DNA of 64,000 bases from Brevibacillus sp. JNUCC-41 (GTDB lineage: Bacteria > Bacillota > Bacilli > Bacillales > DSM-1321), in contig NZ_CP062163.1 of assembly GCF_014844095.1 (NCBI RefSeq), positions 2,885,501 to 2,949,500 on the forward strand. The letters are read 5' to 3'. Under the pieces are notes generated by a model. The model had not been told where the DNA came from. It saw only the letters and a program-made list of their open reading frames with translations, and did not search any database. Positions 1 through 64,000 of the stretch are shown here, piece after piece; the stretch's first letter is position 1, and each line of letters opens with the position of its first letter. A program made the position numbers and the translations under genes.

Positions 1-1
1 A

Positions 2-172
2 AGCGTGTTCGCAAAACATAAGCAAAGCGTTTATATGGGCCCTACCTTTCCTTGCCTAATCACGGGTACCATTAATAATGGGAAAATAGTATATCAGACT
101 GATGTAATAAGTGAAGGGGAGCGTGGGGATTGGTTAAAAGTGATGGATTCCGGTATTGCAGCCAATAACTAG
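2..172 (+). CDS. C-terminal fragment of an unidentified protein
   Basis: A reading frame is open from the left edge of the window to a TAG stop, giving 56 residues that end in GIAANN. The start lies outside the window, so neither length nor domain is known. A strong intrinsic terminator follows about 50 bases after the stop, which supports this being the true 3' end of a rightward gene. I do not recognise the family from this fragment, and no catalytic motif is evident. Confidence 0.5.
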   Translation, partial: SVFAKHKQSVYMGPTFPCLITGTINNGKIVYQTDVISEGERGDWLKVMDSGIAANN

Positions 173-220
173 GGAGAAGGCTTGGCAAATAAGGTTCTGG
201 GCAATTGAATTCATTATAAG

Positions 221-260
221 GGAGGGGATTCCGAATCGGGAATCCCCTCCTTTCTTTTTA
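221..260 (+). terminator. Intrinsic terminator after the left-edge gene
   Basis: A 12-13 bp GC-rich inverted repeat (GGAGGGGATTCC / GGGAATCCCCTCC) with a short loop is followed by TTTCTTTTT. Confidence 0.85.
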
Positions 261-294
261 TCAGCTTTGCGTATGCATCATGGGCAAATCAAGG

Positions 295-332
295 GAAAAG
301 AAACCAGACAAGTGGATTGCTTGTCCGGTTTC
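295..332 (-). terminator. Intrinsic terminator of the thioesterase/permease operon
   Basis: Read leftward, AAACCGGACAAGC pairs with the following ACTTGTCTGGTTT and is followed by a T-rich stretch (TTCTTTTCC). It lies directly downstream of the leftward thioesterase stop. Confidence 0.75.
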
Positions 333-341
333 AAACGTTAC

Positions 342-788
342 TTATTCAACGTGGTCGACGAAATATTGATTTTTCCTGAACACCATCGCTTCCATGGTTG
401 CGATCAATTCCCTTTCATTTAACACGTCTATTTTATACCATGCCAGTTTATTGTTTTTCTTAATCTCTTTCGCTCTAGCGGTTAAAGTCTCCCCCCGTTT
501 GCCAGCTGATAAGAAGTTGATGTTATTTGAAACGCCAACCGCTATTTTGCCATATGAATTGCTGGCTGCTGCGAACACATAATCAGCAAGTGAAAAGATA
601 ATGGCCCCATGAACCGTTCCATGGCTATTTAGCATGTGGTCACTAGGAATCAATTCTGCTTCCGCTGTGCCGGGACCAAGTTTCGTCAATCTCATCCCTA
701 GAAAAGAAGCATATGGTTCGTCAACCAGTACTTGTTTGATTTGGTCATAATGCAATTCATGAACATCCTGATCTAAATGTGTGGTCAT
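342..788 (-). CDS. paaI: PaaI-like hotdog-fold acyl-CoA thioesterase
   Basis: This 148-residue protein has the size and core of the PaaI/YdiI hotdog thioesterases. The central helix region reads HGTVHGAIIFSLAD, which carries the HG-x3-G-x6-D pattern of the family's active site. Such enzymes hydrolyse hydroxylated phenylacetyl-CoA or other stalled CoA esters, freeing CoA when the pathway jams. The gene is last in a leftward operon with a phenylacetate/acetate-type symporter, 16 bases downstream of it, and is divergent from paaK, so a role in phenylacetate catabolism is likely. The start has a strong RBS (AGAGGGGGA). A general thioesterase of the same fold cannot be excluded. Confidence 0.8.
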   Translation of the reverse strand: MTTHLDQDVHELHYDQIKQVLVDEPYASFLGMRLTKLGPGTAEAELIPSDHMLNSHGTVHGAIIFSLADYVFAAASNSYGKIAVGVSNNINFLSAGKRGETLTARAKEIKKNNKLAWYKIDVLNERELIATMEAMVFRKNQYFVDHVE

Positions 789-804
789 GGAAATCCCCCT
801 CTTT

Positions 805-2355
805 TTAATGGTCTTTTGCTGAACTTATCCCATATCCGGTATTGGATTTGAACAGTACTTCAGGAAAACTGTTTTCCTCATCTTTTGCCTTTGACAGGAT
901 TGTACCTAAGTAGGCTCCAATAAAGCCAAGCGGTACGGTGAAAATGGTCGGGTTGCTCATCGTGAAGAGGGGATTGCCTGTGAAAATACCCATCCCAGGT
1001 TCCGGATTCCATACATTGGGACTGAGCATGACCAGTATGATGGAACTGAGTAACCCGAATAACATTCCTGTGATCGCTCCGGTTGCGTTGAAGCGTTTCC
1101 AATAAATTGTGCAAAGGATGATCGGTAAATTGGCACTTGCAGCAATTCCAAGCGCAAGGACTGAAAGAAAAGCGACATTCATTGATTGTGCAAATAAAGC
1201 AAGTAAAATCGAAATGACAGCTACTCCGACAGAAGCCATTCGGGCGACGAGTATTTGCTGTTTTTCCGTAATCTTTCCTTCCTTGATGATTTCACCGTAT
1301 ATATCATGGGCAAAAGCGGATGCTGACGTTAAAACAAGACCGGATACAACCGCTAAAATCGTGGCAAATGCCACAGCAGAAACGAATGCGAATAAAAACT
1401 CACCGCCCATGGTTAATGCAAGAAGGGGAGCGGCCATGTTTCCAGCCGAGTTTGCTGCGACGATCCGCTCAAAACCGACGAAGGATGCAGCACCGAAACC
1501 AAGGAAAATCGTCATGATGAAAAATATCCCTATAAACCATGTGGAATATACGACGGATTTCCTTGCAGTAGCTGCGTCCTTTACTGTAAAGAAGCGGACG
1601 AGTAAATGAGGAAGACCTGCTGCTCCAAGGACAAGCGACATATTAAATGAAATCATGTCGAGTCCATCGGTGTATTTATTTCCAGGATTCAAAAATTCCT
1701 TTCCGAGTGGTGTTGCAGTTTGGACATGATGGAACATCTCTGAAATGTTGAAATTAAAACGGGAAAATACGATGAACGTCAGCACAGCGGAACCGCCTAG
1801 TAAGAGAACCGCTTTGGTGATTTGCACCCAGCTTGTCGCTCTCATCCCGCCGAAAATCACATAAATCGTCATCAGCACACCGACAAGTAGGACGGATAGC
1901 CAATAATCGATGCCGAGCAGCAGTTTAATTAATCCCCCTGCACCAACAAGTTGTGCAATCATGTAAAAGATTGAAATGACAAGTGTATTGGCGGCAGCTA
2001 TCCCTCGCACTTTTTTTGATTTGAAGCGTGCTGAAATCATGTCTGCCAGCGTAAACTTACCTAGATTGCGAAGTGGCTCCGAGACAAGGTACAATAAGAC
2101 AAGAAAGGCAACAAGGTTCCCGATGCTCATGTAAAAGCCATCGAAACCAATCAGTGCGATTGCCCCTGTAATTCCCAGGAAAGAAGCGGCTGACATAAAG
2201 TCACCTGCTACGGCCAATCCATTTTGCCATGCTGTCAATCCGCCGCCGACAGTATAAAAATCACTGGCATTTTTCGTTTTCTTAGAAGAGTAATAGGTTA
2301 TTGTAAGCGTTAACAAAATGATGCCCAAAAAAAGTGTGAGAGATAAAATGCTCAT
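805..2355 (-). CDS. actP: Sodium:solute symporter, ActP/PaaL-like permease
   Basis: This 516-residue, roughly 13-helix membrane protein belongs to the sodium/solute symporter family and is ActP-like. The N-terminus contains SDFYTVGGGL and a GDFMSAASFLG segment, both typical of the acetate permease branch. PaaL phenylacetate permeases belong to the same branch. It overlaps the upstream DUF485 gene by four bases (ATGA), the usual YjcH-ActP pairing. Placement back to back with paaK suggests uptake of phenylacetate, but acetate or another carboxylate is possible. A sequence matching the CcpA cre consensus lies inside the gene near its 5' end, suggesting catabolite repression. Confidence 0.88.
   Translation of the reverse strand: MSILSLTLFLGIILLTLTITYYSSKKTKNASDFYTVGGGLTAWQNGLAVAGDFMSAASFLGITGAIALIGFDGFYMSIGNLVAFLVLLYLVSEPLRNLGKFTLADMISARFKSKKVRGIAAANTLVISIFYMIAQLVGAGGLIKLLLGIDYWLSVLLVGVLMTIYVIFGGMRATSWVQITKAVLLLGGSAVLTFIVFSRFNFNISEMFHHVQTATPLGKEFLNPGNKYTDGLDMISFNMSLVLGAAGLPHLLVRFFTVKDAATARKSVVYSTWFIGIFFIMTIFLGFGAASFVGFERIVAANSAGNMAAPLLALTMGGEFLFAFVSAVAFATILAVVSGLVLTSASAFAHDIYGEIIKEGKITEKQQILVARMASVGVAVISILLALFAQSMNVAFLSVLALGIAASANLPIILCTIYWKRFNATGAITGMLFGLLSSIILVMLSPNVWNPEPGMGIFTGNPLFTMSNPTIFTVPLGFIGAYLGTILSKAKDEENSFPEVLFKSNTGYGISSAKDH
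2302..2315. promoter_or_regulatory. Candidate CcpA cre site inside the permease gene
   Basis: TGTAAGCGTTAACA matches the Gram-positive cre consensus TGWAARCGYTWNCW at every position. It lies about 40-55 bases into the coding region of the leftward permease, where CcpA could act as a roadblock. Binding is inferred. Confidence 0.6.
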
Positions 2356-2705
2356 TCGCCAAGCTCCTTCTCATATTTTTTCAAGATATTTTTAGCCAGT
2401 TTGTCGTACTTCGCCGCTTTTTTGATATAGACAATTCCTCCCAACCATACAACGGCAAATTGGAGAAGTGCATATACCCATGCCCAAGTAATATTGAAAA
2501 AAGCTTCACCTTTCAATACTTCGCTATAAGCAGCTAAAATAGGCAGAACAAAATAAAAAGCAAGAAAGAAGAGAGTGACAGGTACGATGAAAGCTTTTTT
2601 CTTTTGAAGCAAATACTTGAATTCTTCTGTTTCAATTAATTGACGATACTTATTTCCGCTGTCATGTCCTGATGGTGAATGTTCAGTTTTAGCTGGTGAT
2701 TCCAT
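2352..2705 (-). CDS. DUF485 (YjcH-type) small membrane partner of ActP
   Basis: This 117-residue protein has a charged N-terminus, then two hydrophobic segments (around residues 38-60 and 72-95) and a lysine-rich tail. That is the layout of the DUF485/YjcH family that almost always precedes actP; in some phenylacetate clusters the equivalent is called PaaM. Its stop overlaps the permease start by four bases, implying translational coupling. A good RBS (AAAAAGGGGG) precedes the ATG. The 264-base region upstream is shared with divergent paaK and carries palindromes that may be operators. Confidence 0.85.
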   Translation of the reverse strand: MESPAKTEHSPSGHDSGNKYRQLIETEEFKYLLQKKKAFIVPVTLFFLAFYFVLPILAAYSEVLKGEAFFNITWAWVYALLQFAVVWLGGIVYIKKAAKYDKLAKNILKKYEKELGE

Positions 2706-2755
2706 AGTAAGCCCCCTTTTTAGTGTAGTACGTTTTTAAAACGAATATTTGAAAA

Positions 2756-2782
2756 AATGATATATCATTGTTAAAATTAACA
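2756..2782. repeat. Two adjacent palindromes in the paaK/permease divergent promoter
   Basis: AATGATATATCATT (2756-2769) is a perfect 14-base palindrome. It abuts TGTTAA-AA-TTAACA (2769-2782). They lie 50-75 bases upstream of the leftward operon's start codon, where a promoter or operator is expected. The bound factor is unknown. Confidence 0.45.
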
Positions 2783-2855
2783 TAGTCTGAAAATTTAGTA
2801 AATTGTTATTTTTGTTTGTTCGGTCATTTTTCTGAATTAAAAAACATTATTGACA

Positions 2856-2873
2856 ACGTAGAAATGACGTATT
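2856..2873. promoter_or_regulatory. Candidate operator repeat upstream of paaK
   Basis: Two ACGTA units 12 bases apart (AACGTAGAAATGACGTATT) follow a TTGACA hexamer at 2850. A related AACGTTATAT direct repeat sits at the paaA promoter, so both may bind the same pathway regulator. PaaX is the obvious candidate, but this is inference. Confidence 0.35.
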
Positions 2874-2969
2874 AATCTTGAAATGAATCATAACAATAAC
2901 TTAATCTCCGTTTTATTACCGTTATGTATATCGGGTGGGACAATAGTAAAATTAAGGGGGACTGAAACA

Positions 2970-4298
2970 ATGTACAATCCGGAAATTGAAACGGCATCGC
3001 GTGCTGAAATGGAAAGCTTACAATTGGCTCGCCTAAAAAAAACGATAAGCCATGTATATGAAAATGTACCTTATTACAGAGAGAAATTCAGGGAGATGGG
3101 CCTGGAACCAGAAAATATACAAACCCTAAACGATGTGATAAAGCTTCCCTTTACAAAAAAACAGACTCTACGTGATCAGTATCCATTCGGTTTATTCGCC
3201 GTTCCGATGGAGGATGTCACTCGCATTCATGGTTCATCCGGAACTAGCGGAAAGCCTACAATTGTCGGGTATACGAAAAATGATTTGGAAAATTGGGCAA
3301 CAATCGTCGCACGTGGAATTGTAGCAGCAGGAGGTCGCAAGTCAGATATTTTCCATAACGCATATGGATATGGTCTGTTTACCGGGGGCCTTGGTTTGCA
3401 TTGTGGTGCAGAAAAGCTAGGAGTTGCGACAGTGCCCATTTCAGGGGGAAATACCGATCGGCAGATTACGATCATCAATGACTTTAAACCGCGCGGCATT
3501 TGTGGAACCCCTACTTATATTTTGAATATTGCCGAAAAGATGGAAGAGATGGGAATTAATCCTGCAGATAACGGGCTTGATTATGGGATTTTCGGAGCTG
3601 AGCCATGGTCAGAGGAAATGAGGGCAACACTTGAGAGAAAACTGAATTTGAAAGCCATCGATATTTACGGACTAAGTGAAATCATGGGGCCCGGCGTTGC
3701 GATAGAATGCCATGAAGCACAGAATGGACTGCATATCGCAGAAGACCATTTCCTTGTCGAGGTCATTAACCCGGACACGCTCGAACCAGTGGAGGACGGC
3801 GAAGATGGGGAACTTGTCTTTACCAGCCTTACAAAGGAAGCGCTGCCAATCATTCGTTATCGGACGGGCGATATCGCTTCAATTACCCATGAACCGTGTA
3901 AATGCGGGCGGACCACAACTAGAATGTCACGTGTTAAAGGCAGAACGGATGATATGATCATAGTCAGGGGAGTGAATGTATTTCCTTCTGAAATTGAGCG
4001 TGTATTATTCCAAATGGATGGAATTGTTCCTCATTATCAGATTCATCTCGTTAAGAAAGGGAAAATGGACGGTGTTGAACTGCATATTGAAATTGAAAGC
4101 GGTTTCTATAAGGAGATTGAAGAAGACTTATCGCATGGGAATGTAGAGATATTAAGGAAAACGATACAGCATCATTTGAAATCCACATGTCTTGTAACGA
4201 TGGATGTTGTTGTCAACATTCCAAAAAGCATACCCCGTTCAGAAGGAAAAGCAATTCGTGTCGTCGATAAGCGGAAGGATGAAGTCATTAGTTTATAA
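2970..4298 (+). CDS. paaK: Phenylacetate-CoA ligase
   Basis: This 442-residue adenylate-forming enzyme converts phenylacetate, ATP and CoA into phenylacetyl-CoA, the entry step of the pathway. The phosphate-binding loop SSGTSGKPT lies near residue 90, followed by an AMP-binding YGLSEIMGPG segment near 235 and an RTGD motif. The C-terminal part contains the GRTDDMIIVRGVNVFPSEIE stretch typical of PaaK. Length matches E. coli PaaK (about 437). The frame extends upstream, but the ATG at 2970 has the only good RBS (AAGGGGG) and gives the family N-terminus. It is the first rightward gene of the phenylacetate cluster. Confidence 0.96.
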   Translation: MYNPEIETASRAEMESLQLARLKKTISHVYENVPYYREKFREMGLEPENIQTLNDVIKLPFTKKQTLRDQYPFGLFAVPMEDVTRIHGSSGTSGKPTIVGYTKNDLENWATIVARGIVAAGGRKSDIFHNAYGYGLFTGGLGLHCGAEKLGVATVPISGGNTDRQITIINDFKPRGICGTPTYILNIAEKMEEMGINPADNGLDYGIFGAEPWSEEMRATLERKLNLKAIDIYGLSEIMGPGVAIECHEAQNGLHIAEDHFLVEVINPDTLEPVEDGEDGELVFTSLTKEALPIIRYRTGDIASITHEPCKCGRTTTRMSRVKGRTDDMIIVRGVNVFPSEIERVLFQMDGIVPHYQIHLVKKGKMDGVELHIEIESGFYKEIEEDLSHGNVEILRKTIQHHLKSTCLVTMDVVVNIPKSIPRSEGKAIRVVDKRKDEVISL

Positions 4299-4443
4299 AT
4301 TCCACGCTCATGAACATGATTCTGACGTTCAGTATATGACTGCTCATGTACCGATTGAAATACGGGAAGCGAAAGAACTCGAACAAGTGGTGCGAAAACG
4401 CGATACATAAAGCGGATGCATTCGTGGTTGACCATGGGTTTAA

Positions 4444-4740
<297 letters not shown>

Positions 4741-4797
4741 AAGATTCGTGAAAAGCACTGATAATTTCCTTTTATTATGAAAAAAGACAGAATAGTC

Positions 4798-4826
4798 TTG
4801 CATTGAGTATAACAATAAAATATAAT
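4798..4826 (+). promoter_or_regulatory. Promoter of the paaA operon
   Basis: TTGCAT (4798-4803) and a consensus TATAAT (4821-4826) are separated by 17 bases, about 40 bases upstream of the paaA start codon. This is a vegetative-sigma promoter by sequence. Confidence 0.65.
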
Positions 4827-4847
4827 AACGTTATATAAACGTTATAT
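4827..4847. promoter_or_regulatory. AACGTTATAT direct repeat, candidate operator for paaA
   Basis: AACGTTATAT occurs twice (4827-4836 and 4838-4847) with an 11-base period, immediately after the -10 box, where a bound repressor would block initiation. Each copy contains the palindrome AACGTT. PaaX is the likely ligand by context; not proven. Confidence 0.5.
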
Positions 4848-4867
4848 TATAAAATGAGGTGATTTGG

Positions 4868-5824
4868 ATGAACGTTCTTTTAAATGATATGGCAGGAGAA
4901 GAAAAGCTAAATCAATTCATTGCCAGAATCGAAGCAGGAGAAAAGATAGAAGCGGATGATTGGATGCCGGATGAATACCGGGGCACTTTAATCAAGTTAA
5001 TATCGATGCATGGAATCAGTGAAATCATGGGGGCGCTTCCAGAAAAGGAATGGGTGCCTAAAGCCCCGACCTTAAATAGAAAACTTGGAATCATGGCAAA
5101 GGTGCAGGATGAAATGGGGCATGGGCAATTATTGCTTCGGGTTGCCGAGGATTTGCTAAAGCCGTACGGAAAAAAACGGGATGACCTAATGCAAGATTTG
5201 TTTAAAGGAGATTTAAAGTTTCATAATGTTTTCCATATGGAAGCCAAATCCTGGGGCGATGCTGGATTGATTGGCTGGCTGGTTGATGGTGCAGCCATCA
5301 TTTCCCAGACGAACATGCTTGGCGCCTCATACGGACCTTATGCCCGGGCATTACAAAGGATTTGCGCGGAAGAAGTTTTTCACGCCCAACATGGTGAAGC
5401 GATCATCATGGCTTTGGCTGAAGGGACGGAAGAACAAAGGAAATTGGTTCAAGACTCCATCGATTATTGGTGGGAATCTTTATTACTTTTCTTTGGACCT
5501 CCCAGCAAGAATGAAGTGGGCACATCCAAACAGGATATAACGATTAAGTACAGAATCAGAACCAGTACGAATGAAGAGCTTCGACAAGCCTTTTTTTCTA
5601 AATATGTGAAGCGGATCCTTTCACTCGGTTTTAGCATTCCCGATGAAACGCTTAGGTTTGATAAAGCATCTGAAACCTGGATTTACAAACAGCCCGATTG
5701 GGGGAAATTGAAGGTGCTCGCAAGGAATGAAGGACCCCGTTCGCAGGATCGCTTAAGCCTTCGAAGAATTTCTTATGAAAATAATAAATGGGTACGTGAG
5801 GCGTTGGCGCCAAAGGTCATCTAA
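4868..5824 (+). CDS. paaA: Phenylacetyl-CoA 1,2-epoxidase catalytic subunit PaaA
   Basis: This 318-residue protein is the diiron catalytic subunit of the ring 1,2-phenylacetyl-CoA epoxidase. Two ExxH iron-ligand motifs are visible, in DEMGHGQ (about residue 80) and AEEVFHAQHGE (about residue 180), as expected for the ferritin-like monooxygenase fold. It forms a complex with PaaC and uses PaaB, plus an electron donor. Length is close to the E. coli protein (309). The ATG at 4868 has GAGGTG upstream; an in-frame GTG three codons earlier overlaps that RBS. It is followed by paaB after 18 bases. Confidence 0.95.
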   Translation: MNVLLNDMAGEEKLNQFIARIEAGEKIEADDWMPDEYRGTLIKLISMHGISEIMGALPEKEWVPKAPTLNRKLGIMAKVQDEMGHGQLLLRVAEDLLKPYGKKRDDLMQDLFKGDLKFHNVFHMEAKSWGDAGLIGWLVDGAAIISQTNMLGASYGPYARALQRICAEEVFHAQHGEAIIMALAEGTEEQRKLVQDSIDYWWESLLLFFGPPSKNEVGTSKQDITIKYRIRTSTNEELRQAFFSKYVKRILSLGFSIPDETLRFDKASETWIYKQPDWGKLKVLARNEGPRSQDRLSLRRISYENNKWVREALAPKVI

Positions 5825-5842
5825 TGAGGGGGGAAGGACGAT

Positions 5843-6202
5843 ATGGAAACTAGACAAGGAAATTACTTTGAAGAATTTGAAGTATTCAGCCGTAAAACGC
5901 AATCAGCACCCGTTCAATACCACTTCAGCCTGCTGGCCCCAAATGAGGATATCGCCATCATGATGGCACAAGAAAACTTTATGAGACGTGAAGCGGTTGA
6001 TGATATCTGGGTCGTGAAAAGACGGAATATACGGAAAATGACGGTCGAGGAAAAGAAAACGCTTCAACGTATCGATAATAAAGATTACAGGACCACAAAA
6101 GGGTACGGGTATTTAAAGAAAAAATGGCGGAAGTATGAGCAGGGAATGCTCGATGAAAAAGAGATAATGTCTTGGGCTGGAGGTGTAAAAAATGAAGAAT
6201 GA
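5843..6202 (+). CDS. paaB: Phenylacetyl-CoA epoxidase subunit PaaB
   Basis: This 119-residue protein corresponds to the small PaaB subunit, which is required for activity and bridges PaaAC units. Recognisable parts are the EEFEVFSRK N-terminal strand, the MMAQENFMRRE helix and the DDIWVVKRRNI segment. It has a good RBS (GGGGGGAAGGA) and overlaps the start of paaC by 11 bases, so translation of the two is probably coupled. The C-terminal extension KKKWRKYEQGMLDEKE is basic and longer than in short PaaB proteins. No metal-binding residues are expected in this subunit. Confidence 0.92.
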   Translation: METRQGNYFEEFEVFSRKTQSAPVQYHFSLLAPNEDIAIMMAQENFMRREAVDDIWVVKRRNIRKMTVEEKKTLQRIDNKDYRTTKGYGYLKKKWRKYEQGMLDEKEIMSWAGGVKNEE

Positions 6203-6992
6203 ATCATTGAAGGACATCGCAATCAAGGAATTGCTGCTTCAACTGGCGGATGATGACTTCATCCATTCATACCGTGGTGCAGAATGGCTTGGACTCGCAC
6301 CGCATATCGAAGAAGATGTTGCATCCGCTTCGATATCTCAAGACACGATGGGGCATGCAGCCATATATTATAAATTGCTGGATGAACTCGGTGTAGGTGA
6401 TGCAGATAAACTGGCTCATGACCGTCCCGCAAAGGAACGGCGCAATGCGATCATTCTCGAATTGGTCAATGGTCCTGGTTACTATATGAAAGACCCGGAA
6501 TATGATTGGGCGTTTGCGGTCGTGCGGAATTACTTTTATACCCAAGCCAAAGCGATTAAGGTTCGATCCCTTCATTCATGTTCATATGAACCGCTTGCTG
6601 AAGTGGCACAAAAGGTACAGATGGAACTTTACTATCATTTGATGCACTGGAAAACATGGTTCGTCCAATTGCTGGGATCTGGCCACTTGGAAGCGGTATC
6701 AAGGATGAAAGCGGCTATTGGGAAAACAATGCCGGATTTTGCCGGGGTATTTTCACTTGGGCAATATGGAGAGGAAATGGTGGAGCTTGGCTTGATAGAA
6801 GGCGAAGCTGACTTACAGAAAAAATGGATCGAGGCTATCACCCCAATTTTTGAAAGTGTAGGATTAGCAACAACTATTGAAATAGGCATGGCAAGAGGTG
6901 ATGGCCGTAATGGCCAGCATACGGAAGATTTGGAAAAGGCGCTAGAAACGTTAAGTGAAGTGTACGCAACCGATAAAGCAGCTTCATGGTGA
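6192..6992 (+). CDS. paaC: Phenylacetyl-CoA epoxidase structural subunit PaaC
   Basis: This 266-residue protein is the structural partner of PaaA, a ferritin-like fold that has lost most iron ligands. The helix with DTMGHAAIYYK (near residue 52) and the MELYYHLMHW helix (near residue 145) are at the expected places. Length matches PaaC in characterised clusters (about 250). It starts inside paaB and is followed by paaD after 24 bases with a GGGGAGG RBS, consistent with one operon transcript for the epoxidase. Confidence 0.93.
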   Translation: MKNESLKDIAIKELLLQLADDDFIHSYRGAEWLGLAPHIEEDVASASISQDTMGHAAIYYKLLDELGVGDADKLAHDRPAKERRNAIILELVNGPGYYMKDPEYDWAFAVVRNYFYTQAKAIKVRSLHSCSYEPLAEVAQKVQMELYYHLMHWKTWFVQLLGSGHLEAVSRMKAAIGKTMPDFAGVFSLGQYGEEMVELGLIEGEADLQKKWIEAITPIFESVGLATTIEIGMARGDGRNGQHTEDLEKALETLSEVYATDKAASW

Positions 6993-7016
6993 ATCAATGA
7001 AAAGGGGAGGGGTACC

Positions 7017-7514
7017 ATGTCGACCATACAGTTAAACATAGAAGAAATTTATAAGCTCCTGGAAGACGTTAAAGATCCCGAAATCGATACAGTAAGTATC
7101 CTGGATTTGGGGATGGTTGAAGACGTTAAGGTTTCGGGCCAGGACGTTTCGGTAAAAATGCTGCCAACTTTTCTTGGGTGCCCGGCATTGTCGATCATCC
7201 AAAAAAATGTGGAAACAGCTCTTCGACAGCTGCCTGCCGTAAGAAATGTAAATGTGGAATTTTTACGTTCCCCTTCGTGGACATCCGATCGAATTACGGA
7301 AAAAGGGAAAGCTGGATTGAAGGTTTTCGGAATCTCCCCTCCTCCTCGACAAATGAAAAGTGATGGGTCATGGCATGTGGATTGCCCATATTGTGAATCG
7401 ACATATGTCACGATGGAAAATATCTTCGGTCCAACGGCCTGCCGCAGCATTTTATATTGTAAAGCATGCAAAAATCCGTTCGAAGCGATGAAACCGATGA
7501 TAAAAATAATTTAA
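7017..7514 (+). CDS. paaD: PaaD, MIP18/DUF59-type assembly factor
   Basis: This 165-residue protein has an N-terminal DUF59/MIP18 domain (VKDPEIDTVSILDLGMV, with the DPEI signature) and a C-terminal zinc-ribbon-like part with CPYC and CKAC pairs. PaaD is thought to help mature the iron or iron-sulfur components of the epoxidase system. In E. coli-type clusters it precedes paaE, but here the next gene encodes an EthD-like protein. The start codon follows GGGGAGGGG. Confidence 0.92.
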   Translation: MSTIQLNIEEIYKLLEDVKDPEIDTVSILDLGMVEDVKVSGQDVSVKMLPTFLGCPALSIIQKNVETALRQLPAVRNVNVEFLRSPSWTSDRITEKGKAGLKVFGISPPPRQMKSDGSWHVDCPYCESTYVTMENIFGPTACRSILYCKACKNPFEAMKPMIKII

Positions 7515-7534
7515 TACAATGGAGGTTCTATAAA

Positions 7535-7840
7535 ATGGTAAAGTTAATCGCCCTATACAAACAACCTGAAAACAAGGAAGAATTCGATGAGCACTATTTC
7601 AATGTACATGGCCCGATAACGGAAAAAATTCCAGGTCTCCAAAAAATGGAGGTCACTAAAATTGTAGGGACCCCAATGGGCAAAGACTCCGAGTATTACA
7701 TTCTTTGTGAAATGTATTATGAAGACCACGACGCATTGCAGCAAGGAATGCGTTCTCCGGAAGGAAAAGCATCAGGGAAGGACCTAATGGGCTTTGCAGG
7801 GAAACTTGTAACGATGATGATCGGCGAAGAAATAAAATGA
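7535..7840 (+). CDS. EthD-family protein in the phenylacetate operon
   Basis: This 101-residue ferredoxin-like-fold protein matches the EthD family: LIALYKQPENKEEFDEHYFNVHGP at the start is the typical HY-x4-HGP signature. Some EthD-fold proteins are decarboxylases or catalyse ring chemistry, while others have no known reaction. It lies exactly where paaE would be expected, between paaD and a crotonase, and its stop overlaps the next start by four bases. The GGAGGT RBS at 7521 supports the ATG at 7535. Its role in the pathway is unknown; handling of the unstable epoxide or oxepin is one possibility. Confidence 0.8.
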   Translation: MVKLIALYKQPENKEEFDEHYFNVHGPITEKIPGLQKMEVTKIVGTPMGKDSEYYILCEMYYEDHDALQQGMRSPEGKASGKDLMGFAGKLVTMMIGEEIK

Positions 7841-8613
7841 ATGCGCTTCAATTCATTGAAACGTCAATCGCGGAAGGCATTGGTTATATCTCTTTAAATC
7901 GGCCGAAACAACTGAATGCCCTTAACAGGAAAATGGTCAGGGAAATAGTTTCAACCATGGAGGATTTCGACCGGGACCCACAAGTGAAGGTGATTTTGCT
8001 ATCGGGCAATGGGAAAGCATTTTCCGCTGGAGCTGATATCGACGAGATGGTGAACGACAGCCCAATCAGTATGGAGTTAACGAACCAATTTGCCGATTGG
8101 GACCGGATAAGCCTAGTCAAGAAGCCTGTAATTGGTGCGGTGAAAAGTTTTGTATTCGGCGGTGGTTTTGAACTTGCATTATCCTGCGATTTCCTGATTG
8201 CCGCCAGCGATACCCAGTTTTCCTTTCCGGAAGTGACACTAGGAGTCATGCCTGGTGCAGGAGGAACCCAAAGGTTGACGAAATTGGTGGGCAAGACGAA
8301 GGCACTTGAATGGATGTTGACGGCTGAAAGGATAAAGGCAAAGACAGCCCTGCAATATGGTTTCATTAATAAGATCGTGGCACCTGAATTGTTAATGGAA
8401 GAAACGGTTGATTTTGCTAGAAAGATAGCAAAGCAACCCCCGTTAGCAGTAAGGCTGATCAAAGAATCCGTCAATAAGGCAGTTGATTATCCCTTATATG
8501 AGGGCATGCAATTTGAACGGAAGAACTTCTATATTCTTTTTGCATCAGAGGACCAAAAAGAAGGAATGAAAGCATTTGTTGAAAAAAGGGAGCCGAAATT
8601 CACAGGCGGATAA
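7837..8613 (+). CDS. paaF: Enoyl-CoA hydratase, PaaF-type
   Basis: This 258-residue crotonase has both catalytic glutamates of true enoyl-CoA hydratases: Glu112 in GGGFELA and Glu132 in FPEVTLG, followed by PGAGGTQRL. It should hydrate 2,3-dehydroadipyl-CoA in the lower phenylacetate pathway. It is translationally coupled to the EthD-like gene (ATGA overlap) and followed closely by the paaG-type gene. The paaF name is assigned from context and active-site residues; the third crotonase at 13.2 kb could also do this step. Confidence 0.85.
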   Translation: MNALQFIETSIAEGIGYISLNRPKQLNALNRKMVREIVSTMEDFDRDPQVKVILLSGNGKAFSAGADIDEMVNDSPISMELTNQFADWDRISLVKKPVIGAVKSFVFGGGFELALSCDFLIAASDTQFSFPEVTLGVMPGAGGTQRLTKLVGKTKALEWMLTAERIKAKTALQYGFINKIVAPELLMEETVDFARKIAKQPPLAVRLIKESVNKAVDYPLYEGMQFERKNFYILFASEDQKEGMKAFVEKREPKFTGG

Positions 8614-8623
8614 GGGGTGCTCT

Positions 8624-9397
8624 ATGTACGAAACGATCAAATATGGGGTTGAAAATGGAGTGGCTTGGCTTACTTTGAACCGTCCTGATAAACTGAATGC
8701 CTTTACGTCCCAAATGAATAAGGAAATACAGAAAGCGATCAAAGTATCTGCGGGGTCGGATGAAGTGCGGGCCATTATCATTACAGGGGAAGGCAGGGCC
8801 TTTTGTTCGGGACAAGATTTATCGGATGTTGATGAAGGCATGAATTTAGGCCAGGTGCTGCGGGAAGCCTACGGTCCGATGATGGAGCAAATAGCAAACT
8901 GTGAAAAGCCGATCATTGCCGCAGTCAATGGAGTGGCTGCAGGGGCTGGCTTCAGCCTAGCACTGGCGTGCGATTTTCGGCTTGTTTCTGAAAAAGCCAG
9001 TTTTGTAAATGCTTTTGTCAATATCGGATTGATACCTGATTCGGGGAATCTGTATTACCTTTCGCGGATCGTTGGTCATGCGAAAGCCTTGGAATTATCT
9101 TTATTGGGGGAAAAGGTTCCGGCTAGCGAGGCGAAAAATATCGGGCTCGCTACAAAAGTGATCGGTGTGGAAGAATGGAACGAGCAATTGAAAGCCTTTG
9201 CAGAGAATATCGCGAACAAGCCAACGAAAGCAATCGGGTTAATTAAAAGATACTTAGAGGCGTCCTATCACCTTTCATTGGAAGAATACTTAAAAGAAGA
9301 AGCGGAGGGTCAGCGAATTGCTGGCTTAACGAAGGATTATGCAGAAGGTGTGGCAGCATTCATTGAAAAAAGGAAGGCTCAATTCATAGGCAAGTAA
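8624..9397 (+). CDS. paaG: Ring 1,2-epoxyphenylacetyl-CoA isomerase, PaaG-type
   Basis: This 257-residue crotonase lacks the first hydratase glutamate (AGAGFSLALACD) but has Asp139 in GLIPDSGN, the residue corresponding to the catalytic aspartate of PaaG. PaaG turns the epoxide into the seven-membered oxepin-CoA and also shifts double bonds lower in the pathway. I chose the ATG at 8624 because AAGGGGTG precedes it; longer in-frame starts run back into the previous gene. It lies 10 bases after the hydratase. Confidence 0.9.
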   Translation: MYETIKYGVENGVAWLTLNRPDKLNAFTSQMNKEIQKAIKVSAGSDEVRAIIITGEGRAFCSGQDLSDVDEGMNLGQVLREAYGPMMEQIANCEKPIIAAVNGVAAGAGFSLALACDFRLVSEKASFVNAFVNIGLIPDSGNLYYLSRIVGHAKALELSLLGEKVPASEAKNIGLATKVIGVEEWNEQLKAFAENIANKPTKAIGLIKRYLEASYHLSLEEYLKEEAEGQRIAGLTKDYAEGVAAFIEKRKAQFIGK

Positions 9398-9420
9398 TAT
9401 AGAAAAGGGAGTGGGATTAC

Positions 9421-10941
9421 ATGGTAAGAGTTCAAGAGGCGGCATTTGAAAAAGCGGAAATGAAGCGTGATTATTATCATCTGATCATTAATGGGGAAAG
9501 AGTGGAAAGCTCTGATGGTTCCACGATTGATGCGTACAATCCTGCAACTGGTGAAATCATTGCCAAGGTTGCAAAGGCAACAAGGGAAGATGCAGAAAAA
9601 GCTGTTCAAGCTGCACGTGAAGCATTTGATAATGGGAAATGGAAGAGGACTCCGATTAATAAGCGTTCTCGTGTATTGAACAAAATTGCAGCAATCATGC
9701 GTTCACGCTTTAATGAATTGGTTGAATTGGAAGTTCTGAACAGCGGCAAATCCATTTCTGCAGCACAAGGCCAAGTCATGCAGGCAATTGAAGATTTCGA
9801 GTTTTATGCAGGCGCATTGGTTGCACACCGCGGATCTGTCAATAATGTACCTGGTCAATTCCATAACTATACGGAAAAAGAGCCAGTAGGTGTTTGTGCT
9901 CAAATCATCCCTTGGAATTACCCTATGATGATGGCAGCGTGGAAAATTGCACCTGCAATTGCAGTTGGCTGTTCGGTCATCGTTAAGCCAGCTTCGTTAA
10001 CGCCATTGACGGCAATTGTATTAGGGGAAATCTGTTTAGAAGCTGGTGTTCCTTCCGGTGTGGTCAATATCATTCCAGGCCCAGGATCGGACGTAGGGAA
10101 TTACCTTGTCGAGCATCCGAAAGTGAATAAGGTTGCCTTTACGGGTTCTACGCCAATCGGCAGGGATCTCATGGGCAAAGCTTCACAGACATTAAAAAGG
10201 GTGACATTGGAGCTTGGCGGGAAGTCCCCTAATATTGTCTTTGACGATGCAGACCTTGAAGCAGCCATCGATGGATCATTATATGGCATATTCTACAATA
10301 CTGGACAATCTTGCGAAGCTAGATCCCGTTTATATGTACATGAAGACATATACGACGAATTCGTTGCCAGATTCGTGGAAAAAACGAAAAAATTGAAATT
10401 GGGCAATCCGCTCGACAAAGAAACACACGTCGGTGCAGTCATAGATCAAGGGCAATTGGATGTCATCGACAATTATGTGCAATCTGCCATTACTGACGGT
10501 GCGAAAATCCTGACAGGAGGAAAGCCAGCTGTCATTGAAGGATTCGAAAACGGTTATTGGTATGAGCCAACGGTCATAGCTAATGTCAATCATGAAATGG
10601 ATGTAGTGAAAGAGGAAATATTCGGGCCGGTCGTTGTCATAATGAAATTCAAAGATGAAAAAGAAGCCGTGAGACTCGCAAATGATACGGAATTCGGTTT
10701 GGGTTCGGCTCTTTGGACAAAAGATGGCGGGCGTGCGACTAGAGTGGCCAATCAAATAGAAGCGGGAATCGTCATGGTGAATTGCCCATTCTCAGCATTT
10801 CCTGGAACACCTTTCGGAGGGTATAAACAATCAGGATTCGGCCGGGAACTTTGTATTGAGACACTTGATCTTTATACAGAAACGAAAAGCATCATTTCCT
10901 ATCATGGAAGCCGTCCCTTAAATCCCTTTGGAATTCAATAA
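9421..10941 (+). CDS. NAD(P)-dependent aldehyde dehydrogenase of the phenylacetate operon
   Basis: This 506-residue protein is a full aldehyde dehydrogenase with general-base Glu264 in LELGG and nucleophile Cys298 in GQSCEAR. It resembles betaine-aldehyde-type dehydrogenases. In the cluster it probably oxidises 3-oxo-5,6-dehydrosuberyl-CoA semialdehyde, the job of the dehydrogenase half of PaaZ. The MaoC-like hydratase domain found at the C-terminus of fused PaaZ (about 680 residues) is absent. Oxidation of phenylacetaldehyde is the main alternative. The RBS AAAAGGGAG supports the chosen start. Confidence 0.85.
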   Translation: MVRVQEAAFEKAEMKRDYYHLIINGERVESSDGSTIDAYNPATGEIIAKVAKATREDAEKAVQAAREAFDNGKWKRTPINKRSRVLNKIAAIMRSRFNELVELEVLNSGKSISAAQGQVMQAIEDFEFYAGALVAHRGSVNNVPGQFHNYTEKEPVGVCAQIIPWNYPMMMAAWKIAPAIAVGCSVIVKPASLTPLTAIVLGEICLEAGVPSGVVNIIPGPGSDVGNYLVEHPKVNKVAFTGSTPIGRDLMGKASQTLKRVTLELGGKSPNIVFDDADLEAAIDGSLYGIFYNTGQSCEARSRLYVHEDIYDEFVARFVEKTKKLKLGNPLDKETHVGAVIDQGQLDVIDNYVQSAITDGAKILTGGKPAVIEGFENGYWYEPTVIANVNHEMDVVKEEIFGPVVVIMKFKDEKEAVRLANDTEFGLGSALWTKDGGRATRVANQIEAGIVMVNCPFSAFPGTPFGGYKQSGFGRELCIETLDLYTETKSIISYHGSRPLNPFGIQ

Positions 10942-10948
10942 AACATAA

Positions 10949-11040
10949 AATAGGTGGCTGGCTGATCGGTATGTCGGAAAAGTAATTCAGGAATGGATGA
11001 ATGCTGATCTGATTCATCGTAGCCAGCCCTATTTATTTTT
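10949..11040 (+). terminator. Large hairpin between the aldehyde dehydrogenase gene and paaH
   Basis: AATAGG-TGGCTGGCT pairs with AGCCAGCCCTATT across a 57-base loop that contains its own GATGAAT/ATTCATC hairpin; ATTTATTTTT follows. It may terminate part of transcription or protect the upstream message. Confidence 0.55.
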
Positions 11041-11057
11041 GAAGGAGGAATGAACGA

Positions 11058-11930
11058 ATGATTAGAAATCTAGTGATTGTCGGATCTGGTGTCATGGGCA
11101 GGGGAATAGCTTATGTTGGAGCAACAGGGGGCTTTAATGTAGTACTGGTGGATGTGAATCAGGATGCTTTGGAAAGTGCAAGAAAAGAGATCGATGGAAT
11201 TTTTGAGAAGGGTGTACGCTACCAAAAAATCACCCAGGAAGAAGCGGCAGCTGCAAAAAGCAGATTTTCCTATTCTTCCAATTTGAAAGAATCAGCAGCA
11301 TATGCGGACTTGATCATAGAAGCAGTTCCGGAAAAGGCGGAAATTAAAAGGGCGGTCTTCGAAACGATTGAAGTCCATGCAAAAGAAGACTGTTATTTTG
11401 CAACCAATACTTCCACGATGAGCCCGACCGAAATTGGTTCTTATGGAAAGCGTCCTGAAAAAACGATTGCCATGCATTTTTTCAATCCGGTGCAAAAGAT
11501 GCCGCTCGTTGAAATTGTACGTGGTCTTGAAACCAGTGATGAAACGGCAGCCATAATAAAAGAGGTAGCCGGAAAAATGGGGAAGGAAACCGTGGTCATT
11601 AATGAATTCCCTGGGTTTGTAACTAGCAGGATCAGCTGTTTGGTTGGTAATGAAGCGTTCTTTATGCTTCAAGAAGGTTTAGGTACGCCAGAAGAAATCG
11701 ATAAGGCAATAAAGTTAGGGCTGAATTACCCAATGGGACCATTTGAGCTAGGTGATTTGGTGGGATTGGATGCCCGTTTGAATAATTTAAAATATTTACA
11801 TAGTAAACTTGGTGAAAAATACCGCCCGGCCCCCCTTCTTGAACAGTATGTTAAAGCTGGCAGACTCGGCCGTAAGACAGGTAAAGGTGTGTACGATTAT
11901 ACAAAAGATGGCGAGCTGGTGAAGAAATGA
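11058..11930 (+). CDS. paaH: 3-hydroxyacyl-CoA dehydrogenase
   Basis: This 290-residue protein has an N-terminal Rossmann fold with GSGVMG at residues 9-14 and catalytic His140 in MHFFNPV, followed by the C-terminal helical 3HCDH domain. It oxidises 3-hydroxyadipyl-CoA to 3-oxoadipyl-CoA with NAD. It is preceded by GAAGGAGG and overlaps paaJ by four bases (ATGA), so the last two beta-oxidation steps are made together. Length matches the short monofunctional family. Confidence 0.92.
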   Translation: MIRNLVIVGSGVMGRGIAYVGATGGFNVVLVDVNQDALESARKEIDGIFEKGVRYQKITQEEAAAAKSRFSYSSNLKESAAYADLIIEAVPEKAEIKRAVFETIEVHAKEDCYFATNTSTMSPTEIGSYGKRPEKTIAMHFFNPVQKMPLVEIVRGLETSDETAAIIKEVAGKMGKETVVINEFPGFVTSRISCLVGNEAFFMLQEGLGTPEEIDKAIKLGLNYPMGPFELGDLVGLDARLNNLKYLHSKLGEKYRPAPLLEQYVKAGRLGRKTGKGVYDYTKDGELVKK

Positions 11931-13135
11931 AGGATGTTGTGATTATTGATGCTGTGAGAACACCAATCGGAAGATATAAAGGAGCTTTGAAAAGCGTTCG
12001 CCCGGATGACCTCGGTGCAATTGTAATCAAGGCGCTGACCGATCGCAATCCAGAGCTGCCGCCGGATCAAATTGAAGATGTCATCTTCGGGAATGCAAAT
12101 CAAGCAGGAGAGGATAATCGCGATGTGGCCAGGATGTCCGCCCTTTTAGCTGGTCTTCCGGTAAATGTGGCTGGTACGACAATAAATCGTTTGTGTGGAT
12201 CAGGATTGGATGCCGTCATGTATGCTGCACGCTCCATTGCTGTAGGTGAAGGCGATATTTATATCGCAGGCGGTACCGAAAGCATGACAAGGGCGCCATA
12301 CGTCATGGCCAAACCTGAGAGTGAATTTCCGCGGGGTTCAATGGAGCTTCAGGATACAACAATCGGATGGCGCTTCACGAATGAGAAACTTAAAGAAATG
12401 TATGGTACGGATTCGATGCCTCAAACGGCTGAAAACGTCGCCCAGCGTTTTTCGGTTTCAAGGGAGGACCAAGATCAATTCGCATATCAAAGCCAGCAAA
12501 AAGCGAAAAAAGCAGTGGAAAATGAGCGTTTCATTAATGAAATCGTACCTGTTCGATATACGGATCGTAAAGGGAATGAAGTCATTGTCGAGAAGGATGA
12601 GCACCCTCGTCCTGACACGACCATCGAAAAGTTGGCAAAACTCAAACCGATCTTTAAAGACGGCACTATAACGGCCGGTAATGCTTCAGGCGTAAATGAT
12701 GGAGCCTCGGCATTACTTTTGATGAGTGCAGAAAAAGCACGGGAGCTTGGATTGAAACCTCTGGCCAAATATGTAGTAGGGGCGGTAGCGGGATTAGAAC
12801 CGTCCATTATGGGCCTTGGCCCGATTCATGCCACCAAAAAAGCATTGGAGAGGGCAAGTTTGACGATTGAAGACATCGGGCTAGTGGAATTGAATGAAGC
12901 ATTCGCATCCCAATCCTTGGAGTGTATCCGCCAATTGAAAATGGATCATGAGAAAGTGAATGTCAACGGCGGGGCAATAGCGTTTGGCCATCCGCTCGGT
13001 GCAAGCGGGGCGCGTATTTTAACGACGCTCGTCCACGAAATGAAAAAGCGGAATGTCCGCTATGGTCTTGCGACGATGTGCGTAGGCGTTGGCCAAGGCA
13101 TTTCCGCCATTATAGAAAATATTGAAAAAGATTGA
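11927..13135 (+). CDS. paaJ: 3-oxoadipyl-CoA thiolase
   Basis: This 402-residue thiolase carries the three family signatures: nucleophile Cys90 in [10 protein letters not shown], the [10 protein letters not shown] histidine motif and the final CVGVGQG cysteine motif. It cleaves 3-oxoadipyl-CoA into succinyl-CoA and acetyl-CoA, ending the pathway. It starts within the paaH stop codon. The 402-residue length is that of PaaJ/PcaF degradative thiolases, though the sequence alone does not exclude acetyl-CoA acetyltransferase activity. Confidence 0.92.
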
Positions 13136-13145
13136 AGATGGTGGT

Positions 13146-13187
13146 CGGCCCTTATTAGTTTTATCTGCATAAGGGTCATTTTTTTAA
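13146..13187 (+). terminator. Intrinsic terminator after paaJ
   Basis: GGCCCTTAT and ATAAGGGTC form a stem with a 13-base loop, followed by ATTTTTTT. It separates paaHJ from the third crotonase gene, so read-through or a separate promoter must serve that gene. Confidence 0.65.
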
Positions 13188-13202
13188 AGGGGGAAGAGAC
13201 TC

Positions 13203-13979
13203 ATGTCCAAGGTTATATATAAAGTGATAAATCAAATCGGCTATGTAACAGTGAATCGGCCCGACGTACTGAACTGCTTCGACTATGAGACACTTTGTGA
13301 ACTGCAGGATGTCATCGATGCAGTTCATTATGACGGCGATATCCGTGTTGTCATTTTTACCGGTGCAGGGGAAAAGGCCTTCAGCGCGGGCGCGGATTTA
13401 AAAGAAAGGAAGTCTTTGAATGATGCGGAAGTAAGAAGGAACGTTAAAGCGATTCGCGATGTTTTTAATAGTATTGCAGGGCTTCCACAGCCAACGATAG
13501 CTGCCGTCAATGGATATGCATTGGGGGGAGGATTTGAATGGCTGCTTTCATGTGACTTTGCAATTGCTGCCGAAGGTGTTTCTTTGGGGCTCACTGAAAC
13601 TAGCTGGGCCATTATTCCTGGGGCAGGAGGTACACAGCGGCTGCCGAGATTGATTGGGGAAATGAAAGCGAAGGAATTGATCTTCACCGCTAAAAAACTG
13701 ACTGCAGAAGAGGCATGTCAATTAGGGATCCTTTTGAGGGCCGTGCCAAGGGATCAACTTATGTCAGCCTGTGAGGAATTGGCAGCCAATATCATGAAAA
13801 ATGGGCCGATTGCAGTTAAACAAGCCAAATATGCGATTGACCAAGGAATGAATACGGACTTGCAAACCGGAATGGCCATAGAGGGAAAGGCCTATGAATT
13901 GACCATCCCGACTCAAGACAGATCGGAAGCGCTCCTGGCATTTAGTGAACGGAGAAAAGCACGATTTACTGGTGAATAA
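13203..13979 (+). CDS. Third enoyl-CoA hydratase/isomerase of the cluster
   Basis: This 258-residue crotonase has glutamates at both catalytic positions (Glu112 in GGGFEWLL and Glu132 in LTETSW), with PGAGGTQRLPRL after them. It is therefore probably a hydratase. It follows the paaJ terminator and precedes paaX. Possible jobs are hydration of dehydroadipyl-CoA, or a substitute for the ring-opening oxepin-CoA hydratase that is missing from the PaaZ-like dehydrogenase. Neither can be decided from sequence. GGGGGAAG precedes the ATG. Confidence 0.85.
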   Translation: MSKVIYKVINQIGYVTVNRPDVLNCFDYETLCELQDVIDAVHYDGDIRVVIFTGAGEKAFSAGADLKERKSLNDAEVRRNVKAIRDVFNSIAGLPQPTIAAVNGYALGGGFEWLLSCDFAIAAEGVSLGLTETSWAIIPGAGGTQRLPRLIGEMKAKELIFTAKKLTAEEACQLGILLRAVPRDQLMSACEELAANIMKNGPIAVKQAKYAIDQGMNTDLQTGMAIEGKAYELTIPTQDRSEALLAFSERRKARFTGE

Positions 13980-13981
13980 CA

Positions 13982-14009
13982 TTGCGCTTTCTTTTTAAAA
14001 AGATATAAT
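13982..14009 (+). promoter_or_regulatory. Candidate paaX promoter
   Basis: TTGCGC and consensus TATAAT lie 16 bases apart, about 45 bases upstream of the paaX start. Confidence 0.5.
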
Positions 14010-14055
14010 AATTATTATGTCTTCCGTGTGAAAATAGTAACAATGTAAGGGCGAG

Positions 14056-14946
14056 GTGAGAAAGATAGGTACTAACACTCAATCCATGATTTTTACGATA
14101 TACGGCGATTATATCCGTAACTATGGAAATAAAATCTGGATAGGCAGTTTAATTCGTTTATTGAAGGAATTCGGCCATAATGAGCAGGGCGTACGTGTAG
14201 CCGTTTCACGAATGGTCAAGCAAGGATGGATCCAGTCAGAGAAGCAGGGAAATAAAAGCTATTACTTTTTGACTGATCGCGGTGTGCAGAGAATGGATGA
14301 AGCGGCCAATCGCATATATAAGATGAAACCGAATGAATGGGACGGTAAATGGCGTATCTTAATGTACACGATACCTGAAGATAAGCGGCAATTACGGGAT
14401 GATCTCCGTAAAGAATTATTATGGAGCGGGTTTGGCAGTTTTTCAAGTGGTTGCTGGATTTCCCCTAATGATTTGGAGAAGCAAATCAATCGTTTGATCG
14501 AGAAATATGACATCAAAGAATATGTTGATTTTTTCATTTCGGAGTACAAAGGCCCTAAAGAAAACCAATCGCTTGTAGAGAAAAGCTGGCATTTGGAAGA
14601 GATTGAAAATAAATATGAAGAATTCATCGAGAAATACAGCAAACAATTCATCGTTCATCAAAGCATTATTAACAGGGGCGAAATGTCCGATGCCGATTGT
14701 TTTGTGGAACGAACGAACTTGGTACATGAATACCGTAAATTTTTATTTATCGATCCAGGCCTGCCAAAGGAACTTCTGCCTTCAAAGTGGAATGGGAACC
14801 ATGCTGCTCTTTTATTTAGCCAATATTATCAAGTCTTGGCTGAACCAGCAAGCCGTTTCTTTGAAAGCGTATTTCAGGAAAATAATGATTTATGCCGGAA
14901 AGACGAAACCTATGATGCCAAGGATCATCCACTTATCATTAAGTGA
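14056..14946 (+). CDS. paaX: Phenylacetate pathway repressor PaaX
   Basis: This 296-residue protein matches PaaX: an N-terminal winged-helix domain (IYGDYIRNYGNKIWIGSLIRLL), a central domain with WRILMYTIPEDKRQLRDDLRK, and a C-terminal effector region. PaaX represses phenylacetate genes and is released by phenylacetyl-CoA. E. coli PaaX is 316 residues. The start is a GTG with AAGGG upstream; an in-frame ATG ten codons later has no RBS. It has its own probable promoter and a strong terminator. Likely targets are the repeats upstream of paaK and paaA. Confidence 0.93.
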   Translation: MRKIGTNTQSMIFTIYGDYIRNYGNKIWIGSLIRLLKEFGHNEQGVRVAVSRMVKQGWIQSEKQGNKSYYFLTDRGVQRMDEAANRIYKMKPNEWDGKWRILMYTIPEDKRQLRDDLRKELLWSGFGSFSSGCWISPNDLEKQINRLIEKYDIKEYVDFFISEYKGPKENQSLVEKSWHLEEIENKYEEFIEKYSKQFIVHQSIINRGEMSDADCFVERTNLVHEYRKFLFIDPGLPKELLPSKWNGNHAALLFSQYYQVLAEPASRFFESVFQENNDLCRKDETYDAKDHPLIIK

Positions 14947-14996
14947 AAAAGAGCTTCAGCCAGTCGCTAATGACGACTTGCTGAAGCTCTTTTCAC
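14946..14996. terminator. Convergent terminator between paaX and paaY
   Basis: AAAAGAGCTTCAGC and GCTGAAGCTCTTTT pair with an inner AGTCG/CGACT hairpin. T-tracts occur on both strands, so it can serve both converging genes. Confidence 0.85.
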
Positions 14997-15021
14997 ATTA
15001 ACTTTTCGACTTTTGCAATAA

Positions 15022-15534
15022 TTAATCAAGTATACCTTTGAAGTCTTTCCCTTTTTGAACATATGTATCGATAGAAAGTTGAATCAATTCAAGATCTTTA
15101 TTATTCAATCTGCGAACCACTTTTCCTGGGGAACCGATCACGAGTGAACGTGGAGGTATGATTTTGCCAGAGGAAATCAATGTGTTCGCTCCGATGATGC
15201 ATTCTTCACCGATCTCTACATTATCCAATATCGTCGAACCCATTCCAATAATGGATCGTTTGCCTATTTTACAACCATGCAGGATAACATTGTGACCAAC
15301 CGTCACTTCGTCTTCAATGACAACTGGGCACCCTTCAAATAAGTGAATGGTGGAGTTATCTTGTATACTGCATTTTTCTCCTATCGTTATTGAATCCTCA
15401 TCACCGCGCAGTACGGCATTAAACCAAATGGTAGAGTCTTTCCCAATCGAAATATCACCGATTAAATGAGCGCCAGGTGCCACGAAAACAGTATCATCAA
15501 TGGATGGTTTTTTATTATTATACGGAATAATCAT
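15022..15534 (-). CDS. paaY: Gamma-carbonic-anhydrase-fold protein, PaaY-like
   Basis: This 170-residue left-handed beta-helix protein shows hexapeptide repeats throughout and the three metal histidines (HLFEG, GHNVILHG). PaaY in E. coli is a CoA thioesterase with this fold that rescues CoA from dead-end products. Bacillus also has the housekeeping relative YtoA, and the two are hard to tell apart by eye. Its position facing paaX favours a PaaY role. It has a good RBS (AAAAGGAGCGAG) and shares a bidirectional terminator with paaX. Confidence 0.75.
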   Translation of the reverse strand: MIIPYNNKKPSIDDTVFVAPGAHLIGDISIGKDSTIWFNAVLRGDEDSITIGEKCSIQDNSTIHLFEGCPVVIEDEVTVGHNVILHGCKIGKRSIIGMGSTILDNVEIGEECIIGANTLISSGKIIPPRSLVIGSPGKVVRRLNNKDLELIQLSIDTYVQKGKDFKGILD

Positions 15535-15615
15535 AGTCTCGCTCCTTTTTGAAAAAGTCAGAATTGTTTTTCTAATGAATATAGTATAACATTAAATTGA
15601 CAGGGAGGGATAAAA

Positions 15616-16581
15616 GTGAAATATATTTGTGAACTTTTTGCGATAAAATATCCTATTATACAAGGCGGCATGGGGAATATAAGCAATGCAAGTCTTACGG
15701 CTGCAGTGTCCAATGCAGGGGGACTAGGGACAATAGGGTGCGGTACCATGAATCCTGAACAGGTAGAAGCCATCATTCTCGAAACCAAAGAAAAAACCAA
15801 TAACAATTTTGCGCTGAACATTCCAATAAACGTTAGTCCATATACTGATGAGTTAGTGAATCTTGTCCTGAAGCATGATATACCTGTAGTTTCCTTATCT
15901 GCAGGAAATCCTGCCCCTTTCATTCCACTATTACAAAAAAAGAATGTAAAAGTGATCGCCATCGTCGCTTCGGTCAAGCACGCGCAAAAAGCGCAAGCTG
16001 CAGGGGCTGATGTGTTGGTCGCAGAAGGGTTTGAAGCTGCTGGCATCAATTCGAACCTGGAAATGACGACCTTTACACTCATTCCGCAAATCAGCAAGCA
16101 TGTGACCCTTCCGGTTTTGGCCGCTGGCGGAATAGGCAATGGACAGGGTTTGGCGGCTGCATTGATGCTGGGGGCTTCAGGAGTCCAATTAGGAACCAGG
16201 CTGATCGCTACACAAGAAGCACCGTTCCATCCGTCATATAAGCAGAAACTAATCGAAGCGATGGGTAATGACACGGTAATTTTGGGCAGAACACTTGGCC
16301 AGGTCAGAAGAGTATTGAAGGATCCATATACCGAGAAGGTCCTGGAATTGGAAAAACAGGGACTGTCTCCTGTGAATTATCGTGAAATGACCTCTGAAGT
16401 CCATCATATTAATGGGGCGATGAACGGGGATGTTAACAATGGATTCATGAACAGCGGCCAGGTCGCTGGATTGATTGACGATATACCCACTGTTAAGGAA
16501 TTACTTGATGGCATGATGAAAGATGCGAAAAAACAAATGGAGAATGGATTGAGCAAGCTCTCTGCCCCTTTTATGATTTGA
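15616..16581 (+). CDS. FabK/nitronate monooxygenase-family flavoprotein
   Basis: This 321-residue FMN-dependent TIM-barrel protein begins with YPIIQGGMGNISNASLTAAVS, has AGADVLVAEGFEAAG near residue 135 and a phosphate-binding AAGGIGNGQGLAAALMLGASGVQLGTR region. The family includes enoyl-ACP reductase II (FabK) and nitronate monooxygenases. The EGFEAAG motif lacks the GGH histidine seen in the paralogue at 39.6 kb, which favours the FabK branch. A GTG start follows GGGAGGG. It is a separate rightward unit with its own terminator, and a link to phenylacetate is not evident. Confidence 0.8.
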   Translation: MKYICELFAIKYPIIQGGMGNISNASLTAAVSNAGGLGTIGCGTMNPEQVEAIILETKEKTNNNFALNIPINVSPYTDELVNLVLKHDIPVVSLSAGNPAPFIPLLQKKNVKVIAIVASVKHAQKAQAAGADVLVAEGFEAAGINSNLEMTTFTLIPQISKHVTLPVLAAGGIGNGQGLAAALMLGASGVQLGTRLIATQEAPFHPSYKQKLIEAMGNDTVILGRTLGQVRRVLKDPYTEKVLELEKQGLSPVNYREMTSEVHHINGAMNGDVNNGFMNSGQVAGLIDDIPTVKELLDGMMKDAKKQMENGLSKLSAPFMI

Positions 16582-16639
16582 GAGCGGAGTGAGCCAATCT
16601 TATCATTAGTTCATGGGTTTACTCCTTGGTAATTTACCG

Positions 16640-16675
16640 AAAGCTTGAGGTCAATTCGTCCTCAAGCTTTTTTTC
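16640..16675 (+). terminator. Intrinsic terminator after the FabK-like gene
   Basis: AAAGCTTGAGG and CCTCAAGCTTT flank a 9-base loop and are followed by TTTTTT. The rest of the 327-base gap up to the DedA gene holds an extended -10 promoter (TGATACAAT at 16811-16819) and an imperfect GGGATGC/GTGCACCCC hairpin at 16841-16873. Confidence 0.85.
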
Positions 16676-16810
16676 ATTTCTGGACCATTTGAAATTATAT
16701 GATCATTCTTTACAATCTTAAATCTAATGTGAATAGCCCGATAACATAAAATGGACTCCATAAGGTACATTGTTTTAGGATAACATTTTAGAAAAATGTG
16801 ATTGAACTTG

Positions 16811-16819
16811 TGATACAAT
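16811..16819 (+). promoter_or_regulatory. Extended -10 promoter for the first DedA gene
   Basis: TGATACAAT is an extended -10 element about 90 bases upstream of the DedA start. The -35 region is poor (GAAAAA at the right distance). Confidence 0.4.
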
Positions 16820-16908
16820 GGAAAATGTCTCTTTTGAAATCAAGGGATGCCTAGAATCAAGGTGCACCCCTTTTATATGTAATAAAAGTTAGAAAAGGGG
16901 AAAAGTCT

Positions 16909-17520
16909 ATGGAAACTTTAATAATGGATATGATTGAAGCATTTAAATCTCTATCCTATTTCGGTGTGTTGCTAGCTTTGACTTTCGAATTCATTCCTGC
17001 TGAAATCGTTTTGCCACTGGCTGGATACTGGGTTTATCAAGGTGATATGAATTTATACTTGACTATCCTTGCCGGTTCGATCGGTGGGGTAACGGGCCCA
17101 TTGACGCTTTATGCTTTAGGCAAATATGGCGGGAGACCGCTTGTATTAAAGTTCGGGAAATACTTTTTGATCAAAGAGGAGCAGTTGAATAAGGCTGACC
17201 GATTCTTTGAAAGGTTTGGTGGGGGAATTGCCTTTTTGGGACGGTTTGTACCAGGAATTCGTACCGCCGTTTCGCTGCCATGCGGCATGTTGAAAATGAG
17301 TATTTGGAAATTCATTTTATATACCTATATGGCGATGCTTCCCGTTACAAGCGTTTATGTTTATCTAGGGTATAAGTTAGGACCGAGGTGGGAGCAGGCA
17401 GGAGCCATCTTTTCACAATATGCGAATTTCTTGCTTATCCCCATCGCACTTATAATCATTTGGTTCATTATGAAGACTCAAAAACAAAAGCAAAGACAAA
17501 AACTAAAAGTCAATTCATAA
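16909..17520 (+). CDS. DedA/SNARE-associated family membrane protein
   Basis: This 203-residue polytopic protein has the DedA core: ETLxxxGVLLALTFEFIPAEIVLP-type first helix with glutamates, a GGRPLVLKFGKYFLIKEEQLNKADRFFERFG loop and the GRFVPGIRTAVSLPCG motif. DedA proteins flip undecaprenyl phosphate or phosphatidylethanolamine and support envelope homeostasis. A paralogue lies at 49.7 kb, and the two share motif spacing. It is monocistronic, with an AAAAGGGGA RBS and a terminator directly after the stop. Confidence 0.9.
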   Translation: METLIMDMIEAFKSLSYFGVLLALTFEFIPAEIVLPLAGYWVYQGDMNLYLTILAGSIGGVTGPLTLYALGKYGGRPLVLKFGKYFLIKEEQLNKADRFFERFGGGIAFLGRFVPGIRTAVSLPCGMLKMSIWKFILYTYMAMLPVTSVYVYLGYKLGPRWEQAGAIFSQYANFLLIPIALIIIWFIMKTQKQKQRQKLKVNS

Positions 17521-17524
17521 CAAA

Positions 17525-17551
17525 GAAGGCGCCTTGATCAGGCGCCTTTTT
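17525..17551 (+). terminator. Intrinsic terminator after the first DedA gene
   Basis: AAGGCGCCT-GATC-AGGCGCCTT followed by TTTG forms a compact stem directly after the stop codon. Confidence 0.85.
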
Positions 17552-17565
17552 GATTTATGTCATTA

Positions 17566-17706
17566 TTAGCAGCATCCGCCGAATCCGCCGAATCCCCAAC
17601 TGCATCCGATGATGATCAACAAGATGAATAATACGATCAGCAATGCAAATCCGTTATCGAAACCACCGAATCCGCCGTCGCAACATTCGTTACAATTTCC
17701 ACCCAT
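17566..17706 (-). CDS. YjcZ-family sporulation peptide
   Basis: This 46-residue peptide has a Gly/Cys/Phe-rich N-terminus (GGNCNECCDGGFGGFDNGFALL), one transmembrane segment (about residues 20-36) and a GGFGGCC tail. That is the YjcZ/YczN pattern of small sporulation-associated membrane peptides in Bacillus. GAGGAGGAAA lies at ideal distance from the ATG. It is leftward and monocistronic, between a DedA gene and a phosphoesterase gene. Function is not known beyond membership of the family. Confidence 0.85.
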   Translation of the reverse strand: MGGNCNECCDGGFGGFDNGFALLIVLFILLIIIGCSWGFGGFGGCC

Positions 17707-17923
17707 TTGATTTCCTCCTCAATACATAATATGCATTACATACCTAGCAAAACATCTTTACCGGGAATACTTCATACTATGTATTCTAGGCCGAAGTGTT
17801 TGCTTATTCATAAAAAATGGGCGTGGGCAATAAGGGGGAAATAAGCCCGAATATTTTTTTGATTTCCTTTTAAATGTTATAATATACCATGTGGATTGTG
17901 AGGGAAGGGAGCTGAACTAAGTC

Positions 17924-18667
17924 ATGAAAGTTGCCATTATAACCGATGTGCATGGAAATGCTTCAGCGTTAAAAGCCGTTCTTAAGGATATTGATCAAAG
18001 AGAAGATATAGATCGTCTCTATTGTTTGGGAGATATGGTCGGGATTGGCCCTGATACAAATGAAGTCCTTGAACTTTTATTTTCAAGAAATGATCTATCG
18101 ATGATAACTGGAAATCATGATGAAGCTGTCCTGGCCATCATTAACGGGGAGCCGCATCCGGACGGTCATATTCATGTAAAGGAGCATCATGAATGGATAG
18201 CTGATAGGATGCAGCGGAAATTCATAAATGAATTGGGGAAATTGCCTCGAACCATACATCATATCATTAATGATCACTCCGTTTACTTCACTCATTATCA
18301 CATGGAATCGAAGAAATTGGATGAGCACATAAGCCAAAATCCATTTAGTAAAATAGTTGAACCGAATTTAAATAACTTAGAAATGCTTTTCAAAGATCAA
18401 CATCACGATTTAATAGGATTTGGACATCATCATCCTATCCACCTCTTTAAAAATGACCGAACGATATTCCTGAACCCTGGTTCTCTTGGATGCAATGGTG
18501 AACCAGTTGCACCTTATGCCATTGTCACGATTGAAAATACAGGTATACAGGTAAAGCTTGAAAAAGTCGCCTATGATAATACATCGTTCCTATTATCGTA
18601 TCAAAGTTTACAAGTTCCAGAGCGTGAATTCATTATACGTGCCTTCCATGGCGGGCAGCAGACCTAA
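17924..18667 (+). CDS. Calcineurin-like metallophosphoesterase
   Basis: This 247-residue protein has all motifs of the YfcE-like metallophosphoesterases: DVHGN (residues 8-12), GDMVG, GNHDE, a GFGHHHP segment and NPGSLG near the end. It should bind two metal ions and hydrolyse phosphodiesters, but the substrate is unknown. The start follows GGGAAGGGAG. It is followed by a small hypothetical gene and then a terminator. Cytoplasmic location is inferred from the absence of a signal or transmembrane segment. Confidence 0.87.
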   Translation: MKVAIITDVHGNASALKAVLKDIDQREDIDRLYCLGDMVGIGPDTNEVLELLFSRNDLSMITGNHDEAVLAIINGEPHPDGHIHVKEHHEWIADRMQRKFINELGKLPRTIHHIINDHSVYFTHYHMESKKLDEHISQNPFSKIVEPNLNNLEMLFKDQHHDLIGFGHHHPIHLFKNDRTIFLNPGSLGCNGEPVAPYAIVTIENTGIQVKLEKVAYDNTSFLLSYQSLQVPEREFIIRAFHGGQQT

Positions 18668-18765
18668 CACGTTTATAAATGAAGAAGTATGGGAAAATGT
18701 TGAGCATAAAGGTACATGCCTGTGGATACGATAATAGGCAAACATCATGATGCTGGAGGTACGTT

Positions 18766-18900
18766 ATGAAGGAAAAGGAACTGGAACAGGTAAGCCAAGG
18801 GCAGGAAGAGATGGAACGGCATAGTCTTGTCTGTAATGATGAATTGTTTAATAAGGATCTGCACGCCATTGTCGATGACACAATGCAAGAGGATAGATAA
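18766..18900 (+). CDS. Small acidic hypothetical protein (44 aa)
   Basis: This 44-residue frame starts with an ATG after GGAGGT at good spacing and ends at a TAA just before a strong terminator. The product is highly charged (MKEKELEQVSQGQEEMERH) with a single cysteine and no membrane segment. I do not recognise it. The RBS and terminator argue that it is a real gene, possibly co-transcribed with the phosphoesterase. Confidence 0.6.
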   Translation: MKEKELEQVSQGQEEMERHSLVCNDELFNKDLHAIVDDTMQEDR

Positions 18901-18906
18901 ACGGGG

Positions 18907-18942
18907 AAAACGCTGCAGGAAATGTCTGTAGCGTTTATTTTT
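18907..18942 (+). terminator. Intrinsic terminator after the 44-residue gene
   Basis: AAACGCTGCAG and CTGTAGCGTTT enclose a short loop, followed by ATTTTT. Confidence 0.8.
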
Positions 18943-19108
18943 ACTTTGGAATGGTTGAAGGCTGAATTTCGGTTTTTCGGATAAGATCCCGTCCTGCTTG
19001 TTTTCACTACCCCCTTTCTTCCAGTGGATCCCGGAAATGAATCATTTGAAACCATTCTGGATTTATCCCATACTATATATAAGTTTCAAATCCGAGAGGA
19101 GGGATGGC

Positions 19109-20032
19109 ATGGGACATCATCATGGTCACGCCCATGATCATGGGCACGGACACCACCATTCTAATAATAAAAAAGCATTGTTGGCATCTTTCTTATTAAT
19201 CTCGACATTTATGATAGTCGAGGTCATTGGTGGATTCTTGACAAATAGTCTGGCCTTACTGTCAGATGCAGGTCACATGCTTAGCGATGCGGCAGCTTTA
19301 GGACTTAGTTATACAGCGATCAGGTTAGGGGAAAGGAAGGCGACATCTTCCAAATCGTTTGGATATAAACGGTTTGAAATCATTGCTGCTTGTTTGAATG
19401 GATTGACCTTGATCGTCATATCCGTATTCATTTTCGTAGAGGCGATTAAGCGGTTCCTGGATCCCCCTGAGGTGCAAAGCTTGGGAATGCTGATGATTTC
19501 AATCATCGGCTTACTTGTTAATATCATTGCGGCCTGGATTTTAATGAGCGGAGATAAGGAAGACAATCTGAATGTACGGAGTGCTTTTTTACATGTTATG
19601 GGTGATATGCTTGGATCTGTGGGTGCCATTGCGGCCGCCCTCTTGATTTATTTTTTCGATTGGGGAATTGCAGATCCGATTGCGAGCGTCATAGTCGCGA
19701 TTTTAATTATTATCAGCGGTTTTAGGGTAGTGAGGGATTCTTTTCATATCTTGATGGAGGGCACACCGGACCAAGTCGATATGGATGAAGTGAAAGCATC
19801 CTTGATCGGATTGGTTGGAGTATCCGATGTCCATGATCTCCATATCTGGACGATCACGTCTGGTTTTTTGACAATGAGCTGCCATGTTGTCATAAATGAG
19901 AGCGGTAATCACGATTCAGTTTTGGCAGAAGCGCAAAAACTACTTCACGATCGGTTTGGAATCGAACATAGCACGATCCAAGTGGAAAGACAGGAAGCGG
20001 GCTGTCCCAATCCACACGAGACATGTAATTGA
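19109..20032 (+). CDS. czcD: Cation diffusion facilitator, zinc/cobalt CzcD-type
   Basis: This 307-residue six-helix protein begins with a histidine-rich tail (HHHGHAHDHGHGHHH), then ALLSDAGHMLSDAAALGLSY, whose HxxxD site is typical of zinc-type CDF exporters, and SAFLHVMGDMLGSVGA with the second HxxxD site. The C-terminal cytoplasmic domain carries DLHIWTITSG. It should export Zn and perhaps Co or Cd against protons. The chosen ATG follows GAGAGGAGGG; longer in-frame starts lack an RBS. No czrA-type repressor gene lies beside it. Confidence 0.9.
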   Translation: MGHHHGHAHDHGHGHHHSNNKKALLASFLLISTFMIVEVIGGFLTNSLALLSDAGHMLSDAAALGLSYTAIRLGERKATSSKSFGYKRFEIIAACLNGLTLIVISVFIFVEAIKRFLDPPEVQSLGMLMISIIGLLVNIIAAWILMSGDKEDNLNVRSAFLHVMGDMLGSVGAIAAALLIYFFDWGIADPIASVIVAILIIISGFRVVRDSFHILMEGTPDQVDMDEVKASLIGLVGVSDVHDLHIWTITSGFLTMSCHVVINESGNHDSVLAEAQKLLHDRFGIEHSTIQVERQEAGCPNPHETCN

Positions 20033-20283
20033 AAAGGGCTGGCTCAGTATAGAGCCAGTCTCTTAAAAGTTTAAATAAGAAAATCATAGTTTTTCCTGTA
20101 TGATTATTAGGACCATTTAGCAGCATTCCTGTTAAAATGACTAAGTGAAAACATCGGTTAATTTTACTGCGAACATAATCCTGACACATAAAAAGGGTAA
20201 GATTGAGGAAAAATGCTTGGTGTTTTTAATGGTTAGCATATGCAAAATGTTTCCACTATAATTCAGGAAGGAGGAATCCATAA

Positions 20284-20973
20284 ATGAAGAAAATTCTTGT
20301 AGTAGAAGATGAAATCGCCATATCGATGGTATTGAAAGCATATTTGGAACGGGAAAGTTTTGATGTAGTCCAAGTTTACGATGGGCTAAACGCCATTCCG
20401 GTATTCGAAGAAACGAAGCCAGACCTTGTCCTGCTTGATGTCATGCTACCGGGTAAGGAAGGCTGGGATATATTGAAGGAAATTCGGGAGAACGATACAT
20501 GTCCGGTTATCATGTTGACTGCACTGACAGATGTCGATTACAGATTATCGGGATTTAAGTCAGGTGCGGATGATTACATCTCCAAACCTTTCGTTGCCGA
20601 AGAAGTCGTGGCCCGGGTGCATGCCGTTTTAAGAAGGTCCTCATCGGTCGATACGGAAGATGGTCATGTACATGAGTTTGGGAGTTTAACCATCGATGAT
20701 CTTTCTTATATGGTGCATTTGAATGGGGAAGAGATAAACTTGACGCCACGTGATTTGTCGCTGCTCGTTTTTTTCGCTAAGCACCCTAATCAAATTTTCA
20801 CGAGAGAACAGCTGCTCGACCAAGTGTGGGGCATGGATTATGACGGCAGTGACCGTGCGGTGGACCTGGCGATCAAACGGATCAGGAAGGCGATAGATGC
20901 ATGGCCTGTAACCGAGGGGGAAATAAAAACATTGCGTGGATTGGGGTATCAATTGAGTGTCTATGAAAACTAA
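20284..20973 (+). CDS. OmpR-family response regulator
   Basis: This 229-residue regulator has a receiver domain (acidic VVEDE at 6-10, phospho-Asp in LVLLDVMLPG near 52, Lys in ISKPF near 101) and a winged-helix output domain (LTPRDLSLLVFFAKHP to LRGLGYQL). It overlaps the kinase gene downstream, forming a two-component pair. A TATAAT lies at 20257-20262, and GGAAGGAGG precedes the start. Targets are unknown, and the zinc exporter upstream is only a positional hint. Confidence 0.92.
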   Translation: MKKILVVEDEIAISMVLKAYLERESFDVVQVYDGLNAIPVFEETKPDLVLLDVMLPGKEGWDILKEIRENDTCPVIMLTALTDVDYRLSGFKSGADDYISKPFVAEEVVARVHAVLRRSSSVDTEDGHVHEFGSLTIDDLSYMVHLNGEEINLTPRDLSLLVFFAKHPNQIFTREQLLDQVWGMDYDGSDRAVDLAIKRIRKAIDAWPVTEGEIKTLRGLGYQLSVYEN

Positions 20974-22393
20974 AAAAAGAACCACTTTACAACGCTATTG
21001 GACTAAGAGATACGTATTGACCTTGATTTCCGGTTTGATCTTATTGTCTGTTTTTTCCTTATGGTGGATGGAAAAAACGGCTTTGGAATATAGGCTTAGC
21101 CTTCTTAAGTACTTAGCTGATGAAACATCCGACCGGGCGATTAAGGATAATGGTCAGATTGTCGTTGGTCCGATCCTTTCGGAAATTGTAGAGGAAAGGG
21201 AGAAAATCCTTCATCTGAACCAACAGCCAATCATCTATATCGTCGATCCCGATGCCACCATCATATATACGATGCCACAATTGTATATAGATCCGGATGA
21301 AAATAAACTCCCGGATGTCATCATGAAAAATACGGAGTTAATCCAGAAGGTCAAGATTTCCGACAACAAAGTGTATGTCGTCAAATCCCCCATTACGTTT
21401 AATGATGAGACAAGAGGCTGGGTGGTCATTGCACAGGAAGAAGGGGCATTGAAGGAAATCAACCAAGACCATGGCTTGTTGGCGATCATGATTGGAGGCC
21501 TGCTGATTCTGGGAACGGGAGTCATTTATTTTCTTTCCAGGCAGATTTCACGTCCCATCCAAGACGTAGCTAACGCCGCTGTCCAAGTTCGTGAAGGCAA
21601 CTATGATATCCATTTCAAAGAGGAAGAGGAAATCAAGGAAGAAGAAATTTATGAACTGATAGAATCATTTAAGGAAATGACCAATCGATTGAAGGTCATG
21701 GAGAAGTTACGGGCGGAATTGCTTGCAGGCGTAACCCATGATTTGAAAACGCCAGTAACATCCATTAGCGGACTGATACAAGCGGTTAAGGATGATGTCG
21801 TCAAGGGAGAGCAAAGTAAGGAATTCCTCGATATTTCCTTGAAGGAAACTCAACGTTTGCAAGGTATGATAGAGGATTTACTCAATTATAATGCCATATC
21901 GGCAGGTGCTTTTAAAATTCGGCTGCAAAAAGAGAATATCAATATATTCATTAAGGAAATCGCCTATCGCTGGCAGGTGACCCAGGATGATGATCAAGCG
22001 TTCGCTCTTGAGATAAAAGTTCCTGATGAACCGGTCTTTGGTCAAATTGATTCATTGCGGATGCAGCAAATCGTCATTAACCTTTTGAATAATGCCAGGC
22101 ATGCACTTGATGGCAAAGGGAAAATAGCGATCCACCTTTATGAAAAGGATGAAGAAAGAATCTGCATTGATGTACTGGACAGTGGCCGGGGGATCCCAAA
22201 ACATGAACAACAATTTGTGTTCGAACCATTTTATCGTGGTGAAAACAAAAAGTTGAAGGTACGTGGTTTAGGTTTGGGACTGCCATTCAGTAAGATGCTC
22301 GCAAAAGCGCAAAAGGGTGATCTAGTACTTAAGGATAGCGATGAACAAGGCACCACCTTCACGATTGTCATAGAGAAAGCGGATCAGGTATAA
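20963..22393 (+). CDS. Membrane sensor histidine kinase
   Basis: This 476-residue kinase has a first transmembrane helix (about residues 15-32), an extracytoplasmic sensor region of about 130 residues, a second helix (about 170-190), a HAMP linker, a HisKA box with phospho-His in GVTHDLKTPVTS, and ATPase motifs NNARHAL, DSGRGIP and GLGLGLPFSK. It is the partner of the preceding regulator and overlaps its 3' end. A GTG two codons upstream (20957) is an alternative start; neither has a clear RBS, as expected for a coupled gene. The signal sensed cannot be read from the sequence. Confidence 0.9.
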   Translation: MKTKKRTTLQRYWTKRYVLTLISGLILLSVFSLWWMEKTALEYRLSLLKYLADETSDRAIKDNGQIVVGPILSEIVEEREKILHLNQQPIIYIVDPDATIIYTMPQLYIDPDENKLPDVIMKNTELIQKVKISDNKVYVVKSPITFNDETRGWVVIAQEEGALKEINQDHGLLAIMIGGLLILGTGVIYFLSRQISRPIQDVANAAVQVREGNYDIHFKEEEEIKEEEIYELIESFKEMTNRLKVMEKLRAELLAGVTHDLKTPVTSISGLIQAVKDDVVKGEQSKEFLDISLKETQRLQGMIEDLLNYNAISAGAFKIRLQKENINIFIKEIAYRWQVTQDDDQAFALEIKVPDEPVFGQIDSLRMQQIVINLLNNARHALDGKGKIAIHLYEKDEERICIDVLDSGRGIPKHEQQFVFEPFYRGENKKLKVRGLGLGLPFSKMLAKAQKGDLVLKDSDEQGTTFTIVIEKADQV

Positions 22394-22432
22394 AAAAGGG
22401 TTGTCCGATGTAATGGACAACCCTCTTATTAT
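22391..22432 (-). terminator. Intrinsic terminator of the Spx-like gene
   Basis: AGGGTTGTCC and GGACAACCCT pair, and TTTTTT follows in the leftward direction. The rightward T-tract is weak (CTTATT). It overlaps the kinase stop codon. Confidence 0.75.
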
Positions 22433-22447
22433 GCAGGATGCTAACTA

Positions 22448-22843
22448 TTAAGCCAATTGGCTGATTGCACGCCATAATTGTACATGACGGACCTTCCTTG
22501 GAAGGAAGCGTCCCATTTCTTCTTCATTATATCCTGCATGCAAATTCTTATGGTCGAAAATGATTGGCCGGCGAAGTAAATCCGGGTTATCTTGAATAAG
22601 CTTACAAAGATCATTAAGCGGTGTATTATTTATATCGATATTCAGGCTTTTGAATTTTTTGGAACGGGTTGAGATGATTTCATCTGTCCCGCCTTCCGTT
22701 TTACGTAAAATCTCTTTTATTTCTTCTATAGAAAGAGGTTGGGAATATAGGTTGCGTTCATTAAAGGAAATTTCGTTCTTTTTAAGCCAAGCTTTTGCTT
22801 TACGACAGGCTAGACTGCTTGGAGTAGTATAAATTGTTACCAT
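22448..22843 (-). CDS. Spx/ArsC-family regulator lacking the first redox cysteine
   Basis: This 131-residue protein aligns along its length with Spx, the RNA polymerase alpha-subunit binding stress regulator. Gly52 and Arg60, in the alpha-contact region [11 protein letters not shown], are kept, as are LLRRPII and FLPRKVR. However, the CxxC redox switch at 10-13 reads SLAC: position 10 is serine and only Cys13 remains. It therefore cannot form the activating disulfide of classic Spx. The start at 22843 gives the family N-terminus MVTIYTTPS; an in-frame extension upstream is less likely. Spx paralogue is more likely than arsenate reductase. Confidence 0.88.
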
Positions 22844-22992
22844 TAAAATCGACTCCTTCAAAGTTTTCAAGTTTATTGGAATGAAATTATTTTTATATTT
22901 GTGATACTCTTACTTTAACGTTTCTTTGTGTCAGCAAGATGTCAAGAAAAATAAACTTAAATGTTATTTTAAAAAGAAAGGGAGAAAATGAA

Positions 22993-23094
22993 ATGAAATC
23001 TGCCTTTAATGAAAAAGAAGCCATTTGGGTAATGATGCCGAACAAGGATCTACATGGGCCGATATTTAACAGTGTTGTGCGGATAGTATCATGA
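22993..23094 (+). CDS. 33-residue reading frame coupled to the molybdate permease
   Basis: An ATG preceded by AAAGGGAG opens a 33-residue frame (MKSAFNEKEAIWVMMPNKD and on) whose TGA overlaps the permease ATG as ATGA. No signal peptide or metal motif is visible, and I do not recognise it. It may be a short leader that couples translation, or the remnant of a deleted modA. It is reported because both its RBS and its overlap with the next gene look deliberate. Confidence 0.45.
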   Translation: MKSAFNEKEAIWVMMPNKDLHGPIFNSVVRIVS

Positions 23095-23744
23095 CAGGGG
23101 ATTTTTGGTCACCAGTCAGGCTATCGATACAAGTAGCGGGACTATCGGGTATCCTTGTTTTCATTTTAGGAATTATCCTGGCACGAATGATGGCTAAAAA
23201 GCGATTCAGGGGAAGGGTCCTGTTGGAAACAGCGTTTTTATTGCCGCTTGTTTTGCCGCCTTCCGTCGTTGGGTTTTTATTGATTGTAATTTTTGGCAAG
23301 AGTGGGTTGCCGGGACAATTCATTGAAAGGGTTTTTGATCAGCCCCTGATGTTCACGTGGTGGGCGGCGGTCATTGCATCTACCGTGGTAGCGTTTCCGC
23401 TTATGTACCAATCCGCTAAAACGGGTTTTGAAGGTATAGATGAAGAAATCGAAAATGCGGCAAGGGTTGACGGGGCGGGCGAGTTGAGGTTGTTCCTGAA
23501 TGTATCCCTTCCATTGGCGGTCAAATCCATCGTCACAGGTGCCATCTTGAGTTCTGCTCGTGCGTTGGGGGAATTCGGAGCCACACTCATGTTTGCCGGA
23601 AACATTCCCGGACAGACACAAACCATACCGACTGCGATTTATATCGCCATGGACTCCGGGAATATGACATTAGCCTGGCTATGGGTTGCCGTAATTATTG
23701 TCATTTCATTTCTTATGCTTTTTATCGTGACCTACATAAAGTGA
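23091..23744 (+). CDS. modB: Molybdate ABC transporter permease ModB-like
   Basis: This 217-residue permease has five hydrophobic segments and the binding-protein-dependent transport loop EENAARVDGAGELRLFLNVSLP (the EAA motif that docks the ATPase). SARALGEFGATLMFAGNIPGQTQTIPTAIY is strongly characteristic of ModB. No modA (binding protein) or modC (ATPase) is adjacent, so the partners must be elsewhere or the gene is an orphan. Tungstate is an alternative substrate. The 3' end overlaps a converging acetyltransferase gene by 39 bases, and its likely terminator lies inside that gene. Confidence 0.88.
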   Translation: MTGDFWSPVRLSIQVAGLSGILVFILGIILARMMAKKRFRGRVLLETAFLLPLVLPPSVVGFLLIVIFGKSGLPGQFIERVFDQPLMFTWWAAVIASTVVAFPLMYQSAKTGFEGIDEEIENAARVDGAGELRLFLNVSLPLAVKSIVTGAILSSARALGEFGATLMFAGNIPGQTQTIPTAIYIAMDSGNMTLAWLWVAVIIVISFLMLFIVTYIK

Positions 23745-24191
23745 ATGCTTTTTCTCGAAAATACTTATGAAAAAGTGGGGTGAGGCTTCTATGTCTTCTC
23801 TATGTGTGAAGCCGTTTTTTTCGTAAAGGTTCCGTGCAGGCAGGTTCATTTTACCGGTTGAAACGGAAATCTTTTCCCAATCGCCTTGTAATTGAAGAGC
23901 AAGCAACAGTACATCCGCGATACCCTGCCGAAAATAATCAGGATGGACGATCATTCGGCAAATCAGCATTTGACGATTCTCTTTTGAAAAAGATAGTGCA
24001 CCCACTAACGCATCACCCTTTAAGTAGCATAAGAACGTTTCATGACAATGAATGAATTGTTCATATGTTTCCAATAGAGGAGGTATATCGGCAAAACCGA
24101 TCATATCCGCTTCCACCTTATAGGCCTCTTTTTGAAGTTTAAAAAGCTGCTGGCCATATTCTGAGTCCAGATCCCGAATTTTCATGATCAA
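23706..24191 (-). CDS. GNAT-family N-acetyltransferase
   Basis: This 161-residue protein has the GNAT core: a central strand with ICRMIVHPDYFRQGIADVLL (acetyl-CoA binding; the usual R/Q-x-x-G-x-G/A is RQGIA) and the C-terminal NLYEKNGF motif. Substrate is unknown. A TTG start follows GGGAG at good spacing; an ATG two codons later is an alternative. The last 13 codons overlap modB tail to tail, which is unusual, and the modB terminator (GGCTTC/GAAGCC then TTTTTTT, about 23780-23823) is embedded in this coding region. Confidence 0.83.
   Translation of the reverse strand: MIMKIRDLDSEYGQQLFKLQKEAYKVEADMIGFADIPPLLETYEQFIHCHETFLCYLKGDALVGALSFSKENRQMLICRMIVHPDYFRQGIADVLLLALQLQGDWEKISVSTGKMNLPARNLYEKNGFTHREDIEASPHFFISIFEKKHSLYVGHDKKHKK
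23780..23823 (+). terminator. modB terminator embedded in the converging GNAT gene
   Basis: GAGGCTTC and GAAGCC flank an 18-base loop and are followed by GTTTTTTT in the rightward direction. The stem also encodes part of the acetyltransferase C-terminus on the other strand. Confidence 0.55.
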
Positions 24192-24301
24192 ATCGTATCA
24201 CTCCCTTTCATCACATTATAATGGAAGAAGGAGATTATTGTTTCCAATCAGTCTGTGTTATAATCGACAAACAATATGAACTAATGAAATGAGGAAGAAA
24301 T

Positions 24302-24793
24302 TTGTTAACATTTGAAGAAAAATTGAGCATCATTGAAACTTTTCCGGAATTACAGCGAAAAGATGTTTCATTGGGACGTGTGAACTTTCATTATCCAGAT
24401 AGCGTCCAGGAGAAAAAGATCGTCGTTCAGCACTTGCATCCCAATGGAAATGGATTCGTTTACGCAGGGCATATGAGAAAAAAAGACACTGACCGTAAAG
24501 GTTTTATCAATATTCGTGACTATAATGAAGCGGAATTAAAAGAATTGATCCAAAAAAGCGTCGATTACCTATCTGAACCTCCGGTTGAATTCGAAGAAGA
24601 GGAAGACGGGTTCGCTAGGTTGGAAGGGACATGGATTGGCCCTGAAAAGCAGGAGCTTACACTTGAAAGGGAAGACCTGCTTTGGAATGTGTATTCCGGA
24701 TCGAACCTTGAGGAGTGTTTCGAGAGTCCAGTAGAGGCGGAGCGCTACTTATTGGACGAAGGCTTCCGACAAAGCAAGAAGAGGAATATGTAG
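24302..24793 (+). CDS. Conserved-looking hypothetical protein (163 aa)
   Basis: This 163-residue soluble protein is strongly acidic in its middle (EFEEEEDGFARLEGTW). It has no signal or membrane segment and no catalytic motif that I recognise. The TTG start follows GAGGAAG. The frame is long, its codon use resembles that of its neighbours, and it is followed by a promoter for the cold-shock gene, so it is probably real and monocistronic. No function is proposed. Confidence 0.7.
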   Translation: MLTFEEKLSIIETFPELQRKDVSLGRVNFHYPDSVQEKKIVVQHLHPNGNGFVYAGHMRKKDTDRKGFINIRDYNEAELKELIQKSVDYLSEPPVEFEEEEDGFARLEGTWIGPEKQELTLEREDLLWNVYSGSNLEECFESPVEAERYLLDEGFRQSKKRNM

Positions 24794-24833
24794 AATTTTA
24801 GGATAATTTGTCGGTTGATTTACAGCGATAATC

Positions 24834-24863
24834 TTGTTTTTTTAGGAATTTCCATGATATAAT
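24834..24863 (+). promoter_or_regulatory. Promoter of the cold-shock gene
   Basis: TTGTTT and TATAAT are 18 bases apart. Transcription would start near 24870, leaving a leader of about 120 bases before the cold-shock start codon, which is typical of cold-regulated csp messages. Confidence 0.55.
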
Positions 24864-24991
24864 ATAAGTAATTATTTTTGTTCGGAATAAGTTTGATAGA
24901 AGGATTTACTGTAATAGGATTCCTCTTGAAACATTATCCAGAACCAAAAATAGTAATAAAATGGATTTTTCCAAACACAGGAGGAACTATC

Positions 24992-25189
24992 ATGGTACAA
25001 GGTAAAGTAAAATGGTTTAACGCAGAAAAAGGTTTCGGTTTCATCGAAGTTGAAGGCCAAGACGATGTATTCGTACATTTCTCAGCTATCCAAGGCGAAG
25101 GCTTCAAAACGCTTGAAGAAGGCCAAGAAGTTTCTTTCGAAATCGAGCAAGGCGCTCGTGGACCACAAGCAGCTAACGTTCAAAAATAA
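24992..25189 (+). CDS. cspD: Cold-shock protein
   Basis: This 65-residue protein is a standard cold-shock domain with RNP1 KGFGFIEV and RNP2 VFVHFSAI, the single-strand RNA/DNA binding surface. It acts as an RNA chaperone at low temperature or in stationary phase. The exact Bacillus paralogue name (cspB, C or D) is uncertain. AGGAGG precedes the ATG; an in-frame upstream extension covers the untranslated leader and is not expected to be translated. A strong terminator follows. Confidence 0.93.
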
Positions 25190-25202
25190 TTGAACGCATA
25201 TA

Positions 25203-25236
25203 AAAAAAGACTCCGATTATGGAGTCTTTTTATTTT
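25203..25236. terminator. Terminator after the cold-shock gene
   Basis: AAAAAGACTCC and GGAGTCTTTTT form a stem, followed by TATTTTTC. It lies tail to tail with the small leftward membrane gene and could serve both. Confidence 0.85.
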
Positions 25237-25397
25237 TCCTTTTTTTCGGCCATTTCCTTTAATGCTTTGTCCAATTTTTCTTCGATCCGTTTAGAACGAT
25301 TAAAATGCCCTGCCAGGAAAAACACGATGAATATAACGAATGCGACAAGCACTAGCTTAAAAAGGATAGGCAGGAACTGGGTTATATTTTCATTAAT
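25230..25397 (-). CDS. Small membrane protein with probable ATT start (55 aa)
   Basis: A leftward frame encodes INENITQFLPILFKLVLVA, a hydrophobic helix, then a charged coiled tail (RSKRIEEKLDKALKEMAEKKEK). The layout resembles the short DUF4083-like membrane proteins of Bacillus. No ATG, GTG or TTG lies near the 5' end, but an ATT codon sits nine bases after a strong GAAAGGGGA, and the frame is closed upstream by TAA. Initiation at ATT is therefore proposed. The next GTG is 15 codons in and would truncate the helix. Confidence 0.5.
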   Translation of the reverse strand: MNENITQFLPILFKLVLVAFVIFIVFFLAGHFNRSKRIEEKLDKALKEMAEKKEK

Positions 25398-25417
25398 TGG
25401 ATATTATCCCCTTTCAG

Positions 25418-25837
25418 TCAGTTCTGGAATAGCGAGGCGAACTTTTGAAGTCTGGGCAAGTCCGATTCTTGATACATCTGTTCTATCTTCAATGTCACCA
25501 ATAACTGGCTCTTGGCAAATAACATGTCCCGGAAATGATCGACCGCCCCACAAAAATGATGATAGTTGGTTTCACCAGTTCCGAAGACTCCCGATTTCAG
25601 ATGAGCAATAGGCAACTGTTCCAGTTCTTTATAAAAGGCTGCTGATTTAGCAGGAAGTTCCCCATTGCCCCATGTATAGGTGCCGACGATCAATGCATCG
25701 TAATCCGGCAATGTGCGTAAGTCGAATTCATTCATTCGATATAGTCCAGCTTCAGGTAAAAGGGAAGCGAGGGCTTCAGCAAGCGCTTTTGTATTGCCTC
25801 CGGCAGAATGATAGACAATGGCAACTTTACAGCTCAT
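25418..25837 (-). CDS. Flavodoxin of the ribonucleotide reductase operon
   Basis: This 139-residue protein has the flavodoxin fold, with the FMN phosphate loop SAGGNTKALAEAL and a YTWGNGELP flavin-side loop. It begins within the last codons of the beta-subunit gene (ATG AGC TGT overlapping GAT GAG CTG TAA). It is therefore the third gene of the reductase operon. By analogy with NrdI it may reduce or oxidatively assemble the metal cofactor of the beta subunit, but it looks like a general flavodoxin rather than a typical short NrdI. Confidence 0.82.
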   Translation of the reverse strand: MSCKVAIVYHSAGGNTKALAEALASLLPEAGLYRMNEFDLRTLPDYDALIVGTYTWGNGELPAKSAAFYKELEQLPIAHLKSGVFGTGETNYHHFCGAVDHFRDMLFAKSQLLVTLKIEQMYQESDLPRLQKFASLFQN

Positions 25838-26879
25838 CGAACCCATTGCTGGCATTTACTTGACTGTATGTCCTTGACTTCTGTTCGAAGAAATCGGTTT
25901 TGGTAAGTCCGATCGATTCATCATCGAACGTTTTGATCCATGGCATCGGATTGTCGCCATACTCTTTATACAAATTCTCAAGGCCTAGCATACGTAACCG
26001 TTTGTTGGCGATATATTCGATGTACTCATTGAATTCTTCCAAATCGAGATCGGCTTTGGTTTGGATATCTTCGAGCATATATTCAGACCATTCTTTTTCG
26101 AGTTCGACTGCTTTTTCAATCGTTGTATAGATGAACTTCGTGTTTTCTTCATTATTTAACTCAGGATATTCATACATCAAGATTTGAACGAGCATTCCAA
26201 TGAAATCGAAATGGACCATTTCATCGCGATGAATATAAGATATCATCGTAGCGGAACCAGTCATTAAATTTTGTCGTCCTAAATTATAATAAAAGGCGAA
26301 AGCCAGATAGAAATATATCCCTTCAAGGTTCGTTGAATGGATCAGTGCCTCGAATAAATGCTGAGGGCTGGGATCGTCCACGAACGTTTGATAAGCATCA
26401 ACGATCGGTTGGTTACGCTTAATCACTTCAGGATGTTCTTTAATGCGGTCGAATAGCTGTTTTTGTTTGCCTACAGGAATCAAGGAAGCAAGGATATAGG
26501 AATAAGACTCATTATGGATCGATTCCTGCTGGGCCATGTTGGCCAGAATAGCTTTTGCCGCCGGATCTTTGATGTACCGAAGGATTTCTACTAAAGTGGG
26601 CGTTTGAAGACTATCCATTCCAGCAATCATTGTAAGGATATCGAGAAAAGCGTCCTGGATATCTTCGTCCAATTCGCCCCACTGTTTTTTATCCTGAATC
26701 ATGTTCACGCTCGAAGGCTTCCAAAAGTTATTGATGAGCTGTGTATAGGTATCATAGAATTTTTCATACTGAATATCGTTCCAAAGGAGGAAGCCTGAAG
26801 CTTCTCCTTTGAAAACACCGGTTGCTTTGGTTGGATGCGTAGGTTCGAGCATCCGAATCTTTTTGATATGATTGGTCAT
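25827..26879 (-). CDS. nrdB: Class I ribonucleotide reductase beta subunit
   Basis: This 350-residue R2 protein carries the expected metal ligands: Asp in GMDSLQ, ExxH in QQESIHNESY (with the radical tyrosine three residues on), Glu in TNLEGIYFY and ExxH in HRDEMVHFDF. It supplies the tyrosyl radical for the alpha subunit. Whether it uses iron (Ia) or manganese (Ib, with the flavodoxin partner) cannot be told by eye. It is transcribed with nrdA from a riboswitch-controlled leader. Confidence 0.93.
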   Translation of the reverse strand: MTNHIKKIRMLEPTHPTKATGVFKGEASGFLLWNDIQYEKFYDTYTQLINNFWKPSSVNMIQDKKQWGELDEDIQDAFLDILTMIAGMDSLQTPTLVEILRYIKDPAAKAILANMAQQESIHNESYSYILASLIPVGKQKQLFDRIKEHPEVIKRNQPIVDAYQTFVDDPSPQHLFEALIHSTNLEGIYFYLAFAFYYNLGRQNLMTGSATMISYIHRDEMVHFDFIGMLVQILMYEYPELNNEENTKFIYTTIEKAVELEKEWSEYMLEDIQTKADLDLEEFNEYIEYIANKRLRMLGLENLYKEYGDNPMPWIKTFDDESIGLTKTDFFEQKSRTYSQVNASNGFDEL

Positions 26880-26924
26880 TCGTGAAAACTCCTTTAAGAA
26901 TAGATTACTGGGTTATGATAGTCG

Positions 26925-29222
26925 TTAACTTGAACAGCTTTCGCAGGCATTGTCATATTCGGAAGAAGTCGAACGAACATAATACGTTGATTTCAATCCG
27001 CTTTCCCATGCCGTTAAATGTATGTCCAATAGAACCTTCGCTTTGATTGTATTGTGTACATACAGATTAAAGCTGATTGCTTGGTCAATATGGCGTTGGC
27101 GGGCTGCATTTTGCCTGATGCTTTCCAGTTGGTCCAAATTAAATCGCGTCTTTTTATAATATTCATACGTATTTGGCGTCAAGCCTGGAGCTGTCACCTT
27201 GAATTTGAAGTTTTTCTTTTCTTCGTAAAATTCAATTTCATACAAAGGATCGATTCCATCCGTGGAATTACCGATTTTAGCTGTCGAAGAATTCGGGGCA
27301 ATGGCCATTAAATAGCCATTACGGGTCCCGTGTCCATGCACGTCTGCTTTTAAATCCATCCATTTTTGATCTGTATAGTCACGCAGTTCGAAATAGTCCC
27401 CTGTATGCCAATCAGATCCTTCAAAATATGGGTATGAACCTTTTTCCTTAGCCAATTCATTGGATGCCTTGATTGTTAAGTAAGCGATCTTTTCGTATAA
27501 AGCATCTGCATAGTGAACAGCCTCATCGGATTCCCAATAAATATTCTGTGTGGCAAGTAAATGATGCCATCCAAACGTTCCTAAACCAATTGCCCGGTAA
27601 CGTTTGTTCGAGATGGATGCTTGTTTGACAGGAAGATTATTAACATCTATGACATTATCCAGCATGCGGATCTGAATGGGAATCAATCTTTCCAAAACAT
27701 CGCTGCCCACTGCCCGGGGCAAGTTAATGGATGAAAGGTTGCAGACAACGAAATCGCCGCTTTTACGAACCACAACAACATCTCCATCTTCTGTTTCATA
27801 TTCATCCGTGATTGTCGAAGGGCTTAAGTTTTGGGCAATCTCCGTGCAAAGGTTAGAGCAATAAATCATACCTTTATGCTTATTGGGATTCTTCCGATTC
27901 ACTTCATCGCGGTAGAACATATACGGTACGCCTTCTTCCAATTGAGAAATCATGATGCTTTTCATGATGTCCATCGCTTTGATTTTTTCAAAGCTATAGT
28001 TTGGAAGTGTGCCATTTTCTGCGGCCTCGACAGCAAGTGCATAATGATTCCTGAAGCTTCCTTCGCCTTTCTTCTCGTCATAAAGATCTTCAAGTGAAAA
28101 TCCAAGGGTTTGTTTAACGGTATGCGGATCGAAAAGATACCATTCTTTTCTGTCGCGTACAGCTTCCATGAATAAATCGGGTATGCATACGCCTGTAAAA
28201 ATATCATGGGCTTTTAATCTGTCATCCCCGTTTTGTGTCTTTAAATCGAGGAAGCTCATGATATCTTTATGCCAGGCATCCAAGTAAATCGCGATGGCAC
28301 CTTTACGTTGCCCCAATTGATCGACACTTACAGCTGTCTGGTTGAATAGTCGAATCCAGGGAGTCGTGCCGGAACTGTTTCCAGAGAAACCTCGGATATC
28401 AGAACCAAGCGATCGAACCTTACCGACGTAAAGACCTACTCCGCCGCCAAATTTAGATACTTTTGCTGCATCGTAGTTTGATAGGTAAATTCCGTCAATG
28501 GAATCTTCAATTGCGTCGATAAAGCAGGAGCTTAATTGTCCATGTGTTTTACCTGAATTGGAGAGTGTAGGAGTAGCAACGGTCATATAAAGATTGGACA
28601 TGGCCCAGTATGCTTCTTTAATAAGTTGCAGGCGGTGCTCCGTTTTTTCCAATCGCATGATTTCCATCGCGATGATCATGAAACGTTCTTGTGGCAGTTC
28701 GTAGACCTTGTCCTTTTGAGGGCGGGCCAGATAGCGGTCGTTCAATAAGTAGATGCCTATGTACGAGAATAATTTATCTTTTTCCGGATCGATCACCGAA
28801 CCCAATTCCTCAATTTCCGCTTTCGTATATGAAGATAGCAGTTCTGATTTATAAATAGGATAACGCTGACCTTCTGAAAGCTGGGAGAGTTCCGCGATCA
28901 GCTCATAGAATGGGCCATAACTCATGCCTTCATAGCCTCGATTGGCTTGTGCATCCCTATACATTGTATTCAACAGTTCTGCTGCAGCAACGAACGTCCA
29001 ATCCGGAGCATCGATATCCACACTTTCAAGAGCGAGCTGAATCAGTTTTTTTGATGCCTGTTCTTCGGTTGAGTCACTTTTGCGATCTAGCCATTTTGTA
29101 AAACGCTTTTTGAACTTTTCCATATCGAGATGGCCTTCGAATTCCTTTGATAACATCTCGAGCTGGACGGACTTCGCTTCTGTGTCATTTTCACTTATGG
29201 TAGAGTTATATGTTTGAGTCAT
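26925..29222 (-). CDS. nrdA: Class I ribonucleoside-diphosphate reductase alpha subunit
   Basis: This 765-residue catalytic subunit converts NDPs to dNDPs. Visible features include the active-site segment SSCFIDAIEDSIDGIY, the NLSSINLPR and LCTEI motifs, MAIAPNSSTAKIGNSTDGIDP, and a C-terminal CESCSS dithiol that is reduced by thioredoxin-type donors. No ATP-cone is apparent at the N-terminus. The ATG at 29222 follows AAGGAGG; an in-frame upstream ATG falls inside the riboswitch terminator and is not a credible start. nrdE would be an equally defensible name. Confidence 0.93.
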   Translation of the reverse strand: MTQTYNSTISENDTEAKSVQLEMLSKEFEGHLDMEKFKKRFTKWLDRKSDSTEEQASKKLIQLALESVDIDAPDWTFVAAAELLNTMYRDAQANRGYEGMSYGPFYELIAELSQLSEGQRYPIYKSELLSSYTKAEIEELGSVIDPEKDKLFSYIGIYLLNDRYLARPQKDKVYELPQERFMIIAMEIMRLEKTEHRLQLIKEAYWAMSNLYMTVATPTLSNSGKTHGQLSSCFIDAIEDSIDGIYLSNYDAAKVSKFGGGVGLYVGKVRSLGSDIRGFSGNSSGTTPWIRLFNQTAVSVDQLGQRKGAIAIYLDAWHKDIMSFLDLKTQNGDDRLKAHDIFTGVCIPDLFMEAVRDRKEWYLFDPHTVKQTLGFSLEDLYDEKKGEGSFRNHYALAVEAAENGTLPNYSFEKIKAMDIMKSIMISQLEEGVPYMFYRDEVNRKNPNKHKGMIYCSNLCTEIAQNLSPSTITDEYETEDGDVVVVRKSGDFVVCNLSSINLPRAVGSDVLERLIPIQIRMLDNVIDVNNLPVKQASISNKRYRAIGLGTFGWHHLLATQNIYWESDEAVHYADALYEKIAYLTIKASNELAKEKGSYPYFEGSDWHTGDYFELRDYTDQKWMDLKADVHGHGTRNGYLMAIAPNSSTAKIGNSTDGIDPLYEIEFYEEKKNFKFKVTAPGLTPNTYEYYKKTRFNLDQLESIRQNAARQRHIDQAISFNLYVHNTIKAKVLLDIHLTAWESGLKSTYYVRSTSSEYDNACESCSS

Positions 29223-29250
29223 TAATAATCCTCCTTGTTGACTTCCTTCT

Positions 29251-29284
29251 AAAATAAAAAAACCGCCCAATGAATTGAGCGGAT
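29251..29284 (-). terminator. Riboswitch-controlled terminator upstream of nrdA
   Basis: Read leftward, CCGCTCAA-TTCA-TTGGGCGG is followed by TTTTTTTATTTT, a strong intrinsic terminator 30 bases before the nrdA start. It lies downstream of the cobalamin aptamer, so B12 binding probably favours it. Confidence 0.85.
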
Positions 29285-29285
29285 C

Positions 29286-29335
29286 AAACGATAGAATAAA
29301 AGAGCCATGAAAAAATAGCCGTTAAACTATCGTTT
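29286..29335 (-). repeat. Inverted repeat between aptamer and terminator
   Basis: AAACGATAG (29286-29294) and CTATCGTTT (29327-29335) are a perfect 9-base inverted repeat next to the terminator. They could form an antiterminator or a spacer hairpin in the expression platform. Confidence 0.5.
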
Positions 29336-29373
29336 CATCATCTCAATCCCCGAAGAATAAGAAACGTGAAAAA

Positions 29374-29530
29374 TTCAAGGCAGGTCTCCTGACTCATGAT
29401 CATCCTACTTTGAGTCCTTCCCGTATAGAGAGCTATACAGTGGGTTTCTCATTTCGTCACATTTACAGTTGCGGGGACAGTTCCGGGTTTACACCGGATT
29501 CCCTTTTCAGCCATCACTGGCACCTTGGAT
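29374..29530 (-). promoter_or_regulatory. Cobalamin (B12) riboswitch upstream of nrdAB-flavodoxin
   Basis: On the leftward strand the order is GGTGCC, GGGAATCCGGTGTAAACCCGG, CTGTCCCCGCAACTGTAA, CCCACTG, a variable hairpin, GGGAAGG and finally GAGTCAGGAGACCTGCC. These are the conserved blocks of the cobalamin riboswitch, including the B12 box. A terminator follows before nrdA. In families where this arrangement is known, B12 turns off the class I enzyme while a B12-dependent class II enzyme takes over. Confidence 0.95.
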
Positions 29531-29541
29531 TATAAAAAATT

Positions 29542-29583
29542 CTATATATAGTTATTGGTAATGTTTATGTAATCAATATCTAG
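29542..29583. promoter_or_regulatory. Pair of candidate NrdR boxes
   Basis: CTATATATAG (29542-29551) and CAATATCTAG (29574-29583) both fit the NrdR-box core CWATATNTWG and are 32 bases apart, close to the roughly three helical turns usual for NrdR site pairs. They sit upstream of the riboswitch, where the nrd promoter is expected. Confidence 0.5.
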
Positions 29584-29835
29584 TATTTCTGCTTATATTA
29601 TCGTAAGCCATATACGATGATAATTCAACTAATATATTTGAAAAAAACCAACCCTTATCTATTGACAAAGTGAGGGCAGAGTGCGAAGGAATGAAAGAAT
29701 TTATTGGGGAATGGGTAATTCAAGCACTGATTTTAGGCGATTTTGTGTTAAAATAAATTGTCTAGTGAAGGTGGCTCTCCCTTATTGCGATGAGGGGATT
29801 CGCGGAAAAATATTTAAGAAAAAGGGGATAAAATC

Positions 29836-30765
29836 TTGGAAAAAGTATTAGTTTTTGGACATAAAAACCCGGATACAGACACAATCTGTTCAGCAATCGC
29901 TTATGCAGACCTGAAAAAGCAGTTAGGTATCAACGCTGAACCAGTTCGTCTGGGTGAAGTGAATGGTGAAACCCAATATGCATTGGACCAATTCAAATTC
30001 GAAGCTCCCCGCCTTGTGGAAAAAGTCGCAGGGGAAGCTGAGGGTGTAATCCTGGTCGATCATAACGAACGCCAGCAAAGTGCTGAAGATATTGACCAAG
30101 TCCGTGTATTGGAAGTTATCGACCATCACCGTATCGCTAACTTTGAAACAAGCGATCCACTATATTACCGGGCGGAACCAGTTGGCTGTACGGCAACCAT
30201 TTTAAATAAAATTTATAAAGAAAATGGCATCGAAGTCCCTAAAGCAATCGCAGGTCTTATGTTGTCTGCCATCATTTCCGATTCGTTATTGTTCAAATCT
30301 CCTACATGCACGGAGCAAGACGTTGCAGCAGCAATGGAACTGGCTGCCATTGCGGGAGTCGACGCTGAAACATACGGCTTGGAAATGTTGAAAGCCGGAG
30401 CTGACTTGAGCGACAAAACGATTGCCCAGCTTATCACGCTTGATGCAAAGGAATTCTCCATGGGGATGGCTAAAGTGGAGATAGCACAGGTCAATGCTGT
30501 AGATCCGAACGAAGTCCTTGCTAAGCAAGCAGAATTGGAAGCGGCGATTGGAGCGGTCATCGCTGAGAAAGAATTGGACTTATTCCTATTTGTCGTAACG
30601 GATATCTTGACTAATGACTCTGCTGCCTTGGCGCTTGGTAAAGCAGCTTATGCAGTGGAAAAAGCATACGACGTTTCATTAAACAATAACATCGCCGTCT
30701 TAGAAGGCGTTGTATCTCGTAAAAAACAAATCGTGCCGATCTTAACGGACGTATTCAGCAAATAA
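29836..30765 (+). CDS. ppaC: Manganese-dependent inorganic pyrophosphatase
   Basis: This 309-residue DHH-family enzyme hydrolyses pyrophosphate, pulling biosynthetic reactions forward. Motifs are [13 protein letters not shown] (residues 8-20), the DHH box [10 protein letters not shown] near 97, and the C-terminal SRKKQIVP that binds substrate. Length equals Bacillus PpaC (309). The start is TTG after AAAGGGGA. It is monocistronic, with two terminators downstream. Confidence 0.95.
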
Positions 30766-30770
30766 TACAG

Positions 30771-30811
30771 GAAAAGGGGGTGTTCATTAAAAACATGGAC
30801 ATCCTTTTTCT
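30771..30811 (+). terminator. ppaC terminator
   Basis: GGAAAAGGGGGTGTTCAT pairs imperfectly with ATGGACATCCTTTTTC. Confidence 0.65.
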
Positions 30812-30818
30812 GTATATG

Positions 30819-30863
30819 CAAAAAAAGACTCAACCACCATTAAGGGTGGTTGAGTCTTTTTTC
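30819..30863. terminator. Strong bidirectional terminator after ppaC
   Basis: AAAAAAGACTCAACCACC and GGTGGTTGAGTCTTTTTT form a stem with T-tracts on both strands. It abuts the stop codon of the leftward 48-residue gene. Confidence 0.9.
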
Positions 30864-31010
30864 TTAATTCAAAGCTTCCTTTTCTTTTTCATAGGCAATG
30901 ACAATCAGTTCTTTGTTGGCTTCCTCGCCAAGTCTGTTTTCAAAGCTTTTCAGTTCATTCAATAAATCCGGTGACAGATTTGCAGCTGTATAATCCTGCT
31001 CGGGTGTCAT
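30864..31010 (-). CDS. Small hypothetical protein (48 aa)
   Basis: A leftward 48-residue frame (start MTPEQDYTAANLSPDLLNEL) has an AAAGGGGCG RBS at good spacing and ends on a strong bidirectional terminator. The product is soluble, acidic and predicted helical, with no cysteine. I do not recognise it. RBS and terminator make it a likely gene. It stands between ppaC and a SulP transporter. Confidence 0.65.
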   Translation of the reverse strand: MTPEQDYTAANLSPDLLNELKSFENRLGEEANKELIVIAYEKEKEALN

Positions 31011-31094
31011 GCTTTTCGCCCCTTTCAAAAGGAAATAATTCATGTTATCTATTTTGTCGGTTTGAAAAGTTTCTATTCAACAAAACTTACTTCT

Positions 31095-32552
31095 TCAAGA
31101 TATTTTACTTTCTGATGTGGCGAGTTTTTCAAGCAATAACGAACTTTCTTCATCCAGTCCTTGCACTTGGACAGGTATTCCCAGAAGCTGATATTTAAGG
31201 ATAACCGTATCAACGGCACCAACTGCTGAAGCATCCCAGATTTTAGAATGGGAAAAGTCGATGACGATTGAATCGGCTTTTTCCTTGAAGTCGAACTTCG
31301 AAACAAAGTCCTGGACAGAAGCGAAAAATACCTGCCCGCTGATATGATAAATGGTTTTCTTAGCCTGAATATCTTCCGTTTTCACTACAGCCACTTTAGA
31401 AATTTTAGCGGAGAAGAAAATCATGCTCAAGAGCACTCCGGCAAATACCCCTTTTGATAAATCATGTGTATAAAGGACAATGAGGACCGTCACGATCATC
31501 ACGGCTGCATCCGACTTAGGAGCTTTAGTGAGCCTCTTTAGGGAAGACCAGTCAAAGGTCCCGATTGAAACCATGATCATGACTGCGACAAGTGCAGCCA
31601 TCGGGATTTTAATAAGGACATCATTCAATACCACGATTAATACCATAAGAAATGCGCCAGCTACAAAAGTGGAGAGCCGCCCCCTTCCTCCTGATTTAAT
31701 ATTGATACCGGATTGGCCGATCATTGCACATCCCGCCATGCCGCCAAAGCATCCGGCAATGATATTCGAAATCCCCTGGCCTTTGGCTTCCTTATTTTTA
31801 TTACTGTCCGTGTCAGTCATCTCATCGACTATTTGGGCTGTCAATAATGATTCAAGCAGCCCAACAAATGCAAGGGCTATGGAATAAGGGAAAATGATCG
31901 CCAAAGTTTCGAAGGTCAAAGGGATATCTGGAAGCATGAACATCGGTAGCGCTTCGGTCAATTGCCCCATATCCCCAACCGTCCGCACCGTAGCCCCCGT
32001 GGCAACTGCAACGATCGTCATGAATATGATGGCGACAAGTGGTGAAGGTATGACTTTCGTGATCAGCGGAAAAAGATAAATGATAGCTAAAGAAACGGCT
32101 GTCATGACATACATGATCCATGTTTCGCCCACGAAATGGGTGAGCTGTGCCGTGAAAATCAAGATGGCTAAAGAATTCACAAAACCAGTCATGACCGGCT
32201 TCGGTATGAACTTCATTAATTTCCCGATCTTTAAAACCCCTAGTAAAATTTGCAGCAAACCAGTCAATATTGTTGCAGCAAGTAAATAGTTCAAGCCATG
32301 ATCTTTTACAAGATCGACCATGACGAGTGCCATTGCACCAGTGGCTGCCGATATCATTCCCGGCCTTCCGCCGACAAAAGAGATGACGATGGCAATGCAG
32401 AATGAGGCATATAGACCAACCATTGGGTCAACGCCAGCAATGATCGAAAAGGCAATCGCCTCCGGAATCAATGCCAAGGCAACGACAATTCCCGATAGAA
32501 TATCTCCTCTAACGTTGCCGAACCATTCCTGTTTATATCCAGATGTATTCAA
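31095..32552 (-). CDS. SulP-family anion transporter with STAS domain
   Basis: This 485-residue protein has the SulP core: [35 protein letters not shown] at the N-terminus, a [16 protein letters not shown] helix pair, and [18 protein letters not shown] near residue 270. A short STAS domain follows ([19 protein letters not shown]). Such proteins carry sulfate, bicarbonate or other anions; this short form with an early STAS resembles bacterial bicarbonate/sulfate types. The substrate is not assignable. It is leftward and apparently monocistronic. Confidence 0.88.
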
Positions 32553-32828
32553 AGAAACACTCCTTCTTTCTATATATGTGTGTTCATTTCTGTTTTAACG
32601 CACTAAATTATAGCATGAGTCCTTCTTTCAATCTATATGGATAATATTAACGACAAACCGAGGGCTATTCATTTCGTATTATAGGCGAATGAAGGTAAAA
32701 GGCATAAAGGGGGAAATTTCAAGAAATGCCGATGGGCAACATCCAATGATGAAGGGCAAAAAAATTTCCAAAGCCTTCTTAATCGCTTTCGCTTCCATGA
32801 TTCAGATTTTTCTGTATTTAAATGAATT

Positions 32829-33760
32829 ATGAAAATGGGGGTTACTCCTATGAATAAGAGCGAGAAAAGAACGAAACTGCTGGAAAAGGTTGAGAATCAT
32901 TTAAGACTGACTGCAAGGAATTTAGTGAAATTCGATACAATCCAAGAAACATTGGATTTTACGGTGGAATCATTTCAATTGGAATTTTCGTGGGACTTTG
33001 TGGCGATCGTATTGAGAGGGGATGATCGTTTGTATCCAAAAGTATGGAAAGGCGGTTCGCTGCATTTTGCTGATTCTTTTCCCATTCACCTAGGTGAATG
33101 TTCCCCGGAGATTCTCGAAGAAGAGGTAAAGGATAGTTACATAACTTAATTGTTTGAAGAGAAAATAGAAGATAAGCTAAATAGTCGAATATGCGACATT
33201 GATGAACAATGATTTATACAGGCCACACCGGATTGCCGTTTTGAAACTGGAAGAGGGTCACTTACTGCCCATTCGAACCTGATTGAAAGTGAAGCGGAAA
33301 AAGCCTCGGAATGGGATCATATGAAAGAACAGCTTTATCTTAAATATAAAGAAATCATCGTGACAAAAATGGGATGATATGCTGATATTGATGATACCGG
33401 TGAAAAGGGAAAATAAACTCGCATCCTCATACTGGGAAGGGATAAGTCTTTACCTTAGTGAATATCCGATATTAAAGAAGCTTTCCCTGACGATATTATG
33501 GGGGTGGTACCACCAATAACCTGAAGGATTATTATGCCTACAAATAGGCCATGCATGCTCATAATGTTCCCGAAATGGATTCCCGAAAAAAGTCTTGGCC
33601 ATTTGACGAATTGGGCTCCTGCACGCTATTGAATGACCTGAAAGACCCTGTACTTGCCGAGTTATTACTTAAGAAATATTTGCCCAGTTGATGGAAGACC
33701 AAACGGGAAGCGGAGTAGCGCTTATAAACTGATGATTTGAATCGAGCCAGCTATATTCCG
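32829..33760 (+). pseudogene. Decayed regulator gene (GAF-like, possible PucR/CdaR family)
   Basis: An N-terminal 106-residue piece (ENHLRLTARNLVKFDTIQETLDF, GAF-like) ends at a stop, and related coding sequence continues in broken frames. Around 33590-33690 the frame reads KSWPFDELGSCTLLNDLKDP then AELLLKKYLPS, which resembles the FDELG-LL segment before the PucR helix-turn-helix. A degraded LHIHFT follows. Stops and frame changes occur at least five times, so no functional protein is expected. Family assignment is tentative; the decay is clear. Confidence 0.5.
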
Positions 33761-33922
33761 CTGCACATTCACTTTACATAGCAATGATAAAAGATCTTGA
33801 AAGGGTCTTTTTTTATTCGATTTTGTGTGTAATCTGGGTAAGGAGGCATGAGGGCTATTGTTACCGAAAAAGGCCAGCTCTATCAAAGTTTTTGGAGTAA
33901 AAACCCGCCCGGTGTTAAAAGT

Positions 33923-34117
33923 CTATTCCTTATCAATGATACTGGATTTACATTTAGGACATGTCACTTCTTTATAATGCTTGAACCTGATTTTTCGAAG
34001 GTCGCTTCTGGTCAACATTGCGAATACATTATACCTTGTGCCGCATGCACAAGTATTTTTATCTTTAACTATGTGTCTCTCATCTGTAGTAGCAGAATAA
34101 ATGGTTGGAAAAAACAT
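33923..34117 (-). CDS. 64-residue zinc-ribbon-like protein under c-di-GMP riboswitch control
   Basis: A leftward 64-residue protein starts MFFPTIYSATTDERHIV and has two cysteine pairs, CAC near residue 22 and CPKC near residue 54, suggesting one zinc site. There is no signal peptide or long hydrophobic helix. AGGAGGG precedes the ATG. About 70-170 bases upstream lies a cyclic-di-GMP-I riboswitch whose 5' arm can pair with sequence just before this RBS. The gene is therefore likely switched by c-di-GMP. I do not recognise a function. Confidence 0.75.
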   Translation of the reverse strand: MFFPTIYSATTDERHIVKDKNTCACGTRYNVFAMLTRSDLRKIRFKHYKEVTCPKCKSSIIDKE

Positions 34118-34137
34118 ATATAACCCTCCTATTTTTA

Positions 34138-34281
34138 ATTTTAGGCAAATTAAAAAGGGGCAATTGATAATAAAGTGATCCATTCAAGAAAAATCTTGGC
34201 AGCCCGGCTGCCATGACAACCAAGTTGTTGTGTTAGGCCCGTGGCTTTGCGTCTTTTACTTTCATAAAATTTGCCTAAAAT
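34138..34281 (-). repeat. 14-base inverted repeat linking riboswitch and RBS region
   Basis: ATTTTAGGCAAATT (34138-34151) and AATTTGCCTAAAAT (34268-34281) are perfect complements. The distal arm overlaps the 5' end of the aptamer, including its GGCAAA, and the proximal arm lies about 10 bases upstream of the AGGAGGG. Pairing would exclude aptamer folding. Confidence 0.7.
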
Positions 34282-34285
34282 AATC
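34190..34285 (-). promoter_or_regulatory. Cyclic-di-GMP-I (GEMM-I) riboswitch
   Basis: Leftward, GGCAAA, a short stem with a GAAA loop (TTTTAT-GAAA-GTAAAA), then GACGCAAAGCCACGGGCCTA, a second hairpin (ACAAC/GTTGT) and ATGGCAGCCGGGCTGCC appear in order. These are the conserved GEMM-I blocks, including the GACGCAAAGCC core and the tetraloop. The next gene leftward is the 64-residue zinc-ribbon protein. Confidence 0.92.
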
Positions 34286-34600
34286 TTAACATAAAATTTG
34301 ATGCATTATGAAGTGTTTATGGCTGCGGCCAACCTTCCCCTTTTATTAAGTATCAACAGCAATCACCGGGATTGTCCAAATATAGAAGGAAAATAGAGAA
34401 GAAAGGTTTGGCACGCTATGTACCTATAGTTCGGAAAACCATGTTCAGCAGCTGGTTTCCAATATTCCTTTTTCATGTGTGCAGGACCCATGTTCGTTTT
34501 TGGCCTCACTGCCTGTATCGGAATACGACCGAAATGAAATCCAGTTCCAGAAGTATCCAGAACTACAGCTGTATGAGCATTAAACATGAGAAAGCCTGAT
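34286..34600. other. Region upstream of the riboswitch with no clear gene
   Basis: Frames of 75-80 codons are open on both strands here, but neither has an RBS, and the leftward one begins inside the MFS terminator. I see no convincing gene. The promoter of the riboswitch transcript must lie at about 34290-34340. Confidence 0.5.
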
Positions 34601-34624
34601 TCCAACTGGAAGCAGGCTTTCTTG
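34592..34624 (-). terminator. Terminator of the MFS exporter gene
   Basis: Leftward, AAAGCCTGCTTCC and GGAATCAGGCTTT pair with a short loop and are followed by a weak T-rich tail (TCTC). Confidence 0.6.
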
Positions 34625-34635
34625 CCAAAGTGAGA

Positions 34636-35847
34636 TTAATGTGATCTGGCCAATTCCGGATTGCGGTGCATCGCGAAATAGAGGACAAGTCCCGCTATGA
34701 GGAGTAACGTGCTGGTCGTGATGAAAACGGCGGAGAATCCGTAGAAACCAGCAACCATTCCGCCCATCGCGGGTCCAATGATATTGCCTAAAAAGCGCAG
34801 GCTCGTATTGTATCCAAGTACTTCCCCCTGCATTGCGACAGGAGCTTCCTGGCGAATGTAGGCAATCCTTACAGGGATGATGCCGCCTATTGCCATGCCA
34901 AGAATGAAACGTACCAGAACAAGCTGCCAAAAATGATTGATGAAGGCACCGGGCAAGTAGACTGTAGCAGTCAGGAAAAGAAGCAGCACAAGAATCTTCA
35001 CATGTCCATGACGATCACCTATCTTGCCCCAGTGACGCGCCATCAATAAATTTCCCAGGCCTGCTGCAGAAAAGGCGATACCTGAATAAAATCCAAGATT
35101 GGAAGTTCCATGCAACTGGCCAACGTATAAAGAAAGAATGGGCTGGATGCTGAAGTGGGCAACTTGAACAAGTGTCGAAATGAGCATGACATTGACTAGG
35201 ATGGGATTCCTCAAGATATGCGAGAGAACCTCCCTGCTTGTATAGCTCGACTTTGTTCCCTTCTGCCGTTCCATTTGGTACTCCTTGGTTGCAAAAACAA
35301 GAAGTCCGGAGATGAAAATGGTGATGGAGGTGAATTTAAAGGCGGTTGAGTAGCCGAGTGTGTCTGCAAGCAGGCCGCCAAGCAATGGTCCGAAAAGGGA
35401 ACCGGTTATATTACCCGTTTGCAAGGTTCCCAGTACGCGTCCGGCAATTTCTTTTGGGGTCTGCGTTGATATGAAGGCCTGTGACATGGAAATGAAGCCA
35501 GTGAATATCCCGGTGAACATCCTTAAGACGAATAGCTGCCAAACATTTTCAACGAATCCCATCAGGAAAATGGACAGCCCCATCCCAAAGGCACAGGCAA
35601 TCAAGATTTTCTTCCTGCCGTACCGATCACCAATTCGTCCCCAAATGGGAGAAAATAAAAAGGCAGTCACAAAAGTGATTCCAAATGTCCATCCGGACCA
35701 ATGCTGGATATATTGAGTCGAATAATCTCCGAATGTACCAATGTATAAGGATATGAATGGGAGAACCATCGTCATGCTCCCGCCTATGAAGAAATTGGCG
35801 AACCACATGATGAAAAGATTCCGTTTAGCTATTTTATGAGCATTCAT
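34636..35847 (-). CDS. Major facilitator superfamily exporter
   Basis: This 403-residue protein has 12 predicted helices, the MFS motif A (GRIGDRYGRKK) between helices 2 and 3, and a matching GKIGDRHGH in the second half. The drug:H+ antiporter motif region (GPLLGGLLAD) lies in helix 5. It resembles multidrug exporters of the YvgZ/MdtG/YttB type. Substrates are unknown. No regulator is adjacent. It is leftward, divergent from the CitMHS transporter, with GGAAAGAAGTG before the start. Confidence 0.87.
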   Translation of the reverse strand: MNAHKIAKRNLFIMWFANFFIGGSMTMVLPFISLYIGTFGDYSTQYIQHWSGWTFGITFVTAFLFSPIWGRIGDRYGRKKILIACAFGMGLSIFLMGFVENVWQLFVLRMFTGIFTGFISMSQAFISTQTPKEIAGRVLGTLQTGNITGSLFGPLLGGLLADTLGYSTAFKFTSITIFISGLLVFATKEYQMERQKGTKSSYTSREVLSHILRNPILVNVMLISTLVQVAHFSIQPILSLYVGQLHGTSNLGFYSGIAFSAAGLGNLLMARHWGKIGDRHGHVKILVLLLFLTATVYLPGAFINHFWQLVLVRFILGMAIGGIIPVRIAYIRQEAPVAMQGEVLGYNTSLRFLGNIIGPAMGGMVAGFYGFSAVFITTSTLLLIAGLVLYFAMHRNPELARSH

Positions 35848-36049
35848 TTTAGATTCAACACTTCTTTCCTCCGAAAAAAACTTCGGGTTCCTAAATAATA
35901 GTATACATAATTTAACTAATTTATTAAACGAATTTGTTTTTATTGGTTTTTTAATGAATAGGCAAATGATATAATGTGAAAATATTGATTTTTCAGAAAA
36001 ATTAAATTAAACAAATGTATTCACTTTTCCATTTAAAGGAGTTTTTAAC

Positions 36050-37357
36050 ATGTTGACGATTTTAGGATTTTGCATGATTTTAACGTTTCTGGTCTTAGTC
36101 ATCACAAAGCGCTTATCAGTGGTTGTCGCTTTTATCTTCACGGCAATAGCTTTTGGTCTGATTGGTGGCTTTGCCTCGGAAATGGGAGATATGATGGTTG
36201 CGGGTATTTTAAAGGTGACACCGACAGCAGTCATGATCGTTTTTGCTATTCTATACTTTGGTTTAATGATTGACGTTGGTTTATTCGAGCCCATGATCGC
36301 TAAAATACTCAGTTTTGTAAAAGGAGATCCGCTAAAGGTTGTCATGGCAACCGCCATTATAACCATGTTGGTGGGTTTGGACGGAGACGGTTCTTCCACA
36401 TTCATGATTACCGTTTCAGCCATGCTGCCGCTTTATATCAAATTAGGGATGAACAGGCTCGTTTTGGCCTGTGTTGTTGGTTTAGCCGCCGGCGTCATGA
36501 ATATGATTCCTTGGGGAGGTCCTTTGGTAAGGGCGGCCGCGAGCCTTCAGGTTGAAGTATCGGAGCTATTCATTCCTCTCATTCCGGTCATGATTTGCGG
36601 TCTATTATGGACACTTTTTTCTGCATATGTACTTGGTAAAAAGGAAAGGGAGAGATTAGGGGTCAGTACGATGGAGACGAACATGCAACCTGGTATGGGA
36701 GAACAGGCTGCAGCTGTTGAAACCGCACCTAAAGGAACATCCAAGCTTTTTTGGTTTAATTGGTTCTTGACGATTTTACTGATGGTTTTGCTGGTGATGG
36801 AAGTGCTGCCGATCCAAATTTTATTTGCCACTGCTTTTGCGATTGCACTATTCGTTAACTTTCCGAACCCAAAAGAACAGCAGGAAAGAATTTTATCTCA
36901 TGCCAATAGTTTCGTGATGATCTGTACACTTATTTTCGCAGCAGGGATTTTTACGGGTGTATTCACAGAAACGAAGATGATGGACTCGATGGCTGCTTCA
37001 ATCGTAACTGTCATTCCAGAATGGATCGGGGCACATTTGCCACTGGTGGTAGCGCTGACGAGCATTCCGATGGGGTTCATTTTTTCACCTGATGCCTATT
37101 ACTTTGGCATTCTGCCAATAATAAGTGAAACGGCATCGAACTTCGGTATTTCTCCTGTAGAAATCGGAAGGGCGGCTTTATTAGGCCATTCGACCGCAGG
37201 GTTCCCATTATCGCCATTGGTGCCTGCAACCTTCATATTGATCGGCCTTGTAGGTGTGGATTTTGGGGATCACCAAAAATTCCTGTTTAAATGGGCATTT
37301 GGGACAACCATCATCATGACGATTGCAGCCATTACTTTTGGGGTCATCACTTTGTAA
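36050..37357 (+). CDS. citN: CitMHS-family metal-citrate transporter
   Basis: This 435-residue, roughly 12-helix protein belongs to the CitMHS family (CitM/CitH of Bacillus), which imports citrate complexed with Mg, Ca or other divalent ions. Diagnostic segments are VGLDGDGSSTFMITVSAMLPLY near residue 105 and DAYYFGILPI with GHSTAGFPLSPLVPATFIL near the end. No CitST-type two-component genes are adjacent. AAAGGAG precedes the ATG, and a TATAAT is present at 35970-35975. Which metal complex it carries is not predictable. Confidence 0.9.
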   Translation: MLTILGFCMILTFLVLVITKRLSVVVAFIFTAIAFGLIGGFASEMGDMMVAGILKVTPTAVMIVFAILYFGLMIDVGLFEPMIAKILSFVKGDPLKVVMATAIITMLVGLDGDGSSTFMITVSAMLPLYIKLGMNRLVLACVVGLAAGVMNMIPWGGPLVRAAASLQVEVSELFIPLIPVMICGLLWTLFSAYVLGKKERERLGVSTMETNMQPGMGEQAAAVETAPKGTSKLFWFNWFLTILLMVLLVMEVLPIQILFATAFAIALFVNFPNPKEQQERILSHANSFVMICTLIFAAGIFTGVFTETKMMDSMAASIVTVIPEWIGAHLPLVVALTSIPMGFIFSPDAYYFGILPIISETASNFGISPVEIGRAALLGHSTAGFPLSPLVPATFILIGLVGVDFGDHQKFLFKWAFGTTIIMTIAAITFGVITL

Positions 37358-37525
37358 AATGCGAGACCATTAAGCTATAATGCAAAATTCCTGTCTGTGA
37401 AATTAGTAAGGTATTCACCCTCACGGAATAATCCATTTTCCTATTTATTCCGCTTTCTGTTTATTCTTCCATAATGGTGGAAAGTAATAAGAAGAAGATA
37501 CATATAAGAGAGTGAGGGAGTTTAT

Positions 37526-38158
37526 ATGAACTATAAACAAAAACTTGTGCTGCCCATGTGTGCTGCCCTTTTACTGTATGGATGTAATTCAGCGGATGAT
37601 TCAAATCAGTCCGACAATAATGCCGAGGACATGACTACAGTGGGACAAGGAACAGAAACAGGGGTTGATCCGCAGGTAAAAGCGGAAGTTAAAGATGTAG
37701 AAGGTAAAACACTTGGGACGGTTAACTTTACCGCCGAAGAGAATACTGTGGTTATCGAGACCGCTTTGGAAGGCCTTGAGCCAGGCTACCATGGATTCCA
37801 TGTCCACGAAAACGCAGTATGTGAGCCGGATGCTAAGGAAGGCCCTTTCACTACAGCGGGAGGACACTTTAATCCAACTAATGACACGCACTCTAAACAT
37901 GCAGGGGATATGCCCCCTTTATATGTGAAAGAGGATGGGACAGCCAAATATACGGCAACATTGGATAACATGACGATAGACCAGCTGAAGAAAGAAGAGT
38001 TGGCTGTAATCGTTCATGCGAATCCAGACAACTTTGCCAATATTCCTGACCGTTATGAAGCTAATGGAGAAAAAGGACCGGATGTGGATACCTTGAAAGC
38101 CGGTGATGCAGGCGATAGGCAAGCTTGCGGGATTGTTGTAAGTGCAGAGGGAAAATAA
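37526..38158 (+). CDS. sodC: Cu/Zn superoxide dismutase lipoprotein
   Basis: This 210-residue protein has a lipoprotein signal (lipobox LYGC at about residue 20), an Asp/Asn-rich linker and a Cu/Zn SOD domain. Copper ligands HGFHVH and the later VIVHAN histidine, the bridging GGHFNP histidine, zinc ligands in THSKHAGDMP and the conserved arginine in DRQACG are all present, so it should be active. It is membrane-anchored outside the cell and protects against extracellular superoxide. B. subtilis YojM is the closest named relative I know. Confidence 0.92.
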   Translation: MNYKQKLVLPMCAALLLYGCNSADDSNQSDNNAEDMTTVGQGTETGVDPQVKAEVKDVEGKTLGTVNFTAEENTVVIETALEGLEPGYHGFHVHENAVCEPDAKEGPFTTAGGHFNPTNDTHSKHAGDMPPLYVKEDGTAKYTATLDNMTIDQLKKEELAVIVHANPDNFANIPDRYEANGEKGPDVDTLKAGDAGDRQACGIVVSAEGK

Positions 38159-38169
38159 CATTAATGAAG

Positions 38170-38205
38170 CAAAAGCGATTCCTCTAAAGAGGAATCGCTC
38201 TTTTC
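38170..38205 (+). terminator. sodC terminator
   Basis: AAAGCGATTCCTC-TAAA-GAGGAATCGCTCTTTT is a clean stem with a T-tract. The following 215 bases up to the trhO terminator show no gene. Confidence 0.85.
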
Positions 38206-38420
38206 ATTGAAGGTAAAACCGCTGACCGCTAAAATCTTAAGATGAATTCATTCTTTTTACGTATTAAGAAGGTTTTTTCTATTGTGATATAGAAGTAAGA
38301 GAGTAAGTAATATTGGATTTGAAGCAGATGGCATTAAAAGATCATAGTTAATTCTTGCAGTGGGATAAGGTCCAAGGCATAGGTTTAATATAGAAAAATA
38401 AGATTTGATTTAAAGGGATA

Positions 38421-38461
38421 AAAAAACCCGAATAGGGATCATGTCCACTGATTCGGGTTTG
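38421..38461 (-). terminator. trhO terminator
   Basis: Leftward, AAACCCGAAT and ATTCGGGTTTTTT pair across a 17-base loop. Confidence 0.8.
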
Positions 38462-38466
38462 CTTTA

Positions 38467-39432
38467 TCATTTTACGGTACTGGTTTCTTCGATTAGCTGT
38501 AATCTCTCAGCCACTTCTTCTTCAGAAAGGTTATGCTCGACTACATAGCGGTTACGGGGATGCACTCGGCATTCATGAGTACAGCTGCGCATATGTTTGT
38601 GCTCGTTCTCTTCACTGCAAAGGATTTTCTTGTTGCATTCAGGGTTAGCACAATTAACATAGCGTTCACAAGGTTCGCCGGAATAAATATCGCGACCGAC
38701 AATAACATGTTCCTTTTGATTGATAGGTACGGCAATCCTTTCATCGAATACATACATTTGGCCATCCCAAAGCTCACCTTGGACTTCGGGATCCTTTCCG
38801 TATGTTGCGATGCCGCCATGCAGTTGGCCTACATCTTCAAAGCCTTCTTCGACAAGCCAGCCGGAGAATTTTTCACAGCGGATACCGCCGGTGCAATACG
38901 TTAGTATTTTTTTGCCTTCGAACATTTCTCTATTTTCCCGGACCCAATCCGGAAGTTCACGGAAATTCGTGATTTCTGGCTTGATTGCACCCCTGAAATG
39001 TCCCAAATCAAATTCATAGTCATTTCTGGCATCAAGGACGATGGTATTTTCATCTTGCATTTGCTCGAAGAACTCCATCGGGCTCAAGTATTTGCCTGTC
39101 GTCCGGTTCGGGTTGATGTCTTCTTCCAATCGAAGCGTTACAAGCTCATTTCGTGGACGAACATGCATTTTTTTGAAAGCATGGCCGTCAGCTTCATCTA
39201 TTTTAAACACGATATCGGCAAAGCGGGAATCGCTTTTCATCATGTCCATATATTTGGTGGTTTGTTCGATCGTACCAGAAACCGTTCCGTTGATCCCTTC
39301 TGCTGCCACCAAGATACGGCCTTTCAATTCAAGTGCTTTACATGCCGCAAGATGCTCGGCTGCGAATTCTTCGTGATTCTCGATTGGTACATACAAATAA
39401 TAAAGTAATACTCTATATGGTTTTGTTTCCAT
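38467..39432 (-). CDS. trhO: tRNA uridine(34) hydroxylase TrhO
   Basis: This 321-residue rhodanese-family protein matches TrhO (formerly YbfQ/YceA). TrhO installs 5-hydroxyuridine at the wobble position of tRNAs in an oxygen-dependent way. The N-terminal domain ([30 protein letters not shown]) is followed by the rhodanese domain with active-site loop CTGGIRCEK near residue 180, and a C-terminal cysteine-rich part ([15 protein letters not shown]). Length is typical of Gram-positive members. It is divergent from the nitronate monooxygenase gene. Confidence 0.94.
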
Positions 39433-39572
39433 TTTTATTTACCACCTGTGTTTTATATTTGCAAGATATAAAGGGTGATCATTTAGACACTTTTCTCTTA
39501 CAGATAATCATTATACCAAGAAAACGTAAAAATGATAAGGGCATGAAGAAAAATCAAAAGGAGTGGTATGGA

Positions 39573-40589
39573 ATGCTAAAAAAGTTAATGAGATATCCGA
39601 TCATTCAAGCACCGATGGCAGGAGGAGCTTCCACCCCGAAGCTTGCGGCTTCAGTATCCAATGCAGGTGGACTGGGCTTTCTCGCAGCTGGCTATAAGAC
39701 TGCAGAAGAGATGAAGGACGAAATAGGGCAGACCCGTCAGTTGACTGGGCACCCTTTTGGCGTGAATGTATTTGTGCCAGGAAACGAGGCGGTGGATGAA
39801 AATATATTATCTGCCTATCGTGAAAAGATCGAAAAAGAGGCCGAGAGCGTTGGGGCTGAGATTGGAAAAGCCGATAGTGATGACGATGATTGGGAAAATA
39901 AAATAACGGTATTGAAGGAAGCTGGGGTCGCTGTCGTCAGTTTTACGTTTGGATGTCCAACGGAAGATGTAATAAGGGAGCTCCAAGGTGTCGGTTCCCT
40001 TATAGCCGTGACGGTAACCAACCTTCAGGAAGCAAAAAGGGCGGCGGGAGCAGGTGCGGATGTGCTATGTGTACAGGGGTTTGAAGCAGGGGGTCACAGG
40101 GGCAGCTTTGAAAACCGCACAGAAGATGATTACGGTCTTTTAGTTTTGATACGGTTGATACAAAGTGAGCTGGACTTGCCGATCATTGCGGCGGGCGGAC
40201 TGATGCATGGAAAGGATATCGCGGCCGTGCTCGAAGCGGGAGCAACAGCGGCACAATTGGGAACAGCTTTCCTTCGCTGTCCCGAAAGCGGGGCAAGTCC
40301 CGTCCATAAGGAAGCTCTGGGAAATCCCCGGTTTACCAAGACCTCTATTACCCGAGCCTTCAGCGGCCGGAGAGCACGCGGGTTGGTGAATCAATTTATA
40401 ACCGATTATGATGGAATTGCACCAGTCGCCTATCCTCATGTCCATCACATGACAAAGCAAATGCGAAAAGTGGCTGGACAAAAAAACAATCCTGAATTGA
40501 TGGCTTTGTGGGCAGGACAAGGGTATAGGTTGAGCAGGGAACTTCCCGCATCGGAATTGGTTGAACTTCTTGTAGAAGAACTAAAATGA
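39573..40589 (+). CDS. Nitronate monooxygenase
   Basis: This 338-residue FMN enzyme starts YPIIQAPMAGGASTPKLAASVSN, has the FGCP loop and CVQGFEAGGHRGSF near residue 165, whose histidine is the catalytic base of nitronate monooxygenases, and ends with the FSGRRARG segment. It oxidises alkyl nitronates such as propionate-3-nitronate. The ATG at 39573 follows AAAGGAG; longer in-frame starts would overlap trhO. The next gene, an acetyltransferase, begins inside this stop region. Confidence 0.9.
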   Translation: MLKKLMRYPIIQAPMAGGASTPKLAASVSNAGGLGFLAAGYKTAEEMKDEIGQTRQLTGHPFGVNVFVPGNEAVDENILSAYREKIEKEAESVGAEIGKADSDDDDWENKITVLKEAGVAVVSFTFGCPTEDVIRELQGVGSLIAVTVTNLQEAKRAAGAGADVLCVQGFEAGGHRGSFENRTEDDYGLLVLIRLIQSELDLPIIAAGGLMHGKDIAAVLEAGATAAQLGTAFLRCPESGASPVHKEALGNPRFTKTSITRAFSGRRARGLVNQFITDYDGIAPVAYPHVHHMTKQMRKVAGQKNNPELMALWAGQGYRLSRELPASELVELLVEELK

Positions 40590-40606
40590 GAAGGGGGTGG
40601 ATGGAG

Positions 40607-41062
40607 ATGGAGATAAGGGAATTATTCATGGATGAGCCACCGCCGATGCATTTATTGCTTTTGGCAGATCCCTCAAGGGAATTGGTCGAGGAATACTTGG
40701 GAAGCGGAACATGCTTTGTTGCCTTGAATGATGAGCGAATGATCGGTGTTTATGTTTTACTGCAAAAAGGTCCAAAACTGATAGAGATAATGAACCTCGC
40801 TGTGGATGAACGGCACCAAGGAAGAGGAATCGGCAGGCAATTGATTGAACACGCCATAGGCCGTGCAAGGGAACAGGGATATAAAACGATTGAAATCGGC
40901 ACGGGAAATTCGGGGATAGGGCAGCTTGCCCTTTACCAAAAATGCGGTTTTAGAATCACTAGGGTAGATCGGGATTTTTTTAATAGAAACTATTCCGAGG
41001 CCATTTATGAAAATGGGATTCAATGCCAGGATATGATTCGCTTGTCACAAAGTTTAGGCTAA
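40607..41062 (+). CDS. GNAT-family N-acetyltransferase
   Basis: This 151-residue protein has a clear GNAT acetyl-CoA site (LAVDERHQGRGIGRQLIEHA) and the ALYQKCGFR motif. The best start is the ATG at 40607, nine bases after AAGGGGG; ATGs at 40586 and 40601 are in frame but poorly spaced. The tight link to the nitronate monooxygenase gene suggests co-transcription. The substrate is unknown. Confidence 0.85.
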   Translation: MEIRELFMDEPPPMHLLLLADPSRELVEEYLGSGTCFVALNDERMIGVYVLLQKGPKLIEIMNLAVDERHQGRGIGRQLIEHAIGRAREQGYKTIEIGTGNSGIGQLALYQKCGFRITRVDRDFFNRNYSEAIYENGIQCQDMIRLSQSLG

Positions 41063-41129
41063 GCAATGAACATCCAAGTTTGACGGGAAAGTTTACAGAC
41101 AAAAGTGCGCGTCGCATGGTTTAGGGGGA

Positions 41130-41279
41130 ATGAACTTGTTCTTTGGAGATATGATTTATCTTCTTTTTGCTTTATTAATGCCGTTTTTATTTGCGATTGG
41201 CGTTTTCATATTCATTCGATTAACGAAAAGACAAAAGGATTTTTTATCGGATATTAATAAAGACTCACATGAAAGATAG
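41130..41279 (+). CDS. Small single-helix membrane protein (49 aa)
   Basis: This 49-residue frame (MNLFFGDMIYLLFALLMPF) has one hydrophobic segment followed by a basic, charged tail (RLTKRQKDFLSDINKD), like DUF4083-type Bacillus membrane peptides. GGGGG lies very close to the ATG; a TTG two codons downstream (41136) is better spaced and may be the real start. A terminator follows at once. The similar layout of the 55-residue gene at 25.3 kb is notable. Confidence 0.6.
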   Translation: MNLFFGDMIYLLFALLMPFLFAIGVFIFIRLTKRQKDFLSDINKDSHER

Positions 41280-41287
41280 CAGCAAGA

Positions 41288-41321
41288 TAAAAAGAGTGCA
41301 AAACAACGGCACTCTTTTTCA
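41288..41321. terminator. Bidirectional terminator between the small membrane gene and a GNAT gene
   Basis: AAAAAGAGTGC and GCACTCTTTTT form a stem with A/T-tracts on both sides, serving converging genes. Confidence 0.85.
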
Positions 41322-41326
41322 TATCT

Positions 41327-41905
41327 TCACCTTTTCAAAAAGGCTTCCAAATTCCTTTTTACATTGGGCCATTCATGCTCGAGAATACTGTAGACCACCG
41401 TGTTCCTTATCCTTCCATCTTGCAGTTTTTTCTCCATTCTCAAAATGCCTTCTTCAAGGGCGCCGAGCCTGGTTATTGCTGCACGCGATCTTTTGTTGCA
41501 TTCGTCTGTCCTGAATTCAACCCGTTTCATTTTCCACCTTTCAAAAGCATGCTGCAATAGCAGGTACTTACATTCTGTGTTAATGGCAGTCCGCCATTTG
41601 TCGGGATGATACCAAGTCGCACCGATTTCCAGGGATTGATTATGAAATTGAATATTTCTTAAGCTCGTGCTGCCAACTATCGAATCATCAGTCTGATCGA
41701 TAACGACAAATGGATGATGAAGTTCCTGTTCCCTTGCTCGTATGCCATCCTTTACATAGGAAATCGCTTCTTCATAGGACAAAATTTTTGTTGCGCTCCA
41801 TTCCCATATTTCAGTTGGCAAGGAAGCGGCGTAAAGCGGTTCGATATGATGATCCATCATCGGGGTGAGTATCACGTGTTTCCCGAATAATTCGATATGT
41901 TCCAT
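41327..41905 (-). CDS. RimJ/RimL-type N-acetyltransferase
   Basis: This 192-residue GNAT protein resembles the RimJ/RimL group: the start HIELFGKHVILTPM, then GSTSLRNIQFHNQSLEIGATWYHPDKWRTAIN with an acetyl-CoA site, and ECNKRSRAAITRLGA before the end. GAGGAGGAT precedes the ATG; in-frame sequence further upstream runs into the promoter. It is divergent from a MocR-family regulator with only about 100 bases between, so it is a probable target. Substrate may be an amine or peptide; not known. Confidence 0.86.
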   Translation of the reverse strand: MEHIELFGKHVILTPMMDHHIEPLYAASLPTEIWEWSATKILSYEEAISYVKDGIRAREQELHHPFVVIDQTDDSIVGSTSLRNIQFHNQSLEIGATWYHPDKWRTAINTECKYLLLQHAFERWKMKRVEFRTDECNKRSRAAITRLGALEEGILRMEKKLQDGRIRNTVVYSILEHEWPNVKRNLEAFLKR

Positions 41906-41949
41906 AGTATCCTCCTCTTGATTGATATCTTCATTATAAAAATATTCTG

Positions 41950-42009
41950 GTCCTGCAATAAGGACCAAACCTGATATAATTTATGGAACCAGTTTGAAGG
42001 AGGACCAAA
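41950..42009. promoter_or_regulatory. Candidate MocR operator with repeats in the divergent promoter
   Basis: TGGTCCT-GCAATA-AGGACCA forms an inverted repeat at 41950-41969, and AGGACCAAA recurs at 42001-42009 just before the start codon. A TATAAT lies between the copies. MocR proteins often bind direct repeats of this kind. Confidence 0.45.
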
Positions 42010-43400
42010 TGTTTGAAGTTACTCTAAACTTAGATAAAACGAATAAAGAAGCTTTATATGTCCAATTGTATAAATACTTAATAAAGGAAATCCAGAATGG
42101 ACAAATAAAGGCTGGGATGAAACTTCCTTCCAAACGAAAACTGGCTGTGCATTTAGGGATAGGCCTGAATACAGTGGATACGGCTTATCATCAGTTGATG
42201 GCAGAAGGATATGTGGAAAGTCAATTAAGGAAAGGGTATTACGTAGCCGATTTAGAACCGATCTCACCTTTGAATGAGCCTTTGCCTGTAACAGAAGGGA
42301 TGATGTGCCCTCCGAATGAAAGAAATGAGATAGATTTCAATCATGGACGGGTGGACGTCGATTCTTTCCCGCATGCCGTGTGGAAAAAATGCTTAAACAA
42401 TACATTGTATCTACAGGAAAGGGAAATGTTCATGAGCGGTGATCCTCAAGGGGAATGGGGGCTCCGGTTTGAAATCTCATCCTATCTATTCCAATCGAGA
42501 GGAGTTCGCTGCGGGGCAGATCAAATCATCATTGGGGCAGGTACCCAGTATTTCATCCATCTATTGCGGTTACTTCTTGGAGATGAGCGGGTATTCGGGT
42601 TGGAAGAGCCTGGCTTTCATCGAATAAGGGAGGTACTGAGGTTGGAGGAAGCGGATATGGCATACATACCCTTGGATGAAAGCGGAATGAGTGTGGACTC
42701 CCTGAAAGAGAGTGCAGCGAATGTTGCCTATGTCACTCCTTCCCATCAATTTCCTTCCGGAATGATCATGCCGATAACTAGAAGGGTGGAGTTGCTGAAT
42801 TGGGCAGCGGAAAAAAAAGGTTATATCATCGAAGATGATTATGACGGGGAATTCCGACATTCAGGCAAACCGATTCCGTCCCTACAGGGGTTGGACACAA
42901 AGGGAAAGGTCATCTACCTAGGCACGTTTTCAAAGTCGCTCATCCCATCAATCAGGGTAGGATTCATGGTGTTACCTATGGAGCTGGCTTGCCGCTATCA
43001 AGAGAAGTTAATGGGATATAAACAGACCGTCTCCAGATTGATTCAGGAAACGCTCTGTCTCTTTATGAAAAATGGACATTGGGAACGCCATCTGAATAAA
43101 ATGCGAACGATTTATCGTAAAAAAAATAAGGTGCTGCTTAATGCAATTGAAGAGAGCTTCCATGATCGTGTAGCCGTAATCGGTGAAAAGTCAGGATTGC
43201 ATGTTCTTTTAAAAGTAAAAAACGGCAGCAGTGAGGCAGAGCTCATTCAAAAGGCTGCCAGTGTTGGGGTTAAAGTCCACCCAACTTCGGTTTATTATTC
43301 TAACAATGTGAAAGATCCGACTGTTTTGATTGGGTACGGTGGATTAACCGAAAGTGAAATCAAAGCAGGAATCCGACTTTTAAAAATGGCATGGCTATAG
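42009..43400 (+). CDS. MocR-family transcription factor (GntR head, aminotransferase-like body)
   Basis: This 463-residue protein has an N-terminal GntR winged helix (LPSKRKLAVHLGIGLNTVDTAY) fused to a fold-type I aminotransferase domain with the PLP lysine in GTFSKSLIPS near residue 310 and the DDYDGEFRH aspartate segment. Such regulators sense PLP-amino compound adducts; PdxR, GabR and TauR are examples. The start follows AAGGAGG. The divergent acetyltransferase and the shared repeats suggest local regulation and autoregulation. The effector is unknown. Confidence 0.9.
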   Translation: MFEVTLNLDKTNKEALYVQLYKYLIKEIQNGQIKAGMKLPSKRKLAVHLGIGLNTVDTAYHQLMAEGYVESQLRKGYYVADLEPISPLNEPLPVTEGMMCPPNERNEIDFNHGRVDVDSFPHAVWKKCLNNTLYLQEREMFMSGDPQGEWGLRFEISSYLFQSRGVRCGADQIIIGAGTQYFIHLLRLLLGDERVFGLEEPGFHRIREVLRLEEADMAYIPLDESGMSVDSLKESAANVAYVTPSHQFPSGMIMPITRRVELLNWAAEKKGYIIEDDYDGEFRHSGKPIPSLQGLDTKGKVIYLGTFSKSLIPSIRVGFMVLPMELACRYQEKLMGYKQTVSRLIQETLCLFMKNGHWERHLNKMRTIYRKKNKVLLNAIEESFHDRVAVIGEKSGLHVLLKVKNGSSEAELIQKAASVGVKVHPTSVYYSNNVKDPTVLIGYGGLTESEIKAGIRLLKMAWL

Positions 43401-43468
43401 CTTGATGCGAAAAAATAAGGAAAAGGCCTTGATTCACACTTATTCAACAATGATATAAGGTATCCATT

Positions 43469-43888
43469 TTAGTTTCTTATATTATTGAGGATTTTAAGGA
43501 CTGTCTGGAAAAATATTTCCTGTTCTTCCTCGGTAATGCCTTCCAGGGCTTTTCCTTCGATTTTTTCTGCAATTTTAAGACATTTTGTATGTACCTCTTT
43601 TCCCCGGGGCGTCAGTTCAATCCGTTTTTCCTGTTCATCTTTCCCAGGAACTTGTTTAATCATATTATTCTGTTCCATGCTGTTGACCGAACGTGTGATG
43701 ATAACACTATCAACATCCAAGTAACTGCAAATATCGGGGATTGTGGAATATCCACAGTTCTTTAAATAATTCAGGATCGTCCACTGATTATGGTAAATTT
43801 CAAGAGCTGTAATTTGTTCATTCATTTTGCTGACTAATGATCTCGATACTTGTAAATATTGATGAAATAATTGAGTAGGGTTCGTCAT
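43469..43888 (-). CDS. MarR-family transcriptional regulator
   Basis: This 139-residue protein has the MarR layout: dimerisation helices at both ends and a winged helix (TIPDICSYLDVDSVIITRSVNSMEQNNMI) with a KDEQEKRIELTPRGKEV wing. AAGGAG precedes the ATG at 43888. A 24-base inverted repeat, TATAATGG-N9-CCATTATA, lies right upstream and is a probable operator for autoregulation. No clear target gene is adjacent, and its effector is unknown. Confidence 0.9.
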   Translation of the reverse strand: MTNPTQLFHQYLQVSRSLVSKMNEQITALEIYHNQWTILNYLKNCGYSTIPDICSYLDVDSVIITRSVNSMEQNNMIKQVPGKDEQEKRIELTPRGKEVHTKCLKIAEKIEGKALEGITEEEQEIFFQTVLKILNNIRN

Positions 43889-43900
43889 ATGATTCTCCTT

Positions 43901-43925
43901 TATAATGGTCGACCAGTCCATTATA
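43901..43925. promoter_or_regulatory. Candidate operator of the MarR regulator
   Basis: TATAATGG and CCATTATA are perfect inverted arms separated by nine bases, overlapping the region from -10 to the RBS of the leftward marR-type gene. Confidence 0.5.
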
Positions 43926-44086
43926 TTCTTTAATTCTTAAAAGTCTATTGTAAAGAATCATTTTTTTCAGTCAATGTTTATTTTTGGAAGTAAAGCAGTG
44001 GAGGAAGGAATTCCGCAATGCGAATGGATTATGGAAGAGTCCGATTGTACTGGATTTTCAAAAGCTGACAAGGGGGACCTTTATAT

Positions 44087-44233
44087 ATGATGGCAAATAT
44101 ATATTTTTTTCCTTCGAATGTTCCATTAGCAAGTATCAAAGTGCTGCCGAGAATTGGTAAAAGTCAATACAGCACATCACCTCTTGAAGCTGAATGCAAT
44201 TATATCCTGCAACCAAAAACCAGCCCTCTATAG
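44087..44233 (+). CDS. Possible small gene (48 aa)
   Basis: A 48-residue frame begins with ATGATG after a good AAGGGGG and ends inside the terminator stem at 44211-44252. The product (MMANIYFFPSNVPLASIKV) has no obvious domain or signal. The RBS is the main support; overlap with the opposing gene's terminator counts against it. Kept at low confidence. Confidence 0.3.
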   Translation: MMANIYFFPSNVPLASIKVLPRIGKSQYSTSPLEAECNYILQPKTSPL

Positions 44234-44252
44234 TGGCTGGTTTTTGGTTAAA
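44211..44252 (-). terminator. Terminator of the 67-residue charged protein gene
   Basis: AACCAAAAACCAGCC and GGCTGGTTTTTGGTT form a 15-base stem with a 9-base loop. Leftward it lies just past the stop codon. Confidence 0.7.
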
Positions 44253-44451
44253 CCCTCTCGCTCGTGGAGCGGTGTTTTGTTTCTTTTTTATTTCGTTCTT
44301 CTTGTCGTTCATATTTTATTTCATCAATTGGTAAATCATCAATGGGCATGACCACTTGATCACGTTCCAGCTGTTTTTCCTGATCTTTCTTGAATGCCTT
44401 GGATTTATCATTACGCTCTTCAAGATACTTTTCTTTATCTTTATTATCCAA
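44248..44451 (-). CDS. Small highly charged hypothetical protein (67 aa)
   Basis: This leftward frame encodes a lysine- and glutamate-rich protein with segments such as KDKEKYLEERNDKSKAFKKD and a central VMPIDDLPIDEIKY. It is predicted helical and soluble, with no cysteine. The TTG at 44451 lies seven bases after GGAGGG, so I prefer it to the upstream ATG (44466), which is part of that RBS. I do not recognise a function. Confidence 0.65.
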   Translation of the reverse strand: MDNKDKEKYLEERNDKSKAFKKDQEKQLERDQVVMPIDDLPIDEIKYERQEERNKKETKHRSTSERV

Positions 44452-44579
44452 TGTCAATCCCTCCATCTCTTTGTATCTCTTTTTCCCCTTATTTAGAAAA
44501 TAAAACGTTTAAGCGAAATATATGTGACCACATTTCATAAATATAAGGAGAACAGGAAAGTGCAAGGAGGGTTTGTTCA

Positions 44580-45623
44580 GTGAATGTCGCCGTCTTTTTC
44601 CGTTGGTTTTGGAGAGGTATTCTCCTTTTATGCATATTAATCGTCATTCCCTATTCATGGGCTTTGATATTAGCATTGCTCACCGCCATTCTTTTAGATG
44701 GATTGGTCCGCATGATTGGCGAAACGGCAAAGCTGCATCGGTTTTGGGCAGTGTTGATTTCATTTGTTCTATATGTAGGCGGGCTTATAAGCATCACTTA
44801 TTTTTCCTTTTCGGTATTAATCAAGAAGGTCATTATCTATTCGGAAGAATTTCCTGGTTTCATACGTGAAGTGTATTTGACGGCTATATTGCCAGTCATT
44901 AGGAAATGGGAACGGTATTCCCAAACGTTGCCGCCAAATCTCATACAGTCGATAGAACAAACGATGGAAAAGGGAGTCAGGGCCTTAGAAGGGTTCACAG
45001 AGGGCTTTGTTCAGGATATGGTTCAGTTCGTCACACTCATTCCCGGGCTCTTCATTGACTTTTTAATTTATTTAATCGCATTATTCTTATTTAGTCTTGA
45101 ATTGCCTAAGTTAAGAAAAAAGGCAGTCCTTTATTTAAAGACATCCACTTATCAAAAGATTTCGCTAGTTTATCAAGATTTAAGTATGGCAGCCGTAGGC
45201 TTCATCAAGGCACAAATCCTTTTGAGTTTAATAACGTTCATCATGGCTTATGGAGGACTATGGTTATTGAATGTGAAGTATACGGTTCCATTGGCATTGT
45301 TAATTGTAGTTGTGGACATTCTTCCTATCTTGGGGACGGGATCTGTACTGGTTCCTTGGGCAGTAATTGTTTGGGCTCAAGGAAACCATCATCTAGGTGT
45401 TGGTCTCGCAATCCTATTCCTGGTCATTACGATCATAAGAAGGACCATAGAACCGAAAATCTATTCAGCAAATATGGGATTGAGCCCATTGGCATCGTTG
45501 GTCAGCCTTTATTTAGGGTTTAAAATGCTCGGTTTCATCGGGCTTTTCCTTGGACCTTCGATACTGATTGTTTATGATACGTTAAAGAGGGCAGGTGTCA
45601 TCAAACCCAACTTCAAAATATGA
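44580..45623 (+). CDS. ytvI: AI-2E/YtvI-family integral membrane protein
   Basis: This 347-residue protein has about seven to eight helices, with the AI-2E transporter family pattern: paired N-terminal helices, a long middle region, then IVVVDILPILGTGSVLVPWAV and KIYSANMGLSPLASLVSLYLGFKMLGFIGL. Within Bacillus it resembles sporulation protein YtvI. Transport of AI-2 itself is not implied; other family members exchange sodium for protons. It starts with GTG after CAAGGAGGG. Confidence 0.82.
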   Translation: MNVAVFFRWFWRGILLLCILIVIPYSWALILALLTAILLDGLVRMIGETAKLHRFWAVLISFVLYVGGLISITYFSFSVLIKKVIIYSEEFPGFIREVYLTAILPVIRKWERYSQTLPPNLIQSIEQTMEKGVRALEGFTEGFVQDMVQFVTLIPGLFIDFLIYLIALFLFSLELPKLRKKAVLYLKTSTYQKISLVYQDLSMAAVGFIKAQILLSLITFIMAYGGLWLLNVKYTVPLALLIVVVDILPILGTGSVLVPWAVIVWAQGNHHLGVGLAILFLVITIIRRTIEPKIYSANMGLSPLASLVSLYLGFKMLGFIGLFLGPSILIVYDTLKRAGVIKPNFKI

Positions 45624-45630
45624 AAGATTA

Positions 45631-45780
45631 TTAGATGTTTTTTGCCTGATTTCTTAAATTTGACATATCTTTTACAGCTCTACCTTGACCGTTGCAATGA
45701 TTGCAGTCCCGGGAAAAAAATTGCAGATAGCGGGTTTTCCCTTTCCCTTTGCAGTGTTGGCAAATGGTTATGAGTTTCAT
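45631..45780 (-). CDS. 49-residue DnaJ-type zinc-finger protein
   Basis: This small leftward protein has two CxxCxGxG motifs, CQHCKGKG (residues 7-14) and CNHCNGQG (26-33). That is exactly one zinc site of the DnaJ cysteine-rich domain, without J-domain or substrate-binding parts. AAGGAGTG precedes the ATG. It probably binds one Zn and may serve as a stand-alone chaperone or assembly module; function is unknown. It is monocistronic between the YtvI-like gene and a CNNM gene. Confidence 0.75.
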   Translation of the reverse strand: MKLITICQHCKGKGKTRYLQFFSRDCNHCNGQGRAVKDMSNLRNQAKNI

Positions 45781-45919
45781 GATTCCTCACTCCTTCAATA
45801 AGTATCGCTTTTCTAACAGTATGAAACAATAAAGGTAGAACTATACTTCATGTAATCATTCAATTTAAAATGAAGCAGGTTTTATATATTATGTTATTAT
45901 TTCATTTCATGTACCGGTT

Positions 45920-45970
45920 GGAAAAAAATAACCCCCGCTCCTATTGTCAATTAGGAACGGGGGTTATTAT
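45920..45970 (-). terminator. Terminator of the first CNNM/CorC gene
   Basis: ATAACCCCCG and CGGGGGTTAT pair with an inner TCCTA/TAGGA hairpin; leftward the stem is followed by TTATTTTTTTCC. Confidence 0.85.
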
Positions 45971-47322
45971 CATGAAACGATTTCAGTTTGCGATATTATC
46001 GGGAATTCTTTTACTTCGCTTACGACTTTTGCTTGTTTGTATATTTCAATATAACGAATATGGTGATCTTCCATTTCTTTTATTCTAAAGTTATAGGGAC
46101 CATAAGTCAGAATATCACCTTGTTTGGCCTCGTAATTCTCGGTAAGGATCCATCCGCCCATCGTATCAATATCTTCATCATTAATATCCAATCCAAGTAA
46201 ATCATTCACTTCACTGACTAATACCTTGGCATCGATGATGTAGTGATCTTCTTTTAATTTGCGGACATCAGGAACTTCATCCAGGTCGAACTCATCGCGG
46301 ATATCGCCAACGATTTCTTCAAGGATATCTTCAACGGTCACCAAACCTGACGTACCGCCGTATTCATCCATGAGGATAGCCATGTGGATGCGCTCCTTTT
46401 GCATTTTTAAAAGTAAATCGTGAATTGGGATACTGTCAATGACACGGATGATCGGACGAACATATCGTTGGATCGTGGATGCTGTCTGCTTGTTATTGTC
46501 TATCATTTCAGTGAATAGCTCTTTTACATTGACCATACCGATAACATGGTCTTTATCTCCGTCAATGACAGGATATCGTGTAAAGTTCTCCTCCGCCATG
46601 ACGGTGAAAAACTGTTGGATCGTATCATCTTTGGATACCGTTGCAATTTCTGTACGTGGAACCATGATTTCTTTTGCAATCCGATCATCGAATTCAAAAA
46701 TTTTATTCACATATTTAAACTCTGATTGGTTAATTTCACCACTTTTGTAGCTTTCGGAAACAATGATACGAAGCTCTTCTTCTGTATGAGCCAAATCATG
46801 TTCGGAAACTGCTTTTAATCCTAGCATTCTTGTAAGCGTCCTTGCAGAGCCATTCAGTACCCAGATGAATGGATACATGATTTTGTTAAAACCAATTAAA
46901 GGTTTGGAAACCAATAAAGTTACTCGCTCCGCTTTTTGAATCGCCAATGTTTTTGGTGCCAATTCCCCAACAACCACATGTATGAAAGTTATTAAAGAAA
47001 AGGCAATTGCAACCGAGAGTGCATGTGAAGCTGAATTTGGAAGATTCAATTGATTCAAGAGTGGGTGCAAAATCTTTTTGACTGTCGGTTCCCCGAGCAC
47101 CCCAAGCCCTAGAGCGGTAACGGTAATACCGAGCTGGCATGTTGAAAGGTATTCATCCAGGTTGGATATCACTTTCTTTGCTGAAAGAGCATTCGGCTTT
47201 CCTTCTTCAATTAATTGATCGACCCTCGTGCTTCTCACTTTAACAATCGCAAACTCCGTAGCTACAAAAAATGCTGTTAAAGCAATTAAAATGGCAATAA
47301 GAACCAAGTTTATTATGTCCAA
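45970..47322 (-). CDS. CNNM/CorC-family (hemolysin-like) membrane protein, copy 1
   Basis: This 450-residue protein has an N-terminal CNNM (DUF21) transmembrane domain with [16 protein letters not shown] and GVLGEPTV, two CBS domains ([15 protein letters not shown] and [24 protein letters not shown]) and a C-terminal CorC/HlyC domain (GGWILTENY). Relatives such as YhdP/MpfA export Mg2+ or lower its toxicity. A TTG start follows AAGGGAG. It has a long upstream leader, and a close paralogue is at 50.4 kb. Confidence 0.9.
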
Positions 47323-47937
47323 ATAGTCTCCCTTAACTCGCCTTCGAGACGAATAAGGAGTACACCTCCTACATTTTTAAAATATACAAGTATATTTTTT
47401 TTACCTTGCTGAATATTATCGGGAATCATTCAAAATGGCTGTGGTAATTGATGTCCAGCCGCTTTAACTCCCATTTCTTTAAGTGATGAAGAGAATAATA
47501 GTATATGCCGATTGGCGACGCGTAGACGGGAAATAGAAGAATTTCCGTCTGAAGGAGTACAGCCATTTTTCAATAGGATGCACATATCCATTACGCAAAT
47601 CAGCGTCCGCCTGTCAAAACGAACATTCTTTAATGCCCCATCAAATCACCTCAATCTAATTAATTTAAATACTTTCATTATAGAAAGAGTTAATCATTCA
47701 GTCAAATAGCTTTCTGCACCATAAATCCGGTAAATTGCTTGTAAAGGATCAGTTTGAGCTAATAATTAGCTGTTTTTGACTGTTTTCACTACTTTATTGT
47801 ATGATATTATGGAATATTCAGAAAATTATAGGTGGTTACATAAAAAATTGGTCAGTTTCATTATTTTTTCGCTGGTTCATACATATTCTATAGAGTCCAA
47901 GACAAGTTCTAAATGCAGATTAAAGGGGGTGGCAGCC
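47323..47937. other. Long intergenic region between CNNM copy 1 and the YitT gene
   Basis: This 615-base region holds the 5' leader of the leftward CNNM gene. It contains an imperfect AGACGGGAAAT/ATTTCCGTCT hairpin (47524-47550) and a GGCTG/CAGCC hairpin (47437-47460). A leftward frame of 53 codons from an ATG at 47591 to 47430 is open, and the same frame is open back to about 47646. It lacks a convincing RBS. It does not match the M-box magnesium riboswitch consensus. No other gene is seen. Confidence 0.4.
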
Positions 47938-48513
47938 ATGAAAATCATGGAAAGGATGGCAGCAATCATCGCCGGCAGCATGCTTGTAGGAGTGGGAATC
48001 AATTTTTTCCTGATACCTTATCATTTATTGGATGGCGGCATGATAGGGATTGGGCTGATTTTTCATTACTATATAGGACTTCCGACAGGCCTGGGTGTGA
48101 TTTTGAGCAGCATTCCATTATATATATATGCTTGGTACTTTGAAAAGAAATTATTCCTGAACAGTTTGCATGGCCTGCTTTTTTCCTCATTATGCATCGA
48201 TATTTTTTCCGACGCTGTCATCGGCTGGAATCTTCCCATTTATGTAAGTGCAATGATCGGGGGAGGTTTGATTGGATTAGGAATCGGCTTGATGCTTCGA
48301 TATGGGACATCAACAGGCGGAACGGATATGCTGGCACAGATCCTATCAAGGAAGAGCGGATTCAATGTAGGTTTACTGATTTTTATCATTGATGGATGCG
48401 TGCTTCTTTGCGGATTGAGTGTTGTGGGGACTTCAATCTTTTTATATTCATTTTTAACGATCATCGCGGTGGCCATGCTGACCTCAGTCACCGTGATGCG
48501 AACTATTTTTTGA
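47938..48513 (+). CDS. YitT-family membrane protein (short form)
   Basis: This 191-residue protein has about five helices with the YitT signature: GVGINFFLIPYHLLDGGMIGIGLIFHYY at the N-terminus and GLMLRYGTSTGGTDMLAQILSRKSG in the middle. Most YitT proteins continue into a cytoplasmic DUF2179 domain, which is absent here. AAAGGGGGTGG precedes the ATG at 47938; an open in-frame extension upstream has no RBS. Function is unknown. Confidence 0.85.
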   Translation: MKIMERMAAIIAGSMLVGVGINFFLIPYHLLDGGMIGIGLIFHYYIGLPTGLGVILSSIPLYIYAWYFEKKLFLNSLHGLLFSSLCIDIFSDAVIGWNLPIYVSAMIGGGLIGLGIGLMLRYGTSTGGTDMLAQILSRKSGFNVGLLIFIIDGCVLLCGLSVVGTSIFLYSFLTIIAVAMLTSVTVMRTIF

Positions 48514-48604
48514 TGAATGACGTATAAAAATCCGAAAAAAGGAAAGGATGGGCAATATGAAGAGGACAGATTTTTAGTCTAATAAATAGTAAAGGAAAGT
48601 TCAT

Positions 48605-49318
48605 ATGAAAAAACTCTATATGTTTACTGCGTTGTTAGTTATGTTGGCTGGATGTCAGGAGTCTGAAATGCCAGAGGACAAGGAAGTTAACAGTGCTGTT
48701 CCAGAATCGATGGATGCATCAATCGTCATTAAAGGCAAATTGGAGCCTGGAAAAGAAGTCATTCTTGAAACTACAGTGAAACAGGGAAGCAAATTGGTGA
48801 ATGAAGCAGATGAGGTACTCTTTGAAGTAAGAAAGTCAGGGCAGGATAAACGGGAAATGCTTGAAGCAAAGAATACTGGAAGTGGCATGTATCAAGTGAT
48901 GCATACTTTTGAAGAAACAGGCAAATATATTGTAGTCTCCCATGTTACGGCCAAAGGCCTTCATGTAATGCCTGAAAAAGAAGTTGTCGTTCCAGAACAT
49001 GAAAGTGAAGGCGCATCGGTTCATCCTAGTACGGATGTATCCATCGAGTTTCAAAGTAACCCTGTAAAGGCAGGAAACAGTTCGAACTTTGCAGCGACCG
49101 TTGAATTGGATGGGAAGCCACTGACAAATGCAGATGTGAATTTCGAGGTGTGGAAGGAAGGCAGCGAAGAGAGTCATTTCACCAAAGCTGAAGAAGATGG
49201 AGATGGAACATATCTAAATAAGGTATCTTTCGAAGAATCGGGAACCTATAAGGTGCAGGTACATGTTGAAAAAGACGAAGTGCATGAACACCAACTGCAA
49301 ACCATTCAAGTCAATTGA
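48605..49318 (+). CDS. Lipoprotein with two YtkA-like domains
   Basis: This 237-residue protein has a lipobox (LAGC at 14-17) and two tandem YtkA/FixH-like beta domains, each of about 90 residues. Matching blocks are VLFEVRKSG..GSGMYQVMHTFEETGKYIV in the first and VNFEVWKEG..GDGTYLNKVSFEESGTYKV in the second, indicating internal duplication. YtkA-like domains occur in extracytoplasmic proteins, often near copper or redox systems. It is anchored at the outer face of the membrane, with no clear partner gene nearby. Confidence 0.85.
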   Translation: MKKLYMFTALLVMLAGCQESEMPEDKEVNSAVPESMDASIVIKGKLEPGKEVILETTVKQGSKLVNEADEVLFEVRKSGQDKREMLEAKNTGSGMYQVMHTFEETGKYIVVSHVTAKGLHVMPEKEVVVPEHESEGASVHPSTDVSIEFQSNPVKAGNSSNFAATVELDGKPLTNADVNFEVWKEGSEESHFTKAEEDGDGTYLNKVSFEESGTYKVQVHVEKDEVHEHQLQTIQVN

Positions 49319-49410
49319 TTGTTTTTTGGAGCGAATGGTTTAAACAGGTTTTATCCTTTCGTTAAATGGGAAGGTAAAGGATAACGGTACAGCAGAAAGG
49401 GAGGGTAAGC

Positions 49411-49575
49411 ATGAATAATCAAAAAATCAACAAGTATAAAGATCTCGGGATTCATATTGAAAAAACGAAATCACGCCAGGAGATTTTCACTAATGTTTCG
49501 CAAAATGATTCATCCTTACTCACCACAGCTTTTTTTTCTCAATTTCCCCAAAAAAGGGAGCTAAAAGAATATTGA
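49411..49575 (+). CDS. Small hypothetical protein (54 aa)
   Basis: A 54-residue frame starts with an ATG after AAAGGGAGGG and stops just before a weak terminator. The product is basic and polar (MNNQKINKYKDLGIHIEKTK) with no membrane segment or cysteine. I do not recognise it. RBS quality and terminator support a real gene. Confidence 0.6.
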   Translation: MNNQKINKYKDLGIHIEKTKSRQEIFTNVSQNDSSLLTTAFFSQFPQKRELKEY

Positions 49576-49581
49576 TGCAAT

Positions 49582-49617
49582 GAGACCGGAGTACATATCA
49601 GCTGGTCTTTTTTTGTG
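49582..49617 (+). terminator. Weak terminator after the 54-residue gene
   Basis: AGACC and GGTCT flank a 16-base loop and are followed by TTTTTTTG. Confidence 0.5.
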
Positions 49618-49735
49618 CATTCCTAAATGTGATGCATTGTGAAACTGGATATGAAAAACCGAATAGAACGTTATGAGCTGAAATAGGATAGAAGGACAAA
49701 CAATTTGAAATTAGCGGTAAGGGGAGTCCGATAGC

Positions 49736-50368
49736 ATGATATCACAGCTTATTATGACGATATTGAATTGGTTTGCTGAAATGGGGTATATGGGGATTTT
49801 ATTGGGGCTTATGGTTGAAGTCATCCCTAGTGAGCTAGTTCTAGGGTACGGTGGTTATGTGGTCGGCCTGGGGAAAATGAATTTTTGGGGAGCTGTTCTT
49901 GCAGGTGTGGCAGGCGGGACGATGGCACAACTTTTTCTATATTGGGCTGGGTATTATGGAGGACGGCCCTTTCTCTTGAAGTATGGAAAATATATTTTAA
50001 TAAAAGAAAAACATATTGTAAATGCTGAAGAGTGGTTTCAAAGGTATGGCGTTGGCGTGATTTTTACGGCTCGATTCATTCCAGTGGTTCGCCATGCTAT
50101 TTCCATCCCAGCCGGAATTGCAAGGATGTCCGTATGGAAGTTTATATTTTATACGGTTGCGGCTGTCATACCTTGGACCATATTGTTCCTCACCTTAGGA
50201 AGGGTTCTCGGCGAGAATTGGCAGCAAATCCGGGAAATAACTGAACCTTATCTAATTCCGGCTGCAGGTTTTTCCTTTATCTTTATCATGTTGTATATCT
50301 TTTGGAAAAAAAAGAGCACTCCTCCAATCGTAACGGTCAAAAAAATGGGACGGTTTCCCGATAAATGA
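49736..50368 (+). CDS. DedA/SNARE-associated family membrane protein, second copy
   Basis: This 210-residue protein has the same layout as the 203-residue DedA protein at 16.9 kb: GILLGLMVEVIPSELVLGYGG, GGRPFLLKYGKYILIKEKHI and the ARFIPVVRHAISIPAG motif with its conserved arginines. It probably flips a lipid carrier or phospholipid across the membrane. The ATG follows GGGGAG. It is monocistronic and shares a strong bidirectional terminator with the converging CNNM gene. Confidence 0.9.
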   Translation: MISQLIMTILNWFAEMGYMGILLGLMVEVIPSELVLGYGGYVVGLGKMNFWGAVLAGVAGGTMAQLFLYWAGYYGGRPFLLKYGKYILIKEKHIVNAEEWFQRYGVGVIFTARFIPVVRHAISIPAGIARMSVWKFIFYTVAAVIPWTILFLTLGRVLGENWQQIREITEPYLIPAAGFSFIFIMLYIFWKKKSTPPIVTVKKMGRFPDK

Positions 50369-50374
50369 ACAAAT

Positions 50375-50420
50375 CGAAAAAACAGCCACGTAAAATCACC
50401 TTTTACGTGGCTGTTTTTCA
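50375..50420. terminator. Bidirectional terminator between DedA and CNNM copy 2
   Basis: AAAAAACAGCCACGTAAAA and TTTTACGTGGCTGTTTTT form an almost perfect long stem with a 5-base loop. Confidence 0.9.
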
Positions 50421-50423
50421 TCA

Positions 50424-51755
50424 TTATCCTTGAGGAAGGTCTTCTTCCAGAGGAAGCTGTACGACCTTTTTGGTGACCTCTATAAAACGAATGGCGTGAT
50501 CTTCCATTTCAATCACTTTAAAGCAGAATCCGTCTTTTTCCATGATGTCCCCTACCTTCACATCATAATTTTCAGTAAGGACCCAACCGCCTATAGTATC
50601 GACATCATCTTCTTCTAAGTGAATGCCAAGTAGGTCATTCACTTCCTTTACAAGAAGTTTAGAGTCTAAAATATAATGTCCATCTTTAATTTTCCTGATC
50701 GAGGCGACTTCATCAATATCGAATTCATCACGAATTTCCCCTACGATTTCCTCGAGGATATCCTCGACTGTGACAAGTCCGGAAGTACCGCCGTATTCAT
50801 CCATCAAAATGGCCATATGAATGCGTTCTTTTTGCATTTTTAGCAGCAAATCGTGAATTGGGATATTTTCCATCACCCGAATGATCGGACGTGCGTAATT
50901 TTCAATCGCTTTGATATGGATTTCCCGGTTCTTAATAAGATCCGAGAATACTTCCTTTAAGTTCACTAAGCCGATGACATGGTCTTTATCACCTTCGACA
51001 ACAGGATATCGAGTGTATTTTTCCAATTTGGCCACATCGACGAATTGCTGTACCGTTTCATCTTTGGATATGGTCATGATTTCTGTCCTTGGAACCATGA
51101 TTTCTTTAGCAACACGATCATCGAACTCAAAGATGTTATTTACATATTTAAATTCCGACTGGTTAATTTCTCCGCTTTTATAGCTATCTGAAAGGATGAA
51201 ACGTAATTCTTCCTCCGTATGGGCTATTTCGCTTTCGGATGCTGGTTTAAAGCCAAATAATCCGACAACGAATCGGGAAGAATGATTCAAGGCCCAAATG
51301 AAGGGAAAGGCTATCTTATGGAAAAAAATCAGCGGGCTGGCAATTGCCAAGGCCACTTGCTCAGCCTTTTGGATGGCAACCGTCTTTGGAGCCAATTCTC
51401 CAACAACCACATTCAGGAACGTAATTAGGGAAAATGAAATAACGAATGTCAGAACGCTTGTGACTTCTTGAGGGATGTTCAATGCCTTGAATAAAGGCCC
51501 AACCAATTTGAGGACGGTCGGTTGTCCTAGCCACCCCAATCCAAGGGCAGTTACTGTAATTCCAAGCTGTGTCGCGGATAGGTACTCATCAAGATCGGAT
51601 GTGACCTTCTTGGCCGCAATGGCTTTTTTGTTTCCCTCTTCAATCAATTGATCGATCCGAGAGCTGCGAACCCTTATGATCGAAAATTCCGAAGCTACAA
51701 AAAAGGCAGTTAAAGCAATTAAAATAATGACAAATAAAAAACTTAATATGTCCAA
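50424..51755 (-). CDS. CNNM/CorC-family (hemolysin-like) membrane protein, copy 2
   Basis: This 443-residue protein is a close paralogue of the one ending at 45970. It has the same domain order (CNNM, two CBS, CorC/HlyC) and long identical stretches such as [13 protein letters not shown] and [18 protein letters not shown]. The likely role is Mg2+ or other divalent cation efflux. The TTG start, supported by alignment with copy 1 (DI-L/N-), lacks a clear RBS, so translation may be weak or regulated through its leader of about 280 bases. Confidence 0.9.
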
Positions 51756-52037
51756 TTAGTGTGGGACTTAAATTGAATCGCCAGATGTTGAGAACGATTT
51801 AATTATCCCAGTCACCTCCCAAAACCAATAATGAATGAAATGATATTAGTATATAAAATGTTAGATGAAAAATAAGTCTCGTCTATCTCGTATGAAAATT
51901 TCTCTTGTTTTTATTTTCAATCTATAGAATCATTCACCTCGATTAGTAGTGGAACCTACCTATTAGTATAAGTAACTGGGCGCCAATCAGTCAAAAATTT
52001 CACACTAAAAACCTAAGGAAAAAAGGATATTTATCCA

Positions 52038-53147
52038 TTATTTAGTTTTTAATTGTATGGAAAAGGTCGTAAGGAAATCGGTAGAGTGACAGGATAAGGT
52101 TCCTTGATGCTTTAAAACGATTTCTTTACAGACGAATAATCCCAATCCCGTTCCTCTCTTTTTTGTGGTGATGAATGGTTCAAAAATATTCGGCAGGACG
52201 TCGTCAGGTATCTTCGGCCCATTGTTCGATATATTTAAAGTAAGAATGCCGGGTGGTGATTCAGAGCCTGAAATGTAAATGGATGGGGAAGGCATCCCCG
52301 CAACCACATCAAGAGCATTTAATATAATATTAAGTAAAACTTGACGGAATTCTTCTTTAGAACCGGAAATTACGGCATCCTCGGCAATATTGCATGTAAT
52401 GGAAGCATTAACTTCCAAAATGCTAGGATATAAAAATTCGATCACCTCATTCACAAGCTGAGCAATGGAAAATAGATCAGGTGGTGATGAGGAAGTTTCC
52501 TTTTTGGAAATATTAAGAAATTGTGTGATCCGGTAATTGAGCTGATCCAATTCCTTCGAAATGATATCAAGGTACTTTATCTGAGGTTGTTCTGCCTGTA
52601 ACAATTGTATGAATCCCATGATGGAAGTCAGTGGATTTCTGAATTCATGGACAAAGCTTGAGGTCATTTGGCCAAGGAGTGTCAACCGGTCTTTATGATT
52701 TGGGCTTATGAATTGATAGCGTTCTTCAAGTTCCATCGTTTTCAATTCGGTATAATGGGATAATGCAAAATGAATAAGTTTATCGAAGTAAACGTTTACT
52801 TGCTTAATTAGTCCCGATATTACTTCTTTGGATGATTCGGAATTCAAAACATGCTCTATGATGATGGATCTCCCGATGGTAGCAGTGGAAAAGAAATTTT
52901 CCATATCCAATTGCTTATTGACTCGATCAGACGCAATCTTTTCCCCAACGACCTTCAGTACATCGTCTATTTCAGTATCCGATTTTCCAAGCTGATCCAA
53001 TAGCAGATTGAAAATATTTTCCACTTCTCCTTTAAAATACCCCAGATATCCGTCCGGTAAATGCAGCAACTCATCTTTCCATTTGGAAATGATACTGCTT
53101 TTTTGAGAAGATAAAAAGTGAATGGTCATTTCTCGATTAGATACCAT
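52038..53147 (-). CDS. Soluble histidine kinase, sporulation-phosphorelay type
   Basis: This 369-residue kinase has no transmembrane helix. An N-terminal all-helical sensor region (about 150 residues, RsbRD-like in look) is followed by RLTLLGQMTSSFVHEFRNPLTSIMGF with phospho-His in VHEFRNP, and ATPase motifs NIILNALDVV, SNNGPKIP and GTGLGLFVCKEI. This HEFRNPLTS type is usual in Bacillus sporulation kinases feeding Spo0F. No response regulator is adjacent, consistent with an orphan phosphorelay kinase. The start at 53147 follows GGAGGG. Confidence 0.85.
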   Translation of the reverse strand: MVSNREMTIHFLSSQKSSIISKWKDELLHLPDGYLGYFKGEVENIFNLLLDQLGKSDTEIDDVLKVVGEKIASDRVNKQLDMENFFSTATIGRSIIIEHVLNSESSKEVISGLIKQVNVYFDKLIHFALSHYTELKTMELEERYQFISPNHKDRLTLLGQMTSSFVHEFRNPLTSIMGFIQLLQAEQPQIKYLDIISKELDQLNYRITQFLNISKKETSSSPPDLFSIAQLVNEVIEFLYPSILEVNASITCNIAEDAVISGSKEEFRQVLLNIILNALDVVAGMPSPSIYISGSESPPGILTLNISNNGPKIPDDVLPNIFEPFITTKKRGTGLGLFVCKEIVLKHQGTLSCHSTDFLTTFSIQLKTK

Positions 53148-53364
53148 CTTGCCCTCCATACTGTAGGAAAATGAATTTACTTTTGACCCGGAAATTGCTT
53201 TATTTGAATAAAATTACAAAATATCAAAATAATTACATCTTGTTTTCATGATAACAGATTAATGTTCTTTTAACATGTGTTAATTGGATAAATATTCGGC
53301 AATCAATCAATAAATCCCTTTTTTTGACACAGCTTTATTACAGTGATTACAGGAATCAATAACA

Positions 53365-53405
53365 AAAAAAGGTATCCGTAAAGTTAATGCCGGTTACCTT
53401 TTTTA
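53365..53405 (-). terminator. Terminator of the Mn-type CDF gene
   Basis: AAAAAAGGTA(TCCG) and (CGG)TTACCTTTTTT pair imperfectly, overlapping the end of the leftward coding region. Confidence 0.55.
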
Positions 53406-54271
53406 TGGAATGCATATGGTTCGATGTGAACGATTACATGCTGGATATTATATTCCTTCAAAAGATTTTCTTCGATTTTAACCGTAATATCATGACCCTG
53501 AATGACGGTCAAAAGAGGATTAACATGAACGGTAGTTTCGAGCAGGATTTCACTTCCATGCATCCGGGCTTTAATTTCACTCATGTCTTTAACACCCTCT
53601 GTCAATATAATGGTTTGTCCGATCTTTTGCAGGAGCTGCTCGTCGAAACCATCAGTTAAAGAGATGGAGGCATCACGAAAGATGTCCCAGGCCGTTTTGC
53701 ATATGATGACCCCCACGACGGCTGCCGCTATCGCATCCAGCCAAGGGATTCCCATCTTAGTACCGATTATTCCGATGAATGCACCAACACTGACAAGGGC
53801 ATCGGAACGATTATCCTGGGCAACGGCATAGATGGAAGAGCTGTTGATCTTTTTACTTAATGATAAGTTATAACGGTAGATTCCGTACATGAAAATTGCA
53901 GAGAATAGAGCGACATAACCGGTCAGCATGCTGGGAACGGTTGTTGAATTTTGGTGAAAGAAGGATTCAATGGCACTGAATAATACCTGAAGGCCCACGG
54001 TGATCATGATGAAGGCAGCTACCAACGAGGCTACGGTTTCCGCCCGTAAATGACCATATGAATGATTATCATCAGGAGGTCTCTTTGAAATTTTCAAACC
54101 GATCAATACGGCTAAGGAAGCGATGATGTCGGTCGTATTATTTAAACCATCAGCCCAAAGCCCTTTAGAATCACCGAAATAACCAAATGACAATTTAAGA
54201 GCAGACAAGAATATGTAAGCGGCAATGCTTATGCAGGCGCCTTTTTCAGCTGAAATCGAATGTTTATCCAT
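53384..54271 (-). CDS. Cation diffusion facilitator, manganese-type (MneS/MntE-like)
   Basis: This 295-residue protein has six helices, with the metal site DGLNNTTDI in helix 2 and DNRSDALVS in helix 5. The Asn/Asp-xxx-Asp sites, rather than His-xxx-Asp, mark the Mn/Fe-exporting CDF branch (B. subtilis MneP/MneS). PPDDNHSYGHLRAET lies in the first loop. No histidine-rich tail is present, in contrast to the Zn-type CDF at 19.1 kb. The ATG at 54271 lies eight bases after GGGGAGGG. Confidence 0.88.
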   Translation of the reverse strand: MDKHSISAEKGACISIAAYIFLSALKLSFGYFGDSKGLWADGLNNTTDIIASLAVLIGLKISKRPPDDNHSYGHLRAETVASLVAAFIMITVGLQVLFSAIESFFHQNSTTVPSMLTGYVALFSAIFMYGIYRYNLSLSKKINSSSIYAVAQDNRSDALVSVGAFIGIIGTKMGIPWLDAIAAAVVGVIICKTAWDIFRDASISLTDGFDEQLLQKIGQTIILTEGVKDMSEIKARMHGSEILLETTVHVNPLLTVIQGHDITVKIEENLLKEYNIQHVIVHIEPYAFHKKGNRH

Positions 54272-54628
54272 GTCCATTCCCTCCCCGATGTAAATTAGGC
54301 TTAATAAATCAAACCTTTGTGAGTCTATAGATTTAGCCATCTAACTTGTGGTTAATGGCAGGTGTAAGGTCTGTAAAGAAGTTGGTTAAACAAAAGAATA
54401 TGCCCTAAAATGGGGATGACAAGTTGATGATATGTATATTTTCTTTAATTGTCATTTATAGAAACTAATACTATATTCTAACCGATGATCGAAAATTAAA
54501 TACTTCTGCAAGGGGAGCCAAAAAGGCTGAGTGGGACACTTGGTTACCGCTGTGTAGGATGGTTTTGGTCAGCAATTGGCGCCCCGGTGTTTTTTGCTAC
54601 AAATGTATGACTGAAAAAATCCTCTTAA
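54272..54628. other. Gene-free region between the CDF gene and uspA
   Basis: No coding frame with an RBS is seen on either strand. The only recognisable element is the TPP-riboswitch-like segment near 54505-54566, which is not followed by any thiamine gene. Confidence 0.5.
54505..54566 (+). promoter_or_regulatory. Degenerate TPP (thiamine) riboswitch without a gene
   Basis: AAGGGGAGCC, AAAAA and GGCTGAG reproduce the conserved 5' half of the THI box. TTGGTTACCGCTGTGTAGGATGG that follows is a degraded form of the usual 3' half (TCTGG-TAATACCAGCGTAGGAA). About 70 bases on lies only the uspA terminator, so it is probably a remnant. Confidence 0.5.
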
Positions 54629-54666
54629 CAAAAAGGCCGGATCCTATAAGGATCCGGCCTTTTTCA
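54629..54666. terminator. Strong terminator downstream of uspA
   Basis: AAAAAGGCCGGATCC-TATA-GGATCCGGCCTTTTT is a perfect hairpin with T-tracts in both directions. Confidence 0.9.
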
Positions 54667-54709
54667 GAGAATGCTCTACTCGAGCCATACAGTGCGAACC
54701 CGCTAATCT

Positions 54710-55234
54710 TCATTTTGCAATGAATACCGAACAAGGTGCGTTTTTCGCAATGGAACTACTTGTACTGCCAAGAAAGAATTTTTCCAAACCGCTTTTAGCG
54801 CTATTGCCGACAACGATAAGATCCGCTGAAGTTCTTGCTGCAAAGTCACATACGCTATCTGGGGCATATCCTTCCAATAGTTCGAATTTCCCCCTGACTT
54901 GACATTCACTTAACAATCTCAACGTATTACTTTCTGCGTTCTGAATACTATTCTCGACGGGGGAAGGGGTGTCATTTACCTTTTGAGGTCCTGGCTGATC
55001 GACTTCAATAACGGGATGTGTCTGGACTGGATCTACATAAAATCCGGCAGTAGGTACGAACCCCGGAGCCGAGGCGTCTCCCATGATACGCTGTTCAACC
55101 TTATCATTCAGGACATGAACTACGGTCAATTCGGCTTTTGGAAAGGCCTTTTTCAATGTTGCCCCATATTTTACGGCCCGCTTACTCTCTTCATTTCCAT
55201 CAAAAGCGACGACAATATGTTTTAAGTCTTTCAT
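54710..55234 (-). CDS. Universal stress protein UspA family
   Basis: This 174-residue protein has the Usp fold with VVAFDGNEESKRAV at the N-terminus and the ATP-binding pattern G-x2-G-x9-G-S/T in VVGNSAKSGLEKFFLGSTSSSI near the C-terminus. An insertion of about 45 residues (proline-rich, 50-95) makes it longer than the usual 140-150. I prefer the ATG at 55234, but the ATG three codons upstream (55243) is nearly as good relative to AAGGGGAGAG. A strong terminator follows. Confidence 0.88.
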   Translation of the reverse strand: MKDLKHIVVAFDGNEESKRAVKYGATLKKAFPKAELTVVHVLNDKVEQRIMGDASAPGFVPTAGFYVDPVQTHPVIEVDQPGPQKVNDTPSPVENSIQNAESNTLRLLSECQVRGKFELLEGYAPDSVCDFAARTSADLIVVGNSAKSGLEKFFLGSTSSSIAKNAPCSVFIAK

Positions 55235-55553
55235 TAATATCATCTCTCCCCTTTATAAGACCTTATAAGTGTTATACCCGCTTTTAAATGGCTTCACGCC
55301 TTTAATCGGTATATAGATTGCCTTTTAAGGGTAAAGGATAGATACGAGCATAGTTAAAATGGTAGGATGAAATCTGGTCCTTCATTTAGCTGGCATGCTC
55401 AGACGATGAAGGGATATCATCGGCAAGGATGCCGATTCGTGAGTATGTGCTACAAGAAAAGGGCGCCTTTTATTCAATCGGCGAGTTTTCTTTAATAAAA
55501 AGGGTAAAATATTTTTAATGAAACATGTCGAGATGGGAAAATGGGGGGGACAA
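55235..55553. other. Intergenic region between uspA and the class A PBP gene
   Basis: No gene is seen. A compound stem-loop (CTCAGACGA / TCGTGAG outside, ATCGGCA-AGGA-TGCCGAT inside) lies at about 55398-55444, of unknown role. The remainder should hold the promoters of the two divergent genes. Confidence 0.4.
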
Positions 55554-57551
55554 ATGAAAGGGCTAGTGAAATTAGGTCTAATTATAATATTGGCGGTTGT
55601 GGTTTTAGGCGCCGGTTCACTATTGTATTTCAAGCAGGGTGCAGATATAAGTCATCTTGAAAATAAACTTCAGCAACCGACAGGAATCTATGATCTGGAT
55701 GGGAATCTTGCCAGTACGATCACTGCGAATAAATCCGAAGGGGTTGCGATAGAAGAAATACCGGAACATATGAAACAAGCGGTGGTTTCCATTGAGGATC
55801 ACCGTTTTTATGAACATCACGGCATAGATTATCAAGGGATTATGCGGGCTTTGGTTAAAAATGCGAAGGCTGGAAGTGTTGTTGAAGGCGGGAGCACTCT
55901 CACCCAGCAGCTTGTGAAAATCACGATGCTGGAATCGAATCGGACATTGAAGAGGAAGATAGAAGAGTTTTTTCTAGCCCAGGAAGTTGAAAATCAATAT
56001 ACAAAAGATGAAATTCTGGAAATGTACCTGAATCAAGTTTATTTTGGCCATGGGGCATGGGGAATCAAAAAGGCCGCAAATATTTATTTTTCCAAAGAGG
56101 TCTCTGAATTGACCGTTGCCGAGGGAGCTTTACTGGCGGGTGTGATTAACTTGCCATCCAAACTTGATCCATACAAGAATTTAGACGGGGCAGTCAAGAG
56201 GCGTGATTTGGTTCTTTCGAGAATGGCGGAACATGGTTATTTGACGAAAGATGAAGAAGCAGCTGCAAAAAAAGATTCGGTGACACTTCTAATGGGGGAG
56301 AAGGAAACCGATCCATTAAGAGGTAAATATCCTTATTTTGTCGATCATGTTTTATCGGAAGCTTCGAGTAAATATGGTATTAAACTTGAGGATCTGCTAT
56401 CAAAGGGCTACAAAATTTACACGACACTGGACCAATCCATGCAGCAGTCTACAGAAACCGTTTATGCGAATGATGCCAATTTTCCAGTGGGAACGAGTGC
56501 AGATGAACTGGTTCAAAGCGGGTCTGTCCTCCTTGATCCTGAAACGGGAGGCATAAAGGCACTTGTCGGTGGGAGAGGTAAGCATCAATTCATGGGATAT
56601 AACCGGGCAACCCAGCTGACAAGATCTCCCGGTTCATCCATTAAACCGCTTGTCGTATACTTGCCAGCGGTTGAAGAGGGATACGACATCACCGCCCCTT
56701 TAAAGGATGAAAAAATGAGCTTCGGTGAATATGAGCCAACAAACCTTAGTGGTGAATATAAAGGAGAAGTGCCCATGTATGAAGCGGTGATGAATTCCTT
56801 GAATGTACCAACGGTTTGGCTATTGAATGAGATAGGCATCGATAAGGGGCTTGATTCACTTAAGCGGTTTGGAATTCCATATGAAAAAGATGATCGAAAC
56901 CTATCGATAGCTTTGGGGGGGATGAAAAAAGGTGTATCCCCGCTGCAGATGGCAGGAGCCTTTTCAGCTTTCGCCAACGGTGGGGAAAGAATGGAAACCC
57001 ATGCCATTATAAGAATAGAAAATGCCGATGGAAAAGAGGTAGCCGCCTGGAAAGAGAAAAGCACCAAAGTGACCTCTGAAGGCGCCGTCGACAAAATGAA
57101 TTCCATGCTGCTTGGAACAGTGGAATATGGCACAGCGAAAAACGCCGCTGTTTCCGGTTATGAAATAGCAGGTAAAACAGGTTCCACACAAGTTCCCATC
57201 GAAGGAATTTCAGGGGTCAAAGATCAATGGTTCATCGGTTATTCACCTTCGCTGGTCGGTGCTGTATGGGCTGGATATGATAAGACGGACGAAAAGCATT
57301 ATCTAACGACTCACAGCAGTCAGGGAAGTGCAATCATCTTTCAAAAAATAATGTCGCAAGCTTTACAGAATCAAACTGCCCAATCCTTTAAAGCTCAAGA
57401 TATCGGTCCGCTTATAGCTGAACAACAGGCACTTATAGCTGAGCAAAAGGCAAAAGAAGACGATGAGCAAAGGAGACAATATTGGATTGATAAAGGAAAT
57501 GAAATTCGGGAAGGTTTGAATAAATGGAGGGACTGGAAGTTGCCGTGGTGA
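55554..57551 (+). CDS. Class A penicillin-binding protein (glycosyltransferase/transpeptidase)
   Basis: This 665-residue bifunctional peptidoglycan synthase has an N-terminal membrane anchor (about residues 5-26) and a GT51 domain (catalytic Glu81 in EDHRFYEHHG, then GGSTLTQQL, RKIEEFFLAQ, YLNQVYFGHGAWG). The transpeptidase domain has Ser361-x-x-Lys364 in SPGSSIKPL, SLN and KTGST. It ends in an Ala/Glu/Gln-rich coiled tail. In Bacillus, PBPs of this size include PbpF and PbpG, which act in vegetative or spore wall synthesis. The ATG at 55554 follows a GGGGGG tract; the upstream in-frame ATG has no RBS. Confidence 0.92.
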   Translation: MKGLVKLGLIIILAVVVLGAGSLLYFKQGADISHLENKLQQPTGIYDLDGNLASTITANKSEGVAIEEIPEHMKQAVVSIEDHRFYEHHGIDYQGIMRALVKNAKAGSVVEGGSTLTQQLVKITMLESNRTLKRKIEEFFLAQEVENQYTKDEILEMYLNQVYFGHGAWGIKKAANIYFSKEVSELTVAEGALLAGVINLPSKLDPYKNLDGAVKRRDLVLSRMAEHGYLTKDEEAAAKKDSVTLLMGEKETDPLRGKYPYFVDHVLSEASSKYGIKLEDLLSKGYKIYTTLDQSMQQSTETVYANDANFPVGTSADELVQSGSVLLDPETGGIKALVGGRGKHQFMGYNRATQLTRSPGSSIKPLVVYLPAVEEGYDITAPLKDEKMSFGEYEPTNLSGEYKGEVPMYEAVMNSLNVPTVWLLNEIGIDKGLDSLKRFGIPYEKDDRNLSIALGGMKKGVSPLQMAGAFSAFANGGERMETHAIIRIENADGKEVAAWKEKSTKVTSEGAVDKMNSMLLGTVEYGTAKNAAVSGYEIAGKTGSTQVPIEGISGVKDQWFIGYSPSLVGAVWAGYDKTDEKHYLTTHSSQGSAIIFQKIMSQALQNQTAQSFKAQDIGPLIAEQQALIAEQKAKEDDEQRRQYWIDKGNEIREGLNKWRDWKLPW

Positions 57552-57598
57552 TCCCCAGGAAGGGGAGCATGAACAAGCTTTTGCTTAATTTAATCAAC

Positions 57599-57630
57599 AA
57601 AAAAGACTGTCAATAATTGACAGTCTTTCG
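57599..57630. terminator. Terminator after the PBP gene
   Basis: AAAAGACTGTCAA-TAA-TTGACAGTCTTT is a perfect hairpin; it also faces the leftward 22-codon gene. Confidence 0.85.
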
Positions 57631-57636
57631 TCATTC

Positions 57637-57705
57637 TTAAAAAATGAGATTTGCTATTATGCCGATTACGACGATTGCGCCTATCACCATTAGAATGGTT
57701 CGCAT
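57637..57705 (-). CDS. 22-residue hydrophobic micropeptide
   Basis: A leftward frame encodes MRTILMVIGAIVVIGIIAN followed by LIF: one basic residue and then a single transmembrane helix. AAGAGGGTG lies seven to eight bases before the ATG, and a strong terminator lies immediately downstream. Such micropeptides often associate with larger membrane proteins, but nothing identifies a partner here. It is just downstream of the HPr-like gene and may be co-transcribed with it. Confidence 0.5.
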   Translation of the reverse strand: MRTILMVIGAIVVIGIIANLIF

Positions 57706-57741
57706 TTCTATACACCCTCTTCATGACGTAGTTGGAATGAT

Positions 57742-58050
57742 TTAAATATTAACGGTTTGGTTCGATTGGAATCCAAATGAACTTTCATCATTTTCTTTAC
57801 AAATAGCCTGTACTTTTTCTAGCATGGCATGTACATTCTCGCCTTCAAGTATGACTTTCATGGTTGCACACTCTTGAAGAATGAGCACAAAGGATACGAA
57901 AGTCGAAAGTTTCTTGGCATCGACCAATTTATGGTTGCAGATAAAATATATATTCCCTTTAAATTCTTTTGTAACTTGATATAGGTTCATGATTTGTCGC
58001 ATGGATAATCTTTTATTTGTTTTAATATCAGAAGAAATCACTTTATTCAT
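57742..58050 (-). CDS. HPr-like protein lacking the phosphorylation sites
   Basis: This 102-residue protein has the length and strand-helix pattern of HPr/Crh: KGNIYFICNHKLVDAKKLST matches the HPr segment before and through Ser46, and ATMKVILEGENVHAMLEKV matches the last strand and helix. In this alignment His15 is replaced by Ser16 (RLSMRQ for xxHARP), while the arginine is kept, and Ser46 by Lys47. It cannot act as a PTS phosphocarrier or HPr kinase target. A regulatory decoy or new binding role is possible. AAAAGGAG precedes the ATG. Confidence 0.7.
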   Translation of the reverse strand: MNKVISSDIKTNKRLSMRQIMNLYQVTKEFKGNIYFICNHKLVDAKKLSTFVSFVLILQECATMKVILEGENVHAMLEKVQAICKENDESSFGFQSNQTVNI

Positions 58051-58240
58051 GTCGTTTAACTCCTTTTGTTTTTATACTTTTGGAAAAGCATAATCAAGAT
58101 GTCAGTTCAGCTACAACTTTTTAAAATGAACAATTATGTTTGTCTTTTTTATGTAATTGTTAGCGGGTCATATTGTATATTTACCCGAGTGAAAGATTTT
58201 GAAACCTATTTGAAAATTTCAATTGGAGGGGGAACGAACA

Positions 58241-59413
58241 TTGCTCACACTTATTAAAAATGGGGAGCTTTATGGTCCGGAATATATGGGCCAAAAAGAT
58301 ATCCTCTTGGTAGGAAAGCAAATTGGCTTCATTGAGGACAAGATTGAAAAACCTGCCAATTTCGTTGAAATGAAAGTGATTGATGCGAGTGGTCAAATTG
58401 TGGTTCCGGGTTTTATAGATGCTCACGTACATATTATCGGCGGAGGTGGGGAAGGGGGCTTTAAAACGAGGACACCAGAAATCCAATTAACTGATGCCAC
58501 TTTAGCGGGTATAACGACATTGGTAGGGGTCATAGGAACAGATGGAACGACAAGGACCATGCCAGCACTGCTTGCTAAAGCGAGAGCGCTTGAAGAAGAA
58601 GGAATTAGCTGCTTCGTTCAAACTGGTTCCTATCAAGTTCCAGTCAAGACGTTAACAGGTAAGATCGAAGATGATTTGATTCTTGTGGATAAAATTATCG
58701 GTGTTGGCGAAATAGCCATTGCCGATCATCGTTCTTCACAGCCGACTGCAGCTGAACTGGCTAAACTGGCCTCTCAGGCGCGCAATGGAGGCCTGTTGTC
58801 CGGGAAAAGCGGTATCGTCAACATTCATGTCGGCGACAGTTTAGATCATTTGCAGGTAATTGAGGAAGTTGTCGAGACAACGGAAATACCAATCACCCAG
58901 TTCTACCCTACACATATAAATCGAAATCCGCATTTATTCAATGCAGGTGTGGAATATGCAAAAAAAGGGGGTTATATCGATTTTACGACAAGTACGATCC
59001 AGAAGTTCCTTGAAGAAGGCGAGGTCAAAGCAAGTACAGCAATAAAAATGGCACTGGAAAAAGGCGTTGAAATCGGGCAGATCACCATAACTTCAGATGG
59101 ACAAGCCAGCCTGCCTGACTTCGATGGCAACGGTAACCTGCGTGGTTTGAACATTGGAACATGCATGTCCTTATATGATTGTGTTGCCGATGCGATCCTC
59201 GAGGATGGAGTGACAATTGCCGATGCCCTACGAGTTGTGACGGAAAATCCGGCAAAAATTTTAAAACTTTCTACAAAGGGGCAGCTTGCTGTAGGTAAGG
59301 ATGCCGATATCATCATGATGAAGAAAAAAACTTTAGAAATGAATAGTGTTATCGCGATGGGGCAGATCATGGTCAAAGATGGTCAAGCAGTCGTGAAAGG
59401 AACATTTGAATGA
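58241..59413 (+). CDS. iadA: Isoaspartyl dipeptidase (beta-aspartyl-peptidase)
   Basis: This 390-residue amidohydrolase equals E. coli IadA in length. It has the metal motif DAHVH (His62, His64), the EGGFKTRTPE substrate loop, HVGD and THINRN segments, and TSDGQASLPDFD with the catalytic aspartate. It cleaves beta-aspartyl dipeptides from damaged proteins. The lysine expected to be carboxylated before AxSDHRS appears as glutamate (Glu157 in GVGEIAIADHRS). A TTG start at 58241 follows GGAGGGGG. Confidence 0.92.
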   Translation: MLTLIKNGELYGPEYMGQKDILLVGKQIGFIEDKIEKPANFVEMKVIDASGQIVVPGFIDAHVHIIGGGGEGGFKTRTPEIQLTDATLAGITTLVGVIGTDGTTRTMPALLAKARALEEEGISCFVQTGSYQVPVKTLTGKIEDDLILVDKIIGVGEIAIADHRSSQPTAAELAKLASQARNGGLLSGKSGIVNIHVGDSLDHLQVIEEVVETTEIPITQFYPTHINRNPHLFNAGVEYAKKGGYIDFTTSTIQKFLEEGEVKASTAIKMALEKGVEIGQITITSDGQASLPDFDGNGNLRGLNIGTCMSLYDCVADAILEDGVTIADALRVVTENPAKILKLSTKGQLAVGKDADIIMMKKKTLEMNSVIAMGQIMVKDGQAVVKGTFE

Positions 59414-59520
59414 TAAATCTTTCTAATCTTGTTGGTAAGGTTTTCATTTTGGTTATGGCAGGAGTGATTTCCGGTGCTTGTAATACCCCCATCAATCATG
59501 AAATGCAAAAAGACCCGTAA
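59410..59520 (+). CDS. 36-residue lipoprotein-like peptide coupled to iadA
   Basis: The ATG overlaps the iadA stop (ATGA). The product has a short N-terminus with one lysine, a hydrophobic stretch (VFILVMAGVISGAC), which is a plausible signal peptide with lipobox SGAC at residues 21-24, and only 12 further residues. Processing would leave a lipid-anchored peptide of about 13 residues. I do not recognise it. Coupling and lipobox suggest a genuine small gene. Confidence 0.5.
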   Translation: MINLSNLVGKVFILVMAGVISGACNTPINHEMQKDP

Positions 59521-59535
59521 TTATATAATGGGTCT
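59511..59535 (+). terminator. Weak hairpin at the end of the lipopeptide gene
   Basis: AGACCC and GGGTCT flank GTAATTATATAAT; no T-tract follows. The same sequence recurs at 59705-59731 with a proper T-tract. Confidence 0.4.
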
Positions 59536-59619
59536 CAGTTTGTCTACAAAAAGGAGTTCGATTGATTAATCCCAAACCATTATTTTATAAGTAAACTTGG
59601 ATTTGAATGAAACCCTCAA

Positions 59620-59704
59620 TGGATTGAAGAAATTTGCGACACTCCTGCCGAATAACTGGCTAGCCGAGACCCCACAGACGCATGGCAGACAGGCGGCGGA
59701 GTCT
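59620..59704. repeat. Degenerate copy of a dispersed Bacillus-type repeat
   Basis: GCGACACTCCTGCCG, CCGAGACCCCACAGACGCAT and GGCGGAGTCTAAG resemble blocks of a repeat often seen in Bacillaceae intergenic regions (GCGACACTCCTGCGGGA, GAGACCCCACAGACGC, GAGGAGGCTC). Here the blocks are shortened and mutated. No coding function is apparent. Confidence 0.45.
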
Positions 59705-59738
59705 AAGACCCATTTATTATATAATGGGTCTTTTTTTG
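59704..59738 (+). terminator. Intrinsic terminator before the 2-oxoacid dehydrogenase operon
   Basis: AAGACCCATT and AATGGGTCTT pair across TATTATAT and are followed by TTTTTTTG. Confidence 0.8.
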
Positions 59739-60078
59739 TGCTGGAGACTTTTTGGATAGGTCTTGAATCGATCGAGCATATGAACAACTTGTAGATAATC
59801 AATATGAAATTTTCCCATTAAAGGTTCTCATTTTCAAAATGAAGGTATGTTATCAGAAAACATATTCTAAATAAAGGTAAAACGGGAAAAATTCATTCTA
59901 TTTAACATATTATTAAAAACATGGATGTATTATCCTTTTATATAAGGAAATGTAGTTTATGAAACAGCATTTAATTACAGACATAAAGACCAATAGATAC
60001 ATTTTGGGCTGTTATTTCATGACTGTTCAAAACCTTGGTAAGTTTGCGAAACAAATCTATCTTAAGGGGAGAAATGAA

Positions 60079-61191
60079 ATGGAAAAGACGGGAAACCCAA
60101 TAATGAAAGCGTATTCAAATGAAGTTGAGCCGGAAATATTTCGCGTATTGACTCCTGATGGCGAAATCATTGAAACGATTGATGGAAAAATCGATAAATC
60201 ACTTATGTTAAAGATGTATGAGAGCATGCTCCTGCTCAGAACGTTTGACCGAAAATCCGTTAATCTCCAGCGCCAAGGCAGGATTGGAACTTATGCACCT
60301 TTTGAAGGACAGGAAGCATCCCAGGTAGGAAGCGCCTTAGCGTTGTCGGCAGGGGATTGGATGTTTCCCACATACCGTGACCATGGAGCGGCAATTATTC
60401 ATGGGCAGGAATTATACCGTGTTTTCCTATACTGGATGGCGCATTTTGATGGCTCAATTTGTCCTGAAGGAAAAAGGATATTGCCTCCAAGCGTTCCGAT
60501 TGCCACTCAAATGGTTCATGCCGTTGGAACGGCTTGGGCAAGTAAGATTAGAGGCGAAAAGAATGTTAGCATTGCTTATTTTGGTGATGGAGCAACTTCT
60601 GAAGGGGACTTTCATGAGGCACTGAATTTTGCTGGCGTTTATAAAACCCCAACAATCTTCTTCTGCCAAAATAATGGCTACGCGATCAGTGTCCCTTTTG
60701 AAAAGCAATCGGCATCCAAAACAATATCCCAGCGGGCTGCCGCTTATGACATCCATGGGGTTCGAGTGGATGGAAATGATATTTTCGCAGTATGGCTGAC
60801 TGTAAAGCAGGCTGTCGAAAGAGCGCTTAATGGGGAAGGACCTACATTAATCGAAGCCATCACCTTTCGTTATGGCGCTCATACTACTGCAGACAATCCG
60901 AACATATATCGCGATCAGGACGAAATTTCAACGTTCTGGAGGGAAAACCGGGATCCCATTACACGTCTTAGAAAGTATTTGAATAAAGAGGGTCACTGGA
61001 ATGAAGAGCAGGAGGAATTGGCGTTAAAAAAATTCAACGAACTGATTGATGCTCACCTTCAAAAAGCCGAAGGGTATCCAAAATCCGACCCGCTCGAAAT
61101 GTTTAACCATGTATATGCCGAGGAGTCATGGCATTTAAAGGAACAGAAGCAGGAATTGAACCAAATCTTAAGGAAAGGCGGGAAGAAATAA
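60079..61191 (+). CDS. pdhA: 2-oxoacid (pyruvate-type) dehydrogenase E1 alpha subunit
   Basis: This 370-residue thiamine-diphosphate enzyme subunit has the cofactor motif GDGATSEGDFHEALNFAG...NNGYAIS near residues 170-205 and an RYGAHTTADNP loop with phosphorylation-loop-like geometry. It is close to PdhA and could decarboxylate pyruvate or a branched-chain 2-oxoacid. The ATG at 60079 follows AAGGGGAG; an in-frame extension upstream has no RBS. It opens a four-gene operon with E1beta, E2 and E3. Being preceded by iadA rather than def-type genes, it may be a second copy of the complex. Confidence 0.9.
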   Translation: MEKTGNPIMKAYSNEVEPEIFRVLTPDGEIIETIDGKIDKSLMLKMYESMLLLRTFDRKSVNLQRQGRIGTYAPFEGQEASQVGSALALSAGDWMFPTYRDHGAAIIHGQELYRVFLYWMAHFDGSICPEGKRILPPSVPIATQMVHAVGTAWASKIRGEKNVSIAYFGDGATSEGDFHEALNFAGVYKTPTIFFCQNNGYAISVPFEKQSASKTISQRAAAYDIHGVRVDGNDIFAVWLTVKQAVERALNGEGPTLIEAITFRYGAHTTADNPNIYRDQDEISTFWRENRDPITRLRKYLNKEGHWNEEQEELALKKFNELIDAHLQKAEGYPKSDPLEMFNHVYAEESWHLKEQKQELNQILRKGGKK

Positions 61192-62174
61192 TGGGCAAAA
61201 ATTTAACGATGCTCCAGGCTATTACGGAAGCGATGGACCAAATGCTGGGTCATGATGATCGCGTGATGATCATGGGTGAGGATATTGGAGTGAATGGCGG
61301 GGTTTTTCGATCGACGGAAGGTCTTTATGAAAAGTATGGAAAAGATCGAGTCATTGATACGCCATTAGCTGAATCCGGAATCATTGGGTCTGCAATTGGT
61401 TTAGCCCTTAACGGAATGCTGCCTATTGTAGAGATACAGTTTCTCGCCTTTATTTATCCGGGATTCGAACAACTCGTTTCCCATGCTGCCCGTATGAGGT
61501 ATCGTACCCGTGGGCAATTTGGGGTGCCCCTTTTAATCCGTACTCCATATGGTGCCGGAATCAGGGGCCCTGAACTTCATTCTGAAAGTGTCGAAACCTT
61601 CTTTGCCCATACCCCGGGTTTAAAGGTGGTTGCACCCAGTAATCCATATGACGCAAAAGGGCTGCTCATTTCAGCCCTCGAAGATCCAGATCCGGTGATT
61701 TTTTTGGAACCGACTAAATTGTATCGGGCTTTCAAGGAAGAAGTTCCCGACGAAATGTACCGAATACCAATCGGGCAAGCAAAAGTGGTCCAGGAGGGGA
61801 GCGATCTGACCATTTATGCATGGGGGGCCATGTTAAGGGAGGCATTGAATGCCGCGAAAAAGATTGAAGCAGAAAAAGGCTGGAAGTGTGAAGTGGTCGA
61901 TCTTCGAACATTATACCCTTTAGATAGGGATACGATCGTGCAATCCATTAAAAAGACAGGTCGTGCATTAATCGTCCATGAAGCCCATAAGACGGCCGGA
62001 TTAGGTGCGGAGATTATCTCCATCATTAATGATGAAGCTCTTATTTACCTGAAAGCGCCGATTAAGCGTGTAACAGGATTTGATGTACCGGTTCCGCCGT
62101 TTACAATAGAAGATCATTATTTACCGACTGTTGATCGTGTAAAACAAGGAATTGTCGAAACGTTATCATTTTAA
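61191..62174 (+). CDS. pdhB: 2-oxoacid dehydrogenase E1 beta subunit
   Basis: This 327-residue subunit has the transketolase-like fold: MGEDIGVNGGVFRSTEGL near residue 27, PLAESGIIGSAIGLALNG, and the EAHKTAGLGAEI C-terminal domain motif. It pairs with the preceding subunit; the ATG shares one base with its stop (TAATG), giving tight coupling. It forms the alpha2beta2 decarboxylase of the complex. Length matches PdhB/AcoB/BkdAB, which are hard to separate by eye. Confidence 0.93.
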   Translation: MGKNLTMLQAITEAMDQMLGHDDRVMIMGEDIGVNGGVFRSTEGLYEKYGKDRVIDTPLAESGIIGSAIGLALNGMLPIVEIQFLAFIYPGFEQLVSHAARMRYRTRGQFGVPLLIRTPYGAGIRGPELHSESVETFFAHTPGLKVVAPSNPYDAKGLLISALEDPDPVIFLEPTKLYRAFKEEVPDEMYRIPIGQAKVVQEGSDLTIYAWGAMLREALNAAKKIEAEKGWKCEVVDLRTLYPLDRDTIVQSIKKTGRALIVHEAHKTAGLGAEIISIINDEALIYLKAPIKRVTGFDVPVPPFTIEDHYLPTVDRVKQGIVETLSF

Positions 62175-62203
62175 TAGTGATTAAGGGAGAAGGAGGATGA
62201 CGC

Positions 62204-63484
62204 ATGATGGAATTTAAACTTCCTGATGTAGGGGAAGGGATGCATGAAGGGGAAATTATCCAATGGCTCATTAAAGAAGGGGAGGCGGTTAAACAGGACC
62301 AACCCATTGTTGAAGTGCAAACGGATAAAGTCAATGCGGAATTGACGGCTCCTGCAGCGGGAGTGGTCAAGAAAATATTTTTTTCCGAAGGGGATATCGT
62401 GGAAGTGGGAACCACTATATTCACAATTCAGGAAGAGAACGATGTGTCAGTTCCTTATAAAGGCATGATTGACGAAGAAATCCAAGTCGTGCAATCTGGT
62501 GATGTAATAGTAAATGCAGAACAGATTACGACTAAGCAGCATCATGAGGTAGTGCGTGCGTTGGCAACGCCATTCGTTCGTCAAATGGCGAGGGAAATGA
62601 AGGTTGATATCGAGAAGGTTAAAGGCTCCGGCCCGGCTGGGCGAATTACCGAAAGTGACCTGAAGCAGTTTAAAGAAAATAACTCGATTACACTGGAAGA
62701 TGCCAAACATCATGATAGCAAGAGTGTTCAAGAGATGGCCTTGATGAATGATGCCATTCAGGCAAAAGGAGTGGAAAATGAGTGGGAAGAGCGGATTCCG
62801 CTTAAAGGCATTCGAAAAAAAATCGCTGAACATATGGTAAAGTCGGTTTCGACCATTCCTCATGTAACCCATGTAGATGAATTGGAAATGGACCGATTGA
62901 AGGAATTTAAAAATCAATTAAAAGAGTACTCCGATGATAAGGATATTAAGTTGACTTTTTTGCCATTTTTCGTTAAAGCCATTGTCATCGCCTTAAAGGA
63001 GTTCAAAACATTAAACGCTTCAATTGATGAAAAGACCAATGAAATCATTCTGAAGAATTATTATCATATTGGGATTGCGACGAATACCGAAGAGGGTCTC
63101 ATAGTTCCAGTCATAAAAAATGCCGATCAAAAGACCATTTTCCAACTGGCTGATGAAATCAAGCAATTGGCAGCCCAAGCCCGTGAAGGGAAGTTGAGCA
63201 TTGATCAAATCACAGGCAGTACATTTACCATCAGCAATGTAGGACCGATCGGAGGGATGCACGCGACCCCGATCATTAACTATCCGGAAGCTGCCATACT
63301 AGCTTTGCATAAAATGGAACATCGCATGGTCGTTCGCGATCTTGAAGGTGTTATCCGTTTAATGATGAATATGTCTCTATCTTTCGATCATCGTTTGATT
63401 GATGGGGTAACAGCGGTGCATTTTACCAATAGAATCAAGGAATTGCTGGAAAATCCAATTCGTTTAGTTGTGGAGATGAGATAA
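62204..63484 (+). CDS. pdhC: 2-oxoacid dehydrogenase E2 (dihydrolipoyl acyltransferase)
   Basis: This 426-residue E2 has one lipoyl domain (EVQTDKVNAE with the lipoyl lysine near residue 43), a peripheral-subunit-binding domain (ATPFVRQMAREM...GSGPAGRITESDL, 123-157) and an acyltransferase core ending in SFDHRLIDGVTAVHF with catalytic His and Asp. It carries acyl groups from E1 to CoA. AGGAGG precedes the start. Acetyl-, isobutyryl- or another acyl transfer cannot be decided from these motifs. Confidence 0.94.
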   Translation: MMEFKLPDVGEGMHEGEIIQWLIKEGEAVKQDQPIVEVQTDKVNAELTAPAAGVVKKIFFSEGDIVEVGTTIFTIQEENDVSVPYKGMIDEEIQVVQSGDVIVNAEQITTKQHHEVVRALATPFVRQMAREMKVDIEKVKGSGPAGRITESDLKQFKENNSITLEDAKHHDSKSVQEMALMNDAIQAKGVENEWEERIPLKGIRKKIAEHMVKSVSTIPHVTHVDELEMDRLKEFKNQLKEYSDDKDIKLTFLPFFVKAIVIALKEFKTLNASIDEKTNEIILKNYYHIGIATNTEEGLIVPVIKNADQKTIFQLADEIKQLAAQAREGKLSIDQITGSTFTISNVGPIGGMHATPIINYPEAAILALHKMEHRMVVRDLEGVIRLMMNMSLSFDHRLIDGVTAVHFTNRIKELLENPIRLVVEMR

Positions 63485-64000
63485 ATGGTAGTAGGGGAAG
63501 TTGCTGTAGAGACGGAAGTTATCATCATTGGAGGAGGTCCGGGAGGGTATGCTGCGGCTATCCGTCTCGGCCAGTTAGGAAAATCGGTCGTACTGATTGA
63601 AAAGGATAAGCTGGGCGGGGTTTGTCTTAATCGGGGCTGTATACCTTCAAAGGCATTAATTCACACTGCTGATCAATACCAAAGGCTTAACGATTTAGGG
63701 AAAATGGGAATCCGGCTATCCCAGGAAAGAACCGCTATGGACTTGGGAGTTTGGCAAGATTGGAAAGCGGGCATCACATCTCAGTTGAAGCAAGGTATTG
63801 CCCATTTGTGTAAGGAAAATGGAGTGACGGTGGTTAAAGGTCAAGCAGCCTTTTTATCTGATGACCGAATTGGAGTTGAAACCGATGGCGATTTTGAAAC
63901 CTACAAGTTTGAGCAGGCGATTATTGCGACGGGGTCCAGACCTTTCATTCCATCCTTCATTAAAGTCGATGGAGAATATATATTGGATTCAACATCATCT
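63485..64000 (+). CDS. pdhD: Dihydrolipoamide dehydrogenase (E3), 5' part
   Basis: The first 172 codons are in the window and the frame runs off the right edge. Visible are the FAD-binding GGGPGGYAAAIRLGQLG and the redox-active disulfide CLNRGCIPSK, both diagnostic of lipoamide dehydrogenase. It starts directly after the E2 stop, completing an E1alpha-E1beta-E2-E3 operon. E3 re-oxidises the lipoyl arm with NAD. Confidence 0.95.
   Translation, partial: MVVGEVAVETEVIIIGGGPGGYAAAIRLGQLGKSVVLIEKDKLGGVCLNRGCIPSKALIHTADQYQRLNDLGKMGIRLSQERTAMDLGVWQDWKAGITSQLKQGIAHLCKENGVTVVKGQAAFLSDDRIGVETDGDFETYKFEQAIIATGSRPFIPSFIKVDGEYILDSTSS

Follow-up and report, generated by a model that had tools for sequence, protein, structure and literature searches.

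In Streptomyces coelicolor, coenzyme B12 reportedly represses the class I ribonucleotide reductase operon nrdABS, and a class II enzyme is said to be present as well. The locus described here resembles that system in having a class I reductase operon headed by a B12 riboswitch, in a genome that also encodes a class II NrdJ, and differs from it in that S. coelicolor is an actinobacterium whose third operon gene is nrdS, whereas the third gene here encodes a flavodoxin. Among the bacilli, Irla et al. (2015; PMC4342826) placed a predicted adenosylcobalamin riboswitch in the nrdAB 5′-UTR of Bacillus methanolicus MGA3, together with riboswitches on metE and on a cobalamin transport and biosynthesis operon. 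That study listed the nrdAB riboswitch from transcriptome data and Rfam, makes no mention of nrdJ, and cites Streptomyces nrdABS as the experimental precedent; the original work (Borovok et al., 2006) is also cited in PMC5962746. Given the precedents in B. methanolicus and Streptomyces, the arrangement of a riboswitch before nrdA was already known. Our genome shares with B. methanolicus both the cobalamin riboswitch before nrdAB and the one on metE, and our account differs from the earlier one in identifying the class II partner, working out the switching helices and tracing the coupling across the order.

Many cobalamin riboswitches have been measured in Bacillus subtilis, where a predicted intrinsic terminator accompanied 37 of the 38 functional ones (Kennedy et al., 2022; PMC9600662). 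The same source describes a B12 riboswitch on metE of Priestia megaterium, in which MetH is the B12-dependent partner. There, as proposed here, B12 turns off the B12-independent isozyme, and the Peribacillus genome has a metE switch too; the difference is that metE serves methionine synthesis, not deoxynucleotide synthesis, and that in many genomes its switch stands in tandem with a SAM riboswitch. What is new here is the anatomy of the expression platform, the order-wide coupling to nrdJ, and the presence of the switch on the class Ib nrdI-nrdE operon in two genomes. Neither the coupling nor the class Ib switch was found in the literature searched, which included few subscription papers, and no literature was found that treats the riboswitch, nrdA and B. 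megaterium together. If the model proposed below is true, these bacteria choose between an oxygen-dependent and a B12-dependent route to DNA precursors by means of an RNA that senses the vitamin itself, and their relatives that have neither the class II enzyme nor the switch represent a natural experiment in the keeping and discarding of metabolite-sensing RNAs.

The nrdAB-flavodoxin operon and its cobalamin aptamer

The window, that is, the whole stretch of 64,000 nucleotides that was analysed, corresponds to positions 2885501-2949500 of a complete genome of 5.49 Mb. The NrdA encoded in it is 95-99% identical to proteins of the Peribacillus simplex, frigoritolerans and muralis group, and the source is a soil relative of Bacillus belonging to Peribacillus. 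Both nrdA and nrdB matched class I ribonucleotide reductase families (Table 1), and together with the flavodoxin gene they follow the aptamer on the same strand, in agreement with the operon that the earlier note had read from the sequence. The flavodoxin scored under the curated NCBIfam cut-offs, and no match to NrdI was found for it. The start codon of nrdA is the ATG at 29222-29220, downstream of its Shine-Dalgarno sequence. Since the upstream neighbour, the manganese-dependent pyrophosphatase gene ppaC, lies on the opposite strand, the riboswitch heads the nrdAB-flavodoxin operon.

The covariance-model search that had been suggested for the putative cobalamin aptamer returned a match to RF00174 spanning model positions 1-189 of 189, with a score of 122.6 bits, the gathering score being 31.5 (cmscan). 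The element originally assigned to 29251-29530 is therefore real, but that interval leaves 12 nt at the aptamer's 5′ end uncovered, as well as the promoter side. The B12 box CAGGAGACCUGCC and the core were kept, small changes aside, across 14 aligned aptamers, and the ligand is most likely adenosylcobalamin. The predicted kissing contact between L5 (UCCCCG) and L13 (CGGGGA) is visible as complementarity only, at a conserved position and enriched over shuffles.

Table 1. Positions of the operon genes and regulatory elements in the window
Feature	Positions	Strand	Basis
Flavodoxin gene, overlapping the end of nrdB	25418..25855	-	Flavodoxin_1 75.7 bits
nrdB, class I reductase beta subunit, 350 aa	25827..26879	-	NF007184 350 bits; Ribonuc_red_sm 253 bits; nearest solved chain 2rcc_A
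nrdA, class I ribonucleotide reductase alpha subunit, 765 aa	26925..29222	-	NF006665 1198 bits; Ribonuc_red_lgC 514 bits
Shine-Dalgarno sequence AAGGAGG of nrdA	29230..29236	-	Sequence
U-rich terminator tail UUUUUUUAUUUUAG	29249..29262	-	Sequence
Intrinsic terminator hairpin CCGCUCAAUUCAUUGGGCGG	29263..29282	-	Stem CCGCTCAA-TTCA-TTGGGCGG, then T7
Putative antiterminator 3′ arm CUCAAUUC, common to the terminator 5′ arm	29272..29279	-	Fold and pair counts
9-base inverted repeat, 3′ half CUAUCGUUU	29286..29294	-	Fold and pair counts
9-base inverted repeat, 5′ half AAACGAUAG, scaffold hairpin	29327..29335	-	Fold and pair counts
Putative antiterminator 5′ arm GGAUUGAG	29342..29349	-	Fold and pair counts
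L13 segment CGGGGA, candidate L5 partner, overlapping the antiterminator 5′ arm	29347..29352	-	Complementarity
Cobalamin riboswitch aptamer, RF00174, full length	29362..29542	-	Rfam cmscan 122.6 bits, E 2.8e-30
B12 box GAGUCAGGAGACCUGCC	29379..29395	-	Conserved in all aligned aptamers
L5 loop segment UCCCCG, candidate L13 partner	29472..29477	-	Exact complement CGGGGA at 29347-29352
NrdR-box-like site 2 (TAACTATATATAGAAT), overlapping the 5′ edge of the aptamer match	29539..29554	-	Consensus match
NrdR-box-like site 1 (ATACTAGATATTGATT)	29571..29586	-	Consensus match

Expression platform and predicted switching

The terminator proposed between the aptamer and nrdA was found as a hairpin followed by a T7 tail. 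The 102 nt from the aptamer to the end of the terminator gave a folding z of -5.2 relative to shuffles, and their fold is a long hairpin with an 8-bp helix GGAUUGAG:CUCAAUUC at its base and the 9-base inverted repeat at its top. This repeat (AAACGATAG, 29327-29335, and CTATCGTTT, 29286-29294) was confirmed. The earlier note had suggested that it could be the antiterminator, a role that we rejected because constrained folding allows the repeat hairpin and the terminator to form side by side, which makes the former a scaffold. The helix that excludes the terminator is instead the adjacent 8-bp one: its 3′ arm shares bases with the terminator's 5′ half, and the two structures are therefore mutually exclusive. 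An intrinsic terminator together with a mutually exclusive antiterminator, both conserved, points to transcription attenuation.

When the L13 segment was held unpaired in constrained folding, the effect expected of a contact with L5, the minimum-energy fold was the terminator state. In static folds of slightly different stretches, the antiterminator state (about -33.6 kcal/mol) and the terminator state (about -34.6 kcal/mol) were almost equal in energy, and the direction of switching accordingly rests on co-transcriptional order and precedent. The register of the P13 stem was ambiguous, as pair counts did not decide between CGUUUC:GAAACG and CGUUUC:GAGAUG (90.8% and 85.7% paired).

Comparison of the leaders of relatives indicated that the predicted platform layout is conserved across the order. 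An intrinsic terminator was present between the B12 box and nrdA in 92 of the 101 leaders whose riboswitch lay at most 420 nt from nrdA, against 2.6% of dinucleotide shuffles. A complement to L5 of at least 5 nt occurred in 85% of 91 leaders (22% in shuffles), almost always 26-34 nt downstream of the B12 box, and the best partner of the terminator 5′ arm fell within 12 nt of L13 in 85/92 leaders, compared with 28.5% in shuffles. The position of this partner was far more telling than the mean duplex energy, a weak test of the antiterminator (-11.1 vs -9.2 kcal/mol). Among 20 aligned leaders, 96.3% of the cells of the antiterminator helix were paired, whereas slid controls reached at most 53%; three of its pairs had changed on both sides, for which the shuffle control was modest (57/500). 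The terminator plus P13 was 94.9% paired, and the terminator carried one GC-to-AU compensatory pair among the relatives, in four sequences.

Cobalamin riboswitches elsewhere can control translation, and nine of the 101 leaders were without a terminator under the criteria used, both of which would suit a riboswitch acting mainly on translation or mRNA stability, with a hairpin before nrdA that is not a working terminator. We consider this very unlikely, as in the window about 27 nt separate the terminator stem from the Shine-Dalgarno sequence downstream of it, all but those nine leaders retain a stem with a U-tract behind it, and an intrinsic terminator is predicted for nearly all the cobalamin riboswitches that work in B. 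subtilis (see above; PMC9600662).

Judged from these sequence features, a cobalamin riboswitch of the class-I type, whose ligand is most likely adenosylcobalamin, very probably terminates transcription ahead of the nrdAB-flavodoxin operon and so represses it. In the absence of B12, the segment GGAUUGAG following the aptamer would pair with CUCAAUUC, and the 9-bp repeat hairpin, lengthened in this way, would act as an antiterminator that breaks the terminator and allows nrdAB to be made. With B12 bound, L5 would pair with L13 and take away the 5′ arm of the antiterminator, the terminator would form, and nrdAB would presumably be switched off in vivo. The usual cobalamin riboswitch design is an off-switch, and it is by analogy with this design that we infer the kissing contact and the direction of the response to the ligand.

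The class II reductase and the distribution of the riboswitch across the order

A gene for a class II reductase had been predicted elsewhere in the genome, and one was found. The whole-genome search located the reductase barrel domain in two places only, the nrdA of the window and a gene at 5355191-5356930 (L008), which encodes a class II NrdJ (NF005991, 1715 bits, cut-off 854) of 856 aa with a cysteine-rich C-terminus. No NrdD was found in the genome, the same search giving positive matches in control genomes, and no riboswitch was found near nrdJ. Under B12 repression of nrdAB, this B12-dependent enzyme, encoded without a riboswitch of its own, would supply the deoxynucleotides. The genome contains five further cobalamin riboswitches, two of which precede cbiM and, next to it, a 2Fe-2S ferredoxin-like gene, possibly the first of a B12 biosynthesis operon; the others precede an adenosyltransferase-like gene, a substrate-binding protein gene whose best B12-related match was BtuF, under its cut-off, and the B12-independent methionine synthase gene metE. 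With cobalamin riboswitches on cbiM, its neighbour and metE, the nrdAB route would be a fallback for times when B12 or cobalt is short.

The two NrdR-box-like sites at the nrdA leader agree with the consensus at 13 and 12 of 16 positions (scored on the identical sites of the near-identical locus L053) and are spaced 32 bp, as in that locus. NrdR is encoded in the genome. Box pairs of this kind, 31-32 bp apart and directly upstream of the aptamer, scored at least 24 of 32 in 81 of 110 nrdA leaders, and such pairs also precede nrdJ in 20/20 Peribacillus loci. Through these paired boxes, if NrdR binds them, both genes would come under general dNTP control; NrdR would likely adjust both enzymes to total dNTP demand, and B12 would select between them.

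The association of the riboswitch with nrdJ was analysed in about 150 genomes that have an nrdA of the NF006665 kind, counting two interrupted copies of the genus (G001 and G007); they were drawn from the family and from an even, not exhaustive, sampling of the order. The results showed the riboswitch before nrdA in 132 of the 138 NrdJ-plus genomes and in none of the 10 NrdJ-minus genomes (Fisher p 7.9e-12, a value that ignores kinship). Within Peribacillus, the corresponding counts were 31/31 sampled NrdJ-plus members and 0/3 NrdJ-minus members; the latter three gave no Rfam match at nrdA even at E up to 1, while keeping cobalamin riboswitches elsewhere in their genomes. Absence from some relatives means that the riboswitch can be lost, and the copy in the window might by the same token be a decaying, unresponsive remnant of ancestral regulation. 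We regard this as extremely improbable: the aptamer is full-length and high-scoring, the L5-L13 complementarity, antiterminator and terminator are conserved across the genus, and every sampled genus member with both NrdJ and an NF006665-type nrdA has kept the riboswitch. Together with this distribution, the conserved platform supports B12 control as the predicted mode of nrdA regulation, as had been proposed.

The riboswitch and NrdJ are each widespread in the order, and their co-occurrence might reflect common ancestry or general use of B12 and not functional coupling. On a tree of 60 NrdA proteins, NrdJ changes seven times, and among seven independent pairs differing in NrdJ, the riboswitch typically went with NrdJ in six and against it in none. 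The sign test for these pairs, which takes phylogeny into account, gave a p of only 0.031, and it runs on the NrdA tree, which may differ from the species tree. Given the separate changes, their concordance, and the three NrdJ-minus Peribacillus that carry cobalamin riboswitches elsewhere and not on nrdA, an explanation by ancestry or general B12 use alone seems unlikely.

Functional coupling is the reading that we prefer, but it is not strict in the direction from NrdJ to the riboswitch, since six genomes with NrdJ and an NF006665-type nrdA (G074, G115, G134, G162, G173 and G188) have no riboswitch before it; on the same ground we rejected a strict rule by which the riboswitch would occur wherever NrdJ does and nowhere else. 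From the gene and riboswitch inventories, the switch appears to need NrdJ, whereas NrdJ does not always bring the switch. On balance we lean slightly towards a broader view, in which B12 control of class I reductases has been gained or kept across the order only while NrdJ is present, and has become attached to different class I operons (nrdAB-flavodoxin, thioesterase-nrdA and, in one genus, the class Ib nrdI-nrdE). The riboswitch and nrdJ would then form an evolutionary unit, the loss of the former tracking the loss of the latter.

Variant loci and further observations

Three of the six genomes with NrdJ and without the riboswitch belong to one family (f14) and two to another (f35). In two NrdJ-plus genomes of another genus, a cobalamin riboswitch precedes the class Ib operon, nrdI then nrdE, at L172:1204-1392 (G043; 120.4 bits) and L173:993-805 (G089; 113.8 bits). 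No cobalamin riboswitch was found within about 2 kb of the class Ib operons of four other NrdJ-plus and four NrdJ-minus genomes. In seven leaders from several genera (L075, L076, L120, L135, L149, L156 and L164), a gene for a 4HBT-type thioesterase of about 155 aa, apparently frame-broken in L149, lies between the riboswitch and nrdA, a position that would place it under the same presumed B12 control. Three nrdA leaders from Peribacillus with neither NrdJ nor the riboswitch (L060, L067 and L118) contain another conserved long hairpin, GTGAGTGAAT...GCAAA / TTTGCGAGAT...ATTCACTCAC, for which there was no Rfam match. A second nrdA in an NrdJ-minus genome (L049, on contig 8 of G009) has phage-like small genes upstream and no riboswitch, and is possibly borne on a prophage.

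The nrdJ gene is interrupted in G001, G002, G004, G007, G026, G027, G035, G042 and many genomes of the order. The interruptions recur near profile residues 266, 481 and 653, which suggests introns or inteins. A group I intron lies within nrdA of Peribacillus asahii (L024:5907-6161).

Elsewhere in the window, the stretch at 33150-33780 (+), downstream of a short ORF at 32829-33149, resembles a decayed gene with many stops. A c-di-GMP-I riboswitch (77.9 bits) was identified at 34285-34195 (-), preceding a short ORF at 33923-34183 that has CxxC pairs and was assigned to no family.

Follow-up and report, generated by a model that had tools for sequence, protein, structure and literature searches.

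How would a cell use a c-di-GMP riboswitch that stands before the gene for a 64-residue protein, and in which direction would the ligand switch it? The question is raised by positions 33923-34285 of a 64,000-nucleotide stretch of DNA, here called the window. The reading that we favor, at a probability of roughly 70%, is that the leader is a translational c-di-GMP-I OFF switch, that the microprotein is a flagellar or chemotaxis accessory of the motile state at low c-di-GMP, and that the SinI genes of the same genome are switched oppositely.

A c-di-GMP-I aptamer before a small four-cysteine gene

The first-pass annotation of this DNA had claimed a GEMM-I core and proposed a covariance search. 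The Rfam model for c-di-GMP-I (GEMM-I), RF01051, matched 34285-34195 on the minus strand with 77.9 bits (E=1.3e-13) over its full length (model positions 1-87 of 87), compared with a gathering score of 35 bits, which bears the claim out. Downstream on the same strand follow a Shine-Dalgarno (SD) sequence, AGGAGGG (34124..34130), and the gene itself, supported by homologues and alignments (33923..34117, stop codon included). The aptamer (34195..34285) thus lies in the leader of a gene on its own strand, an arrangement that is conserved in relatives, and judged by its sequence the element upstream of the 64-aa ORF is a genuine c-di-GMP-I riboswitch.

The encoded microprotein carries the motif C23xC25...C53xxC56. 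All four cysteines, and with them the two CxC/CxxC knuckles, are invariant in one alignment (A2), and a single distant copy in another (A1) has Ser at the first Cys position. The invariant residues are P4, H15-I-V-K-D19, C23xC25G, F32, I43, F45 and C53xxC56. The protein had been described as a zinc ribbon, a claim that stands for the motif and fails for the family: no model scored over its cut-off in Pfam (best 15.1 vs 27 bits) or NCBIfam (best 15.9 vs 87 bits), and neither a PDB sequence search nor a Foldseek search with an AlphaFold2 model (pLDDT 76.5) returned a family or fold match. "Zinc ribbon" is therefore used here as a motif-level label, and the cysteines may bind zinc.

Of 150 relatives, 36 have a homologue; almost all of these belong to Peribacillus, the genus of the soil bacterium under study, and most carriers have an RF01051 match directly upstream of the gene, down to about 51% protein identity. 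The combination of riboswitch and homologue also occurs in Metabacillus fastidiosus, Bacillus canaveralius and others. The suspected link between riboswitch and small gene is thus conserved across Peribacillus and in a few relatives. A phage collection held no homologues and a plasmid search returned one distant Peribacillus copy, so that this is not obviously a mobile-element gene. Among the papers searched, none dealt with the microprotein or with the CheY-linked switch subtype discussed below. Four genomes (G011, G014, G018 and G034; e.g., G011:C28:215716-215856) hold a second microprotein copy, 33-34% identical, just upstream of the riboswitch-controlled one and with no riboswitch match of its own.

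Other features of the window include a Cobalamin riboswitch (29362-29542, minus strand, 122.6 bits) before a gene for a ribonucleotide-reductase-like large subunit with a CESC tail (26925-29270, minus strand); B12 control of such an enzyme, of class I, would make sense if a second one that depends on B12 were encoded elsewhere. A gene for a 777-aa regulator-like protein (32829-33750, plus strand) has decayed through stops and frameshifts and is intact in P. butanolivorans (L071:6529-8862). An Rfam match to the cspA thermoregulator (24858-25234, plus strand) lies barely above the cut-off on a cold-shock gene.

Conserved arms and a shared switch subtype

The aptamer 5' strand, ATTTTAGGCAAATT (34268..34281, minus strand), is exactly complementary over 14 bases to a downstream segment, AATTTGCCTAAAAT (34138..34151, minus strand), and when the leader was shuffled 400 times with dinucleotides preserved, a perfect 14-bp helix arose only once. 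The 14-base arms noted earlier are therefore real as a pairing, but the conserved and effective helix is shorter, about 9 bp (AGGCAAAUU/AAUUUGCCU). Among 31 distinct leaders of the microprotein gene, which have diverged in the linker between the arms, the only invariant arm parts are GGCAAAUU and [A/G]UUUGCC (conserved parts GGCAAATT and AATTTGCCT). In every one of them GGCAAAUUUUA marks the 5' side of the aptamer, and [A/G]UUUGCC, or [AG]TTTGCC in the DNA, stands shortly 5' of the SD. Among 71 other GEMM-I leaders UUUUA is present in only four, and the same four also have AUUUGCC.

An extended -10 promoter element, TGTTAAGAT (34283..34291, minus strand), is likewise found in TGnTAnnAT-like form in all 31 leaders, where it would put the start of transcription 0-3 bases before GGCAAA. 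From the -10 spacing, the start in the window is predicted near 34276, the first base of the aptamer core, and about 9 of the 14 arm bases are therefore probably in the RNA, with the remainder at or upstream of the start. Ligand binding also constrains the aptamer strand of the long-range helix, so covariation is no guide to this helix.

A pattern for the special aptamer core was run on 397 genomes of the order and matched in 30 of these, from 17 genera; a reversed control pattern gave 0 matches. Outside the genus, the switch is followed by a stand-alone CheY-like receiver in 20 of the 22 loci examined, and 14 of these 20 have the exact UUUGCC arm; the other two loci (G357 and G039) hold the microprotein. 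Four receiver ORFs chosen as representatives all pass Pfam Response_reg; three are from the 20 loci. Furthermore, additional CheY-type loci are present within Peribacillus genomes that encode the microprotein too. The genome under study has its canonical cheY as a separate copy (52% identity to the query).

A modelled SD-masking hairpin and the predicted sign of the switch

In the modelled folds, a local hairpin (34124..34160, minus strand) takes its 5' strand and loop from the UUUGCC arm. It consists of the anti-SD segment CCCCUUUUU with AAUUU, the loop GCCUA, and AAAUUAAAAA with the SD. The outer part of the hairpin is a pyrimidine run (CCCCUUUU, CUCCUUUU, UCUCUUUC and so on) that pairs with the SD. 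The arm, being complementary to the aptamer 5' strand as well, thus has two partners. With the long-range fold enforced, the mean unpaired probability of the SD was 0.88, compared with 0.17 in the aptamer fold, and the direction was the same in 31 of 31 leaders. The modelling thus gives two folds that exclude each other, one exposing the SD and the other masking it, and together with the retention of both arms in every leader this supports the alternative pairing that the first-pass annotation had suggested. The two folds lie within a few kcal/mol of each other. When transcripts are trimmed to the predicted start they are nearly isoenergetic, with a value of +1.5 kcal/mol for the long-range fold in the leader of the window, and of -3.4 kcal/mol when the bases upstream of the predicted start are included.

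Folding energy alone is no evidence for the hairpin, since shuffled platforms of equal composition likewise mask the SD. We therefore consider an arm-swap test, in which hairpin arms were exchanged between species and the pairing strengths of own and swapped arms compared. Own arms paired better over all 36 leaders of the ZnR (microprotein) and CheY types (p=0.00015), over the CheY leaders (p=0.001) and with one leader per lineage (p=0.0026). The ZnR leaders alone gave p=0.12, and other arm boundaries or subsets p=0.01-0.09. Because of this weak ZnR signal and the behavior of the shuffles, the case for the hairpin comes mainly from the CheY leaders, and the test supports co-evolution of its arms over all leaders of the subtype together, but not in the microprotein leaders taken by themselves.

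These observations suggest the following mechanism. When c-di-GMP is scarce, the first bases of the mRNA, AGGCAAAUU in the aptamer 5' strand, would pair with AAUUUGCCU just 5' of the ribosome-binding site, and this long-range helix would open the local anti-SD hairpin and permit translation of the microprotein. When c-di-GMP is bound, the 5' strand would be kept in the aptamer, the freed AAUUU strand would close the hairpin, and the CCCCUU segment would cover the SD and stop translation. The location of the second arm inside the anti-SD hairpin, which the first-pass annotation had not noted, is what predicts that c-di-GMP turns the switch OFF, and as a prediction from the modelled folds the translational OFF mechanism is well supported. 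One would expect AAUUUGCC to be needed for expression without ligand, and CCCC for repression at high c-di-GMP. In keeping with this model, a leader that has lost its aptamer is found in Bacillus dakarensis (L083), where no Rfam match precedes the microprotein homologue and the -10 element, TTTTAGGCAAA, CCTTTCCTAATTTGCCTAA and AAGAAAGG, which include both arms and the hairpin, are retained 5' of the gene. Under the OFF-switch model such a leader would be locked ON.

The sign could be reversed if another pairing masked the SD in the free state and the ligand released it, as is predicted for the SinI leaders of the same genome. At least the SinI-a type leaders have such a platform, which makes translational ON switches plausible in this organism, but in the microprotein leader the aptamer 3' strand does not include the strand that masks the SD, and the conserved arm, a match to the aptamer 5' strand, exposes the SD by its pairing in 31 of 31 models. 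We therefore regard a translational ON switch as improbable. A transcriptional attenuator would also make c-di-GMP an activator, with the aptamer 3' half (GGCAGCCGGGCUGCC) and the AAGAUUUUU that follows it forming an intrinsic terminator when no ligand is bound. It was suggested by a scan of the leader for intrinsic terminators, whose sole match, a terminator-like stem at 34213-34197 (minus strand), lies inside the aptamer. The letters of this stem, however, belong to the aptamer consensus, and its discontinuous U-run is not preserved in relatives (AAGAUAUAUUC, AAGUUUAUCCCC, GGAUCUAUUUUC), whereas the downstream arm and the hairpin are kept. The candidate terminator was rejected, and we consider attenuation very improbable.

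Motility, SinI and a putative c-di-GMP regulon

The most likely role of the microprotein, as far as genomic associations can tell, is that of a motility or chemotaxis component repressed by c-di-GMP, which would make it part of the swim-or-stick decision. A role in motility or biofilm decisions had been raised from the sequence of the window, and three associations favor it: the switch subtype shared with CheY-like receivers, the flagellar and chemotaxis neighbours of homologues that lack the switch, and the riboswitches before SinI genes in the same genome. In several genomes (G003, G005, G009, G010, G015, G020, G030 and G032) switch-less homologues adjoin hpf, either by itself or followed by fliT-fliS or fliD, and these hpf-side copies are mostly near a sinR/GEMM-I-sinI pair. 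Another is located between a comFA-like gene and comFC-yvyF-flgM-flgK (L085), and yet another beside cheW (L031). There are about three independent placements by flagellar or chemotaxis genes. Two other placements (L032 and L084) have no flagellar or chemotactic neighbour, and no sigma-D-like promoter was found upstream of the switch-less homologues.

The shared switch and the neighbours could also be products of leader shuffling only, with the microprotein acting in sporulation or another matter unrelated to motility. Within the window the gene has no flagellar neighbours and is flanked by metabolic or transport genes, and elsewhere in the genus GEMM-I switches precede Spo0E-like phosphatases as well as SinI. 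Three separate flagellar or chemotaxis placements and the CheY-type switch nevertheless point to motility, and we consider an unrelated role unlikely. In the GEMM-I switches before Spo0E-like phosphatases (L042, with a Pfam score of 51.2 bits, and L045) the strand that masks the SD shares bases with the aptamer 3' end, so that c-di-GMP is predicted to turn them ON. Some Peribacillus genomes (G019, G010 and G032) have 11-17 c-di-GMP-I riboswitches, several of which are located before terminator-like hairpins and other genes.

The genome under study contains four GGDEF proteins and exactly three GEMM-I riboswitches, which precede the microprotein gene and two SinI genes (Pfam scores of 41.7 and 43.6 bits, cut-off 31.4). 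The GEMM-I-SinI arrangement recurs through the frigoritolerans/simplex clade, and a sinR-like gene (81% identical to the query) and fliS are located beside SinI-a. What pairs with GUAUUUUAGG over the SD in SinI-a leaders is the 3' end of the aptamer itself, GCCUGAAAUAC, so the ligand should switch SinI-a ON. The SinI leaders are thus predicted to be ON-type platforms, clearly for SinI-a and less clearly for SinI-b.

One hypothesis, to which we would give an even chance, is that in Peribacillus a single ligand acts through riboswitches of opposite sign, turning SinI, and with it the biofilm matrix, ON and a previously undescribed family of motility microproteins OFF. The OFF subtype would then be an old module spread across many genera of the Bacillales, whose usual client is a CheY paralogue that was exchanged for the microprotein in Peribacillus. 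To our knowledge, direct links from c-di-GMP to the SinI/SinR biofilm switch or to chemotaxis are scarce in Gram-positive spore-formers, and a literature search found few papers on them. If the hypothesis is correct, a single signal would govern both swimming and sticking in this genome through a riboswitch regulon of three genes, an unnamed microprotein family would gain a first testable function as a motility or chemotaxis accessory, and the CheY-linked subtype, present in many genera, could be tested in genetically tractable species.

The leader resembles RF01051 in its 5' position, in matching the whole model above the cut-off and in its canonical core of GGCAAA, GACGCAAAGCC and AGCCGGGCUGCC, but differs in its platform, a conserved AAUUUGCCU anti-aptamer arm within an anti-SD hairpin, and in controlling a gene from a family without known function. 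CheY-like receivers (PF00072) are clients of the same switch subtype as the microprotein, and the SinI anti-repressor (PF08671) belongs to the same riboswitch regulon, yet neither is homologous to it. Bacillus methanolicus MGA3 has an annotated c-di-GMP riboswitch upstream of sinI, the position also taken by the other two switches of this genome; that annotation stems from RNA-seq, and its account of the riboswitch describes neither a partner of opposite sign nor a microprotein (PMC4342826). Bc1, a c-di-GMP-I riboswitch of the Bacillus cereus group, works through a double terminator (PMC11218506), whereas the microprotein leader has no conserved terminator and a predicted translational platform. 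These are all c-di-GMP riboswitches of Bacilli, and in the B. cereus group an "on" switch precedes cbpA and an "off" switch precedes an MCP gene (PMC7793685), the latter a functional parallel, before a chemotaxis gene, to the OFF switch proposed here.
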